In this document: positions 1 to 64,000 of the stretch, piece by piece
Position numbering within the stretch: the first letter of the stretch is position 1
Layout: each line of letters opens with the position of its first letter
From: Porphyra umbilicalis
Taxonomy: Eukaryota; Rhodophyta; Bangiophyceae; Bangiales; Bangiaceae
Length of the DNA: 64,000 nt
NCBI GenBank assembly: GCA_002049455.2
Contig: KV918940.1
Location: 62,001 to 126,000, forward strand
Direction of reading: 5' to 3'
Translations under genes and position numbers: made by a program
Notes under the pieces: generated by a model
What the model saw: the letters and a program-made list of their open reading frames with translations, nothing else
Databases searched by the model: none
What the model was told of the DNA's origin: nothing

Positions 1-844
1 GTGTTTTTGTTCTTCAATGTTTTAAGCGCACAGGAGAGGGCCAAGATAGGGGACAGCCGAGAGTCGTGGAGTGGTGGGACCGTGGCGCGCAGTGACTGAA
101 GCGGGCAGTCGCGAGTGGCGTGACGCAGCTGCCCGCGTGGTGCTGTGCGCGGACCTTTGACGAGGAGAGGGCGGCGTCGTGCGTGTGGCCCGTGCGAGGG
201 GGTGGTGGTGTCGCGGTGGCGGATCCGGCCGTGCGGGATGTCGCGCAACTGACCGCGCGGTACGTCGTGGGGGGAGGAGAACAGACAGGGGGGTACGTTT
301 GGGGGGCTATGGAGGGGTTGAGGGGCCGTGGGGCTGGAGGGGGGGAGGGGTGAAGACGCCGCTGGCTAGCCGGTGGCAGCCCCTGCGGCGGCGGCGGCGG
401 ACCCTGCGCTCGCGCCCCCTGCTGCGATAGGCTTGCTACTGGCAACAAGCCTAGCCATCATGGACGAGGGGGCGGGAGTGGCGTGGCGTTTGCCCAAGGG
501 GGCGGGTGGACTGCGCGGTAGCGGCGGCGGAGGCGGACGTGGGTGTGAAGCCGGTGGGCTGGGGGGGGTGAGGCTGTCGGCGATCCGTGCGTGGCTTGGG
601 ACTGTCGCAAGAACGGCGTCGCCTGGGTGGGGGGGCGGCGCGCTCCGGGGCGGACGGCTCTGGCGCGCGCGCCTGCCCGTGGACGCCCGCAATGACATAA
701 AAATAAAACCAATGCAGTGCATGAAAAATATACCCACGTGCCAAGTAAAGCGCGACGCGGCATGCTTCAAGTCTAAATAATGCTCCAGAATTTACTCCAA
801 TAGATTGTCTTCGATCACCGCACAACTCCAGGCCAGAGTGCTTC
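1..844. other. gene-less G/T-rich stretch
   Basis: No supportable gene. The sequence is strongly G-skewed on the plus strand between about 180 and 660, and open frames on both strands are proline/arginine/glycine-rich composition artefacts. Two GTACGT hexamers (near 260 and 293) resemble the favoured 5' splice site of this window, but no coding exon could be attached to them. Confidence 0.5.
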
Positions 845-1554
845 CCCTGGCCTTTAGGACAGGGTGCTCTCAAAGTGTAGTGATGCACACATATACTTAG
901 ATATCGATACTTGATCTCCGTTTCAGAGGTGGCAGTCTGCATTCGTGTCCTCCGGCATCTGAGGGCGTGTCAGCGATGGAAGGGTCGCGATGACGCTAAA
1001 AAGCAAATAGATTTACGCGGCTGAGAAGGACTGTCCTGCCACAAGGGTCACAGGGCCCGGACGGCGTCTGCCCCTCCGGCCCCCCCACCGGCCCTAGTCG
1101 CGCGCGGAGACCGCACGCAGCGACTTCCGGGGTTCGACGCGCCCACGATGACCCGCGGGTGATCGTGCCTGCGCGCCGTCTTCTGTTGCGGCGGCACGTC
1201 GGCGGTTGCTGACGCCATTTAGCGGCGCGGTTACAGGCGTCCCGTCCCGCGGCGATCAGTCCCACCCGCCCGCCCGTGCGCCGTGTCGGCGGCCCTGCTC
1301 GCCGTGCGCAGGTGCGCTGCGCGGAGGAGTGACGGCCCCTCCTGTGGGCGTCTCGCGACGCCGGCAGGCCGCCGCCGCTGCGGTGGCGGCGCCGGAACCC
1401 CTTTCCCCGCCCCACGTTCGCCCCGCCACGGCAGCGTGGCTGTACGTGCCCCCGTGCGCGCTCGCGGCTATGGAGCCGGCCGGCGTGCCCGGTGTCGATG
1501 CGTCGCCGAGCGCGCTACCGCCCTTAAGGCCAGGGTATTGCACGCACGTGCCTG
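845..1554 (-). mobile_element. ~700-bp dispersed repeat, copy A
   Basis: One of three copies in the window (others at 2734-3430 and 20097-20805, both on the plus strand); this one is reversed. All copies share near one end CACGTGCGTGCAATA followed by CCCTGGCCTTNAGGGC, and finish with the inverted counterpart CCTNAAGGCCAGGG. The interior is GC-rich and diverged between copies. Short inverted ends, uniform length (697-710 bp) and no conserved ORF suggest a non-autonomous DNA transposon. No clear target duplication was found, so the superfamily is unassigned. Confidence 0.6.
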
Positions 1555-1701
1555 GAATTCGCGTACGCGCTTTCAGTCTCGTCGACATTCGCGCTGCGCC
1601 GGTCGACCACAGGCAACGGGATAGAGATGTGCATTCTTACGCAACGTTGTGAAATTTCAATGAAATTTCAAGGCCCCTCGCACAGACCCTTTCCTCCAGG
1701 A

Positions 1702-2569
1702 ATTTCACGTATTGCTGATCCCCGAATTTTGTCCTGGGGGACAGAGACAGAGACTGACTGTGAATAACAGCTTTCTATTGGTCGAAAACGACAGTAAAAT
1801 GGCATCAAAGCCAATAGAAAGCCCGCATTCTATGCCAGGACCTTGCATCCAGCAGAACTTACTGTTTGTTGCCCCTTGATCCGATTTTCTTGGCACGGAG
1901 CAAGCTGCCCATGCGAGATCTTGAGATTTTCTACTATCTCCTTGCCAGAAGTGCAGAAAAAAAGAGGAGCTGATGTCGATTTCCAGACTGGATGGGCACA
2001 TGTATTGCTAATCCCCCAATTCTGTCCTCGTCGACCAGGAACGGTTCCTGGCGGTGCGGTTCTTGTGGAACTGGCCATCTATTGGTTAAACGCAGCCGTA
2101 AACAGCTGCTCAGCACGAATCTGAGGCGTCCTATTGGCTCTCCCTCCGCCACTTCCGTGCAGAACCGAGATCCTTCTTTTTCTTGAGATTTTCTTCCGAT
2201 CCCTTCCGTGTCAAGGGAGCAACCGGCCCGCAATCGTTGGGATATCGAGATTTTCTAAGAGATACGCAGAAAATTGCAGAAAAACAAAGGCGTCGCTTGT
2301 GCGATTGGGGGCCGTACGGGCACATTCTGTAAAGATCGGGCCGGACATGCACTGCTGTCGGACTGCTCGACCAATGAGAGATCTGCATTCATTGCCGTTC
2401 CACTACCGTTCCGGGGCGATGAGGACAGAATTGGGGGATCAGCAATAAGCAATCAGGCGCACCAAGTCAGTCCCAGGGGCGTATCTGATTGGTGGAGAGA
2501 GTCGGTCCGCAAGTCAGTCTCTGTCCACCAGGACAAAATTCGGGGATCAGCAATAACGTGAAATTCTTA
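1702..2569. mobile_element. inverted-repeat element (outer)
   Basis: About 55 bp at 1702-1757 (core ATTGCTGATCCCCGAATTTT, then a GTCCTGG and GGACAGAGAC block) recurs in inverted orientation at 2511-2569 with a handful of mismatches. The arms bound roughly 870 bp that includes a second, related inverted-repeat pair (2003-2446). No transposase-like ORF is present, so a MITE-like element with a nested relative is the simplest reading. Confidence 0.6.
2003..2446. mobile_element. inverted-repeat element (nested)
   Basis: The arm 2003-2052 (TATTGCTAATCCCCCAATTC, TGTCCTCGTCG, GGAACGGT) is repeated inverted at 2398-2446. These arms are diverged relatives of the outer 1702/2569 arms, sharing the TATTGCT-ATCCCC-AATT-TGTCCT pattern. 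This suggests one family member inserted into another, or an ancient duplication of the ends. Confidence 0.55.
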
Positions 2570-2733
2570 CGCTGTCTTACAAACGTGTCTAATTCGGAGT
2601 GGCTCGAGCGTCCCAGTGGCGCTTCACAGGTGCAGATTTGCATCTCGCCGCGCCGCTGCCGCGGCCACCGTCGAGACAACCGGCGTCGCAGCCCGACGTC
2701 AATGTCCATGACACACGGACCAGTCGTCGATTC

Positions 2734-3430
2734 CAGGCACCTACGTGCAATACCCTGGCCTTCAGGGCGGTGGCGCGCTCGGCGACGCATAGATACCGGG
2801 AAGCCGGCCGGATCCATGGCCGCGAGCACGCACGGGGGCACGTGCAGGCACGTTGCCGTGGCGGGGGGGGTGTGGGGCGGGGAAAGGGGTGCCGCCGCCG
2901 CCGCCGCGGCGGCGGTGGCCCGCCGGCGTGGTGCAACGCCTACGGGCGTGGCCGTCACTCCGCCGCGCAGCGCACCTGCGCGCGGCCGAGATGGCGCACG
3001 GGCGGGCGGATGGGATCGACCACCACGCGACGGGGCGCCTCTAACCGTGCCGCGAGATGGCGTCAGCAACCGCCGACGTGCCGCCGCAACAGAAGCCGGC
3101 GCGCAGGCACGATCACCCGCTGGTCATCGCGGGCTCGTCGAACCCCGGAAGTCGCTGCACGTGGTCGCCGCGCGCAACTCGGGGCGGTGGGGGGGGGCAG
3201 GGGGGCAGGCGCCGTCTGGGCCCTGTGACCCTTGTGGCAGGACAGTCCTTCTCAGCCGCGTAACTCTATTCGCTTTTAGCGTCATCGCGACCCTTCCAAC
3301 GCTGACAGGCCCTCAGATCCCTGAGGACATGAATGCAGATTGCCATCTCTGAAACGGAGAGCAAGTCCCTTGATCTAAGTATATGTGTGCATCACTACAC
3401 TTTGAGAGCACCCTGTCCTGAAGGCCAGGG
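2734..3430 (+). mobile_element. ~700-bp dispersed repeat, copy B
   Basis: Second copy of the repeat described at 845-1554, on the plus strand. It begins at the CAGGCAC block, has CCCTGGCCTTCAGG close to its start and the inverted CCTGAAGGCCAGGG at its end. The last 100 bp (TATATGTGTGCATCACTACA, then CTTTGAGAGCACCCTGTCCT) are nearly identical to copy C. Long frames here are GC-rich artefacts. Confidence 0.6.
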
Positions 3431-4116
3431 AACTGTTCTTTCGGTGCTTCCATATACCCATCCCTGTCTCCCACGCCTCGTTGTCACCATGGTGCCTTTC
3501 CTTTTTGAGTTCTAGCGTGAGGATTTCCTGTGATGGAGGTCCCTTTGGGGGGGGGGGGTGTGGGGGTGCAGGTGTGGGCGCGGTGGGGTTGCTGCGTGGC
3601 AGTGGGGTGGTGGAACATGGGTTACGGCGAGATGGGCGACGCAGTGGGCCGTTTCCTCAACGTAGGGCAAAGAGTACATCGTTTGTCGTTGCAGATGGCA
3701 GAGGGAGACGGGGTGGGAAAAGGGAAAAAGGAGGGAGAATAACGCGCCCACCACAGCTCGGTCGGGGTTGGGGCCACCATGTGCCTTGCACAGACCGCTC
3801 TCAGGAAGGGAGAAAAAATATTCACGACCTTCCCCTACAATAGAGGCGTCCGAGTACGTGTGGAGATGCCCTCTAGCAAAAGTGGAGCGCCTCCGAGGTG
3901 CAGGTCCACCCTATGGGGCGAGTCTGTCGCGACGAGGGGGGGGGGCGGGAGCAAGGAGGCGGGTGGCGACGGCGATCGGGCGATCGCACGAGTCGGACGC
4001 TGCAACGAGTACCCATATTATGCAAGGAAATCCGGGCAGTGAGTGGTGGAACGTGTTTTTGTTACGACAAATGGTTGCCGGCTTCGGACTTAGAATCGCT
4101 CTGGGGGCCCTTCTTA
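3431..4116. other. gene-less stretch
   Basis: Nothing recognised. It contains a G-run near 3546-3556 and several short frames without domain-like content. Confidence 0.4.
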
Positions 4117-4668
4117 GAGCGTCTCCACCAATGGCTCCAACCGTCCAAAGAGCCAAACGTGGCACCGTTTGGCCGTTTGGACGGTTGGAGCACTTGTGGC
4201 TGGGATCCGCTCCAAAACTAGGGTGTGACGGGGCTGTGACGGCCCAAAAATAGACCGGTTCACATTTTCTAATCCCTTAGTGCATCTCGTGGTGGCCTCG
4301 CGGGATCGCCCTTCTTTTGGAGCTTGAACGGCAGCGCCACTCCAAACAGGCCTGTTTGGAGACGCCCCGAGTCGTTTGGCCAACCCCTGGTTCCCTGTTC
4401 GAACCACGAAAGCCGATGGAAAGCGTGACCCGTGGCTTGCAGACAGTTGCGAGACGATCTGGCAGTCATGGAGATTCTCTGTAGTGTATCTGTGGGAATA
4501 CTGGCGTGCCACAAAGGAGGCCCACCGCCAGAGACATCGAGACGAGCCCAAGTTTGAGACGTGATCTGCTTAGTTTTGGCTCTGCGTTTGGAGAGCCAGT
4601 GACAGCACCACACGTTGTGCACACGTGGCCATTGGGTTGGACGGTTGGCTCCATTGGTGGAGATGCTC
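4117..4668. mobile_element. Harbinger-type MITE with TTA duplications
   Basis: The left end GAGCGTCTCCACCAATGGCT at 4117 matches the inverted right end (GAGCATCTCCACCAATGGAG read inward from 4668). The similarity continues through CCAACCGTCC, about 30 bp in total. The element is flanked by TTA at 4114-4116 and TTA at 4669-4671. A TTA duplication with a GAGCATCTCC-like terminus is the known signature of PIF/Harbinger elements in plants and algae. At 552 bp with no transposase it is non-autonomous. Confidence 0.75.
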
Positions 4669-7600
4669 TTACGGCCTTTCGCCCGTCGCAAGGGGAAGGG
4701 AAGACGAACTTTTTCACTCCGGAAGACAGCGTATATGGGATAATCAAATTCTGGAACACCTTTTGCTTTTATATTATCATTAAAATACATCATACGTCCG
4801 TGCCCGACAAAAGAGACATGGAAAAAAGGCCCGTGAGCTGCTCTACATTATCCTTGTACTGAAGAAGGTGGTTGCTCTTCTCCTTCATGCCCGTTGTCTA
4901 GCTGGAAGTTGTCTCTCGCATCACGCAGTCTGTGACAGAAAAACCGCAAGTCTGGAACAGTAATATACACGCCTGGCAGAGGAATCACGAGAGATATGGG
5001 TGCTCTGGCACCCGCCTGCTGTCACACGGGGCTCACGTCGCGGGCGTTCCGACGTTGCGTGCCACTCAGGTGGTGCGGCGCGATGCACTCTCGCCGTCCG
5101 TTCGTCCGACACCCCCCCCCTTCATTGCTGCCGGTGTCACGATCCCGACGAGATCATGTCACGCTGGGGGACTTGGACGACTATCCTCGCCCCTCCACCA
5201 GTTGTCACTCGGTGGAGGCGCAATAATCACCGTATCAAAACGCGAGTAGCGTCACGGCAGTCGTCAGAGGCAGGGCTTTCCAACCATTATCTTTGGACGG
5301 TTTATATATGCTCGTGCGTATCCCTTTTATTTATTCTTTCCCTGTGAGACACAAAACAACGGGCAAACAGGCTGGAATCGCATTTTTCGGTGTTCCACGA
5401 CTTTGAGCACTGTTCCAGAATTTGATTACCCTAGTTACCTCTACAACGGGAACGGCCGCGACCGCTCGAGCAGCCACGCTATCCGCGACCACACAACCCC
5501 CCATTCGAACATTCGATCGGAAAACACTCTCTCAGGTCTCTGAAGCCACCTATTCGACAAGTCCCAAAAACTTACGCGAGCGTGACCACATCCGCCTCGG
5601 TCAACCAGCCCCCACGTGGTCGTGGCCACGACCCCATAAACACCGCACCTGCCCTCACGTACCTTTTTCACCACGATCGGCTCCCGCGGACCGTACGGAC
5701 GATGAAGACGTCGCCACCTCGCGCAAACCCGTAGGATGGTCGGGCGGACCTGTGCGCTTCTTTCCATCGTCAAGAGACAAACTGGGGACGTCGCCGGACA
5801 ACGTAGGACGCAAAACGGCCAGCCCGGGACGGTTTTGGTCAAGTACAGTCGTTCCACAAAAAACCTAGCACTCTGGCGGGATCAATACACAGCGTTTTGT
5901 CCCCGATTCCTTAAAACTGAGAACTGCCAGATTCGAACTCGCCCACCGACGGTTCGCAGAACTGTCGCACATTGATCATGCGATCAAATTATGCCCACTT
6001 TTTGTAGATCTTGGAGACAAAGCCCGCAGTGGAGTTCAGAAGTGCTCGAAGACCATCTGCACCGATATTCAGTGGGAATCATCCTCACACCAGCACCTGC
6101 AGATTCGGCAATTGTCCGGCGAAGTTGCTGCCCCATGCTCATGAAAGATCATTCCGATTCGCTGGTTCTGATCGTTCTGCGTATCGTGCTGAGAACTGTC
6201 TTGAAGTGGGTGTAAGATCATCCTGAGGATCGTGCTCAGGACTGTCCTGGCGTCGGAGTACAATCATCCTGGGGACCGTCGTCATAGATTGAGTGAACGA
6301 GTGCGCAAGATTGATCTAGATTCCTGTCTCAAGGACTCGATCGTAGATGATAGCCTGGACTACTTCGAGTGACGTCGTGAGGAGGGTCTGCCGAAACCGA
6401 TCAGAGAGCAAGACCGGCCCATGGGGCGTCGCTCCTGGGCCACGAAACGTGGGCAGAGGGAGCCTCAATGTGACTTGGTAGTCGTGCGACCGACACGCTG
6501 TTTCCCGGCGCAGAGGGGATGGGAACTGGGTAAACATGCGTCGGCTCGCACATCGAGAATACCGTGAAGTCCCGGACGCACCCAGTCCCGATTTATGAAT
6601 GATTGGGTCTCCCACACGCGCAGTAAATTCGTCCTCAGCTCAGTGGCAATCTCGTCCCCTATCGTCCTAACTCAGCAGGTCCCGAACTCGCAATCCCCCG
6701 GTTCAATACTCGCAATTCCCCGACTCAATACGTGTCAGAAGCACTCGCACCACAGACTCAAGCGCATGAGCGATGTGTCAGATTCCACGATGGGCATTGG
6801 TCTGAGCGGAGAGAGTGTCAAAAGGATTTTGTTCACACTGTTGACGGTATAGGCAGACATTTTGTTTGCGGAAGAGGCAGTCAGACTATCAGTTGAACAA
6901 GTCCTCACATTTTTTTCGAATGACAGTCCCCGAGATGATCTGTGGGTCAGGATGACACTGCTTCTGGAACGATCCCAGAGTCAGGCTCGAAGATGATCCG
7001 GTGAACGAGTCCAGAACTGTAGTGATGAACTGCCGAATCACAGAGGTCACTCGAGAATCAGGCAATCCGAAATGTAGGATTTTCGCTGATCCACGGAACT
7101 GTTGTGCACATGATCCTCCGAATCATGCTGAGGCCATCTCACAAAAGCTTTGCATGGCTATCTCAAAACATTCTTTCGCGTCTACTCGTTATAGATTTAC
7201 AAGCCGGCAAATTTAGAACTATCCCGGCGATGAAATACCGACCCGCAGTGTAGTGCCCTCGACATCTCACATGTGCCTGTTTTGCGATGCAACGCTCTCG
7301 ATTTTGGTCAGGCGCTCTCGAAAATCCCTTAAACGTGACCAATCCACGATTTCAGGAGACGCCCAGCGGCCCCGGGGGACCCTCTCGTGAGGGACTTGAG
7401 ATTTCTGAAACAAACTTTCGGGAACAGCCGACGCCGCGCCCGACTTCGGCATTCGTGGCAGGTCCATTGCAGACATGGCTCCAGAATGTCGCCCGCGTTC
7501 CCACGTGGTGGGCACTATCGCGCAGGCCGGCAAATTGTTGCCTCAATAGTTCCCACGGCTCTGCGCCCTCATTGGCACGAGGGTCTAGGAGGCACTGCCC

Positions 7601-7789
7601 ACTTTGTCGGTGATCTGGTGGACCAATGAGAAAGCGCCAGAGCGTCCCTATTGAGAAAGGGCCCTTCAATAGATACCCCATTTGTCACCGGCTCACGGAC
7701 TGCGTGGAGGCAGGTCACGACTGAGCGGGTTGGTGCCGTCGGAATCCTTCACCTTTTTGGGGGATGGCCTCATCAGACGCGGGCTGGTC
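4669..7789. other. 3-kb gene-less intergenic region
   Basis: Base composition is more balanced than in the genes and no ORF shows domain-like content. Visible structures are a short hairpin near 7646-7672 (CTATTGAGAAAGGGCCCTTC continuing AATAG) and diverged direct repeats of ATCGTGCTNAGNACTGTC around 6180-6250. Confidence 0.45.
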
Positions 7790-8196
7790 TGACACACGAG
7801 GCAGCACATGACAGCAATGAGCCCTTTATCGCTCTTTCTGGCCTCCCATATCGTGGAGCCGAGCCCATCCGCCAATCTGGCTGGTCTCCCACTGGCGGGC
7901 GTGCCAGGGGTCACACGTCCCGTTTCAATGTTCAGAGCGCGGAGGCCGGCCCGTCGGCCAATTTTGGCTGACGGCCGAGTGCGAGGTGGACAGAGACCAG
8001 AAGATCTCCTCTTGCGCGCTACTTTTGGGACGATGGCAAGTCCATTACGAAATCATGGGAAATCGCAGCATCTTTTGATCCTGGTCTGATCCCTGAACAT
8101 TGGCCCGACGGTCGAGATCATGGGCCCGTTCTCGGTCGCTCAAAATTGCATTCGGAAACTTGTGACGAGCCGGGCGCATATGTCGACCGGACGACG
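7790..8196 (+). repeat. left arm of ~410-bp inverted repeat
   Basis: This arm matches, in inverted orientation, 12228-12640. Shared blocks include GACACACGAGGCAGCACATG, ACAGCAATGAGCCCTTTATC, the region around GATCCCTGAACATTGGCCCG and TTGCATTCGGAAACTTGTGACG. Identity is high with scattered substitutions. Together the arms bound a 4.85-kb interval. Confidence 0.75.
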
Positions 8197-9007
8197 GCGT
8201 TGCCGATCCGGAGGACGTCGCCACCGCGATCGGTTACTCCCCCCCCCCCACCCGTCCCCCCCCCCCCCCGCACCGCCGCCACCGCTATCCGCGCCCCCTC
8301 CCCCCCCCCCCCCCCCACCCCCACCGCCGCCATCGCGATCCGTGCCTTCCCCCCCCACCGCCGCCGTCGAAGCCGGCGCCGGCGCCGCGGCCCCCCTATT
8401 CTTTATGCGCTCGTCACCGCTGTTTCTGCTCTCGTCTGGCGTCCTCGCTCTTTTGCACGTTTATTTTTGTCCTCTGGCTTGTTCACGTGGCTGTTCCTAT
8501 ATCACCTGAAGATGTAAATTACTCTCGCTGTTGATTCTTTCTTTCTTTGCCACCTCGTCTTGGAGCTATTGCTATGGGACTCAAAGCGGAGTCCTCGCAA
8601 CTGAGTGCATCGCATCTTTGTCGAAAACGTTCCTCATGGTCGTTCCAAAATGCACATAACATACTCGCTGAGAGCGAGAGGGGGATGCGCCCTCGGACCA
8701 GTACGGAGAGGCCACAAACCGAAACGCGAGCCCATTTATTCTTGAGACAACAACACAGCAAGCGAAAGGCAAAGAGAACACCGACAAGGCAGCCACAGCG
8801 GTGATCGGCACCAACGGGCGAGGGCGACGAAGCGGCGCGGGCTGCGGACCGGGCGACTGCGGCGTGAGGGGGGGGGGGGGCAGGGCGGGGGGGGGAAGGG
8901 GGCGCGGATCGCGGTGGCGGCGGTGCGGGGGGGGGGTGGAGCGGGGGGGGGGGGAGGGCGTACCGGATCGCGGTGGCGACGTCCACCGGATCGGCAACGC
9001 CGTCGTC
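8190..9007. mobile_element. inverted-repeat element with C/G-run shoulders
   Basis: The ~45-bp arm 8190-8234 (GACGACGGCGTTGCCGATCC, then GGACGTCGCCACCGCGATC) is repeated inverted at 8962-9007 with only a few mismatches. Immediately inside each arm lies a long pyrimidine-rich C tract (left) or its complement (right), so the whole element can be drawn as a large hairpin. The interior has no convincing gene. It abuts the inner edge of the 7790-8196 arm. Confidence 0.6.
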
Positions 9008-9139
9008 AAGTGAGGTAAAGGCAGCCTACATTGAAGGCTGCCCCCGGCGTTGAAGGCTGCGCGCATGCATCTCATTGGTGGAAAATTCAGCTTACACTCT
9101 CGTTGAGAAACAGCCGCAACGTGTCCGTGGCCACCGTCG

Positions 9140-9367
9140 ATCTGCCGGCGACGCGCCCCTGCGCACCGCCCGGCCGCGGCCTGCCCGCACCTGCCGCCGC
9201 CCCCGCCGCACCCGCCGCCGCCACCGCTGCGGCCCCCGCCCCGGCCCCGGCCGCCCCCGCCCCCGCCCCCGCCGCCGCCGCCGCCATCCCCGCCCCCGCC
9301 ACCGCCGCCACCCTGCCCCCGCCCCGGCCCTCGCTGCCGCCGCCGCCCCGGCCGCCGCCCCCGCCGC

Positions 9368-9399
<32 letters not shown>

Positions 9400-10300
9400 C
9401 CCCCGCCCCCGCCCCCGCCCCGGCCCCCGCCACCCCCGCCGCCGCCGCCCCGCCGCCACCGCTCCCGCCTTCGCCCCGGCCCTCGTCGCCGCCGCCGCCC
9501 CCGCCCCCGCCGCCGCCGCCGCCGCCGCCCTCGCCCGCGCCCCGGCCCGCCGCCGCCGCCCTCGCCCCCGCCCCGGCCCCCGCCACCGCCGCCGCCCCCG
9601 CCCCCGCCCCCGCCCCGGCCCCCGCCACCCCCGCCGCCGCCGCCCCGCCGCCACCGCTCCCGCCTTCGCCCCGGCCCTCGCCGCCGCCGCCGCCCCCGCC
9701 CCCGCCGCCGCCGCCGCCGCCACCCTCGCCCGCGCCCCGGCCCGCCGCTGCCGCCCTCGCCCCCGCCCCGGCCCCCGCCACCCCCGTCGCCCCCGCCGCC
9801 CCCGCCACCGCCTGCGCCTCCGCCCCGGCTCCCGCCCCCCCGCGGCCCCCGCCGCCGCCGCGGCCCCCGCCCCCGCCGCCGCCGCCACCGCCGTCCTCGC
9901 CCGCGCCCCGGCCCGCCGTCCCGGCCCTCGCCGCCGCCGCCGCCACCGCCGCCGCCGCTTCCGCCCCCGCCGCCGCCCCGCCGCCGCCGCCACCGCCGCC
10001 GCCGCCGCGGCCCCGGCCGCCGCCGCCCCCGCCGCCGCCGCCGCCGCCGCTGCCGCCGCCCCCGCCCCTGGCCGCGGCCCCCACCGCTGCCGCCGCCTCT
10101 GCCCCTGGCCGTGGGCCCCGCTGCTGGCGCCGCCCCCGCCCCTGGCCGCCTCCCCCGCCTCTTGTCGCCACCCCTGCCGCTGTCGCCGCTCCCGGCGCTG
10201 GCCGCCACCACCCTTGCTGGCGCCGCCCCCGCCCCTGTCCACCTCTCCCGCCGCTGGCCGCCGCCCCCACCCGCGATCGGGGACGGCGACCCCTCGGCGG
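9140..10300. repeat. (GCC)n/(CCCCCG)n low-complexity tract
   Basis: More than 1 kb consists almost entirely of CCG, GCC and CCCCCG-type units with imperfect higher-order repetition; the segments around 9400-9540 and 9600-9740 resemble each other. All frames on both strands are open because stop codons cannot form, giving artefactual poly-Pro/Ala/Arg products. I treat it as satellite-like DNA, not a gene. Confidence 0.8.
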
Positions 10301-11076
10301 GAGGGCGTGCTGTCGGTGGCGGGTGGCGTGTGGCGGTTGTTGGGGTGGGTGGTCCGCGGCTGTCGGGTGTGGGTGGGGCAGCTGGTGGTGATGATTGTGT
10401 GGGAGCAGCCGGCTGCGGTAGCGGCCAGCGTCGGTGTAGTGTGTTAGTGATACCTTCGCCCAAAACTTGTCATGGGCCACGACTACGTGTGCACGGGGAG
10501 CCTACGGGTCTTTCAGGGAGGGCCTAGAGTGCCGTGGCAGTGTACCGCCTCCGCAGGCGACTCATACGCACGATTTTGGGGTGGCTGGGCTGGCTGAAAG
10601 GCACAATGCGCCGTGGTTATCCTACGACCGTCCTGGTGTGGCTTTTTAGCCTCTATCGAGTGTATGAGATGTAACAAAGCCAACGCACACAGATACTTGG
10701 CCAGCAGGCAGACAGGGCACCGTGGGGAGGTAGCGGCATATCTGCCCGCTGTGAACTTGGAGGGGCAAGAAAAGTAGGAAGGAGGCGTTTGTACACCTAG
10801 CGACCTACGTTTCTGTTCCCAGGACCCTTCAAAGCACCAGAAACGACTCTCTCTGAAAAAGTGGTATTTTGGTCGAGTTCGTCCCAGACATGCCGTATGC
10901 TCCACCTTCATGGACCAGATGGCAGCGTGTAACCCGGCGGTGACCAGATCATGCCGTCTCCTACAAAAGTTGAACATAATGGGCAAAGGGTGCTTTAGGA
11001 GGTATGCAGTGTTGTTTTGCTTGCAAGAAAAGAAGCAAAACTGTTATAGGCAGCAAGTGAAGCGCAGGGTCCCAAC

Positions 11077-11175
11077 CCACTGGATTGAACAGTGTCAGAG
11101 AAAATACATGATCCACTGGTTTGGACAGTGTCAGTCTCGATCTGCCGAGAACACTGGATTTGAAACACTGTCAGA
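11077..11175 (+). repeat. three diverged direct repeats
   Basis: CCACTGGATTGAACAGTGTC (11077), CCACTGGTTTGGACAGTGTC (11113) and CACTGGATTTGAAACACTGTC (11152) occur 36-39 bp apart, each followed by AG. Each unit is itself weakly palindromic (CACTG-CAGTG). No associated gene is seen. Confidence 0.5.
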
Positions 11176-11299
11176 GGGGGTCCATTCACACTGCTTGGTG
11201 GAGCCCCCTCGTTCCTGGGACGGATACGACTGCCGTCGACAGTGCCTTTTCTGTCGTTTACACTATGTCTGAAGCGCTATCAGAAGAGGCCATCTCCCC

Positions 11300-12015
11300 T
11301 CTACCCCCGTGACCCGTCTCTTCCCCCCCGACACCGACCCTTTTTCGCTCACGATCACGCTGACTCTCGAGTCCGCCGCCCCCCCCCCCACAAATACTGC
11401 TTCCCCACACCACCTCTGCCTTCCCTCCCCGCTGCTGCCTCCCCCCCATCCCCCAAGCACTTCCGCCGCCCTACCCATATTCGACGGCCGCGGACCACCC
11501 ACCCCAACACCGACCGCCGCCACCACCCGCCAACCGCCACCGACGGCCCGCCCCCCTGCCGATGGCACACGCGCCGGGATCGCCGCCTCTGACCGCCGGC
11601 GAGGGGGGCGGTTAGCGACGGGGGCGGCGGCGACGGCTGGGGTGGCACCGGCGGGGGGGTGGCGGCCCGCAGCGATGGCGGCGCCAGCGGCGGGAGCTGC
11701 AGCCAGATGCGGGAGCGGTGGCAGCAGCGGGGGTGGCGGCCATCGGTGGGGACGGCGCCAGCGGCGGAAGCCGCGGCCAGGGGCGCCGGCGGGAGCAGAG
11801 CCGGCCAGGGGGTCGGCCGTCAGCGGCCAGGGTGGCGACAGCGGTAGGGGCGGCGGCGGCGGCTGGGGCAACGGCTGGCGGCGGGGGAAGCGGCCAGCGG
11901 CGGGGGCGGGGCCCAGGGACGGGGGCGGCGGCCGGCGGCGGAGGCGGAGCCTGTAGGGGGAGGGGCGGCCAGCGGGGGGGGAGGCGGCCGGCGGAGGGGG
12001 CGCCGCAACGGCCAA
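11300..12015. repeat. second GC-skewed low-complexity tract
   Basis: C-rich up to about 11600, then G-rich with GGCGGC units. Both strands show long open frames of Pro/Ala/Gly/Arg. No conserved domain, splice signal or start context supports a gene. Confidence 0.6.
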
Positions 12016-12227
12016 GGCTGGTTTTTTCCCGGCTCAGACCTCTCTGACCAGCGACGCTGCCGTGTTGTCGCCGCCAGCCACGACAGCCCGAGGCACACCG
12101 GCAGGGCATGGCTGTCAGCACTGGCCATCCTATTCATTTTCCTACACGTGTATGCGGTTGAGAATGAAGGCTGTTGCACCCTTCATTCCTAATGTCACTT
12201 GAGAATGAAGGCTGCCATTACCGGTGC

Positions 12228-12640
12228 TCCCGTCGTTCGGTCGACATATGCGCCCGGCTCGTCACAAGTTTCCGAATGCAATTTTGAGCGACCGAAAACG
12301 GGCCCATGATCTCGACCGTCGGGCCAATGTTCAGGGATCAGACCAGGATCAAAAGATGCTGCGATTTCCGATGATTTCGCAATGGACTTGCCATCGTCCC
12401 AAAAGAGCTCGCAAGAGGAGATCTTCTGGTCTCTGTCCACCTCGCACTGGGCCGTCAGCTAAAGTGGCTGACGGGCCCGCCTCCGCGTTCAGAAATTCGA
12501 ACGGGACGAGTGACCTCTGGCATGCCCCCCAATGGGCGACCAGCCAGATTGGCCGAAGGGCCCGGCTCCACGATGTGGGCGGGCGGAAAGGGCGATAAAG
12601 GGCTCATTGCTGTCATGTGCTGCCTCGTGTGTCTGAGCAC
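12228..12640 (-). repeat. right arm of ~410-bp inverted repeat
   Basis: Inverted partner of 7790-8196 (see there). Just inside the arm (about 12150-12215) are two GAATGAAGGCTG motifs, and related GAAGGCTGC motifs lie inside the left half near 9030-9060, so similarity extends patchily inward. No target duplication was identified outside the arms. Confidence 0.75.
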
Positions 12641-13248
12641 CCGGAGGTTTTGAGCACAAAAGCGCCTTTGAGAATTGTTCATTGACACGTCTCTGGTTCT
12701 CAGCCACGTTTACGCGAAACGAGCAACATATGGGTGGTACTATTGATCTCGGCTGAGTGCTAGGATTTTGGTGGAACGACTGTACTCCCGCAACGTGCAC
12801 TGGAAAAGGCAACTTATTCTTCAACGTGCGGGTGTGTACAGTACCCTGTACTAAATTCCAGGGAAATAAAACCGGTCTTCACCATGTTGGTAGATACCCT
12901 GACCTTAAGGCCAGAAAATTGACGTACTTTCCCACGGAAAACCCGTTTGTACCGAATAGTGGAGCGATGGTGATCCCTTCGATTGCGCTCGGCTGTCACC
13001 CCTCAGCAACAGCGGCTCTCCAGCGCACTTGTTGTCTTCCGCCTCGCGCACAGGGTGGTCAGGACGCTCCAGGTGGGCGTCTGTCGGACGGGCCCCTGGG
13101 GCTCGCTGACACTTGGCCGTGAGGCACGCGCCGCGGGGGGGCGCGGGCCGGATCGCGGCCGGCCCGGTCTCGCCGCCCCCCGCCGCTCGCCGCCACCACG
13201 GCATCGCCAAGCAGCAGCTACGGGTCCGCGGAGCCGCAACGACGGGCC
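12641..13248. other. intergenic and 5' region of metalloprotease gene
   Basis: No gene recognised. It contains an imperfect palindrome near 12897 (CCCTGACCTTAAGGCCAG) resembling the ends of the ~700-bp dispersed repeat. From about 13000 GC content rises toward the downstream start codon. Confidence 0.4.
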
Positions 13249-16200
13249 ATGACGGGTCAACGCAGCGGCGATGATGCGGAGCCGCTCCTGGCGCCCGGCG
13301 CGGCGGGGCCATCGCGGACGGCCGTGCCGCTGCCCGATACGGACAGCGACGGGGGCAGCGAGCGGGGCAGCCGCTCGTCGGCGCTGCCAGCGTCGGGCTC
13401 CCGCACCCTCCGCGCCGGCGGGGGGGGCAGCGGCGGAGTTGGTGGCGACAACCCGTTTCCGTTTCCGTCCCCTTTTCGGCTGTACGATGGCCTGCCGTTG
13501 TGGAGGCGCTACCCGCTGCCGTCGGCCTGTGTGGTGATTTTTGGGGCCTTGGTCGTGCTGTGGTTGCTGGTGGGGCTGCTCTCTGGCGGCGGCGCGTCGT
13601 CCGACACGCTGGGGTTGGGTAAGCTCGGCGTCGCTAGTGCGGGGTCGTCTGACCCGGGGACGTTGGCCATGATTGCGGAGCTGCTCAAGGCGCGCAACGC
13701 GAGCCAGCCGCCCATCCCCATCCCGGAGTTGTTTGACCGGGTCGACGGCTACTTCACCCTCTTTCGCGGCACGGGTCTTGCGCAGGGGCGAGTGTTGCTG
13801 GAGGTGCCCGCGTCAGAGCTCGACAAGCCCTTCATCATCACCGCCATGTATGGAGCCGGTGATTCTGGTACGATGGATGTCACACTTTTGGGGGCAAGAG
13901 GTGGATCAGTATCAAGGAACGTGGTGTGCAGGTGTGTCTACGACCAAGGGAGATGTGGGTATTTTGGCATGGAGGGGGTCTGGGTCCGCGGCCGCTGTCT
14001 GGTGGGTCGACTGGACGGAAGGGCGGCCGAGTTGCTTACCTGTCGTCCTCGTCGACATGCTGACCGGCGAACTTCCTGGTCTCTGTTTTTTTCTTTTTTT
14101 CCCTGTCAATTCTGCTTTTCCTGGTCTGGTCGACGCACCACGCCCCCTCCCCCTTGCAACCCCTTCCAGAGATTGCGCTGACACATATGCCCGCTGAGAC
14201 GGTCGACCACAACGCGTTTGCCTTTCGGAAGAGCGACGCCATCTTTGCGGCCATCGACTTGTACCGCCCCATGATGGACCTTCGAGTGGCGGACAACACG
14301 TCTGCGATGGCCCAGTCATACAAGGAAGGTACGTGGCCGGGCTGGCTCAAGACGTTTGGCGTGCTGCACAATGTCACTTCTGACGGCTACCTGTTTGACG
14401 CCACGGATTGGGTGGAAGACGGCATGTTTGTCATCGAAAGCGACAGTGGCGACCCGGACCCCAAGCATAAGGTGTCGTATGGCGCGCGCTTCCTCAACGC
14501 CACAGCCTTCCCGCGCAACGTGGAGCTCGATGTGCAGATGCGCGCGCGCAGCGTGACTGCCCTGGGCGAGTCGCTCCTCTCGCCAGAGAATATCTTCTCT
14601 TTCATTGTCCACTACTCGGTGGTGGCGCTCCCGGAAGAGCCCATGACCGTGCGGATGGCCGACGAGAGACTCGGCTTCTTTGGCCAAACGTACGTATCTG
14701 TCGATGCGGACCGCGCACTTCACGACAAGCGCACGCTGCTGCAGCGGTGGGACCTCACCAAGCGCCTGCCTGTCGTGTATCACGTCGACCCGACGGTGCC
14801 AACGGCGTGGAGGCAGGCCATGAAGGAGGGGGTAGAGGAGTGGAACAAGGCGTTCAAGGCGGCCGGTCATCCCGACGCCGTCCGCGCGATCCTCCCCGAC
14901 GATGACAAGTGGCCGGAGGACTACGCTGCGGGGGACGTGCGGTACAACAGCATCTCGTGGGCGCCGAGTCTTGGTTCCACGTACGCGCTCGGCCCGTCAG
15001 ATGTGGACCCCCGGACGGGCGAGGTGCTCAACGCGGACATTGTGTTCACGCACGGTTGGGTGCGCGCCTGGCTGCGTGACTATCGCGAGTTTGTCGGCGA
15101 CACTGGCGCTCTGTCCCGCTTCAGCGCGCCGCCAGTGGCGCCGTCAACGGCGCGCGGCCGCGCCCTCAAGCGGGCAGAGGAGCGCCTCGCCACCCGCTCT
15201 TTTGTTGACGGCGAGCGGGTGGACGACCTCGGCGTGCAGATGTTACTCGCCACCCACCGCTTGCGCGAGTGGGAGGCGGGGGCGGCCGTGGCGCGGGCGG
15301 CAACGCTCAACACGTCCACAGCAGCGGCCACTAGCGACGCGATCGACCTCGGCACGTCGTCGCGGGTGATGTCTGGTGCGGATGCGTACATCATCGAAGC
15401 ACTCAAGGAGGTCGTTATGCACGAAGTCGGCCACACCCTCGGGCTGCGCCACAACTTTCGGGCGTCGGGCAACATCCCATGGGCGTCTCTCTCCGACGCC
15501 AAGTATGTCGAGGAGCACGGCCTATCATCGAGCGTCATGGACTACATGCCCGTTTTGGTCCGCGCGGACCCAGCAGACCAAACCCACTACTACACCAACA
15601 CGATTGGCGCTTATGACTATGCAGCGATCAAGTACGGGTACGGGGATTTCAAGACCGAGGCCGAGTTGAGCGCCTTTGCCGAAAAGGCCGCCACCGAGTA
15701 TGGCCTGACGTTTGCGACCGACTCGGACGGGGCGGACCCTGACGGCCCCGACCCGCTGGCGTCCTTGTGGGACATGAGCGCGACGCCACTCGACTACCAC
15801 GAAAATGTGCTGCAGCTGACGCGCAAGGTCGCCACCCGCCTGATGAACGCCACGGCGGCCGACGACACAGCATCGTGGCTCGACTTCACATCTTCCATGG
15901 AGTCGGCTATCCGCGTGACCGCCCGTTCGGTACGGTACGCGACCAAGTTCGTCGGCGGTCAACTGCCCTCCCGTGCGCACAGCAGCGGGAAGGACGGGAT
16001 CAAGCCCGGCGCGTCGGTGCCGCTCCGCCCTGTCGACGGGGCAACACAGGCCAAGGCGCTCAGCTTGATCCTGGCGGAGCTGGACCCCCGCAGCGGTATG
16101 CTTGGCACGACCACCGCCGCCACCTACGGCCCGTACATGGTCCATCGCGTCGGTTCTTATTGCGAGGTCGCATCCAAGGGGTGCCTCGGCTTTGCTTCGT

Positions 16201-16679
16201 CAGACGTGCCGCAGCTGTTGCGGGAGCTACGGGGCAAGGTGCTCGGGTCCCTCCTCCACCCGGACCGGCTCAACCGGCTCTCGGCGTCGCGGGCCATGGC
16301 GTCGGACGGCATCCCGTCGGTGGCCTCCCTGTTGCGGCAGATCACCGACACGCTTTTCATGACGCCCAAGGGTGGAGCGCCAAGCCGCTCGCTCGTGTTC
16401 CCTACCGACCGGGCAACGGACGCGGTGGTGGACGACCTGGTGCTCGACGCCCAAGCCCAATGGTTGCGGATGCTCCTCGAACAGGTGGATGCGCCCGTGT
16501 ACAAACCGACAGAGAACCACCCGCTGGCTGTCATTGCGCTCGCGGGGGAGATCTCCCGCATCCACGAAGGCGCCCGCTTGGCTGCCAAGGCGCGGCCAGA
16601 GGATGCCCACCTGCGCGGCGTGTTGTGGATGACCCGCAAGTTTGCGTCCAACCTTAACGACGGGGGGAGCGTGGACTGA
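13249..16679 (+). CDS. membrane-anchored zinc metalloprotease (metzincin, DUF5117/DUF4953-like)
   Basis: Two exons, 13249-13867 and 14170-16679, join in phase (donor GTACGA, acceptor TTCCAG), giving about 1,042 aa. An alternative in-phase donor at 13859 would remove three residues. The N-terminus is disordered and acidic. A hydrophobic segment at about residues 92-113 predicts a type II membrane anchor. The catalytic zinc motif HEVGHTLGLRH lies at about 624-634, and a Met-turn-like SVMDYMP at about 661-667. This matches the metzincin pattern HExxHxxGxxH in large bacterial zinc-dependent metalloproteases of the DUF5118/5117/4953 type; bacterial members are around 800-870 aa and the extra length here is N-terminal. 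All catalytic residues are present. Substrate is unknown. Placement in the secretory pathway or at the cell surface is inferred from the anchor. Confidence 0.85.
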
Positions 16680-17390
16680 GCGGCGACACCACCGGCTGGA
16701 GAAAGAGCCAACTCTTTTTGAGACCCGTCGAGCCCGCGTGGAGCGGTGGTCATTGGCGGGGGGTGTACAGATTGGGACCTGCTTTGTGAGTGACTTTGAG
16801 CGCCGCTGGCGCGAGTCGCTGGTGGTTGGCGGGTAGTGGAGGTCCCTTGCCTCACTGCCTGTGTGCCCTGGCACGTGCGGGTCCTGCCGGCGCCGCGCGA
16901 CGGCCTGCATCGGCCTGGGGCACCGGTGCGAGACGGTGTTCCCAGCCCGCCGATGCTTCTGCTGTGTCGCACCTCGGGGCGGCGACCGAGTAAAGCAGGG
17001 GGTCTGCATCACCGTCAGGGCCCTGTTTCCCCGTTTTCCCCCGGTGTATCGCACTATGCCCGTCACGTCGGCGGAAAGGGCAGCCGCGTCGACACGGTCG
17101 AGGCGGGTCTACGCCGCGCCGCGCACGACGGGTGTGCCGGCCAGCAGCCCGCGGCCTGCGCCGCCCCGCGTCGCCAAACACAGCGCCTCGCGCCGCAGCG
17201 TGGCGCAGTCAATAGTGTTTAGTCCCCCGACGAGCCACGCTGGCTCGTCGACACGCTCGGTGGCACCCGCACCGCGCAGGGCACGCCGCCCCTCCCCCGC
17301 CGCCCGATCGCGTCACCGCGACGCACCACGCAGGGGCCGCTCACTCCACTCCGCCGACGCAGCCCGCCCCCACCCCCCCCCCCCCGAGGC
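16680..17390. other. intergenic between convergent genes
   Basis: Probable 3' regions of the two flanking convergent genes. Open frames crossing it on the plus strand are the shadow of the minus-strand glycine-rich gene. Confidence 0.4.
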
Positions 17391-18080
17391 CTACGAACTG
17401 ACAATTGTCACGGATCCCGCGGCGCCGCCGGCCCCCCCCGCCGCCCCATTCAGGCCGGCGGCTCCCCCCTGGCCGCCGCTCCCCCCAATCGTCACTGGCG
17501 TGCCCGCGGGAAAGAGCGGCGTCGACCCAGCGTCCACAATGAGCACGCTGGCGCCGGCGCCGCCGGCGCCGCCGGGCGCCGACTCGTCCGCGGCGCCCTC
17601 CCCCCCCGCGCCCCCGGCGCCGCCAATGGTCGTGTTGGGTGCGCCGGCGCCGAGGACGAGCGTCGGCGTCACGATCGTCACGTTGCCGCCCGCACCGCCG
17701 GGCCCGCCGGTCACGCCTGCCCCGCCGAGCCCCGCGTCGCCGCCAATGGTCGTGTTGGCCGCGTCTCCGGCGGCGAGCGCAGCGGCCCCCGGCCCGACAA
17801 TGACCAAGCCGCTGCCGACGAGCGTCACGTCGCCGGCGGGTCCGTCGGCGCCCGTTGGGTCGGGCACCACCTCCGAGAAGATCACTTCGACGGTGCCATC
17901 GGCGTTGGTCGTGTTGCTCGTGACAAATGTGATCTGCCTTGCGGAGACGGGCAGGTCCGCGTCAGCGTCGGTGGCAGCAGCGGCGGTAGCGGGGGGGGGG
18001 GCGGGAGCGCCCGCCGCCGTAGCGGCAACGGCGGCGACGGCGGTGGCAAGGAGAAGGGAGAGCACCGCGGCACGCACCAT
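17391..18080 (-). CDS. glycine/alanine-rich secreted protein
   Basis: A single-exon frame of 229 aa. The start MVRAAVLSLLLATAVAAVAA is chosen because it gives a classic signal peptide (short positive N-region, hydrophobic core, AxA-like site) and lies just downstream of an upstream frame with no coding character. The mature part is a low-complexity series of short beta-like units (V-T-I/L-V...) separated by GGAGG-rich turns, with recurring NTTIGG (three times) and N-linked sequons of the NTT/NVT type. There are no cysteines in the mature part. It resembles extracellular-matrix or cell-wall glycine-rich proteins in general style only; no family is recognised. It converges on the metalloprotease gene. 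Confidence 0.65.
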   Translation of the reverse strand: MVRAAVLSLLLATAVAAVAATAAGAPAPPPATAAAATDADADLPVSARQITFVTSNTTNADGTVEVIFSEVVPDPTGADGPAGDVTLVGSGLVIVGPGAAALAAGDAANTTIGGDAGLGGAGVTGGPGGAGGNVTIVTPTLVLGAGAPNTTIGGAGGAGGEGAADESAPGGAGGAGASVLIVDAGSTPLFPAGTPVTIGGSGGQGGAAGLNGAAGGAGGAAGSVTIVSS

Positions 18081-18752
18081 GGTTGGGAGGAGAAGGGCCC
18101 AGGGGGGGGGGGGAGAGCGGGGTTGTGGAGTGGAAGCGATAGGAAGGGGAAGAAGGTGGCACGTGGTACCACCAGCGGGGTCCAAGAGAAGGCGTGTCGT
18201 GGCAGTGCGTGGACGGGTCGACGCCTGGCATTACATACGGTGGTTCACCTCTGGTGGGGGCCCCGTTAAAGTGGCCCAGCAGCGGCCCTTGCCGCCGCCG
18301 TCGCCGAAGGGACATGGCGCGCCTATCGCGTGGGCACACTGTGGCCACAGCTGCGGCGGTCCGCTCCCTCTTCTCGCGGCACCCGTCGAGTCGGGCACGG
18401 CGGCGTTGCGCGGTGGTGTCTGCCACATCCGACTGGACTGACAGCCGCCGCTCAGGTCTATTGGAGTGAGAGCGGGAGGTGGGACGGTGGGACGGCAGAC
18501 TCAGAGTTCATGGCGGCCTGGCCGAGAAGGACAGTGCAGTGGGGCGGCACCCAGCAGGGGGGTCAGCACGGGCAGGGATAGGCGGCACGAAAAAACGACC
18601 TCTGGATGGGCTCGTGGAGGGTTGGTCAACCCGGCCAGTGGGTAGGGAGAGGGGCCCCTCTCGCAGGGGATGTCAGAAGAGTCCGCCGGCGCTGAGGACA
18701 GCGGGCAATGGCAAGCGGGAGAGGGAAGCAACGTCAGAAATATCGACACACC

Positions 18753-18820
18753 GAACGGGAGTCGCTCCCGTTCACCCTCCAGTTCGGGGGCGTTGCCCCG
18801 AACAGGAGTTTCTCCCGTTC
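18753..18820. repeat. hairpin cluster 1 (GAACGGGAG-CTCCCGTTC)
   Basis: Three adjacent stem-loops are visible: GAACGGGAG-TCG-CTCCCGTTC (18753-18773), TTCGGGG/CCCCGAA (18783-18802) and GAACAGGAG-TTT-CTCCCGTTC (18800-18820). The same stem recurs in cluster 2 (19441-19553) and, as CCTGAACAGGA...TCCCGTTCAGG, at 21018-21044. Possible ends of a small transposon family or structured RNA; nothing distinguishes these. Confidence 0.6.
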
Positions 18821-19440
18821 TAGACGAGTTCGGGGTAGCCGAGGGCCCGGTCACGAGGGTCTATAGTCTCAACTTCCATGTTCGCGTAGGAAGCGTGTCA
18901 AATCTACCAGTTCTGGACCAGAAGTATCGATGGATCTTCAAGTACACTTCGAGCGCTGAGGTGCGACGTCTCCTTCGACCCTCGATCATCTGACGTTGCT
19001 GCGCGGGGGCTCCTGCACTGCAACACTGCTGCTCACAGATGTATTGACTACACATTGAACGGTTTTTTGGGATGCTCATAGCCCTGAACCCTTCGGCAGG
19101 GAAGGTACGGCTTTTGGTGCGGTGATGGGCTGTCGCGCCTGCTGAGACCAAGTCAGTGGCCGACGCAATCGGGTCGCACGAAGAAGATGAGTCGCACCTG
19201 TGGTCGCGACGACGGCGAGTTGGACAAATTGCAATGTCAACCGTGCTATAACTGTACTGATCTACATGAAACTCCAAGCCCCAGGTGAAGATCCAGTTGT
19301 AGACCTCGCAGAAGCATGGTGAGTGCATCCTACACGACCAAGCCATCCTATTGGCCTATATTAACTGGGATCTTAATAATATCGCCGAGATCATCTCACG
19401 ACTGCAAGCGTTACGGTCAGAGCCTGGCATCGCTTGTCCC

Positions 19441-19553
19441 GAACGGGAGGTTCTCCCGTTCTTTCGTCCGTTCGCAAACTGGAGGGAGATCGGGAGTCGC
19501 TCCCGTTCGGACGGCCTCCGAATGGAACCCCCATTCGGCCTCCCGTTCTAGAT
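19441..19553. repeat. hairpin cluster 2 (GAACGGGAG-CTCCCGTTC)
   Basis: GAACGGGAG-GTT-CTCCCGTTC (19441-19461), CGGGAG-TCG-CTCCCG (19491-19505) and CCGAATGG-AACCC-CCATTCGG (19518-19538), ending TCCCGTTCTAGATGC. Cluster 1 ends TCCCGTTCTAGACGAG, so the two clusters share a border as well as stems. Confidence 0.6.
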
Positions 19554-20096
19554 GCAATCTTTGTGACGAATGGTGTGTGGGTCGCCAGTGGCCTTTGAAG
19601 AGACACAGGTGCAAGAGAGATCGGTTAAAACAGACGTTTGCACACGACTTGGTGAAAGAGGAGTTTCAAACCATCGAATATGAGCATCATACTGTTGGCG
19701 CAGTCTAGTGAAAACTGATAACCTCTGTTGTCGACCCAGATCTCGTACACAGTCACTCGTGTGGCTCAGCCGAGAGACACTGGCTCTGCCAGTCAATATC
19801 CGGTTTTATGCTCTCCGGTTATATGGCATGCCATATAACTGGAGGATTTTCCTCGCTCGAGGGCGCACGAGAACGCACTGTTTGGAGGCGACCGGGACGC
19901 CAGAGGGCACTTCATTGGTCAGATCCTGCAGAGGTGGCAACGCAGTCAGCAATAATCGAGCAACTTGGACAGTTGACCAAGTGCGCGAGGGTGTCATTTA
20001 AGCGGATATTGAGTGTAAACACCACTCTCGAGTCTAATTATTGCTGTTCTGTTTTTCGTCTGAAGTTTGTAGACCTAGCGAAGTCGCTGAAAACTG

Positions 20097-20805
20097 CAGG
20101 CACGTGCGTGCAATACCCTGGCCTTCAGGGCGCTGGCGCGCTCGGTGACGCATCGACACCGTGCTCGCCAGCCGGCTCCATGGCCGCGAGCACACACGGG
20201 GGCACGTACAGCCACGTTGCCGTGGCGGGGGGGGCGTGGGGCGAGGAAAGGGGTGCCGCCGCCGCCACCGCAGCGGCGGCTGCCCGCCGGCGTGGCGCAA
20301 CGCCCACGGGCGGGGCCGTCACCCCGCCCCGCAGCGCGCATGCGCGCAGCGGGCGGGGCGGCCAACACGGCGCACGGGCGGGCGGGTGGGATCGACCGCC
20401 GCGCGACGGGGTGCCTCTAACCGCACCAGTAGATGGCGTCAGCAACCGCCGACGCGCCGCCGCAACAGAAGCTGGCGCGCAGGCACGATCACCCGCGGGT
20501 CATCGTGGCGCTTCGAACCCCGGAAGTCGCTGCGCGCGGTCGCCGCGCGCAACTCGGGGCGGTGGGGGAAGGCAGGGGGGCAGGCGCCATCCGGGCCCAG
20601 TGACCCCTGTGGCAGGACAGTCATTCTCAGCCACGTAACTCTATTCGGCTGTAGCGTCATCGCGACCCTTCCAACGCTGACACGCCCTCAGATGCCTGAG
20701 GACACGAATGCAGACTGCCACCTCTGAAACGGAGAGGAAGTCCCTTGTTTTGAGTATATGTGTGCATCACTACACTTTGAGAGCACCCTGTCCTAAACGC
20801 CAGGG
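20097..20805 (+). mobile_element. ~700-bp dispersed repeat, copy C
   Basis: Third copy of the repeat described at 845-1554. It has CAATACCCTGGCCTTCAGGG close to its left end and CCTAAACGCCAGGG at its right end. The interior is closely similar to copy B, for example CAGAAGCTGGCGCGCAGGCA and TGGCAGGACAGTC. Confidence 0.6.
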
Positions 20806-23446
20806 AATAACGGCCTTAGCCAATAAGCGCGATAGCAACCTATCGTGTACCAATCAGATCGCGTATCAGTCTTGTTCTGCCATTTTGATTCTTGTTGCTG
20901 TCGCACAAGACGACCGGATAGCGATCTCCTGACGACCGACCTCGAGATCAGGCCCGTGCACCTGAACAACTTTTGTAACAGGAGATCCCGTGTTCATGTG
21001 CCGTGCCGTAAAATGGGCCTGAACAGGATTTCCTCCCGTTCAGGATGACCATTGGTCTGACGATACTGCAGCTAGCGCAGTGCGTGCCGTCCACGCATGC
21101 TCCTGCGAACCAGACCATGGGGAACCTCACGTTAAATTAGACTCGCGGTCACGCCGGATTATTCAACCGTACAGGTCTTCAGTGCAGCGAGCCGGCGGAA
21201 ACTGAGCCCCATTCACCCAGCGCGAAGGAGCCTCTGGGGCGAACGCCAGTCCGTGACCGAACCTGGCATGACGAAAGGGCATTCTTGGAGCAGCGGTCGT
21301 GTCCACGCGTGCCTTTAGGCAGGGGTGCTTGCCCGCGTCACGGTGGTGGTACCACGGAGGCTGCTAGCCCAATCGAGCTCGAGGACCGCCCCGGCACCGT
21401 TGACTCGACTGTCCGCATCTCTCGCGACCGGGAACGTCATGCGCTCAGAACAAAGAGCTTGGAAGCAGTTCCCGACCTCGCAACTGGGTGCACAGTCGCT
21501 CGCCCTTCGGTGTCAGCGGGACATACGCCGCACACACGGGCGTCACACACCATCGAGTGTATTTCCGCTTCTCAGCCAGTCCACAGCCGAATATGTTGAG
21601 AAAGACGTGCGCTCCACTTTTCTTTTTGGATGAGGCGCGGATCTACGTTGACGGGATCTTTGTTTGGTGAATGACTTTCAAACGACTGTTGGTGGTCGGC
21701 AGCATGAGGCCCATGAGCGAGTCGCCGCAACGCGTGCCGGCGGCGGAGCCGATCCGCCGCACGTGCTTCGCCAAGATGAAGGGCCTCCTTTGAGGCGGTA
21801 CACATTGCCTGCTCTGCGCCGCCGGTCCTCTCCCACGTCCCCCGTCCATGGACCCCACTTTTGCGAGCGGACGCGGTGCCCGCGGCGCCCACAACCGCGG
21901 GCGCCCCGCCGGCGCTTGCACGCGCCTCCGCGCCGCCGACCTACCCAGCGGTGGTCCGCGCAGCGACTGTGCGGATCGTAGGAGGCTTCCCCGTTGACGG
22001 CACCGACGGGTGGACGTCGGAGGCCGCGTGTGTTGCCGCCCGGTTTCGGAACGGTGATAGGTGGCGTGTAATGGCAGGACGGGCGTCATCGTGAGGGACG
22101 TGGTGCTCATTGCCACCGTCTGGGTTGTCATCGGTGTGTCAGAGGAGGACGACGGAGGCGGTGGGGCTACTTCCGACGACGCAACAGCGGGGGTAGGAGA
22201 GCGTGCGCCGGCGTCACACTCGGCCAACCTGGGCGCCACGCGAGGCGGTGGCGAAAAGTTCCCCCACGGGACTGAGGGGCCATTGACGGGGCGTCCTGGT
22301 CGTCTGATGAGCCAAGCGGCGCCGACCGCGGCAATGTCGGCTGGTGCAGCGCGGCGGGTAGCCAGCGGGGACGGCGGTCGGCGACGCGCTCGGCGGCGCC
22401 ATGTTGTCCGTGGCGACGTGGGCTGCAGAGGGCGGCGGCAGCGAGATAGGTGCGGGCCCACCGCTGCCTGCCGTAGATCCGCAGCTAGCGGCACGTGGCG
22501 GCGGCGACCGATGACGGTGGCGGCGGCAATGCCACCGCTCTGGCCACGGAACGGCCAGTCACGTTCCGTCGCGGTGTCGGGCTCAGATGGCGGGCGCTGG
22601 CGCTCGCGGGCGGGCATGCTGGTCGGGTCCAGCGTCACCCTTTGCCGAGACGCCGAGAGTGGTGGCGACGACGTCGGCGCTGGGGGCCACCTGTGGCGCA
22701 GACGCTCGTGGACGGCGGGTGTGTTGCCAGAGGACTGCTCCCGCATCTCTGTGGTGCAACGCTTCGTCTTGGAATCGCACTCTGTTGCATGGTACAGGAG
22801 TCTGTCGTGGTCGACTGTCCGTAGCTCCTGCATCCTCGCACGCAGGCTGGACCCTGTCCATGTGGACTGCAACGTCGTCATTGTACCTCAGTCCGTGTGC
22901 GTCGAGGTTTGGCACAGTCGACAGCTCCAAACGTATGACCGTTTCTGGCTGTCCAGGCGTGCGTGTCCGACTTCATTTGCCACTGCCTCGTCGGGTATGG
23001 CTACGGCAGTGCCTGGTCGCTATCCGAGGCGCTCGGGCCGAGGCGGCGGCATCGAGAACACGTGTGTCGCCAGTCGAGGATTTAGATGACAACTGACAGA
23101 GCGTCGCCGCGCGGGGATTGGCTCGCTCACGGTGACAACAGGGGACAGGATCCGTCAGTCGGTCAGTGTCGGTGGCGTCGTCCTCCCTTGTCGTGGCCCG
23201 TGGTCCCCCCCCGCTTGGACGAGGCGGCATCCCCCCCGGCCTGTTGGCTCCTCATCAGCGCCGTCGCCGCCCGCACCGGCAGCACAACCCGTCCTCATCC
23301 CGCTCCTCACCACTGTGCCATCACGGCCGCCTCCCGCGCTCCACGACGCCCCGTCGCCGTTGCCACCTACTGCCACCCCGTCGGCACCGACCGGCGAGAC
23401 GTGATCGCCTACTCCCTTTGGCGTTGGCCGCGCCGACGCCGTCGCC
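20806..23446. other. region without a confident gene
   Basis: Hairpin CCTGAACAGGATTTCCTCCCGTTCAGG-type at 21018-21044. Between 21640 and 23090 long frames are open on both strands at once (minus 21643-22881, plus 22061-23089). Neither shows a recognised domain. The last ~45 codons of the minus frame (toward 21643) look less biased than the rest and might be a real exon, but I cannot support a gene. Confidence 0.4.
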
Positions 23447-25087
23447 ATGGCCTTTGTCGGCGGCGCGGATAAGCGGTGGATGTGGGCGGCCACGGGCTTT
23501 GCCGTCGGCCTCGGCACGGGCCTGCTCCTGTCCAAGGGGCTTTCGTCGCCGGCCGCTGGCAGCGCCGGTGACGCGCCGCCGGTGCTGCCGGTCAAGTCGC
23601 AGCCGGAGCATTCGGCGGCGGAGGTGGTGGCGGAAGCGGCAGCGGCACCATCTGAGGATGAGGACAAGGCCGACGTGCGCGTGGCGGCGCCGACAGCGGT
23701 ACCGGCAGCGGCGGCCGTTGCGTCCCCGTCCGAGGCTGACGCGGAGGTGGCTGGCGCCAACGCCGCGCCAGCGGCGGTCGGCGCCACGGCCGACGGCGCT
23801 GCGGTCGACGTGCGACCCCCCCCCCCCCCTCCCCCCGCACGGTGCGCATCACGGCGCTGACGCTCTTCCCCATCAAGTCCTGCGCGGGCGTCTCGGTGCC
23901 GACGGCGACCGTTTCGTCGCGGGGCTTTGAGCACGACCGCCAGTTCCTGGTCGTGGACTTTACGGGCCGCTTCTTGACGCAGCGCAAGCTGCCCCGCATG
24001 GCCCTCATCACCCCGTCCATCCGTGTGGAGGCGCCGTCCCCGGCGGCGGCGGGCGGGGACGTGTTGGTCCTCGCCGCCCCGGGCGTCGAGCCGCTCGACG
24101 TGCCGGTCATCCCCGAGGCGGGGGGCGGCAAGGGCCGGCCCCCGCCCGCACAAGTCGTCGTCTGGGGTGACACGGTCGACGCGGTGGATCAGGGGGACGC
24201 GCCGGCGGCGTGGTTGGCCAAATTTCTCGAACAGCCGGGCGTGCGGCTGGTGGTACGTTGGGGGCGTGGCGGGGGGGGGGTGGGAGCCTGGTGGGAGAGG
24301 TGCTGCCCAGATGATGGGACCCGTGACGCGGGGGGCATCAGTGGTTGGAGTTGGATGGTGAGGGTGGTTGTGCCGGTCATAGCTGTTGTGGGTGGGCACC
24401 CAACGTGGTGGTCCCGCCCGGTCCGAGCCCACCATCTGACCGTCGTTGCCTGTAATCCCCCGCAACTGCATGGTATCATCCCCTCCCCTCGTGGACGCGT
24501 CCCGCCCGCAGCGCATGGCCAACAATGCGCGGCGCCCCGTGGAGGACGGCCACACCGACGGCCCGCCCGGCACGTTTGAGGTCTCGTTTGCCGACGGCTA
24601 CCCGTGGTTGCTCGCGTCCGAGACCAGCCTCGCCAACCTCAACAAGGAGATGGCGGCGGAAGCCGCCGCCGCCACGGCGGCTGCCGGCCGGGACGCCCCC
24701 CGCGTGCGCCCGCCCGTGTTTGACATGCGGCGCTTCCGCCCCAACGTCGTGGTTGCCGCCGCCGACGGCGGCGACGCCCTGCCGCCGTGGGCCGAAGACG
24801 CGTGGACGCGCCTGTCCGTGGCCCCCGCCGGCGACGACGCGCCGGTGCGCTTCCAAGTCGCCAAGCCCTGCGACCGCTGCAAGGTGCCGACGGTCCTCCC
24901 AGACGAGGGCGCGTTTGAGGGGCGCGCCGCCGTCGACGTGTACAACCGCACAATGGGGCGGCTGCGTGCCGTCGGCCGCGACGTGATGTTTGGCATTAAC
25001 CTCGTGTGCGACAGCCCGGTGGGGGCGACCGTGTCGGTCGGGGATGTGGTGACGGTCACGACGGCAGCCGCCAACGGGGGTGCATAG
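23447..25087 (+). CDS. MOSC-domain molybdenum enzyme, mARC-like
   Basis: Predicted amidoxime-reductase-type (mARC) protein. Coding starts at 23447, changes frame in a poly-C tract (14 C at 23816-23829, T, 6 C), continues to 24252, then resumes at 24512 after a 259-bp intron (donor GTACGT, acceptor GCAG, phase 0). Total is about 460 aa. The N-terminus has a hydrophobic segment (WAATGFAVGLGTGLLLS) that could be a signal anchor, as in mitochondrial outer-membrane mARC. A low-complexity linker follows, then the MOSC N-terminal barrel (ITALTLFPIKSC, FEHDRQFLVVD). The MOSC core has SFADGYPWLLAS and the Mo-ligand region KPCDRCKVPTV, with both cysteines present (24869, 24878). There is no NifS-like or 2Fe-2S domain, so the enzyme would depend on partner electron carriers. 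The frame change at the C run may be an assembly length error. Confidence 0.8.
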
Positions 25088-25311
25088 GGGGGAGCAGCGA
25101 CGAGGGGGGCGCCCGTAGGGCTCGCGCAACGCAGTCGAGAGTCAAAAAACGGTGTGTACATGGGCGCTCCCCCCCGTGGCGGACCCCTACTCGCGCTTCT
25201 TCTGTGCCACCGCCTCGCCCGCCGCCGGCGGTGCGGTCCCCAGCGCCGCCCTGTCAGCCGCCACCGCGGGCCCGTCGGGGGGCAGCGCCCCCCCCACCCC
25301 CGCGCGCCCGC

Positions 25312-26405
25312 TCACGGCGCGGACGACCCCCCCCCCAGGAGCGCGCCGAGCAGCGGCGCCGCCACGTACACGCCGAGGGCGGGGGCCCCCCCCCCGGCCG
25401 CGGCGGCGAGCGCGAGCGCCATGGCCGGGTTCATCGAGGCGCCGCTCCAGCCCGCGCCCGACGCGATCAGCGCCACGACCAACACGGGCGCCGCGGCCGG
25501 CGCCAGCAGCCGCCCGCCCGTCGGTGGCGGCGGCGGCGGCGCGGCGGCCTTGGCGCCGCCGCCGCCGCCGCCGGGCGCCCCGCCCGCCGGCGCGAGGAGG
25601 GCGGGGAGGAGGAGGAGCCCCGCGCACAAGACGGCGGTGAGGGCGGCTTCCACCCCCGCCGCCGCCGCGGCGCTGACGCCGGCGGCGGGCGACGGCGCCG
25701 CGAGCAGCTGCGCCGTGAGCGGGTCGGCGGTGGGGGCGGCCGCCCAGGCGGCGGCGACGGCCATGAGGTGGCCGGCGAGCTGCGCGGGGAGCGTCAGCGC
25801 CAGCTCCCCGAGCGTCCGCTGTCGGGGACACAGCGGGGCGGCCGGCGGCGGGCGCATGCGAGGAAGCAGCAGCAGGGGACGCGTAGGAAACAGCCCGTCG
25901 GGCAGCAGGTCAGTCCACCTGCTTGCAAAAAGCAGCCGACGCTGCCGCCACCGCGCCACGCGCAGGGCGTCACGGCGGCGACCCACGGTCTGCGGGCAGG
26001 CCCCCCCCAGGCAGTCCCCCCCAACCTGCACACGCCCCCCCCCCCCCCCCGCCCCCCCCCGCCCACCCACCCCCCGCCACCACGTACCTGCCCCGCCACC
26101 ACCGACGCCACGGCAATCGCCGGGTTCATCGTTGCGCCGAGCCCCAACCCCACCCCCTCCCACACCATCATCAGCGGGAGGAGCGCCGCCAAAAAGAGGG
26201 AAAAGGGCGGCACCCCCGCCGGCAGCGCCACGCCCGCCGCCGCCACGCGGGCGGCGAGGCGGGGAAAGCGCGCCGTCGGCGTCGAGGCGTGGAGCGCCTC
26301 TGAGTGGGTGCCGGCCAACACCGCCAGCACCGCAAACGTCCACAGCGCCGACGCGACGCACTCGCGGGCGGCGAGCGCCGCGCCGCTGACGCCGCGCGTG
26401 ACCAT
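25312..26405 (-). CDS. aquaporin-like (MIP) channel
   Basis: Two exons on the minus strand, 26405-26088 and 25818-25312 (donor GTACGT, acceptor CGACAG, phase 0), about 274 aa. The start MVTRGVSG is the only ATG just before the first membrane segment (ALWTFAVLAVLAG). Two half-channel signatures are seen: TMNPAIAVAS (NPA at about 94-96) and GASMNPAMALA (NPA at about 236-238). Further hydrophobic segments fit a six-helix MIP with long Ala/Gly/Pro-rich loops. The second motif is NPAM; most aquaporins have NPAR, whose arginine lines the selectivity filter, so selectivity may differ. Family placement is firm; substrate (water, ammonia, small solutes) and membrane are unknown. Confidence 0.75.
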
Positions 26406-27174
26406 GGCCGCGACGGCGCGGGGGCGGGGGGGGGAGGAGGGCGGGACGCCCGGCGCCGCGGTGGGGGGGGGGACGGCCGCCACGGGCGGCAGGCAGCAGG
26501 GATCCGCGACGCCGACGGGGCGTGGGCCGGTGCCGGCCGGCCGGCAGCAGGCTGGGCAGGGCAGGGACGGCGTCGACGGCGTCGGCGGCGCGCCCGCCTA
26601 GCGACGACGGCAACACGGGTCGTTCCCGGGGGGGCCCGCCGCAGGCGACACCGGCGCCAGTCTGGCGAGGCGCGGCGGCACCAGGACCGTCCAGGCGGCT
26701 CGCCAGCACCGGCACTTGGCCACGACGGTGCTGCTGATGGCAACGTCGTGGCATGCGGCAGATGAGCCAATTGTTCCACTCCGTGCCTCTTGTAGCCCCC
26801 GTGGGCACAACGATCCGCACGCTTAGCGTATCTCCAAAAGCGACAAACAGCGGGCTCTCGCCGCACCGCCACGCGACCACAACCGGCGGAGGTGGAATCA
26901 GAGCGCACCCCGTTCGCCGCCCTGCACGTCGCCCCCCCCGCGCGTCGGCCAGCGCGACGCCCTGGCCCCCCTGCCACTCCGCGACTGTCGACTGGCACCG
27001 CTTCCCGCCCCACCCGTCGCCGTCGTGGGCACCTCGGCCGCTTCCCCTACGCTCCATTTTCACCGCTCTGTCGACCGCGCCGTCACCCGCGAGCCGTTCT
27101 TCCCCGCCTGCCCGCCGCCGGTTCCAGCGTCGCCGGCCGCTGTTTTTTCTCGACCGATGGGATTGCCGCGCGCC
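26406..27174. other. divergent intergenic region
   Basis: Lies between the minus-strand aquaporin start and the plus-strand DUF493 gene, so it should hold both promoters. No ORF with coding character and no recognisable TATA element was found. Confidence 0.4.
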
Positions 27175-27674
27175 ATGGCGGCCGCCGCCCCACCCGCCGC
27201 GGCTGCCCCCCCCCCCCGCCCCTCCCCTGCCTTTGCGTTGGCGGCCCCCACCTTTGTCGGCCGGCCACTGGGCGTCGCGCCGACGTGTGGGCGCCCCCCC
27301 CCCCCCCCGCCCGCCGCCGGTGGCGGTCCCCCCCCACCATGATTCGGGGCTTCCCCAACCCCGGCTCCGTCACGGGGGGCGCGCCCAACGGGGGTGACGG
27401 CGGGCAACGGGTTATCGACCAGCTCGTCGACTTCCCCTCGGTCTTTACGTTCAAGGTGGTGGGCCACCGGCAGGGGGATTTCGTGACAGACATTACAGAC
27501 CTGGTCGCGGGCATCACGGGCGTGACGCGGGAGAATGTGCGGGTGAGCACCCGCGACACGCCCAACGGCAAGTGGCGGTCCATCACCCTCAAGGTGCCGG
27601 TCAACACGGCGGACAATGTGTATGCGGTGTACGATGCGCTGGACCGGGACCCGCGGGTGCTCTTTAAGTTCTAA
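27175..27674 (+). CDS. DUF493/YbeD-like protein, probably organelle-targeted
   Basis: The conserved domain runs from the in-frame ATG at 27339 to 27674 (111 aa). It contains FPSVFTFKVVGHRQGDFVTD, then VTRENVRVSTRDTPNGKWRS and a C-terminal YAVYDALDRDPRVLFKF. This is the typical length and beta-alpha-beta layout of the DUF493 (bacterial YbeD) family, an ACT-like fold implicated in regulation in bacteria. Upstream, an ATG at 27175 opens MAAAAPPAAAAPPPRPSPAF, a transit-peptide-like leader, but in a different frame. The two are separated by C runs at about 27296-27308 and 27328-27335, so a homopolymer length error probably hides one continuous precursor. Alternatively the protein simply starts at 27339. 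Confidence 0.7.
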
Positions 27675-28983
27675 CGGTGCCGCCGCGAACATTGGGGGGG
27701 GGGGGGGGGTTGCGTGCTTTGAGGCATTGGGCGGAGGGGCGGGGGGTGTGGTGGTGGCGGTGGTGGCGCGAGGCGGGGCGAAGCAAAGGTGCCGCTCCGG
27801 CCGCCGTCGCGGCCGAGCGTGGGGGTGTGGGGCACCAAGCGCCGGGTGGCGGGGGCGGGCACGTGCGGGGCGCTTCCTTTGGGGCTGCGTGCCCCGCGCC
27901 GCGCAGTCGCGTGCATGGTGCTCCTCGCTACCCAGCAAGGGCTCCTGGTGTGTGCTGCGGTGGGGCTTGGCGGGGCGTGCAGGACGTATTTTTTTTTCCT
28001 GTGTCTCATTTCGTGGCAGCGTCCTCCCACCCCTTCCTTTTTGGCATTGAATAGCGTGTTTGTGCACGGCGTCTGTCGCACCCCGTGGCGTGCGCTTGTT
28101 CTTTTCCTGCATGGGCCCGCTCCAAAGCGTGGCACGTGCAGCGCGAGTCGACAACTCTGCCGCACGCCTCGACGGCCTGCAGCGCACGCCGGTTCCGCGT
28201 CGTGCGCGCTGCAGATGTCGTCACTGCGGGCTTGCGCAGCCGCCGCAGGGGTCTCCTGTTGAGTGTTGCCCTGGTATGGCCGGCGGGCGGGCCGACAGGC
28301 CGCGCCGCCGCGCCCGCCCGACGCGGTGCGCCGTGCGTGTCCTGCTTCTGGGGACACGTCACCCCCAAATCGGCGGGGGCCGAGACCCGCCCTTTTCTAT
28401 TTTTTCGACCGTCCCGCTTCGCTGCCACCCGCCGGCGGACCACGCCCCGCCGCCCGCCCCGCCGGGGGCACGCCCACCCCGGGCACCGTGGGGCGCCGCC
28501 GCCCGCGCGCCGCCCACCGCGGCCGCCACCGCCGCCCGCGGGTGGGTGGGGCCGTCGCCCCCGCCCGCACGGGCGACCGGCCAACCCCGTCGGGCGGCCG
28601 CCGCGGCGCCGCGCAGCGGCGGCGCCCACGGCGGTGCCACCAAGGGCGCCGCGCCGCGGGCGGGCGGCGGCGGCGGCGGCGGCGCCACGGCCGGCCGGCC
28701 GCCCCGCCGCCAGGTCCCCGCCCGCCCGCCCGCCCGCCCTCTGTCGACGTGGCGCAGGCGGCGCGGCCGCCGTCTGCCCGCGCACGCAGCCGCAAAAAAA
28801 AAAAAAAATACAAGGCGCCGCCGACACCGCGGCACACGGGGCGGGCACCGTCGGCGACGGCGCGGGGGGGGGGGGGGGACGCCCTCCCTCCCCCCCCCGA
28901 CACGCGGCCCCATCGGGCCTTGCCCCCGACCACGCGCGCAAGCGCACCCCCCCCCCCCCCCCCCCGAAACGGCGCGCGCGCCG
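27675..28983. other. gene-less stretch with homopolymers
   Basis: Contains a G run at about 27692-27708, a poly-A run near 28796-28808 and several C/G runs. Long frames on both strands appear compositional. The DUF493 3' end and the end of the minus-strand membrane protein probably lie in here. Confidence 0.35.
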
Positions 28984-29231
28984 CTACTCCCCCGCGGCGG
29001 CCACCCCCCCCCCCCCCCCCCCGCCGTGCCGAGGTCGGCGCCGACGGCGGGGCGGTCCCCCCCCCCCGCGGCGTCGCGCGCGCCGACGCGAGCCCCGCCG
29101 CCGCCGCCGCCGCCGCCGCGCGGAGGTCCGCGAGCGCGTCGACGCGGGCGTGGAGCGCCGCGAGGCGCGCGGCGACGGCGTCGGCGCCGCCGCCGCCGCC
29201 GCCGGCGGGCGACGAGTCGGCCGACGAGTCG

Positions 29232-29264
<33 letters not shown>

Positions 29265-30318
29265 CGGGGCGGGGGGGGGGGTGGTGCCGTCGGGGGCGCC
29301 CCGACGCCCGCCCCCGCGCCCGTGGAGCCGGGGTGGCCCCCCCGCACCCGCGTTGGCGGGGGGGGGGGGGAAGCCGCCCCACCGTCGCGGGCGTGGCGGG
29401 GCCCGAGGGGGGGACGCGCCGCCCGACACGGGCGAGGAGGGGTGCGGGGGGGGGGGGTACCCCCCCCCGCCGCCGCCGCCGCCACCGCCGCCGCCGCGGC
29501 AGCGGCGGCGGCGGCGGGTGCGCCGCCCCACGGGACCGGCGGCGGGGGCGCGGCGCCGCCGGGCGCGGGCGCCGGTGCGGCCGGCGACCGGCGGCGGGTG
29601 CCCCACGGGCCCACCACGTCGGCGTCGGCGGCGGCGGCGGCGGGGGGGAAGAGGGCCGTGAGCACCGACAGCACCGCGTCGGCCTCGTCGGGGGGGGGGG
29701 CCGCCGGCCCGCGGGGCGGACCGCAAGCCGCGGCGGCGGGGGGTGGGGGGGCGCCGGCGGCGCGCACCGCCCTCAGGCGCAGCGCCACCCCCGCGGCGGC
29801 GCGGAGGAGGGCGGCGAGGTCCGCGCGGAGCGCGTCTGGGGCGGCCAACCGACGGGGCGGGCGCACGGGGCAGGGGGCGGCAAACCAAGCAGGGGCAGGG
29901 GGGCGCCACAAAGCGTCACGTCACGTCAGCGCCGGCCGCGGGTGGACCGGGGGCGGGGGGCCGCCCCCCGACGGGGGACCCCCGCTGTGACAGACGGTGC
30001 ACGCGGCGACGGCGACTCGCCGCCCACCCCCCCAAACGTACCACTGGTGTCCCCCGCGGCGGTCGCGCGGAGGCGCGCCCAAGCGAGGGCCCCCACCAGG
30101 CGGGCGGCGGCGGCGGCGGCGGGGAGCCCCCCCCCCCACCCCACCGCCGGTGCGGGCAAGCACGCGCCGTCGGTCCCCCCCCGCCGCTGCCGCCGCCGCC
30201 GGCCGCCGGGGGCCGTGCGCGCGGCGGCAATGGCCGTTGCCGCCGCGGCAATGGCCGCCACCACCGCCCACGTCGGCAGACGACGGCGGGCGCGGGACGC
30301 CACGGCGGTCGGCGGCAT
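28984..30318 (-). CDS. unrecognised membrane-anchored Ala/Pro-rich protein
   Basis: Proposed from splice and composition evidence, no family recognised. Exon 1 is 30318-30042 (start MPPTAVASRARRRLPTWAVV). A basic stretch is followed by a hydrophobic segment (WAVVAAIAAAATAIAAA), suggesting an N-terminal anchor. The donor is GTACGT, and an acceptor CCCAG at 29837-29836 continues in phase as ALRADLAALLRAAAGVALRL, an amphipathic helix. Later parts include DEADAVLSVLTALFPP and a coiled-coil-like AVAARLAALHARVDALADLR, separated by Pro/Gly-rich linkers. The 3' end is uncertain because of very long C/G runs (about 28950-29020). The coordinate given assumes a frame change there to a stop at 28984; without it the frame runs on to 28397. 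Confidence 0.4.
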
Positions 30319-31299
30319 GGTCGGGGGGGGGGGGGGGGGGGGGGGGTGCCGCCGCCGAGCAAGGGGAAACGCACAGAGGGGGGGGGCGGTGGGGGGGGGG
30401 GTGGGGGGGGGGGGGGGGGGAAGCAACCGGCGCGTTGGCGAATGGGGAGGACCACCAACCGCCCACGAGTCGGACGAGAGCGCCGCGTGTGGCGGCGCGC
30501 ACAGAGAGTGTGGCGGCCGCTAAAGGCGCGGGGTGGCAGTCGCCGTCGGCGCGTGGCAGCCGCCCGTCAGCGGGCGGCGGTCAGCACGCTTGCCGCACGC
30601 AGCAGGGCGCGCACCCTGCGGGGCGGCACACAGGCACACGACGGCAACGCACACAGCAAGCGACCGTGGCTCGCGCAGACGCCCTGTCCACCCCCACCGG
30701 TGGGGGTGCACCCCCGCGGCGCCGTCGTGACGGTCGGGCCGCGCCGCGGCGACGCCCCCCACCCGCACCCCCCCCGCCCGCCCGAGGCGCGCGCAGCAGA
30801 GCCCGCGCGGCGGGCTGTCCCCCCCGCAACGAGGCGGGGCCGACGGGCGCGCCCCCGCCGCCGACCCACCGCGGGATGCAAAGCGGCGGCGCGAGCGGGG
30901 TGTCACCGACGGACGGTGCGGTAGCAGACAGCGCGCGGCACCGCGGCGGTACGTACAGTACCGCGGCGGCGGCCTGGGATAGGGGCAAGCGGGCTCGACG
31001 GCGGCGGCGTGGGGCGGCGCGCACGCGCCGCCACCCAAACATCCAAACGTTTGAACTGGGGGCGTGGCGTTCCCCGTGGTCATCCGGATATGCAATGGCT
31101 GCGAGCTGTGAAATTTCCAGTATGTAAATACCCCCGGCGGGCGTGTTCTTTGCAACTGTGGAAGCCCCGAAAAGGGGACGGGACGCTGCAGGTCTTTTTC
31201 AATGATTCGAATTTTCCTCGGCGAATCGGATGAAAGAGAATTCCAATCACATTGGGCAGGATCCTGTGAAACAGGGTGGTCATTGGAAGAGAACTTGTA
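30319..31299. other. gene-less stretch
   Basis: Starts with very long G runs (about 30323-30346 and 30379-30420). A perfect hairpin GCGGTAC-GTACA-GTACCGC is found at about 30946-30964. No gene recognised. Confidence 0.4.
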
Positions 31300-31429
31300 C
31301 AGTGCGTTCTCGTTTTAAGAGACGGCTGATTCAGCTGAATATCAATAAAAGTGGCCTACACGGACTGGAATGGAAGACTCGCGACCCATATTCTCTTGTA
31401 AATGATTCTCTTATGACGAGAACGCACTG
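31300..31429. mobile_element. 130-bp Tc1/mariner-like MITE
   Basis: The inverted ends CAGTGCGTTCTCGTTTTAAG (left) and CAGTGCGTTCTCGTCATAAG (right, read inward) are flanked on both sides by TA (31298-31299 and 31430-31431). TA duplication with a CAGTG terminus is the signature of Tc1/mariner-type elements. It has no coding capacity and lies about 145 bp downstream (on its strand) of the tRNA gene. Confidence 0.7.
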
Positions 31430-31574
31430 TATCGGCCGCGCCACAATAGTAGGGGGCCACTCTGCGCTTGACCTCGTCACAAAGAAAATAATAAAATTGA
31501 CGGGGTGCCGTCCAAGAGTGGAGTGGCGCTCACAGAAAAGATGTGGAGCTTTCGCGCACCCCGAGAGACAGGCG

Positions 31575-31646
31575 TAGCTTCAGGTGGTTTCGATCCACCG
31601 ACCTCTGGGTTATGGGCCCAGCGCGCTACCACTGCGCTATGAAGCT
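31575..31646 (-). tRNA. initiator tRNA-Met (CAT)
   Basis: 72-nt cloverleaf on the minus strand. The acceptor stem AGCTTCA/TGAAGCT has 7 perfect pairs with an A1:U72 closing pair. The D arm is GCGC-AGTGGTA-GCGC. The anticodon arm CTGGG-CCCATAA-CCCAG carries anticodon CAT and three consecutive G:C pairs next to the loop. The T arm is GGTGG-ATCGAAA-CCACC, followed by discriminator A. A1:U72, the GGG/CCC anticodon stem and A54 in the T loop are established hallmarks of eukaryotic cytosolic initiator tRNA. The internal A box (TAGCGCAGTGGTAGCGC) and B box (GGATCGAAACC) for RNA polymerase III are intact, and a TTTT terminator candidate lies about 36 nt downstream. No intron. Confidence 0.95.
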
Positions 31647-31953
31647 GTTCTCTGGATGACATTCCCATCTGCCATGTCATACTTAAAAAATAGTATACAT
31701 CTATTTTTGGTGCGTACGACTCGTTGGAGATTCCACCGCTTCGTCCTGCTCCCGAGCTCTTCCACCGACGGCCAGCCCGATCTGCTCTCGCGCACGTCCA
31801 TCCTCCCTTCGACCACCGCCACCCCCGCCACCGAGAGGTCAGGAGTATTGTGTTTGCACTCTTGGGATCTCTCCTCGTCCCGCCGCTTTTCCCGCTGCCA
31901 CCTACCCCCCCGACATCTGCGGCGTTGTTGGCGCTGCACGCGGTTGTCGCCGC

Positions 31954-33306
31954 CATGGCGCCCGTGGTTCCCCCCCCCCCTGCTTCCTGCCACCAGCCAC
32001 TGCCGGCGCCGCCCGCCGCCCCGTCTTGGCATCCGCCTTCACGACCACCGCCCCCCCCTCCTTCACCACCGGCGCGCCGCGGTGCCCATTGCGGGCACGG
32101 CGTCGGTCGCCCTCCCCCGCCCCCGCGTCGGCACCGTCCGCACCGTCCATGTTTGGTGGCGGCTTCCTGGGCGTTGGCCCCGCTGAGGTGTTTGTGATCG
32201 TTGCCGTTGGGTGGCTCGTCCTCGGCCCCCAGCGGCTCTTTGCGGTCGCCCGCGACGCGGGGAAGGTGCTCGGGCAGGTGCGCAAGACCGCCGACGATGC
32301 CAAAAACTCCTTCTCCGACGCCCTCGGCGCCGAGTCACTCGGCATCGGCGACCTGTCTGACCCCCTGGGCCTCGGCACGAGCGTCGCGGCGACAAAGGCG
32401 CGCAAGGTGCAGGAGAAGGAGGCAGAGCAGGAGCGGGAGCGGGAGCGGGAGGCGGCGGCGGCGGCCGGAGTGGCACCAGAAGGCGGCAAGCCGGTGGCGG
32501 GGGCAGCCGACGCGCTGGCGGCGGCCGTGTCGGCCGAGCCGGCGGGGCCCGCGCCGGCCCCCGTGACGGCTGCTGCCAAGGCGACGGAGCAGCCGGTTGG
32601 CGCCACGGCGGACAAGTCTGTGACCGCAACGACGGGGGCGGCCAAACCGGGGGCGGCCAAGCCGGGGGCAGCCAAGCCAGGGCCGACCGCTCCTGCGGCA
32701 CCGACCACGGCGAATGGCGCCGTGCCAGAGGCGCTCGTGCGCACGCCCGACGACCGGCCGGGGGAGGAGGCAATGGCTCAGTTCAAAGACCAGCTGCGGC
32801 GCGTCAACGACCCGAATCAAAAGGCTGAGCTGTACGTGAACGACGTGTCTGGTTGTGCAAGGGGGACTGTCGCCACGGAATGTTCCCTGCTCAGGCTTCC
32901 TTGGGCTCAGTAGGAGCTCGTCCTTAGCTCTGGCCCCCGCTGTACCCCCCCCACATTGACTGGCCACTGACCCGTGACTCCCGTCTTGGTTTTGCTCTCG
33001 CCCGCCTCGTGTGCTGCTTTTGTCTCGCCGTCCGTGCCGTGTGCACCCCAACCCCTGTTGAGGCCACCTCACAGGGATGATCCCGCCATGCTCGCGGCGC
33101 TGGCGGCGGACCCTCTCCCCCCCCTTGCCGGCGACGTGCCCCCCGAGCTGGCTATGCCCACCCCCGCCCCCGCCGATGTGCCGACAGACGTGGCGCTGGC
33201 CGAGTTGGAGGCCGCGTACGCGGCCGCCAAGAAGAAGTTATTGCTCAAGGGGCTCGCCGAAATGGAGGGCAAGACGGACGGCGAGAGTGGCCACAAATCT
33301 GTTTGA
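31954..33306 (+). CDS. thylakoid Tat translocase subunit TatB/Hcf106-like
   Basis: Two exons, 31954-32831 and 33075-33306 (donor GTACGT, acceptor CACAG), give about 369 aa. Residues 1 to about 65 (MAPVVPPPPCFLPPATAGAA, then Thr/Arg/Ser-rich) look like a plastid transit peptide. The mature part begins MFGGGFLGVGPAEVFVIVAV: a short N-terminal membrane helix with the conserved P-A-E (Glu about 78), then the LGPQRL hinge and an amphipathic helix FAVARDAGKVLGQVRKTADD. This is the diagnostic TatA/TatB layout. Length and the long charged, Ala/Pro-rich C-terminal tail with three GAAKP repeats fit Hcf106/TatB better than Tha4/TatA. TatB with cpTatC receives twin-arginine precursors at the thylakoid membrane. 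The second exon encodes a Lys-rich helix. The start was chosen as the first ATG giving the transit peptide. Confidence 0.85.
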
Positions 33307-33873
33307 GGGGGGGGGGGGGAGGACACGTACCTTACCGTGTGGGGCGTCGTTGCGCGTGCCGCGCGGCGGGTGGTTATGGGCTTTGCTTTGCTTGACGGGG
33401 GGTGCCGCTTGCACGACGCGGCGCGGGGTGTGCGTGCTGGCGGGGGATGCGGGTAGGGGGACGCCTGACCGCGCAACGCGAGCCGGCTGGCCCAGTTTTC
33501 GACGCGTGGTGGCGGTGGTTCATTTGGGGCGGCCGCCACCGCTGCGCCCTCTGCCCGCCTGCCGTCGGTGCCATGTCGCCGGTGGACCCACACTCGGGCG
33601 GCTCCTCTCCGCCGGCCTCCGTGCCCTGTGGTGATCACGCGGCGAGGCGGCACCGTCGCTCTTGGGCGACGGCCGTGCGAGCCTCGTGAGTGTCGCACCG
33701 CCCGCGCGCGTCGCTGTGCGGCGTGTGGGCGTGGGGAAGACGTGCGCGAGTAAACGAGACCAGTCTCTGGGAGTGCCTCGTTCACCGCAGCTGGCGCGCC
33801 TACGTTCCTACCGCCGACCCCCTTTTCGCGACGTCTGCGCCCGTGAGTGTCTCCGGCGCCGCCCCCAGCCCGC
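33307..33873. other. convergent intergenic stretch
   Basis: Between the TatB stop and the tail of the minus-strand glycosyltransferase-like gene. No gene recognised. Confidence 0.35.
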
Positions 33874-35723
33874 TCACAGCGCGTCTGGGGTGCCACCGCC
33901 GTGCAGTTGGGTCAGGGGCGTGGCACTCACTGGTGTGTGTTGTCCGCGAGCCACCTGCAGTCCGCGAGCCACCGCGCCGGCCGCACGGCGGCCGTGCCGC
34001 GCACCTGCGCCGTCAGCAGGGCTACCCGACGGAATCACACCGCCGCCGCCTGTCGGCCACGCCGCCCACTCTGCAGAGTGCCCCAGCCGGGGCTCCCGCA
34101 ACGGGCATGCCACGCCCGGCCGCTGTACCAACGCGCGCGACGCGCGGGGGGGGGCGCGGCACGGGGCGGGGGCCGGCGACGGCGCGCCCCGCCAGCCACC
34201 GTGCCCATCACAGCCAGCGGCGCAAACAGGCCGCGGCGGCGCGACGGTGGCCCTGCCCCGCCTCGCCCCCCCCCCATTCCCCTCCTCCCCCAGGTGCCAC
34301 AGCCCCGCCGCCGCCAGCCGCCGCACCTTGGCCCGCCGGCCGACCACATAGTTGGCGTGCGCGGCCACAACCGTTGCCCACCGGGGGTCGACGGGCCCCG
34401 CAGGCCGCCCCCCCCCCCAATCCCCGGGGCGGCCGCCCACAACCCCCCGTCGGCGCCATTGGGAAACGCCCCCGTGCCGACGACCACCACCCGCACATCC
34501 CGATACGCGCAGCCGTCGGGCCCGACGCGTCGGCCCGGCCCGCCCCGCGTGGCCTTGAAAGCACCACACGCGACCGCGTTCCACGCCTTTTGCTCCGACC
34601 GCCGCTGGCGGGACGCGTACAGCGCGACGGCGCGGAGGAGGCGCTCGACGCCCCCCGCCGCGGGGGGGGTGGGCCGGCCGCCGCCGCCGCCGCCGCCGAC
34701 GCGCCGCCGCCGAGGGGCGGCGCCGCCGCCGACGCAACTGCGTAGTAGAGCCCCGAGTTGAGGACCCAGTTGGGGGGCTCCCCGGCACGCGCGTCGGACG
34801 TGGCGGCAATGGCCGCGCCGCCACCGGGCGCGGCGGCGGCGGCGGCGGCGAGCGCGGCGGCGGCGTCCCCCACCCACCCAACGTCCACGTCGGTGAGGAC
34901 CACGTCGTAGCCGGCGGCGAGCACCGCCGCTGCCGCAGCGGACTTGCGCACCGAGAGCGCGATGAACGCAGGGGTGCCAAACGCCGCGCCATCATCATTG
35001 GCGGCGGCGGCGGTGGCGGCGGCGGCGGCGGCGGCGGGTGCTTCTGATGAGGGGCGGGCCACCGCCGCCGCCGCCGCCGCCGCCGTGCCCGCACGTAGCC
35101 GCCGTGACGTGGCGTCTAGTGGCGGCGGCGGCAGCGGCGGCGAGGCGACGGCGTCGGTGCGCAAAAACACGGCCACGCCCGCCGCGGCGGCTGCCGCAAA
35201 CGCCGCCTCGTCGACCGCAAACAGCAGCAGCCGCCGGCGGGCGGCGGCTGCCACCCCACACGCCGCGTTCAACGCCAAATCCGCCACCGCCCCGTCGGCA
35301 ATGGCGACAACGACGAGGCGGCGGGCGGCCGTACCGCCGCCGCCGCCGCCACCGCCGCCGCCACCCCCCTCCGCCGCCGCCCGCGGGGCGGGGCCGGCGA
35401 CCGCCGCCAGCAGCCGCCGCAGGGCGTCGTCCCCCCCGCGGACGGCGTACGGGGACGACCGCGTCGGCGGGTGCGGCGCGCCGCCGGCGCTGGCGCGCCC
35501 CCCCGCGCCGCCCACCACCGTTGACGGACCGACGCGCGGGGGTCCGTCGGGGGCGCCGCCGCCGGCCAGGCGCTCGGCGAGGAGCACCAGCGACGCGAGG
35601 CAGAGGACGACCGCGACGGCGGCGGCGGTGGCGAGCACCTCCCCGCGGGTGTACCGGTGGAGGGGAAGGTCCGAGGGGGGAGCCGCCGCGTGCGGGGGGG
35701 GGGGGGCGAGGGCGGCGGAACAT
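33874..35723 (-). CDS. Golgi-type nucleotide-diphospho-sugar transferase (DUF271/GT77-like), frame-broken at homopolymers
   Basis: Predicted type II membrane glycosyltransferase. Recognisable parts in order: start ATG at 35723 (MFRRPRP); membrane anchor AAVAVVLCLASLVLL; LVVVAIADGAVADLALNA; the donor-site signature AGYDVVLTDVDVGWVGD with a DVD (DxD) metal-binding motif; PPNWVLNSGLYYA; LLRAVALYASRQRRSEQKAWN; and PRWATVVAAHANYVVGRRAK with RRLAAAGLWHL. That order and spacing are typical of the nucleotide-diphospho-sugar transferase family PF03407, which acts on cell-wall or glycoprotein glycans. The parts sit in different frames, and the changes coincide with a C/G run near 35694-35706, G8 at 34662-34669 and C11 at 34408-34418. 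Conserved similarity ends near 34290. The stop at 33874 is that of the last frame and may not be the true one. Either assembly errors or a decayed gene. Confidence 0.65.
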
Positions 35724-35829
35724 AGCGGGGGACGAGGGGGTGGAGGGGGGGGCGCACACCGCGCGGCGCTGGGCGTGGTTGGCCAGCCCTGCGACGGGGA
35801 AGGTCACATGCGCTGGAAAGTTGGACATC

Positions 35830-38800
35830 GACCTGAACTGGCACCAGGAAGACGTCGAGGTTTCGTCAGCTGACAGCCTTGTGAAATGTGCGTGCGTACA
35901 ACTGTACAGAGGGTGCTGTGTTTTCCAACCCCATGGCCAGCAACGGCAACCGCCAATAGAAAACCATAGATGTTGGACCGATCCAATAACTTGGCATCTT
36001 GGGCTCTGAAATCCAAAAGAGCCGCTCGAAGGGGTCTAAAAAAACAGGTACTTGACTTTACATAGCCGTGCCCCTCCGCGACGCGCCTTTCGCTCGTCTG
36101 GTGACCTGCGCTGTGCTCCTTATAAGGAGCACTTAAGCTTAAGTGGGGTAACACCACAATGGCTGTTTTGGGTATTGTGGACCCCACATTTTTTTGCGGA
36201 ACCCTCCTGATGAGCCATCAGATGATGGCTTTCCCCGCAATGTTTTGTGCAGAGGTTTCGGGCGCCCGTTGGCGGGAGCCTTCTATACCGTTGTAATCGT
36301 CATCACATCACGAGTATGGATACGGTGTGTCTAAAGTCTATCTCATCTTATTAGTCCTATGGAAAAACGGCTCTGGTTTCGGCGCATGTACATCAATCGA
36401 CCCCAAACTTCGTAGACGTATCAGAGGGTGGCCCTCGGGTCCTCAGAAGAAAAAACGGAGCACGAAGCGCAGCACATCCCACCCGTTAATGCCCACTTCC
36501 GCATTCGTACCGATCAGGGGCATCCGATCCGCCCGATTCTCGACAGCACCCGATTTATGACTGACCAAATCGGGAGGAACGCAAGGACAGGGAGGCTACG
36601 TTTTCAGCCTCGTGATCGAGATCTCGTCATGCCGCACGGAGAAGGAGCAAGGACGGTGACAGCTGACCAAAGGAAGAGAATTTACGGTGAACAAGTATCT
36701 AAGAAGCGTCAGCCATATCAACTTACTGGCAGCTGCCTCCGACTTATGTGCACAGCTGGACGCCCACCGGCGTCGGCGGCATGCTGCCCTGGCTGTCGGC
36801 GCCGGCTGCCACCGCCCCCGCACGCGCGCCGTCTGAGCGCAGTGCCACCTCCGTCCCCTGCCCCCCCCCCCCCACCCGCCCACGCTCGGGCCCTTCTGGT
36901 GGTGGGCCGGCGCGGTTGGCCCGTGCGGGCTGTGGGGTCGGCAACGGGGAGGTGGATGTAGGCGCGGTGGCGGATACGGTTGCGATCGCAGCGCCGCCGC
37001 CGGCAGCGGCGGGTGCAGCCGAGGCGCTGACGCCGCTTGCCACGGCGGGTGCGGCGCACGCGACCACGTCGGCGGTTGGAGCACGCCCGTCGCCCTACGG
37101 GAAAAATTCGCCTGCATAGTGAGGCACCCATCACTCAATGATCACCCGACAGCAACTCGTGGATGAGTTTTTCTGACTCAATAGTGATTCACCAGAGGCT
37201 TCAGAAATGAGACAACCCTGGCTTCTGATTGGTCCTCAGTACCAGAGAACCCGCGCCTCTGATTGGTCCTCAGGACCAGGTCAGGACAGTATTAGAACTG
37301 TTCGCGTCTGCTGATTAACCAATGCTAGCATTTATTTACTTAGTACCACGGAGAGGGCTGCGTAGTGCGGTTCCCCGACAGACATACACCACACACACAA
37401 GGCAAGCCCCGCCGCCGAGAAGGCCTACCTGCTCACATATGCCGGGGAACAAGCCGGGCGCAACACATGAGAGAGCAGCCCAGTAAAGACAAAGCAGAAC
37501 GAAAGAAGAGAAAAGAAACAACAAAGTAACACGCCAGATACACGAAGAAGACGACCAGCAGAGCAAGAAGGGCACACGCTCATACCGTCAGGACCTCCTC
37601 TAAGATTGACCTCTGCACAGTGCACGGGACAGTGCTCCCCACCCCCATCCACCAAAGAATCATCAGCGAGTGATACGTCCTCCCGACCAGAAAAACACCC
37701 GAGGCACCGAGAGACATGCAACATGCCAACAGAAGGAGGCGATACAGTTTCGGAGACAATAGATGCTCATGTCGCGGAGGCGGGCGGTGGTGGCGGGGGC
37801 GGGGTCGCGACAGAGGGGGGGTCGCGGTCGGGGGGGGCGCACCGTAGGATGTTCGAGGCGGGGGAAGTGGTGATGGGGGGGAGGACGACGGGGACGGGTG
37901 ATGTCGGGGGGGAGGGGAGGGCGAGAGGAGGACACGGCGGCAGAGGGCGGCGAGGTAGCAGAGGACGGCGCCGGCTGCGTAGCAGGTGAGTGCGAGAGGC
38001 GGCCGACACAACTGGTTCAAGAGGGCGCGCCCTTCTCACCCCGGCCACGAGGCGTCTCGTCCGCCGAACGCAGCAAAAATTTAAGCGGAAGAACGCGCCG
38101 CGACCGTGTCAGAGTGTCAGTCGGAAGGCCCGGCAGCCCCTGTGGGTGGAAAGATTCCACAGCTGTAAGCCCCAAGGGCTGTGCGTGGGCGGCTGTGCTG
38201 CCCTCGTGGCTGCAGGCTGGGGAGTGGAAAGAATCTGACTCATCAGGCAGTTCATTTTGACGCGATAGGCTGCGCATTTCCCGTAGGGTCGCCGGCGGCG
38301 TCAGCCGCCGCGCTGAAGTGCAGTGCAGCGCTCGTCGCTGCCAGCGCGACGCTCGGCACCGCCGACGCAAAGCAACTGTAGTTGCGGAGCAGCTGTTCCC
38401 CCAACCTCCCCCCCACCCCCCCCCCGCCCCCCCCCCACATAGCGCTCCCCGGCGCCGCCGTTGCTTTTCTGGAGCGAATAGTCCGCTTCGGCCACCGGTG
38501 CAGTGGCACACACACGCTGCCCCACGACGGCGACCGCGGGAGGCACGACAGCGACGGCGGGGGAAGGGTGGGGGGGTAGGTGTGCGATGGCGCTTGAGCC
38601 ACTCAGAGAGGCTTTCGAGGGCATTTCTGGATTTAATTTGGGAGTGCCCATGCACAGGTGCTCATTGGCTACTGACGAAGCGCGCGACTCGATGGACTGC
38701 CGGATCTCGTGAGATCGAATCTCAAAAGTCGCGCAGGACATCGCACTTCTGGATGAGCGAACTTTTAAGTAGCCTCCCAATGTCAGGGGATCGCTGCAAC

Positions 38801-39736
38801 AAAACACTTACGCTTCTTCTCTTTACGGACGTCTACCTTCGGCCAGTGGGATTGGAGCGCTGCGCAGAATACTGCACTCGAATGCACGAGGTATGTGAAC
38901 ATGATCCAAATGCGAGAAACGGTGCTGTGACCTCGTGCGGCTCGCCCAGTGTGCCGGAAGGCCTGGAAACGATGCGTCTGAGCCGTATCTTTTCGACATA
39001 GGTGTGCCGTTGAAGGGCTTCCTACAGAAGAATGCGTACCATTTCTTGCAGTAAAAAGGTTTGGAGGGTCTCTATCCCTTGTGTGAAGACTGCTTGTCAT
39101 TTGCGGTCGTAGCGGCGGAGTTCTGGTCTCTCCAAAAAAAGTGCGGTTCTCAGAGGACTAATAGAGTGAGACAGACTTTAGATGCCAACGAGCGCCCCAA
39201 GTGCGCTTCACAAAGCGTTGCGCCATAGCCGCATTGCGGGTCCGGCGAGACACGCAAGAGCTGTAACCTTTTGTGGCGTACACGGCCAGGGCCTGAGGAA
39301 AAATCTCCCGCAGTAAGCAGTATCGCCTGGGTACCCCCCCCCCTCCGTGCCGGCCCCTGCTTTCAAGGAGGATGTCTTCAGCATGGAGGATTGTACCATT
39401 CAACCTCGAAGAGAGCTTTCATTGGCCTGCTAGTCACCTACATCTGCTCTTCCATTGGCTTGTTTACAGCTGTCAGGGAGATCCCGTTTCGGAGATATCT
39501 CTCTCTTACATGCCTTAGCTCTGCCCACAGGCATTGCAACAGACTTTTGTGGTCCAAACCCACAATGTTGACCACAATCCCACACTCTGGGATTGCCACA
39601 CAACGCCTTTCCACAGGACAAACTGGGTTTGTGGTCCTACCCCGGTTAAGGAGCACAGCGCTGGCGCCGCGCGCGAGCCGCTGCCGGCCACTTCGAGTCT
39701 CTTCACTCCTCCTCCTTCTTCCATGCCACCGTCGCC
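35830..39736. other. 4-kb region without a confident gene
   Basis: Contains a bipartite stem at 36143-36187, a duplicated CTGATTGGTCCTCAG motif near 37222 and 37258, and G/C-rich tracts at about 37790-37950 and 38400-38440. Short frames of 60-180 aa occur on both strands without recognised domains. Confidence 0.4.
36143..36187. repeat. bipartite stem-loop
   Basis: GTGGGGT and CCACAAT pair with ATTGTGG and ACCCCAC across a 13-nt loop, with a 4-nt AACA bulge on the left side. It is directly preceded by the palindrome ACTTAAGCTTAAGT (36130-36143). Confidence 0.5.
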
Positions 39737-40708
39737 ATGTGGGGTCGCGCGCTGCGCTTTCGCAATGTCATGCCGGGACGGTCCGCGCCGTTGGTGACAC
39801 CTGGACCCATACGCGTGGCGGCCTTTGCGGTGGTGCCACCCCTGCCGGCCGTCGGCTGGCTAGCATCACCGCAGAGCCAACTCATCGCACAACCTCCCCC
39901 GTGGCGCCGCTGTTCTCTCTTCTCGGCTCCTGCCGCCCACGCCGTTCCCCCCCGGGCCTGTGCGCATGCATTTGGGGCAAGTGGGGCGGACGGTTCGCGC
40001 GCGCGCAGCGTGCCACCGCCCCCCGTGGGCCCCGAAGCTCCCCCCCCCGCTGGTGGCCCAGTCGCGGCGGCGCCCCCCCCCCCCCCCCCCCTTTTGTGCG
40101 CCCCCCCCCCCTCCCGGTCGGCTCCCCCCCCCCCCCCCTACCCCGCCACGCCCGCCACCGACGCGCACTGGATGCGCGTCGCGCTCGCCGCTGCCGCCGA
40201 CGCTGGGTCGCGTGGGGAGGTCCCCATTGGCGCCGCCATTGTGTCGTCGACGGGCACCCTCCTCGCGGTCGCCGGCAATGCCGTCGAGGCGACGGCCGAC
40301 GCGACAGCACACGCGGAGCTGCGCGCGCTCCGCGCCGCCGGCGCGGCGGCGGGCGGCTGGCGACTCGGCGGCGCAACCATGTACGTCACGCTCGAGCCGT
40401 GTGCCATGTGCGCGCTCGGCGCCGCCGCCGCCCGCGTCGGCCGCGTGGTGTTTGGGGAGGCCGACCACCGGCTCGGGGGATATGGCTCATGGGTGGACGT
40501 GGGGGGGATGGGGCACCCGTACTGGACGGTGGGGGAGGTGGTGGGGGGGTGGGGGGGGGGCGGGGGGGAACTCGTGCGGGAGTTTTTTCGGCGGCGGCGG
40601 GCCGAGGCCAAGGACGCGGCGCGGAAGGAGGCGGGGGGGGGGGGGACACGTCTGCTCCTGGGGGGGGGACGCGGTGCGGGGAGGGGGGGGGGGGATGGAG
40701 CAGGGTGA
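39737..40708 (+). CDS. TadA-type tRNA adenosine deaminase, probably organellar
   Basis: Single-exon 323-aa protein. The catalytic cytidine/deoxycytidylate deaminase fold occupies about residues 145-265: WMRVALAAAADAGSRGEVPI, GAAIV, then the zinc/active-site motif TAHAELRALR (His192, Glu194) and the second zinc motif LEPCAMC (Cys222, Cys225), followed by RVVFGEADHRLGGYGS. These are the TadA signatures for converting A34 to inosine in tRNA, classically tRNA-Arg(ACG). The first ~140 residues form a Pro/Ala/Ser-rich extension with positive charges, suggesting a plastid or mitochondrial presequence, which fits plant TADA; localisation is inferred. The Gly-rich tail after about residue 275 is low complexity and the exact stop could be affected by nearby G runs. 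A cytosolic Tad2 is less likely because of the presequence. Confidence 0.85.
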   Translation: MWGRALRFRNVMPGRSAPLVTPGPIRVAAFAVVPPLPAVGWLASPQSQLIAQPPPWRRCSLFSAPAAHAVPPRACAHAFGASGADGSRARSVPPPPVGPEAPPPAGGPVAAAPPPPPPLLCAPPPSRSAPPPPPYPATPATDAHWMRVALAAAADAGSRGEVPIGAAIVSSTGTLLAVAGNAVEATADATAHAELRALRAAGAAAGGWRLGGATMYVTLEPCAMCALGAAAARVGRVVFGEADHRLGGYGSWVDVGGMGHPYWTVGEVVGGWGGGGGELVREFFRRRRAEAKDAARKEAGGGGTRLLLGGGRGAGRGGGDGAG

Positions 40709-41304
40709 GTCGCCCGGCGTTTTGAGGGGCGGTGGTGCACTCGGTGGCCTCGTGTTGTGTCGGGTGTGGCGGTCGGCACGGGATCACTCCGTCGGGTCCC
40801 CGTGCAAGCGCCAGCTGCGCTGGTCGAGCGCAGGGATGCCGTCAGGGCTGACACAGGCCAAGCGCGCATGTTTGATGAGTGCGCACACGAGTCGAGTGTG
40901 CACGCGCTGGCGCAGTGCATGCGCTGCATGCATTTCCCGTGTTGTCAACGTTGCATGCGGCCGACTCGGCACACACACGCTTGTATCCCCCTGTCGCGAT
41001 GACACTGCGTACCTCGCAAAGGGTGGCCGCGTGGACGCGAGAGGCAATGAGGGAAGAAAACAGGTCCGGCATTGTCGGACCTCGATACATGTAACATCGA
41101 GCGCGCGCTAACTAGAGATAGCGCTCACCGCCACAACGTTGGAGCCGCCAAGGGCGCACCTACACTGTCCGCTGTTCATCGGTCGCACCCACATGGACAC
41201 GTCTACCAACAACACCTCATGCCACCGCTGGCCCTACCCGGCCGCACCAGGCCTCTGGGCCATGCACCCGCACCGCTACGCCCGCCTCCGCGCTGGCAGT
41301 CGAG
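40709..41304. other. convergent intergenic region
   Basis: Between two convergent genes; several short frames, none with recognised content. Confidence 0.4.
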
Positions 41305-42087
41305 TCACATGATGCCACCGACGGCCACGGCCTTGCCTACGCCCGCAACCCGGTCGCCGTCACATATCCCGCCGCCCGCCGCCCGTCGGGCGGCCGCGAG
41401 GCCCGGCGGTATCGTATAAAGCGCACGCTCCGTGCGTGGCACGTACCGCCGGTCCTTGTACTCGGTGAGGTACTCGGCGCGCGCCAGCTCCACGCTGAAG
41501 TTGGCCTTGAAGTAGGTCTGCACGAGCATCACCTCCTTCTTTGGGCCGACCACGTCAATGGCCTTCCGCGTGTAGTTGACGCCGACATTCTCCAGCTTAT
41601 CGAGGGCGGCGAGCACAATCGGGCAGACCGCATACATCTCGCCAACGACGCGGTGGCCGTGGCCGGGAGCCGCCAGGAGGTAGGGGGAAAACCAGTCACC
41701 GCCAACGACCAGCGGATACGTGCCGACGGTTCGGCACTCACCCAGGTAGGTCGCCTTCCGCAGGAGGGGGGAGTTTGGGAATCCCTTCTTGAGCGTGCCG
41801 TACACCATCACCAACGTTTGCGCGGGGGAAGCGGAGGAAGTCGTGTCAGCGTCTCGAACCGCACCAATTTCCGTGGCTGGGCTGGCCACTGGCGCAACTG
41901 CCATGGTGTGCAGCCAGCGAGGGGGCGGGGGAAGACAGGGGGTGGCCACAGTCGGGATGTTGGGGCGTCCAGCGACCCACGGGCACTGCTGCTTGTCGTT
42001 GACGGCCGGCCGTCGACAGTGTGGGGAACCTCGAGATGCAGTGAGCGAGGCCGAAAAGCAGAGCGCCGTCGCTGGGCCGCCGAGCAT
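41305..42087 (-). CDS. gamma-glutamylcyclotransferase-fold (GGCT/AIG2-like) protein
   Basis: Minus-strand, single exon. The conserved domain starts with VMVYGTLKKGFPNSPLL, the substrate-binding YG(S/T)L loop of this fold. It continues with GECRTVGTYPLVV and PYLL, then HRVVGEMYAV, whose Glu corresponds to the catalytic acid of gamma-glutamyl(amine)cyclotransferases. Family members release 5-oxoproline from gamma-glutamyl compounds such as glutathione breakdown products or gamma-glutamyl-lysine. Two starts are plausible. ATG 42087 (MLGGPATALCFSASLTASRG) gives 260 aa with a Ser/Ala-rich presequence. ATG 41904 (MAVAPVASPA) gives 199 aa, with Y35-L38 and Glu89. The longer form is annotated because the leader looks like a targeting sequence, but the shorter is close to usual family length. 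Confidence 0.8.
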   Translation of the reverse strand: MLGGPATALCFSASLTASRGSPHCRRPAVNDKQQCPWVAGRPNIPTVATPCLPPPPRWLHTMAVAPVASPATEIGAVRDADTTSSASPAQTLVMVYGTLKKGFPNSPLLRKATYLGECRTVGTYPLVVGGDWFSPYLLAAPGHGHRVVGEMYAVCPIVLAALDKLENVGVNYTRKAIDVVGPKKEVMLVQTYFKANFSVELARAEYLTEYKDRRYVPRTERALYTIPPGLAAARRAAGGGICDGDRVAGVGKAVAVGGIM

Positions 42088-45000
42088 GATAGGGGCGCCG
42101 CAATGCTGCGGCCACGGTGTCAAGGATGATCCAAGGCAGGGAGAGGGGAGATGGAGGGGGGGGGGAGAATGTCAGAACCCAACGAGCGAGTGGTGTCTGT
42201 CAACCAGGCGACGCCGGCCAACAGGGCGGGCGGGTATTGGCGGCAGCCGGGCGGCAATGACGCAACCGTCAAGCCGGGGAGCGCGCCGAGATGGCGGGGG
42301 GGGGAGAGTGTGCCACAATAACCGCAATGCGGGCTGGTGGAACAAGGCGGGCGGTTCGAGTCGTAGCAACCAATGCGGCACCCGTTACAAGGACCGGGCG
42401 GATCGGGACGACGAGCGTGCGACTGTCCAAAATAGGCAGGCAGGCAAGCCAGCGGCGGTGCCAGTAGCGAACGGGAGGCGGGAGCGAAGCCACTCCCGTC
42501 CAGGCCCCACCCCCCCCGCAGCGGCCGGCACAGCCGGGGTGCCCTGGTCAACGACGGGAGGTGCCTCGCAGCGGGCTCCAGCCGAGCCCCCCCCGCAACG
42601 GGGCAGCAGGCGGGCCTGCAGCGGACTGCTGGCAGCCACGCCGGGAGCTCCCTTGTCCCCTCCCCCCGCAGTGCGCCTTGTGAGTGGGTCAAAGGCGAGG
42701 GCGGCGGATTCTTCCCACCCGTTAGCTGTGGCGTTCCCTGCCACAAGTTCCGCCTCGTTCCGGATGGATGGCCGAGAATGGACGTTGAATGGCGACAGTG
42801 ATTGAGTCGTGGAGCTCACAGCGGCTCTCAACCATCTGCGGTTTCCTACGTGTCCGCGATTGGATAAATTTTGAGAGGGTTGTCGAGCAGGCCTTGCGAT
42901 CTTCGCCAATGGGCCCGGAGAAGGCTGCACGCTGCGGCGCCACCACCGAGGCCAACAGGCCAGGATCACAGCACAAAAATTGCCGACAGAAGGCGGAAGA
43001 GGTCGACACTCAAAGCTGGAGAGGCGTGGGGCGCGGCGCAACTGACCTGCCGCCGCCCCCCCACACCAGACCAGCGGTCGTGGCCGCCGGGCCGACCGAA
43101 CACCGCGTCGTGCGGGCGGCGCGGCAAGAGGCTGGCGACAAGGCCGCGGGTGGTGGTAAGTGAAAGCGGCCATCATGGCCGCATGATGCGACGACGCCCT
43201 GCGTCCGCTGACCCCAACTATCCGGATATCCTACCGCGCATCGGGTGCCTTGCGCCGCACCCCCACCCTCATCCGCTCCGCTTGGCCGCGAGGCGTATCC
43301 GATAGGCACCGACAAGCCGACGAGCCACGGGCGCGGACGCCGTCACAACCGACGGGCCCCAACAGCCGCCACCGCGTCGTTGGTCCATTGACGTGCCGCC
43401 AAGCTGGTTCGGTCTTTGCTTCGGAGACCTGCGTGGGGCGCGGCTTCCGCCCCGCGCTGCTCGCAACTGCTCTCTCTGACGCTCCGCGTCGGGGCCAGGG
43501 TCACTGGCTGGGAAGGTGAGCACCTCGTCCCCTGATGGCGTCGATCGGCTGGATCGTCTCGGCTGGCAGAATCCCCAGCCAAACGGCTCATCCGAGACGA
43601 TCCAACAGAGTTTTGGATGGAATACCGCTGGGCTGTGGATGTTGTTTGGATGGGCGTTCTGAGATGACCACGTGGTCCCGAGTTCCGCCCGTGATTTCTT
43701 CCAGTAGAGGTGGCCCGCTCGAGAGACACCGTCTGATCCTCGGCAGGCGCGGCCGTTTCGTATCCAGAAACTCCCGTGTGACCAAGTCATCATGTGATTG
43801 GCTACCAGTCGCACATAGCTTGGCCACACCGCGCAGCAGTATGGGCCGATCCAATTGACCTGCTGGAAGCATAAGTAATACGTTACGGAGCATGCCGATT
43901 GCACGGGGCTCGGTTGGAGCCGGCCGTGCTAGAACGTGAGCATGCTGACGACCGACTCCGAATTCGACGAGGTGAAGTCGCGGCGGAGGCACAGCTGCGG
44001 CGTTCGTGACTCCAGTACCACGCTGCTTGCGTGGGCGTCCTCATGGGATACTAGCGGCAAACACCATGTCACAAGACACTGTGCAAGTGACGGATTTTTT
44101 GCACTCTCAAACCGAATAGCGGAGCGCTGCGTGGAGCACAGCGTTTTACGATGTCACTGACTCATCGCGATGAGCCAGTGACAACGTATTTTTTTCCAGG
44201 CCAAGTCATCTCCTGTCGCTATTTGTCTGTTGGCGTGAGCAAGACTACCGTCGGTTTGGTCGTGACGTCGACGACGCGGACGCGATCTGCAAGATTTGAA
44301 CATTAATTACTATGAGATATGATTTGTCTTGCAGAAAAGTAAGGATCGACCTCGTGCCATCGCACGAGGGCCGGAAAAGTAACGGTTGTGTTGCGCACAA
44401 CTGGCCCGGGGTCGCGAAAGCCCATCCAAGTAACTTTTCAGATGGGCAATTGGGGGTCGCGCACAGACGTTAAAAATGCCCAGCCAACGGAGTTTTGGTT
44501 ACGGATTGGCTTTGGAAGGGGACGGATGGATCTGCTGGCTGTGACGATCGCCCGGCCAAGGTGGCAGGCGAAGCGGCCTGTGGGTCCGCGTCCGAGCGAG
44601 GCGGCCATCCCGCCGCCGTTTCTTTTGGCCTGCTCCACAGCCGCACAAGGCAGCGAGTGGGTTGCTTGGTGGGCGACCACCATCCGTCCGGCGGTGCGCC
44701 GTGGCAGTTGCGGATGACGCACCGCGGCACATGTCTTCTGTTAGGCGTCCGCGTCAGCTGTCGGCAGAACCATTCGCGACGCGTCCACGAGTGTGGCACA
44801 AGGTGGTGTCCGAGACACATCCTTTCACGAACCGATGCGATCCGCCGCCCCCCACCAGCTTGTGGCCCTCGCTGCCCATTGTAATGGGAGCAAAAGTATA
44901 AGACATACTATCATCGCTCTGGGGGGCTATAAAGAAGTACCTTCCACTAAGTGCCACTTTATTGGCAGTGGAAAACGCATCGTGCGGATGACGGCAGCCG

Positions 45001-45260
45001 AGCCACAGTGGCAACCTGGGGACCTCTGATTCGCTGGCGAGGTCCCAAACAACCCTCTGCACGGCGCTGTCGGAGCTCTACCGCGCCACGCGCTCGGGGG
45101 GTTGGCGGCGCGCCTCTGCTCTGCGGCACCCTCGGGCGCTGCGCCGCGCACCCGCCTTGCCCCCGAGCCGCGCCGTCCACCCCCCGTCCGAACGGGGACG
45201 GCACGGCCGCCTCCCCTGGCGACCACCCCCAACGCCCCCGCTGCTGTCCCGACCACGTGC
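42088..45260. other. 3-kb region without a confident gene
   Basis: No domain-like ORF. The 5' part is GC-rich with short frames on all strands; 43900-44950 is more balanced in composition. It presumably contains the promoters of the flanking divergent genes. Confidence 0.4.
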
Positions 45261-46000
45261 ATGGCGTTTGCGCTCCCGCCGGTCGCCCCCGCGGGCTGCT
45301 TTGTGCGGCGGCCGCCGCCCCGGCAGCCCGCCGCGCGGCGGCCGCGGCCGCGGCCGCCGTGGCGTGCCGCCGCCGAGCCGCCGCCGCCGCCACCCCCGCG
45401 GCGGCCGCCCGGCGCGGAGCGGCGGCACCCCCCCGCGCTTTCCTCTTCCCCCCCCGCCCGCTCCTCCCCCCGCGGGGCCCCCCCGGCGGGCGCCCAAGTG
45501 CACCGCTGCTCCCGCTGCGGCGGCCGCGGCCACAACATCCGGCGGTGCCCCGAGCTCGGCGACCGCGACGCGCGGGAGGGGCGCGGCACCTGGTACCGCC
45601 AGCGCTGCGGCGCCTGCGGCGCCGTCGGCCACAATGCGCGCAACTGTGCGGCGCGCGCGCGCGACGGCGGCGGCCGGTGCGGGGTGTGTGGCGGCTCCAC
45701 GCGGCTGACGTGTTCGGGGTGTGGCGGGCGCGGCTGCACCGCCGCCGCCGCCGCCGCCGCTGCCGCCGCCGTCGCCGCCGCCACCCCCGCGTCGATGGCG
45801 TCTGGGGGGGTGGGGGGGGGAGGGGTGCGGCGCGCCCGCCCCCGGGCGCCCCGCCGCTCCGCTCCCTGCGCCGGTCCCCCGTGGCGGCGGGCGTCCTCGA
45901 CGAGGGGTGGGAGGGCGCAACGACGCGGGAGGCGGTTGCGTCAACACCGTCCTCACCGCCGACGCGGGGTGGGCGCCGCCCCGCGGCGGCGGCAGTGGCA

Positions 46001-46046
<46 letters not shown>

Positions 46047-46444
46047 CGGCGCCCGGCGGAGCGACCACGACGCCCGCCCGCGGCGGCGCGCCGCCCCCCG
46101 ACGGGCGCCTCGCGCCCGAGTCGCTGCGCGTGGCGGCGGCCACGGCGGCCGGCCGGCCGCCGCCGCGCACGTCCGTGCGCCTGTCGGTGCGGCAGCAGCA
46201 GTTGGCCGAGGCGGCGCGCGCGCGGGTGCGCGCAGAGATGCACTCGTGGATGGCCGACGGGGACGGGGAGGAGCTCGTCGGCGCGCCCGCGCCGGCGGCC
46301 GCCGGCGTCGGACGCGGGGCGGGGGGGGTGCCGCCGCCCCCGCGGGCCTACATGCAGATGAGCGGCGCGGAGCGGGCGGCGGTGCTAAAGTGCACCCGCT
46401 GTTGTGGCAAGGGGTACCTCTCGTGCTTGGCTTGTGCCGACTGA
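45261..46444 (+). CDS. zinc-knuckle protein with DnaJ-type cysteine motifs
   Basis: About 394 aa if the frame is followed across G runs at 45804-45810 and 45812-45820, where the downstream coding continues in another frame. Start MAFALPPVAPAGCFVRR gives a basic, Pro-rich leader (possible organelle targeting). Two CCHC zinc knuckles follow: CSRCGGRGHNIRRC (C83, C86, H91, C96) and CGACGAVGHNARNC (C116, C119, H124, C129). A CxxC-rich patch CGVCGGSTRLTCSGCGGRGC (140-159) comes next. After an Ala/Gly linker and the helix SVRLSVRQQQLAEAARARVR, the protein ends in CTRCCGKGYLSCLACAD, a CxxCxGxG-like DnaJ cysteine motif. Knuckles suggest nucleic-acid binding; CxxCxGxG motifs suggest chaperone or disulfide functions as in plant BSD2-like proteins. 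Exact role unknown. Confidence 0.65.
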
Positions 46445-47719
46445 CGCGCGCGCGGGGGGGGGGCGGGCGGGTCTGCTTGCCAACGGGGTTTTGCTTTCGT
46501 TTTTTGGTTACTTTTCTTTGAGTGGGTTTTTTTTGTTTTGTTTTTTGTAGCCATGGGACGGCCACGCGCATTCTGGCTTGTCGATGGTGCGGCGCACCAA
46601 CCCTTAAACTTTTTACTCGGGTGGTGCACGCTGTGGGTTCCGCTTTGCCCCAACGTGTGCGTCTCGGTGTTGTTGACGTCCCTGGCGCGGACCAGCCGGT
46701 TTCTGGTGGGCGTCCTCGCGCACGCACCCCCCCCGACCATTGTCGCGCACGCCACCTTGTCCGCCGACGTTGCCCTCCCGCGGGTAGCACACGGGCCAGT
46801 CGCGCCCGTTTGCAATGCCGCCCAGTGCCGCACCGCCGCCGCCCGCGCTCCCCATACCGCCCCTATGGTGGCGCACCCCCGCAGCAGACGGCACGCGGCC
46901 GGCCGCCCGGCCCGCGACGCGGCGGCGGCGCCAATGAGGGCGACGGGGGCGCCGCGGGGGGGGGCGCCGCCGCCCGCCATGCGTCGCCGCCGGGGGCCGC
47001 GCCGCCAGTGGCCGCGGGGGGGTGGCCATCGACGCGGGCGTGGCGGGGGGGGGGGGGAGTGGGCGCCACGCCGCGGCCCCACCCCACCCCGCCCGCCCCG
47101 TCGCCGCACCGCGCCGCCCGCACCGGGGGGTGGCGGTCACGCCCCGGGCGGGTGCGTCGGCCGGGCCGTGGCCATCGCGGGCGCCGGCGCGGCGGGCGCC
47201 GTGCACGTCGACGTGCGCGTCTGCAATCGCGGGGAGGCTGGGCGTGCGCCCCGCTCAGGGCATCGGGCGGCAGGCGCCACGGGCGGGCGGGACGACGGTG
47301 GCTCGCGGGGGGGGAGCGCGCCGACAGGGGCTTGGTGCCGGCGGTCGAGCATCCGACGGGGCGGTGGCGGGGCGGCGGGGGCCCCGCGGGGCCGCCGTCT
47401 GACTGGCAGAGGCTATCCCCCAACTCTGCCGCCCATGCCTGATGGGCAGAGGTCTGACAGTCGGGAGGGACGGCGCCACGCCAAACACCACCACCACCAC
47501 GTGCGATAAGCTGAGCACCGACGCCGCCTAGGCCTGCAGCGGAAACGGTCGCGTCGCGCCCAGTCGTTGTGTATCGTGCGGCTGGCGCACAGGCTTTCTG
47601 CTGTAGGCAATCATCTCCTTGCTTGCCAGCACATTCTGCCTCTGCTCGTGATGAAAGCTGCGGTCCTGTTGAACGAGGCGTGGCCGTGGTTCCTATGCCC
47701 CGCTCCCCCATCCCACCCT
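46445..47719. other. gene-less stretch
   Basis: T-rich just after the zinc-knuckle stop (about 46495-46545, probable 3' UTR). Beyond that, long frames are open on both strands in GC-rich sequence without recognisable domains. Confidence 0.4.
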
Positions 47720-48801
47720 CTACTTCTTCTTCTCCTCCGCCTTGGCCTTGAGCTCCGCAGCGCGCTTGACGCGCGCACCGTGGTACTTGAGGTCCGAGCG
47801 CGCCTGGCGCAGCACATCGTACGCCTTGGCTGCCTTGTCCTCATCCGTGATCGCGCGCGACTCGACTGTGGCCTTGGCCTTGACGATCGGCTGCAGCTTG
47901 CCTGTCAACTGCGTCGCAGTGTCGAGCGTCGCCGCGTCGCTGTCGCCAGCCTTGGGCTTGCCGGCACGGCGCGGGAAGAGGACCAGCTTGGACTTGTACT
48001 CGCGCAGGCGCTCCACATTGGAATCCATGGACTCCTGGCTACGGTTCTTGCGGCGGTGGTCCACGGCAATGCCGATCGAGGACGCCTGCGGCACTAGGAT
48101 GCCGGCAGCCTTGAGCTCATCAAACGTGAAGCCGCGGCCGAGGCGCTGCTTCATGTTGTACTTGTTGGTCGGGCAGCGCACGACGGGGCGCAGCGGGCCA
48201 TCGACGGGGCGCGGGGCGACGCGCGCAGCCTACGCGGGGGTGCCAAATACCGCGAGCACGCCACACGCCGCACGACAAACAAAACCGCAGAAAGCACCGC
48301 CGACACACGACCCACATCCCAGGATAGCACGGCAGGGCGGTCAGCCGGCGGACAAGGAGCCGACAATGCACCAGGGGGATACGAGCGTGACACACATAAT
48401 GGAGAAAGCGTGAGCGGCACTGCCAAAGTCGTCCCAGCGACCTGACCCACAGTCCAAGCCACCTACATGCCGCACAAAAAGGCTCCAACATCATCCGTCG
48501 GGAGACCGACGCTCGAGAACACGCCAGACCGCCTCCGTTCCGCATGCCGTACACACCACACACTGCACGGTCGCAATACAGGGTTGGTGCACACCGCCGA
48601 GTGCTCAACTCCCACGAGCGTACTCGCACGCCCACACCAACACTCACACATAGAGCCTCAGTCAAAAGCAACGTACCTTCAGATGGCGCGCGCTCCTCCT
48701 GCGCTGCTTGCGCGCCGGCTGGTTGAACCAGCACTTGACGCGCAGCTGCCACTCCTTGCGGAAGTGGTTGTTCGCGATCACATTGTTGTGCTTCACCATG
48801 G
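47720..48801 (-). CDS. RPL13: 60S ribosomal protein eL13 (RPL13)
   Basis: Component of the cytosolic large ribosomal subunit. Exon 1 is 48801-48677 and exon 2 is 48229-47720 (donor GTACGT, acceptor CGTAG), about 210 aa, the normal eL13 length. Exon 1 encodes MVKHNNV...[12 protein letters not shown] and [15 protein letters not shown]. Exon 2 opens [20 protein letters not shown], then [13 protein letters not shown] and [16 protein letters not shown], all diagnostic of eL13, and ends in a Lys-rich tail. Oddity: between codons 7 and 9 the DNA reads AATGTGTGATCGCG, where AATGTGATCGCG would keep the frame. As written, a TGA follows MVKHNNV and the frame is shifted by 2 nt; no in-frame ATG exists in the downstream frame. 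This is most simply a 2-nt duplication of TG (assembly error, allele or pseudogenisation). The rest of the gene is intact. Confidence 0.9.
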
Positions 48802-50349
48802 TGACGGATAGGGCGAACAACCGCCGTCAGCCGACGAGAGCGGCACAGCTGCCGAAGGGGAAGAGCGGATCGCCGTCACCGGTGAGGCGGCGCGGATTGC
48901 GGAGCGCCACGAGGACGACGCCCACGGCCCCCACCCGCAAGACTCAGGCCATGAAGCATCGACGACAACAGGTCGATCGATCAAGCAATTGAGTTGGATT
49001 CCCACGTGCTGCGACCGCCGCAGCACAGCGAACTTTTAGGTCATCGAGGTGACAGCCTGTCGAATTCCACGGCCATTCATATAGAGTACCCGAAGTCTTC
49101 AGATTTACAGGTACGACAAACCAATTCCATCAACAGAGGCAAGAACGTGAAGCATGGGCAAGAGCTACGGTATTGGATGTCCGCACGCCTGCCGCCCAAG
49201 CACGACAGCGGCATTAGTATCGACGCGGTGCATGCACAAGGCTGGTGACCGTACCGTGGAACTGGTTGCCTCTGGTACGTTTGAACAGCTGTGCAACCAA
49301 CGTGGCGTCGAACGCACCCAAGCCGGGGCGTGCCACTGGCGGTGGCATCGTTGAGTGGCGCCCGTTCGCAGGGGTTGGTCCGGGGCAACTGCGCAGAAGC
49401 CGCGGCCCACTGTTGATTTTCTGCGGCATTCCTGCGGGGTGCATGTCGCACCCACTGGCTGCGATGTGGCCTTGGTCGGCAAGAGATGTGAGGGTGGAGA
49501 CGGCGTGCGCTGCATTTGAGGTGTGGGTCAGCGTTGCTATCAGGAGGGAGTGCTGGGCATTGCTCGCTTCGACCGCCACTTTCTGAAGTCCTTGAATACG
49601 TACAAACGACCCTCCGCTTCTGGTTTGGCGCTGGTCCCACCGCTGCCAACTCATTCGTTCTCCTCGCCTCCTTGCCACCATCGCGGCACTCCCCCCCATA
49701 CCGCCTCCCTCTCCGTAACGGTTCTGGCGCCAGCGCTTTTGCCAGGGAGGGCGAAGGGCACCTGTGGCCGACGGCCGTGGCTCTAGACATCGTTTCCTCC
49801 GTGCTCTCCGGTTTCGAGCTGAGCCGCGCCGAGGCTGCAGCGGCGGTGGGTGCGTTCATGGGCACCGCCGCCGCGCAGGGGTGGTAGGAGCGGGTCGTCT
49901 GAGGAGGTGCTGGCAGTCAGCGCGATGAGCGGACAGAACCTGGTACCACTTCCTGAGGGGGGCGCGGCCGCTCACCCTCATTCAGCGGGCGTCGCCCACA
50001 GCCGGCCGGCTGCCGGCGGTGGTGCTCCCCACGGTCACTTGTGCTAAGTGGCCGTACAAATAGTCTGGTGGTTTGCCGCCCATGCGGTCTCGCTGTTGTT
50101 CACGCTGTGTGTGTTTTGTTGTTTGGTGGCTGTGGGTGGCTGCCAGTTTCTGGGATTCCCTTTGCTGCTTTAGTGCATGACTTGTCTATTGTTCTGTCGT
50201 GTGCCCACGCACGTGGTTGCTGTTTGCCCTTGTGTTGCAGCCATGTGGTTTTCTGCTCTGTAGATCGCCAGCGGTACCGCTAGTGGTTTTCTTCACCTCA
50301 CGTGCTTGCACAATTCCCCCCCCTCCTCAATGAAGCGTGTAGTACCAGG
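48802..50349. other. mostly gene-less; possible short exon near its end
   Basis: No confident gene. On the plus strand, about 49740-49887 encodes a non-biased helical segment (HLWPTAVALDIVSSVLSGFE, then LSRAEAAAAVGAFMGT) ending at a stop. It looks more like coding than its surroundings and could be the last exon of an unrecognised gene; no acceptor or upstream exon could be assigned. Confidence 0.3.
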
Positions 50350-50613
50350 TCACTCAATCTCCTCCTCTCCCGAAAAGCGCACTCGGCAGTGACGCAGGTC
50401 CGCCCAGTGCTCCCGCCCGTCCGTGCGTCGACGCACGCGGTGCTCGTCCGACTCGGGGCGAAATGCAACGACGTCGACGGTTGTCCAACCACGAGAGTAG
50501 TAAAAGAGCTCCAAGCTCTCGCCGACGAGGCCGCCGGTCCCCTTAGCGTCGGCGCCGCCAGCATCCGTTGTCATCGCCATGGCCGTTCCCGCGTTGCTGC
50601 CTGCTCGTGGAGA
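50350..50613 (-). pseudogene. 3' part of host gene interrupted by transposon copy 1 (Tudor-like end)
   Basis: Downstream fragment of the gene whose upstream part lies at 56970-57761, separated by the 6.4-kb transposon. It includes one TCT copy of the target duplication (AGA on the plus strand, 50611-50613), continues as PRAGSNAGTAMAMTTDAG and ends at 50350 after about 86 codons. The C-terminal block YYSRGWTTVDVVAFRPE, then HRVRRRTDGREHWADL, has the alternating pattern of a Tudor/PWWP-like barrel (aromatic, V-x-V, D-G, W-x-x-L). That resemblance is by eye only. The frame matches the upstream fragment exactly. Confidence 0.6.
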
Positions 50614-50800
50614 CCCTACAAGAAAATTTGACCGAAAATCCCAGGTTTTCTGCCTCGAAATCCCAGGTCGCCTGGGATACCGAGCCAAACCCACTTCCAT
50701 GGAGCGATTTACCTGGGATTCCGTGCAACGGCGACCTGGCCCGTGCGGATCGACCTGGGATTTCGAGTCCAATGTCGCGGATCGGCCTGGATGGGATCCT
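50614..50800 (+). repeat. left terminus and subterminal repeats of copy 1
   Basis: Terminal CCCTACAAGAAAATTTGACC followed within about 190 bp by at least six copies of a CCCAGGT/ACCTGGG-type motif in both orientations (for example ATCCCAGGT near 50637 and 50664, ACCTGGGAT near 50712 and 50753). Such arrays are the known binding sites of CACTA-encoded DNA-binding proteins; here that role is inferred. Confidence 0.8.
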
Positions 50801-51494
50801 CAGCCTCTCTGCTCATGCCGCTTCGCACGCCAACAATCCCCGCCAGCTCGGAACAAATTGTGAAGTGGCCGTGTCCTCATACATTCCCGACCTTCGGCCT
50901 GCCCCATCGCCACCGCGGCGTAGTGACACGTCAGGCTTCAGGGAGGGAGGGTATCCCCGGCTGGGCTTGTGCCCCGATACAGAAGGTCCGGTGACGCGGG
51001 CCGGCGGCGCTCTGGGCCGCCGCCAAGCGACCATTCCGGCATGTGGGGACATCAGGACCAGCATGCCTCGAGCTGTCAGACTGGAGCAGGGGGGGGGTGC
51101 AGCGGGTGGAAGGTGGCCAACACAGCGATGCATTGAGCCCCTCTCGTGTGCGTGCTGGAAGGGAAAAGTGAGACTTGTGGCCACCTGGTCGAAACACCTG
51201 AGGCTTATGACGAGCGAGCTGCTTCCAGTCTGGCCTTCCACCGTTGAGATCTAGATGCCGATGGAAGCTTCCAGAGCATTCCACTGTCAGCCGTGCAATC
51301 CTGCCATTTGATAGGGCACTGCTTCGCCCTGTTTGCCTGTAAAAGAGTCTCCCATGGCCTTACCGACGATGTGTTCCATCAGCCATCGACACTCGCATTG
51401 CCACCGCCGGTGCTCCTTCTTCGCCGCCTCGTCATCGACCTGCTGCTCCAGCTCCCCCCCCCATCCCAACCTCCACCCCCCACCAGCAGTGGCC

Positions 51495-54454
51495 ATGGTA
51501 CCCTCTGGCGTCGGCGAGCGGTACGCCTGTTACTGCCCATCCTGCACGGACGACGGCCGCAGTGGTCCCAACTCGGTGTGTCGGTCAACTTTTTTTATCC
51601 ACCGACAGCGTGAAAAGCGCCGTCGTCTGGAGCATGGCGGCCACGGTGGCGGTCCAGCAAATGCCCTACTCCCCAATGGTGGGGGGGGGGACCATCAGCG
51701 GGCGACGGGCTTTCGGTGCCGTCGGGCGGCCAGGGTGGACAACCGCCAGGGGATGACGGCGCCAGCGCACAGGCGGCCGTCGAGGCGGACCGGCGCCGAT
51801 GCGATGCGGACGAAACGCCGGACGCAAGTGTGGCATCGAGCGATTCCACGTCAAACGACGGATCAGACGGATCAGACGGGTCAAACGACGTGCCACCACC
51901 GGATTTCATCGCTGATCCGGAGCCAGAAGATCAGATTGGGGCTCCACCAATCCCGATTTACCAACCAACCGTCAGCACGAACGAAGTGCGTCTGACGGTG
52001 GGCCAGTTTAAGGATTGCAGAGCAGACCTTGCGCTGCATGCCTTTACAGTTCAACACGATTTGACGCAAGCGTCGATTGCGGATCTACTTCAATTAAGCT
52101 CCTCCGCGGCCACGTACTGCACGCCCCACCTTATGGAGCGTTTCGTCGATGCAAGCGTCAACTTGGAGACAAGGTTAGTCGACTGTTGCGTCCACGGGTG
52201 CGTGGCCTTCACCCATACGCGCGCGCAACAGACCACGTGCGACGCTTGCGGATCACCGCGCTTCAAAGCCAACGGCAAGCCGGCCAAACAGGTCACGTAC
52301 TGGTCCTTGACATCCTGGTTGGCTCACCTTCTCAGCGACCCCATAATTGGGAAGTCAATGATGGAGAACATGGCTGCGGCGCGCAAGGCTGTGGATGAAG
52401 TGGCCGACGGGGTCCACGACTACCCCCACAGCTCGAACTTCCGTCACTACCGCGATGCAGGACTACTTGATCACGGCCCTTTCGTACCAGTTAACTGTGG
52501 AACCGACGGCTTTCAGTTCTTTCGGCAGAACGGGTTCGAAGGCTGGCCGGTAACGGTCACACCCCTGAGCCTGAGCCCTAACCAACGGACGCGCATGAAG
52601 TATCAGCTACTGCTGGTCGTAACGCCTGGGCCAAGACAACCTGCCGACCTCGAATCGTTTCTACACCCCATTGCGGCGGAGTTAAACGAGCTGGCCAAGG
52701 GTGTTCCCGGTCTAATAGTAGCCAACTCGCCAACCCCAGTCGTGTTAAGGGCCGGAGTGCTCAACTTTACGACGGATCAGCCGGGCGGCGACAAGCTCTG
52801 TCAGCTAACTGGCGTCAGCAGCTACATTTACAACCGTTTTCGCCTCTTCCAGGGAATCTACGCTCCTGCAAGTAGCCATGTCTACTTCCCGCCTAAGGAT
52901 CTAAGCGGCAAGTCTCTGTTCAAAGTACGTGACTGCATTGCACCGCGACGCACGGCCGCAAGTATCGCCGTAAGTGCGGCTGAAGTGGAGGACGCGCGTG
53001 CAGAAGGCAGATCGGTCGCGTACCAGACAAGGCTGCAGCAGAAGAGTGGCGTCAAGGGCTACTCCCTGTTCTTCGCGCCCAGCCCAGCAATGCGCACCGC
53101 CTACCCGCACCTGAAACACTTATGGACAATGGGTCCTACCGCCGCCCCCTACGATACCATGCACTTGGTGCTCCTAAACGTTGTGCCGCACCTGTGGAAG
53201 CTCTTCGCTGGGCTTAAGCTGGTAAACAACAAGAAGGACGAAGACTACTTCTTACCGAAGGCGACGGTGGCCCTCATCGGCCGGGAGCTGCGGGAGGCGC
53301 GCCAGACGGTGCCCCTGGCCCAGGCCAGATCTCTGAGAAATATCGACATCCATCAAAAGTCCTTCAAGGCGGTCGACTGGATGCACTTTATCCTGTGCAG
53401 CGGAGAAGTACTGCTGGCAAGTCGGATTCCAAGCGCCTTCTACAAGATCTTCATGGCACTAAGCCGCGCCTGCCGTCTGCTATTCCGACCTAGGGGCGTA
53501 TCTGAGGCGGATATCCAGTCGATTGACAACGATCTCAAGTACTTCGTGACCAACTACTACGATAAGATATACCGCGGATCGGCCGAGCGGTTACCGCTCT
53601 GCCTGTCTACAATTTCTTCTCTTCTAGACATTGTTCCGCTGCTCCGCGCGTGCGGCCCAGCCTGGGTCGTCTGGCAGTTTCCGATGGAGCGGAAAATTGG
53701 GACGCTGGGAAAGCTGATCCGCTCCAGTTCAAGACCGCACGCCACCCTCGTCAAGAATGTCACGCGCAAATGCAAGGCCGACCTCATTACTTCCTTTGGC
53801 CAGCAATAGTTACCCACCGAATGGGCAGAAACAACTAAGAAACGTTGGACGGCGCCCGGTCTTCCTCGCGGCAGCCTGAAGGTACCTCAGGATGTCGGCG
53901 CTGACTGCGCGCTGCTACCACCTAGGAGCGAGCCGGTGGGCCTTGAAGGGGCGGAGCTTTCCAGTATGCGGGCAGTGCTGATCCAAGAGAACGCCGACGA
54001 AGTGCCTCTTCAGGTTTTGGCTAAGAAGTACTACCGAGCTAAGCTGGCGTCCGGAAAAATTGCCGGATCTAGGCCTGTCGGGTCGGACTGCGACAAGCGC
54101 CGGCGCCGCAACTACTTGGTACGGATCAACTCCCGAGAAGATTTCTTCCTCCCCGACGGTTCCGTGGGGGAGCGCTCAGTCTCAACGTTTGGGGCCATCT
54201 TACACTACGCGGCCGTGTTCATTGATGGCCAAGCAATGGCCTTCGCCTACGTAGAGCGCGTTAAGTCGGCTAAGGACCGCCCCGGCCGGTATGGTTACGC
54301 GGCGACCAAGTACGGGATTGAGTGTATCCTCGGGCTAGGCGGGTCGTGCGGATACGTACCAGTCGGCGCCGTGGCCGAAGTTGTCGCCACAGTTGGGAGA
54401 GAGGGCCTCCATTTTGTGTTGTTTAATAGGGAGCCGTTTTCTGAGGACCTGTAG
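51495..54454 (+). CDS. CACTA-like (tnp2-type) transposase, with one frame change and one in-frame TAG
   Basis: Three adjacent coding blocks read as one protein. Block 1 (from ATG 51495) encodes a zinc-finger-like YACYCPSCTDDG...FFIHRQREKRR, typical of the N-terminus of this family. At a G10 run (51681-51690) the frame must step back one base to reach block 2 (to 53806): acidic linker SDSTSNDGSDGSDGSND, a CxHxC...CDACG zinc ribbon, VNCGTDGFQFFR, then LWTMGPTAAPYDTMHLVLLN and GPAWVVWQFPMERKIGTLGK. The Asp and Glu positions fit a DDE-type active site (inferred). Block 2 ends ...SFGQQ at TAG 53807-53809, but the same frame stays open beyond it as LPTEWAETTKKRWTAPGLPR and on to 54454, ending in a conserved-looking domain (YLVRINSREDFFLPDG, VSTFGAILHYAAVF). 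Total is about 985 residues. The TAG could be a true stop, a mutation or a readthrough site. Confidence 0.8.
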
Positions 54455-54499
54455 AACCAGAAGGGGTGGGCTAAGAGGACGCAAACCACTTGTCATTGG

Positions 54500-55068
54500 A
54501 TTTAATTAAGCGTGTAACTGCCTAAAAATAATAGAAAGCAGTGACGAAGACAAGAACAACTGCCATATTTACTTTGTACACGCGAACAATTGCAGCTCTG
54601 ATTCATTCCAGTGACGTTTCTACGCCAACCGGATCTCGACCGGACCCAGGGCCCACGGAGGCCTCTGGGCCGCACGATCTCGGAAGAGCGGTCGAGGGGG
54701 CGGCATTGGTTTCCAATGGCCTCTGGCGGGGGTGCCCGTTCACCAGCACCGCCCGGCGGCAGCTTTCCGCCACCAGTGCTTCGTGGGCGCTCTACGGAAG
54801 GGGGGCGCTCAGAGCCTGCGCACTGTGAGTATTCTGGCCACGGCCCAGACGATGCCAGCGCACACCTGGCCACACTGACTACCACGGTGTGAGTGACGCG
54901 GTCACCGCAGTCGCAGGCACCACCCCGTCGCATCCAACGTCGCCTTCACCGTCGCGTCTCACAAAGGCACGCACACTCCCCGCCCCTTTTGCACCTGTCA
55001 TCTGTGTCGCACTCTCGACGCTCCTTCCCCGATACCCCTGGACCGATCCTTTCCCGAGCTCCCGTAAC
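54500..55068. other. intergenic spacer inside transposon copy 1
   Basis: Separates the transposase end from the accessory-gene start; AT-richer just after the transposase (about 54495-54560). Presumably contains the accessory-gene promoter; no motif recognised. Confidence 0.4.
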
Positions 55069-56449
55069 ATGGCGGCCGGCCGCAAGCGAGCGCGTGGTGC
55101 TAGCGGTACGTGTTGTTCGTTTCTTTGGATCTGATGTATATCCACTGCCCCCACCATCCCACTCCCCCCAACATCCCCCGTTCTGAGCGTGATTATGCTC
55201 TTTGTCCGTACGGCCACGTGTTATATGTGTGTGATATGCTGTCCCATCTTTGTATGGACACCCGGTCCTCCTCGTCTGTCTTTTTTCGGCACAGAATGGT
55301 GTACATACGGGGGGAATGCACACTGGTATGGTGACTGACGAGACCGAAATACTTGAGTGCTTTCCTTTGCGTTGTGTTTCTTTGTGCTCGATATCCTTCT
55401 CTTCGATCCATTTCGTTTTCTTTCCAGGCAATTTGGCCGCCGCCGTCGCGGCGGCTGCAGCACTGCCGGCGGCGGCTCCCCGCGCGTCGAACGACGCATC
55501 GTCACCCCCGCGAGCGCAGCCGAATCGAACTTCGGGACGCCGGCGCGCGGCCGTTGCCACGCCGCCACCACCGCCGAATCGTCGGCTGTCCTCTCCCCGC
55601 GAGGCGTTGCCCCCGCCCCCCGTGCGAACGCGTCTCTCTTCTCGCGGTGCCGGCGCGCCAAGCTCTTCGGCGACGGGGGCTACTTCCGCGTGCCCGAACG
55701 GGCGCGGCAGCGCCGAGGCTGCGGCCGTTCCGGCGAGCCCTGCTGGGCCTGCGGCGGTTTTGAACGGCTCTTCGGAGCGCCCGCTGGTGGTTCTGCCCGT
55801 CCCATCTCGGTCACGTGGGGCGGGCAGGACCCGCGGCACCACGAACGGCCGGTGCGGATTCGATCTTCACCCGGACCCGGATGCCGCGCGGCGTGCGGTG
55901 GCGATACCCGCAGCCGCCGTCAACCGCTTGCCAGGTTTTCAGGTCCTTAACATCTCTGGGCCGGACGTGATACACATCAAGCGGCTGGCAAAGTCGGCCG
56001 CTAAGGTGTTTGACCCCCTCGTCACCTTCTGCGCACAGGCGCGAGTGGACATTGACGTGGCCGTCCGGCACCTTGAGCGGTTCGAGCCGCGGCTGGGCGT
56101 TTGCGTTCGGAGCTGGGGTGCCTGCTGTCTACTGTCTAAGGTAGCCAACAACAGCGCGGCCTATCACAAGGCGCTCGCAAAGAAGGGGCAGGCCGGGCAG
56201 GCGGCGGCCGCGGCGGCGACGGCGGGCGGGGCAACGCTCCCGTCGCCGACACGGCCGCTGCCACCGCCGCCGACACGGCGGCTGCCACCGCCGCCAACAC
56301 GGCCGCTGCCACCGCCGCCGAATCGGTCGGTGCGACCCTCGTCACTGGCTGCACGGGTCAGATCGGGAACTAACGCCAGCGATCACGCAACCGTTGACAG
56401 TGCGACGGGTGCCCAGTCGGCCGAGGATTTCTTTGCTTCTCATCGCTAG
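55069..56449 (+). CDS. second transposon gene: accessory protein of unknown function
   Basis: Two exons, 55069-55105 and 55428-56449 (donor GTACGT, acceptor TTTCCAG), join in phase to give 352 aa beginning MAAGRKRARGASGNLAAAVA. The N-terminal ~170 residues are Ser/Ala/Pro/Arg-rich and probably disordered. The core AVNRLPGFQVLNISGPDVIH, then IKRLAKSAAKVFDPLVTFCA and HLERFEPRLGVCVRSWGACC, is non-biased and looks folded. It is followed by tandem PLPPPPTRR units (about 56250-56330) and a short acidic end. No family is recognised. By analogy with the second genes of CACTA elements (TnpA-type proteins), it may bind the subterminal repeats; that is inference. Confidence 0.7.
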
Positions 56450-56759
56450 TTAATAAACACAACCATCCGACCTGTTCACAACATTGTCTAATCAATGAAT
56501 ACTTGACTAAACGGAATATTGCTATTATAGCAAGCTGTCAAGTATACTCGAACACAGCGTACAGCAGAAACTGATATGCCAGTACGTAATACCGTACTTC
56601 ACTCTTATATGTAACATTCTTTGAAGGTATCCCAGTGTAAGATTGTGCAGTCACAACTGCACTCATACTTGAATATGGACCATTGCGCTGTCTGACAGCA
56701 TTGCTCTCAGCCACCCATCTATGCAACGTGGATGCCTGTGAGCGAACCAAAGTCCATAC

Positions 56760-56969
56760 AATCCCAGGTTGTACCTGGGATTCTAAGCCCCAGCGATGCC
56801 CGAAGATCCCAGGCAAGCTGGTATTCCGCATGAGCTTGAGGTCCTTTTTTCAGGGCTGTGAAGGTCTTCGACCTGGGATATTGAGCCACACAACCTGGTT
56901 TTTTGTGCCACTTCACCTGGTATTATGGGCCATAAAACTTGGGATTTCTCGTTAGATGTTCTAGTAGGG
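56760..56969 (+). repeat. right subterminal repeats and terminus of copy 1
   Basis: ATCCCAGGT and ACCTGGGAT occur near 56762 and 56775. Further units (ATCCCAGG near 56806, ACCTGGGAT near 56870, ACCTGGT near 56890 and 56916) lead to the terminal inverted repeat ending CTAGTAGGG at 56969. The arrangement mirrors the left end. Confidence 0.8.
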
Positions 56970-57761
56970 AGATGCAGAGAGCGTCATGGTGCTGTTCGGC
57001 GGGAGGCTCGGCTCTTGAAGATACGCGGACTCGGGGCCTGGTCTGCTGGCCGCGCACTGGTCCACGTGGCCGTCGTCGGATGGCGGCAGGGGCACACTCC
57101 CAGAGGCACTTCCTCTCGGGCGATACTGCTCCGCGTGAGTACCACCCTCCGGCCGTGTGGTGCGGCTCCTCATGCCGTCCGACTGGGCGCTCCAGAAGTC
57201 GTGCGGGTATGTAGGACGGGGATGTTGGCGGTGCTCAAAGCCGCGGCCGGTGCCGCTGCGCGCTGCCCCCCTTGGCGGTGACTGTCGCGTCTTCTCGGCT
57301 GTCGGCGTCGCCGCACCTGCCGCCCCCTTGATTGGCGTTGCTGGCATCGCCGATACCAAGACGTCGGTGGGGTCGAGGCCATGCAGCACCTGCTCCCGCC
57401 CCGTGCTCATGAGGCGCCGCGCCTTACGCACCGTCCCGGCTGCCGCCTCCAGGGCCGCTACGGCCAGTCTACCTGGTGACTGCGGTTCCTCGGGCGCCGC
57501 CCGGGTCCGTCGTCGGAGTGTTGCCGGTCGCGCCTGCGGTCTTGCCGCCGATGCGCCACCGCTGCCGCTACTTGCCGAACTGTCCGCCCATTGCACCTTG
57601 CGTGCGGCGCGGCTTCGAGTACTGACCGGCCGCCGCAATGGGTAGGTTGCTTTGGCCGATACCTTGGACAGGGTGGGCTTTGGAGGCGGTGGGTTCTTGG
57701 CAACAATGCCGCCCGTTTGCGCCGGCTTGGCGGCGGTCGCCGTTCCGTGCCAGCGCCGCAT
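56970..57761 (-). pseudogene. 5' part of host gene interrupted by transposon copy 1
   Basis: Minus-strand frame from ATG 57761 (MRRWHGTATAAKPAQTGG) running 264 codons to the transposon edge, where it would end within the element at TAG. It is rich in Ser/Arg/Pro with a SP/TP-rich pattern (MPATPIKGAAGAATPTAEKT, KNPPPPKPTLSKVSAKAT), suggesting a disordered, basic, possibly chromatin-linked protein. The frame position at 56970 and at 50610 is compatible: ignoring the element and one target-site copy, 792 + 261 nt form one uninterrupted frame of 350 codons plus stop. The frame remains open upstream to 57905, so the true start could be earlier or in an upstream exon. No family recognised apart from the Tudor-like C-terminus on the other side. 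Confidence 0.6.
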
Positions 57762-59108
57762 GGCGCCGACACGCTTGGAGCAGCTCACATCGCAGTACAA
57801 GCCAACCCCATAGCTGACATGGGGGCAGTGCAGGTGAAAGCGAAACAACAGAAGGCGCACAGAGGTACAAGTGAAGAGCACGGGTGGCAATGCAAGGGCA
57901 CACAATGGAACTGTTAAGCACTCTCAGTTCGACATGCAAATGCGCTACGGGCCAAGGAAGAAATGAAGCTCACGTAGCAGCGGCAACAGAACAACAAGAA
58001 TGCATGCGCGAGGGTGATGCCTCGAGGGGCGCTTGCACCACTCGAGGTCAGTGCCACAAACTCACCGTCCATTGTGTGGCTTGCCACAACATCCGCACGG
58101 AATGGAGGCAGCGCCCTTGACCATTGCCTCCCGCCAACGCGCCCGAACCGAGAGGGTGTGCCGCCTCCTCTCACCCGTCGGCCTGGTGGGTTCCCGTAGC
58201 GACACCGCTGCAAGCACGTACGCCGGCCACGTGCCCGCAAACGACACTGCATGCAGAGCGGCAGGAGGTGGGGCCACCACCGCTCTCCAGCTGCGCAGAC
58301 CGACATCCCCAGGCTCTGCGGGCGCAGGCGCCCCGCGGAGCGGGCCCGCCCGCTGCGCCAGCGCTCGGGGGACTAGCCCAGCCGACAGCGCCGGTGGCAG
58401 CAGTCGACCAGTGGGGCCGACCCCCCCCCCGAAAATGCATCGGCTGAGGGGTCGCGGCTGGATGCATCCTCTGTTGGCCACCCGCTGGCGACGAAGGTTG
58501 GAACTGCAGCTCCACACCCCCCCCCCTGCACCCTGTCGCTGTGGCATGGCGCTGGCAGAGGGCCACCAGAGCACCTGCGGGGGAGCCCCGCCGCTCGAGC
58601 GGCGACTCTGGTTGCCGGCAGGCGCGCGACGCGCCGGAGCCGTCTCGATTCTCGGGCCGCCTGACGAAATGTGGTGGACTCGGTCGCATGATCGGCTCGG
58701 CCGAGATCCCCACCACTGCCTCCCATTAAATTGATCTGGCAAGGCCGTTGGCGAGTCCAATTGGGCTGGCAGGCGACGACGCGCGGTGCGCCCGCGGGTG
58801 CGCTTCAGAGCACACCCAACAACGTCGGTTGCGAACCGCTTTTGCGTATTATTCGTTAAACGTGGCATATTTGCCAGTTATGGGCAGAGGTATGGGAAAA
58901 CCGGTCATCCCACCAACGTCGCGAACCAGATCTGCGAACCGAGCTACTGGTGGGCCAGATATAAGTCCAACCGGATAATATGGCGCTGGTTCGCAGGAGG
59001 TTCGCATTTTTCCATCGGCCGACCATACCACTGGCGTTTGGGCAGACGTTTGTGCATTTCCGAACGTTTTGCGAACCGAATCTGTCTACAATTCTGTCTA
59101 AACGGGGG
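57762..59108. other. region without a confident gene
   Basis: A minus-strand frame 58062-58868 and overlapping plus-strand frames are open together and show no domain. The right part contains the GCGAACC cluster annotated separately. Confidence 0.4.
58831..59077. repeat. cluster of GCGAACC motifs in both orientations
   Basis: GCGAACC occurs at 58831, 58921, 58934 and 59071, and its complement GGTTCGC at 58988 and 58999: six copies in about 250 bp of otherwise AT-richer sequence. It could be a degraded transposon end or a protein-binding array. Confidence 0.5.
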
Positions 59109-60623
59109 TCAAACACCCAAATCGGGACGATCGCAGACAAACACGTTGCGTTGACGATCGCACAGGCGTCTCGAGATCTGATATTCATGAGCATGCGGTC
59201 GCGAGTGGCCGCAGATTCCGTTCGAGGCGCAGGCGGCGCTCATTGCCGGGCCCTGTGGGGGGCGGGGCCGGCGGGACACGGTTTTTTCCTGGTGGACATC
59301 CGCCGCCACGCGCGATTCTGGGTCGGCCCCCCCACGGCTGAACGGTTTGATTAGGGGAGGGGGGGCGCCTAGAGGCACTGTCGCATGGGTTGGCGAGCGG
59401 CCCCAATGCGGTCGTCCAGCGGAATTCTTTGGCGGGGTGGCCCCCAGTTGACGCGCTGCTGGTGCCACCAACCTGCGCTGGGAGCCAATCGGGGGGGGGT
59501 TCCGCGCAGCGCAACATTGTGTGGCCGGCATCTGCCTNCCTGACGGCCCGTCACCGCCGCCGACTGTCGCCGCCGGCCCCGCCATGACGGAGGCCAAGGA
59601 TGGGAGGGAGGGCGCCTTGGTCAGTGCCCCCCCGCCCCCCCACCGTTGGACAAAGAGCGACGGGAGGCCGGCGCCGGCGGCCGCCTCCAACGCCGCCGTT
59701 TGGGTGGACGGCAACTGCGCGAGCGCCGACGGAAGCCGCACCAGCCGCACGTCCACGGGCGTGCCGCGGGCGGGGGATCGCCCGCCGTCCGCCGCCCGCA
59801 TCGCAGCGCCCGCCCAGAAGGCGCTCGGCCGTGGCGGCGGGGCGCCCCCAGACAGCATGCGGCGGGCGGTTGGCGGTGGCGGTCCGCCGCCGTCGCCGTC
59901 GCCGCCGCCTCGGCGGCCGTCTGCGTCGCCGCTCGCCCACGAGCGGCTCGACCGCGGCGGCAGCGACGGCGGTGGCGCGGGCGCCCACACCAGCAGCGAC
60001 TCGTGGGCGGGGGCGGCGGGCAGCGAGTGGAGCGCCGCCGACGGGCCCGCCCACGAGTGGCTCAACCGGAAGGGTGGGGGCTCCCCCGAGGGTTGTGGGC
60101 CGCTCGACAGCGCCGGTGTGGTCACCTCCGCCTCCCCCGACTCCATGCTGCTGTTGCTTCCACGAACGGGGGGTGGCAGCCGTCTGCCGCCGCCGCTGCC
60201 GCCGCCGCCACCGCGTCGGTCGCCGCTGCCGCCGTCGCTGCTGCGCCCGTCGCTGCTGCCGCCGTCGCTGCCAAACCGGTCGCTGTGGGCCGCCCTCACC
60301 CACCGCACGCGGGCAAAGGAGCTGTCGCTGAGCGGCTCGCTGCGGCTGGACGACAGCGCCCCCGACTCGCGTGGCGAGGGGGCGTTGGGAGTGGCGCGCG
60401 GGGAGACCGAGCCGTGGACGAGCGCCGCCGCCGTCGACGATCGGGGCAGAGGGGAACCGCCGGCAGGGGCTCGGGGCGCGCCGCCGCCGTGAAGGAAGGT
60501 GCCCTGCCGGTCTGCCCGCCCGCTACAGTCGTCCCCCGTTGCCGCCGGGGGGGCGGCCGACTCGGACGGTGTGCGCTTGAGGGTGATCAAGATCTTGTGC
60601 CGCAGGCGGGTGCCAAATCCCAT
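59109..60623 (-). CDS. unrecognised Ser/Pro/Gly-rich protein
   Basis: Uninterrupted 504-aa minus-strand frame. The start ATG at 60623 opens a non-biased basic segment MGFGTRLRHKILITLKRTPS, which resembles a short conserved N-terminal motif. The remainder is mostly disordered: SDSSFARVRWVRAAHSDRFG, a GGSSDGRSSDGGSGDRRGG stretch, then recurring short motifs around aromatic residues (FRLSHSWAG, SSRSWASGD, PSAFWAG, PSLFVQRWGG) spaced by Ser/Pro linkers. Those repeated S-x-W-A-(S/G) elements could be linear binding motifs. One codon contains an unresolved base (N at 59538). The last ~80 codons look less coding-like, so the true end may be upstream of 59109, for example at an unrecognised intron. 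No family recognised. Confidence 0.5.
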   Translation of the reverse strand: MGFGTRLRHKILITLKRTPSESAAPPAATGDDCSGRADRQGTFLHGGGAPRAPAGGSPLPRSSTAAALVHGSVSPRATPNAPSPRESGALSSSRSEPLSDSSFARVRWVRAAHSDRFGSDGGSSDGRSSDGGSGDRRGGGGGSGGGRRLPPPVRGSNSSMESGEAEVTTPALSSGPQPSGEPPPFRLSHSWAGPSAALHSLPAAPAHESLLVWAPAPPPSLPPRSSRSWASGDADGRRGGGDGDGGGPPPPTARRMLSGGAPPPRPSAFWAGAAMRAADGGRSPARGTPVDVRLVRLPSALAQLPSTQTAALEAAAGAGLPSLFVQRWGGGGALTKAPSLPSLASVMAGPAATVGGGDGPSXRQMPATQCCAARNPPPIGSQRRLVAPAARQLGATPPKNSAGRPHWGRSPTHATVPLGAPPPLIKPFSRGGADPESRVAADVHQEKTVSRRPRPPQGPAMSAACASNGICGHSRPHAHEYQISRRLCDRQRNVFVCDRPDLGV

Positions 60624-60877
60624 GGCGACGACGTGGGGAGAGGACGGAATACAGCGGAGCGGGGCGGGCGCACGTGCGTGGGGTGCTTCGCGGAAAACGA
60701 AGCGGCGTGGGTGGCGGCCGCCGGGAAGGAAACGCCAAGAAAAATAGCTGTGCAGAACGAGTGCAACACAGATGCGCTAATGCCGCTGGGTTGGACGTGG
60801 GCGCGCGCGCGCGGTTGTCACGAGGACACGTGATGCTGCGCGGAACCAACAGTGCTTGCCATCGAGAGGCAGGGAAG
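60624..60877. other. upstream region of 59109-60623 gene, hit by transposon copy 2
   Basis: Only 254 bp separate the minus-strand start codon at 60623 from transposon copy 2, which has therefore landed in the presumed promoter or 5' UTR region. Confidence 0.5.
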
Positions 60878-63800
60878 CCCTACAAGAAAATTTGACCAAA
60901 AATCCCAGGTTTTCTGCCTCGAAATCCCAGGTCGCCTGGGATACCGAGCCAAACCCACTTCCATGGAGCGATTTACCTGGGATTCCGTGCAACGGCGACC
61001 TGGCCCGTGCGGATCGACCTGGGATTTCGAGTCCAATGTCGCGGATCGGCCTGGATGGGATCCTCAGCCTCTCTGCTCATGCCGCTTCGCACGCCAACAA
61101 TCCCCGCCAGCTCGGAACAAATTGTGAAGTGGCCGTGTCCTCATACATTCCCGACCTTCGGCCTGCCCCATCGCCACCGCGGCGTAGTGACACGTCAGGC
61201 TTCAGGGAGGGAGGGTATCCCCGGCTGGGCTTGTGCCCCGATACAGAAGGTCCGGTGACGCGGGCCGGCGGCGCTCTGGGCCGCCGCCAAGCGACCATTC
61301 CGGCATGTGGGGACATCAGGACCAGCATGCCTCGAGCTGTCAGACTGGAGCAGGGGGGGGGGTGCAGCGGGTGGAAGGTGGCCAACACAGCGATGCATTG
61401 AGCCCCTCTCGTGTGCGTGCTGGAAGGGAAAAGTGAGACTTGTGGCCACCTGGTCGAAACACCTGAGGCTTATGACGAGCGAGCTGCTTCCAGTCTGGCC
61501 TTCCACCGTTGAGATCTAGATGCCGATGGAAGCTTCCAGAGCATTCCACTGTCAGCCGTGCAATCCTGCCATTTGATAGGGCACTGCTTCGCCCTGTTTG
61601 CCTGTAAAAGAGTCTCCCATGGCCTTACCGACGATGTGTTCCATCAGCCATCGACACTCGCATTGCCACCGCCGGTGCTCCTTCTTCGCCGCCTCGTCAT
61701 CGACCTGCTGCTCCAGCTCCCCCCCCTATCCCAACCTCCACCCCCCACCAGCAGTGGCCATGGTACCCTCTGGCGTCGGCGAGCGGTACGCCTGTTACTG
61801 CCCATCCTGCACGGACGACGGCCGCAGTGGTCCCAACTCGGTGTGTCGGTCAACTTTTTTTATCCACCGACAGCGTGAAAAGCGCCGTCGTCTGGAGCAT
61901 GGCGGCCACGGTGGCGGTCCAGCAAATGCCCTACTCCCCAATGGTGGGGGGGGGGACCATCAGCGGGCGACGGGCTTTCGGTGCCGTCGGGCGGCCAGGG
62001 TGGACAACCGCCAGGGGATGACGGCGCCAGCGCACAGGCGGCCGTCGAGGCGGACCGGCGCCGATGCGATGCGGACGAAACGCCGGACGCAAGTGTGGCA
62101 TCGAGCGATTCCACGTCAAACGACGGATCAGACGGATCAGACGGGTCAAACGACGTGCCACCACCGGATTTCATCGCTGATCCGGAGCCAGAAGATCAGA
62201 TTGGGGCTCCACCAATCCCGATTTACCAACCAACCGTCAGCACGAACGAAGTGCGTCTGACGGTGGGCCAGTTTAAGGATTGCAGAGCAGACCTTGCGCT
62301 GCATGCCTTTACAGTTCAACACGATTTGACGCAAGCGTCGATTGCGGATCTACTTCAATTAAGCTCCTCCGCGGCCACGTACTGCACGCCCCACCTTATG
62401 GAGCGTTTCGTCGATGCAAGCGTCAACTTGGAGACAAGGTTAGTCGACTGTTGCGTCCACGGGTGCGTGGCCTTCACCCATACGCGCGCGCAACAGACCA
62501 CGTGCGACGCTTGCGGATCACCGCGCTTCAAAGCCAACGGCAAGCCGGCCAAACAGGTCACGTACTGGTCCTTGACATCCTGGTTGGCTCACCTTCTCAG
62601 CGACCCCATAATTGGGAAGTCAATGATGGAGAACATGGCTGCGGCGCGCAAGGCTGTGGATGAAGTGGCCGACGGGGTCCACGACTACCCCCACAGCTCG
62701 AACTTCCGTCACTACCGCGATGCAGGACTACTTGATCACGGCCCTTTCGTACCAGTTAACTGTGGAACCGACGGCTTTCAGTTCTTTCGGCAGAACGGGT
62801 TCGAAGGCTGGCCGGTAACGGTCACACCCCTGAGCCTGAGCCCTAACCAACGGACGCGCATGAAGTATCAGCTACTGCTGGTCGTAACGCCTGGGCCAAG
62901 ACAACCTGCCGACCTCGAATCGTTTCTACACCCCATTGCGGCGGAGTTAAACGAGCTGGCCAAGGGTGTTCCCGGTCTAATAGTAGCCAACTCGCCAACC
63001 CCAGTCGTGTTAAGGGCCGGAGTGCTCAACTTTACGACGGATCAGCCGGGCGGCGACAAGCTCTGTCAGCTAACTGGCGTCAGCAGCTACATTTACAACC
63101 GTTTTCGCCTCTTCCAGGGAATCTACGCTCCTGCAAGTAGCCATGTCTACTTCCCGCCTAAGGATCTAAGCGGCAAGTCTCTGTTCAAAGTACGTGACTG
63201 CATTGCACCGCGACGCACGGCCGCAAGTATCGCCGTAAGTGCGGCTGAAGTGGAGGACGCGCGTGCAGAAGGCAGATCGGTCGCGTACCAGACAAGGCTG
63301 CAGCAGAAGAGTGGCGTCAAGGGCTACTCCCTGTTCTTCGCGCCCAGCCCAGCAATGCGCACCGCCTACCCGCACCTGAAACACTTATGGACAATGGGTC
63401 CTACCGCCGCCCCCTACGATACCATGCACTTGGTGCTCCTAAACGTTGTGCCGCACCTGTGGAAGCTCTTCGCTGGGCTTAAGCTGGTAAACAATAAGAA
63501 GGACGAAGACTACTTCTTACCGAAGGCGACGGTGGCCCTCATCGGCCGGGAGCTGCGGGAGGCGCGCCAGACGGTGCCCCTGGCCCAGGCCAGATCTCTG
63601 AGAAATATCGACATCCATCAAAAGTCCTTCAAGGCGGTCGACTGGATGCACTTTATCCTGTGCAGCGGAGAAGTACTGCTGGCAAGTCGGATTCCAAGCG
63701 CCTTCTACAAGATCTTCATGGCACTAAGCCGCGCCTGCCGTCTGCTATTCCGACCTAGGGGCGTATCTGAGGCGGATATCCAGTCGATTGACAACGATCT

Positions 63801-64000
63801 CAAGTACTTCGTGACCAACTACTACGATAAGATATACCGCGGATCGGCCGAGCGGTTACCGCTCTGCCTGTCTACAATTTCTTCTCTTCTAGACATTGTT
63901 CCGCTGCTCCGCGCGTGCGGCCCAGCCTGGGTCGTCTGGCAGTTTCCGATGGAGCGGAAAATTGGGACGCTGGGAAAGCTGATCCGCTCCAGTTCAAGAC
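60878..64000 (+). mobile_element. CACTA-like DNA transposon, copy 2 (cut by window end)
   Basis: Begins CCCTACAAGAAAATTTGACC and is collinear with copy 1 at an offset of 10,264-10,265 bp. The preceding bases are AAG, the expected site of a 3-bp duplication whose partner lies beyond the window. In 3.1 kb I see only a few differences from copy 1: one G-run length, a CCCAT/CCTAT change, ACCGAAAA/ACCAAAAA near the left end, and AAC/AAT in a Lys-Asn-Asn-Lys stretch. The right end should lie near 67.23 kb by collinearity. Confidence 0.92.
61760..64000 (+). CDS. transposase of copy 2 (3' end outside window)
   Basis: Same protein as at 51495 in copy 1: ATG 61760, zinc-finger-like block, the same G10 run (here about 61946-61955) requiring the same frame step, then the main transposase frame open to the window end. 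No premature stop is visible. The region corresponding to the copy-1 TAG (53807) would be at about 64072, just outside, so whether the stop is shared cannot be seen here. Confidence 0.85.

Follow-up and report, generated by a model that had tools for sequence, protein, structure and literature searches.

Plant CACTA transposons carry subterminal repeats and produce 3-bp target-site duplications, as passages on soybean Tgmt* describe (PMC2613891). The animal TRC element SmTRC1 has ends starting with CCC, and the part of the report devoted to it gives 2-bp direct repeats for 7 of 14 copies (PMC1636069). CACTA elements that are spliced or excised from genes are also known, and sections on soybean TgmR* place this element in the intron of a MYB gene (PMC4219821). 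Here, we describe a related element in a window of 64,000 nucleotides, the whole stretch of Porphyra umbilicalis DNA that was analysed. A narrow literature search, which is no evidence of absence, found no paper on this element.

The element possesses a Transposase_21 (tnp2) domain, a short target-site duplication, inverted ends with a CCC core and clustered subterminal repeats. By these features it belongs to the CACTA/EnSpm superfamily in the broad sense, which includes TRC. It shares Transposase_21/tnp2, short inverted ends, the 3-bp duplication and subterminal repeats with plant CACTA elements (En/Spm, and soybean Tgmt* as far as described in those passages, PMC2613891). Unlike in these elements, its ends start with CCCTA, one letter different from the CACTA that defines the plant type in the strict sense. 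The ends read CCCTAC...GTAGGG, corresponding to CCCTACAAGAA and CCCTACTAGAA when read inward. All nine copies of CCTGGGAT are located in the outer ~210 nt of either element end; a search of the element found no exact copy between the two subterminal clusters, and the 54.5 kb outside the element contain two. The coordinates of all features are collected in Table 1.

Table 1 Features of the element and of the interrupted open frame (window coordinates).
Feature	Position	Strand	Remarks
CACTA-type DNA transposon, 6,356 bp	50614..56969	+ (strand of transposase gene)	Inverted ends, 3-bp duplication, near-identical copies
Target-site duplication AGA, left copy	50611..50613	.	
Target-site duplication AGA, right copy	56970..56972	.	
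Left terminal inverted repeat CCCTACAAGAA	50614..50624	+	10/11 match opposite end
Right terminal inverted repeat CCCTACTAGAA, minus-strand reading	56959..56969	-	
Left subterminal repeats CCTGGGAT	50638..50761	.	5 copies, both orientations; element positions 25, 47, 58, 99, 141
Right subterminal repeats CCTGGGAT	56761..56879	.	4 copies, both orientations; element positions 6148, 6161, 6193, 6259
Transposase frame with Transposase_21 domain	51716..53809	+	Pfam PF02992
Second element gene (predicted), two exons, 352 residues	55069-55105 + 55428-56449	+	Basic N-terminus
5' part of interrupted open frame, 792 nt from ATG	56970..57761	-	Open; codon usage not gene-like
3' part of interrupted open frame, 261 nt including stop	50350..50610	-	Open; Tudor-like by eye

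The genome from which the window comes (83.8 Mb in 665 contigs) was searched for copies of the element; the best 25 of 216 candidates were scored and 30 matches were listed. The counts given here refer to the 19 full-length copies among them, leaving out 11 partial or fragmentary matches (L020 and L022-L031). CCCTAC is present at both ends in 18 of the 19 full copies listed, the remaining one (L021) having CCCCAC at one end. The combination of Transposase_21 with inverted ends starting with CCC resembles the animal element SmTRC1 in the part of PMC1636069 that describes it. The flanks differ from the 2-bp repeats given there: of the 19 full-length copies listed for this family, 17 lie between identical 3-bp flanks, with L006 and L018 as exceptions. 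The element boundaries and the target-site duplication, previously deduced in a sequence-only reading of the window, are correct by the same observation.

At least 16 full copies in this genome are near-identical, the window copy included (at least 15 others). Over their 6.36 kb, sixteen of them are on average 14.6 substitutions apart (range 1-26). Seven substitutions are private to the window copy; two of these are adjacent and near an indel, and one of the seven is a nonsense change at 53807-53809. The insertion itself is, as judged by copy divergence, recent, because 15 other full copies are near-identical; this bears out the earlier claim of recency. In a protein search, the best 64 of 277 candidates were scored and the 68 stretches listed range from identical to 40% identity, a spread that we read as a large, old family that has recently undergone a burst.

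The transposase frame matches PF02992 with 31.3 bits (E 1.5e-7; Pfam cut-off 28.6). In the window copy this frame is ended by the private nonsense codon, which is absent from the 15 other near-identical copies and could reflect either decay or an assembly error. The open frame measures 731 aa in the window copy; among the 15 others, 14 have 946 or 1046 aa and the remaining one has 879 aa. Compared with three older copies, the frame has a dN/dS of 0.51-0.56. A second gene, as in plant CACTA elements according to the passages on Tgmt* (PMC2613891), is in this element only predicted. The GT and AG of its intron are kept in all 19 full copies among the matches listed, and its dN/dS is 0.41-0.51 by a simplified count against the same three older copies, one of which has an in-frame stop. 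A eukaryotic host agrees with this predicted intron and with the size of the genome. Pfam gave no match for the uninterrupted frame 55250-56449 of this gene, which may possibly be a TnpA counterpart.

Removal of the element together with one AGA copy leaves a joined frame of 1,053 nt, that is, 350 codons plus the stop, with no internal stop. It runs on the minus strand from the ATG at 57761 to the stop at 50350 and spans 404 codons from stop to stop. The in-phase arithmetic and coordinates reported earlier (792 + 261 nt, no stop) are exact to the base. The frame runs on through the empty site because the original sequence comes back once the insertion and one duplication are deleted, so that the sole question is whether this old sequence was a gene. 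The continuity had also been presented as independent confirmation of the element boundaries, for which it is worth at best a factor of three. The left side has 317, 87 and 3 open codons in its three phases and the right side 87, 22 and 13, and the meeting of the longest left phase (317) with the longest right phase (87) is a 1-in-3 chance event.

Moreover, long frames are common in this region. Outside the element, frames of at least 404 codons cover 43.7% of 5,152 sampled points, which were taken every 10 bases of one window and, being neighbours, are not independent. The fraction is 31.1% of 2,407 points at local GC 0.60-0.70, comprising 13.3% of 1,276 points at GC 0.60-0.65 and 51.1% of 1,131 points at GC 0.65-0.70; the local GC at the insertion site is 0.649. 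Frames of this length are also found at 12 of the 19 full-length family sites, including the window site, and three of the 12 run off the 1.5-kb flanks, their lengths being lower bounds. No clear preference of the family for open frames emerged: the GC-matched mean tail fraction of the 19 sites is 0.40, where 0.5 stands for no preference and the background is this window only. Given the 1-in-3 phase chance and the abundance of long frames, we reject the continuous frame as an independent proof of where the element begins and ends. Since long open frames are common in this GC-rich genome, the joined frame leaves a broken gene unproven. The case shows that, where a genome is rich in GC, a joined frame free of stops is a weak argument for a broken gene.

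Codon usage was used to assess the two parts of the frame. The coding model was built on seven conserved genes of this genome, six proteasome loci and one Met-zincin gene, each represented by the stretch that Pfam matched; in L038, one of the proteasome loci, this stretch contains a stop. The model, with its seven conserved genes, may score proteins that are disordered and poorly conserved too low. L041, a seventh proteasome locus, was excluded because it shares its last 40 residues with L039, although its first 60 bases are absent from L039. The synonymous-codon score ranges from 0.10 to 0.38 for the seven genes (leave-one-out), and is -0.09 for the first 263 codons of the joined frame and 0.01 for the last 87. 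The last 61 codons score 0.119 +/- 0.106, inside the range of real genes. The joined stretch scores highest in its own frame among the six frames, and the unjoined 5' frame comes 39th among the 83 long frames of the window. By the full-codon score, 32% of 232 background windows equal or beat the 5' part and 4.9% of 2,278 overlapping ones equal or beat the last 61 codons, which have a value of 0.23 versus 0.47-0.78 for the seven genes, these being scored on their own training. The sliding score peaks toward the 3' end, and a stretch of 50 codons in the 5' part, beginning at codon 100, is level with parts of the 3' end. The last ~61 codons thus appear mildly gene-like and the first 263 are without gene-like usage; by these scores, the 3' end could hold a real exon and the 5' part has no support. 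The highest codon-usage score of the 83 long window frames belongs to a DUF5117/DUF4953 Met-zincin-like metalloprotease gene (window 14064-16676, plus strand), which is partly in the training set of the model.

The 3' end had been read as a Tudor-like motif. A Tudor domain was considered and set aside, having a single weak pairwise match in its favour. Pfam reported no family for the 3' part up to E 10, with filters that drop most weak matches; the sole PDB match, to a ribosomal protein at E 8.6, is meaningless; and a search of the own genome found no second copy. In this genome, one PTM/DIR17-type Tudor domain lies above the cut-off and two matches lie below it. The former matches the 3' end weakly in a pairwise comparison (P 0.02 with 2,000 shuffles, one of three comparisons), and the latter two give P 0.37 and 0.26. 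With a profile built from these three own-genome sequences, 780 of 1,854 scoring shuffles (2,000 made) equal or beat the 3' end.

The locus is probably explained by an ordinary, young insertion of CACTA type into GC-rich DNA whose minus strand is open by chance. A young element of the superfamily would have been cut and pasted into the site and have duplicated AGA, the 3-bp stagger of the insertion being suggested by the family as a whole, and there would have been little time since then for stops to arise in the flanking frame. At the private substitution rate of the window copy, about one change would be expected in 1,053 nt. The stretch would then be either untranslated as read, or an exon would hold only its 3' end, probably about the last 61 codons. 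As a sub-case of this explanation, a real last exon may start inside the 3' part, the element having landed upstream of it in intergenic DNA, a UTR or an intron. We regard this as possible but doubtful: the coding score is highest toward the 3' end, but the signal is weak and the stretch from codon 100 of the 5' part scores as high as parts of that end. The alternative that all 350 codons belong to a real but poorly conserved gene whose end is Tudor-like, and of which the genome carries a recent, possibly mutable, knockout allele, is unlikely. It would account for the continuous frame with an ATG, the mildly coding-like last 61 codons and the weak match to the PTM/DIR17-type Tudor domain of the same genome, and the near-identical copies imply the recent insertion that it needs. 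Against it stand the first 263 of 350 codons, which lack gene-like usage, the Tudor profile equalled or beaten by shuffles and the long frames common in the window, as well as Pfam and PDB searches without a meaningful match and own-genome searches that found no paralogue. Specifically, the search of the own genome with the joined frame returned, beyond its own two pieces, one match at E 0.10 with 36% identity. Of the knockout put forward in the sequence-only reading, the recent insertion therefore stands and the status of the target as a gene stays putative, its 5' three quarters having neither gene-like codon usage nor a paralogue and its 3' end being mildly coding-like; a gene knockout by insertion is possible, and unproven. 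In its fullest form, in which a still mobile CCC-ended, 3-bp-duplicating CACTA family has newly knocked out a Tudor-like gene that is uncharacterised, the allele being potentially mutable and the copy with the broken transposase frame being moved in trans, the proposal seems distinctly improbable. If the gene is real, presence/absence alleles would constitute a natural knockout.

The same reading had offered removal of the element by splicing, which would leave the gene working. The precedent is soybean TgmR*, an intron-borne CACTA element that is spliced with its intron and, like the present one, is discussed as interrupting a host gene in the sections of PMC4219821 that treat it. There the gene is known, and the element sits in one of its introns and leaves by splicing or excision; here the host gene is putative and splicing is disfavoured. 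The far element end reads TTTTCTTGTAG on the host strand and would be a passable acceptor. However, the host-strand reading enters the element as CCC TAC TAG, with the in-frame TAG at element nt 7-9, and translation running into the element would end after two of its codons. Past this stop, 53 nt inside the element, lies the one good donor; on the host side, no donor within 150 nt scores above -3.2 by a generic matrix, which comes from general knowledge and is not derived from this genome. The frame is kept by 25 of 154 donor-acceptor pairs, and the top-ranked of these depend on weak host donors. Moreover, the intact frame needs neither splicing nor selection because the insertion is recent, and the open frame is thereby already explained. 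We therefore consider it very improbable that the element is spliced out of a transcript.

With at least 16 near-identical full copies, the family is a good candidate for a transposon still moving in this organism, and might be useful for mutagenesis or for dating insertions. A second near-identical copy (L010) is located 3.9 kb downstream of the first in the same orientation, occupies window positions 60878-64000 and runs off the window; AAG is found on either side of it. The assembly has a single N in the window, at position 59538. Local hopping was considered for the two window copies, which start 10 kb apart, and was rejected, as they differ at the family-splitting columns 51462 and 53989; the two are not evidently sisters by these columns. 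Elsewhere in the genome, L006 and L008 (G000 C320:52674-66535) have their left flank in common, suggesting that flank and element were duplicated together.
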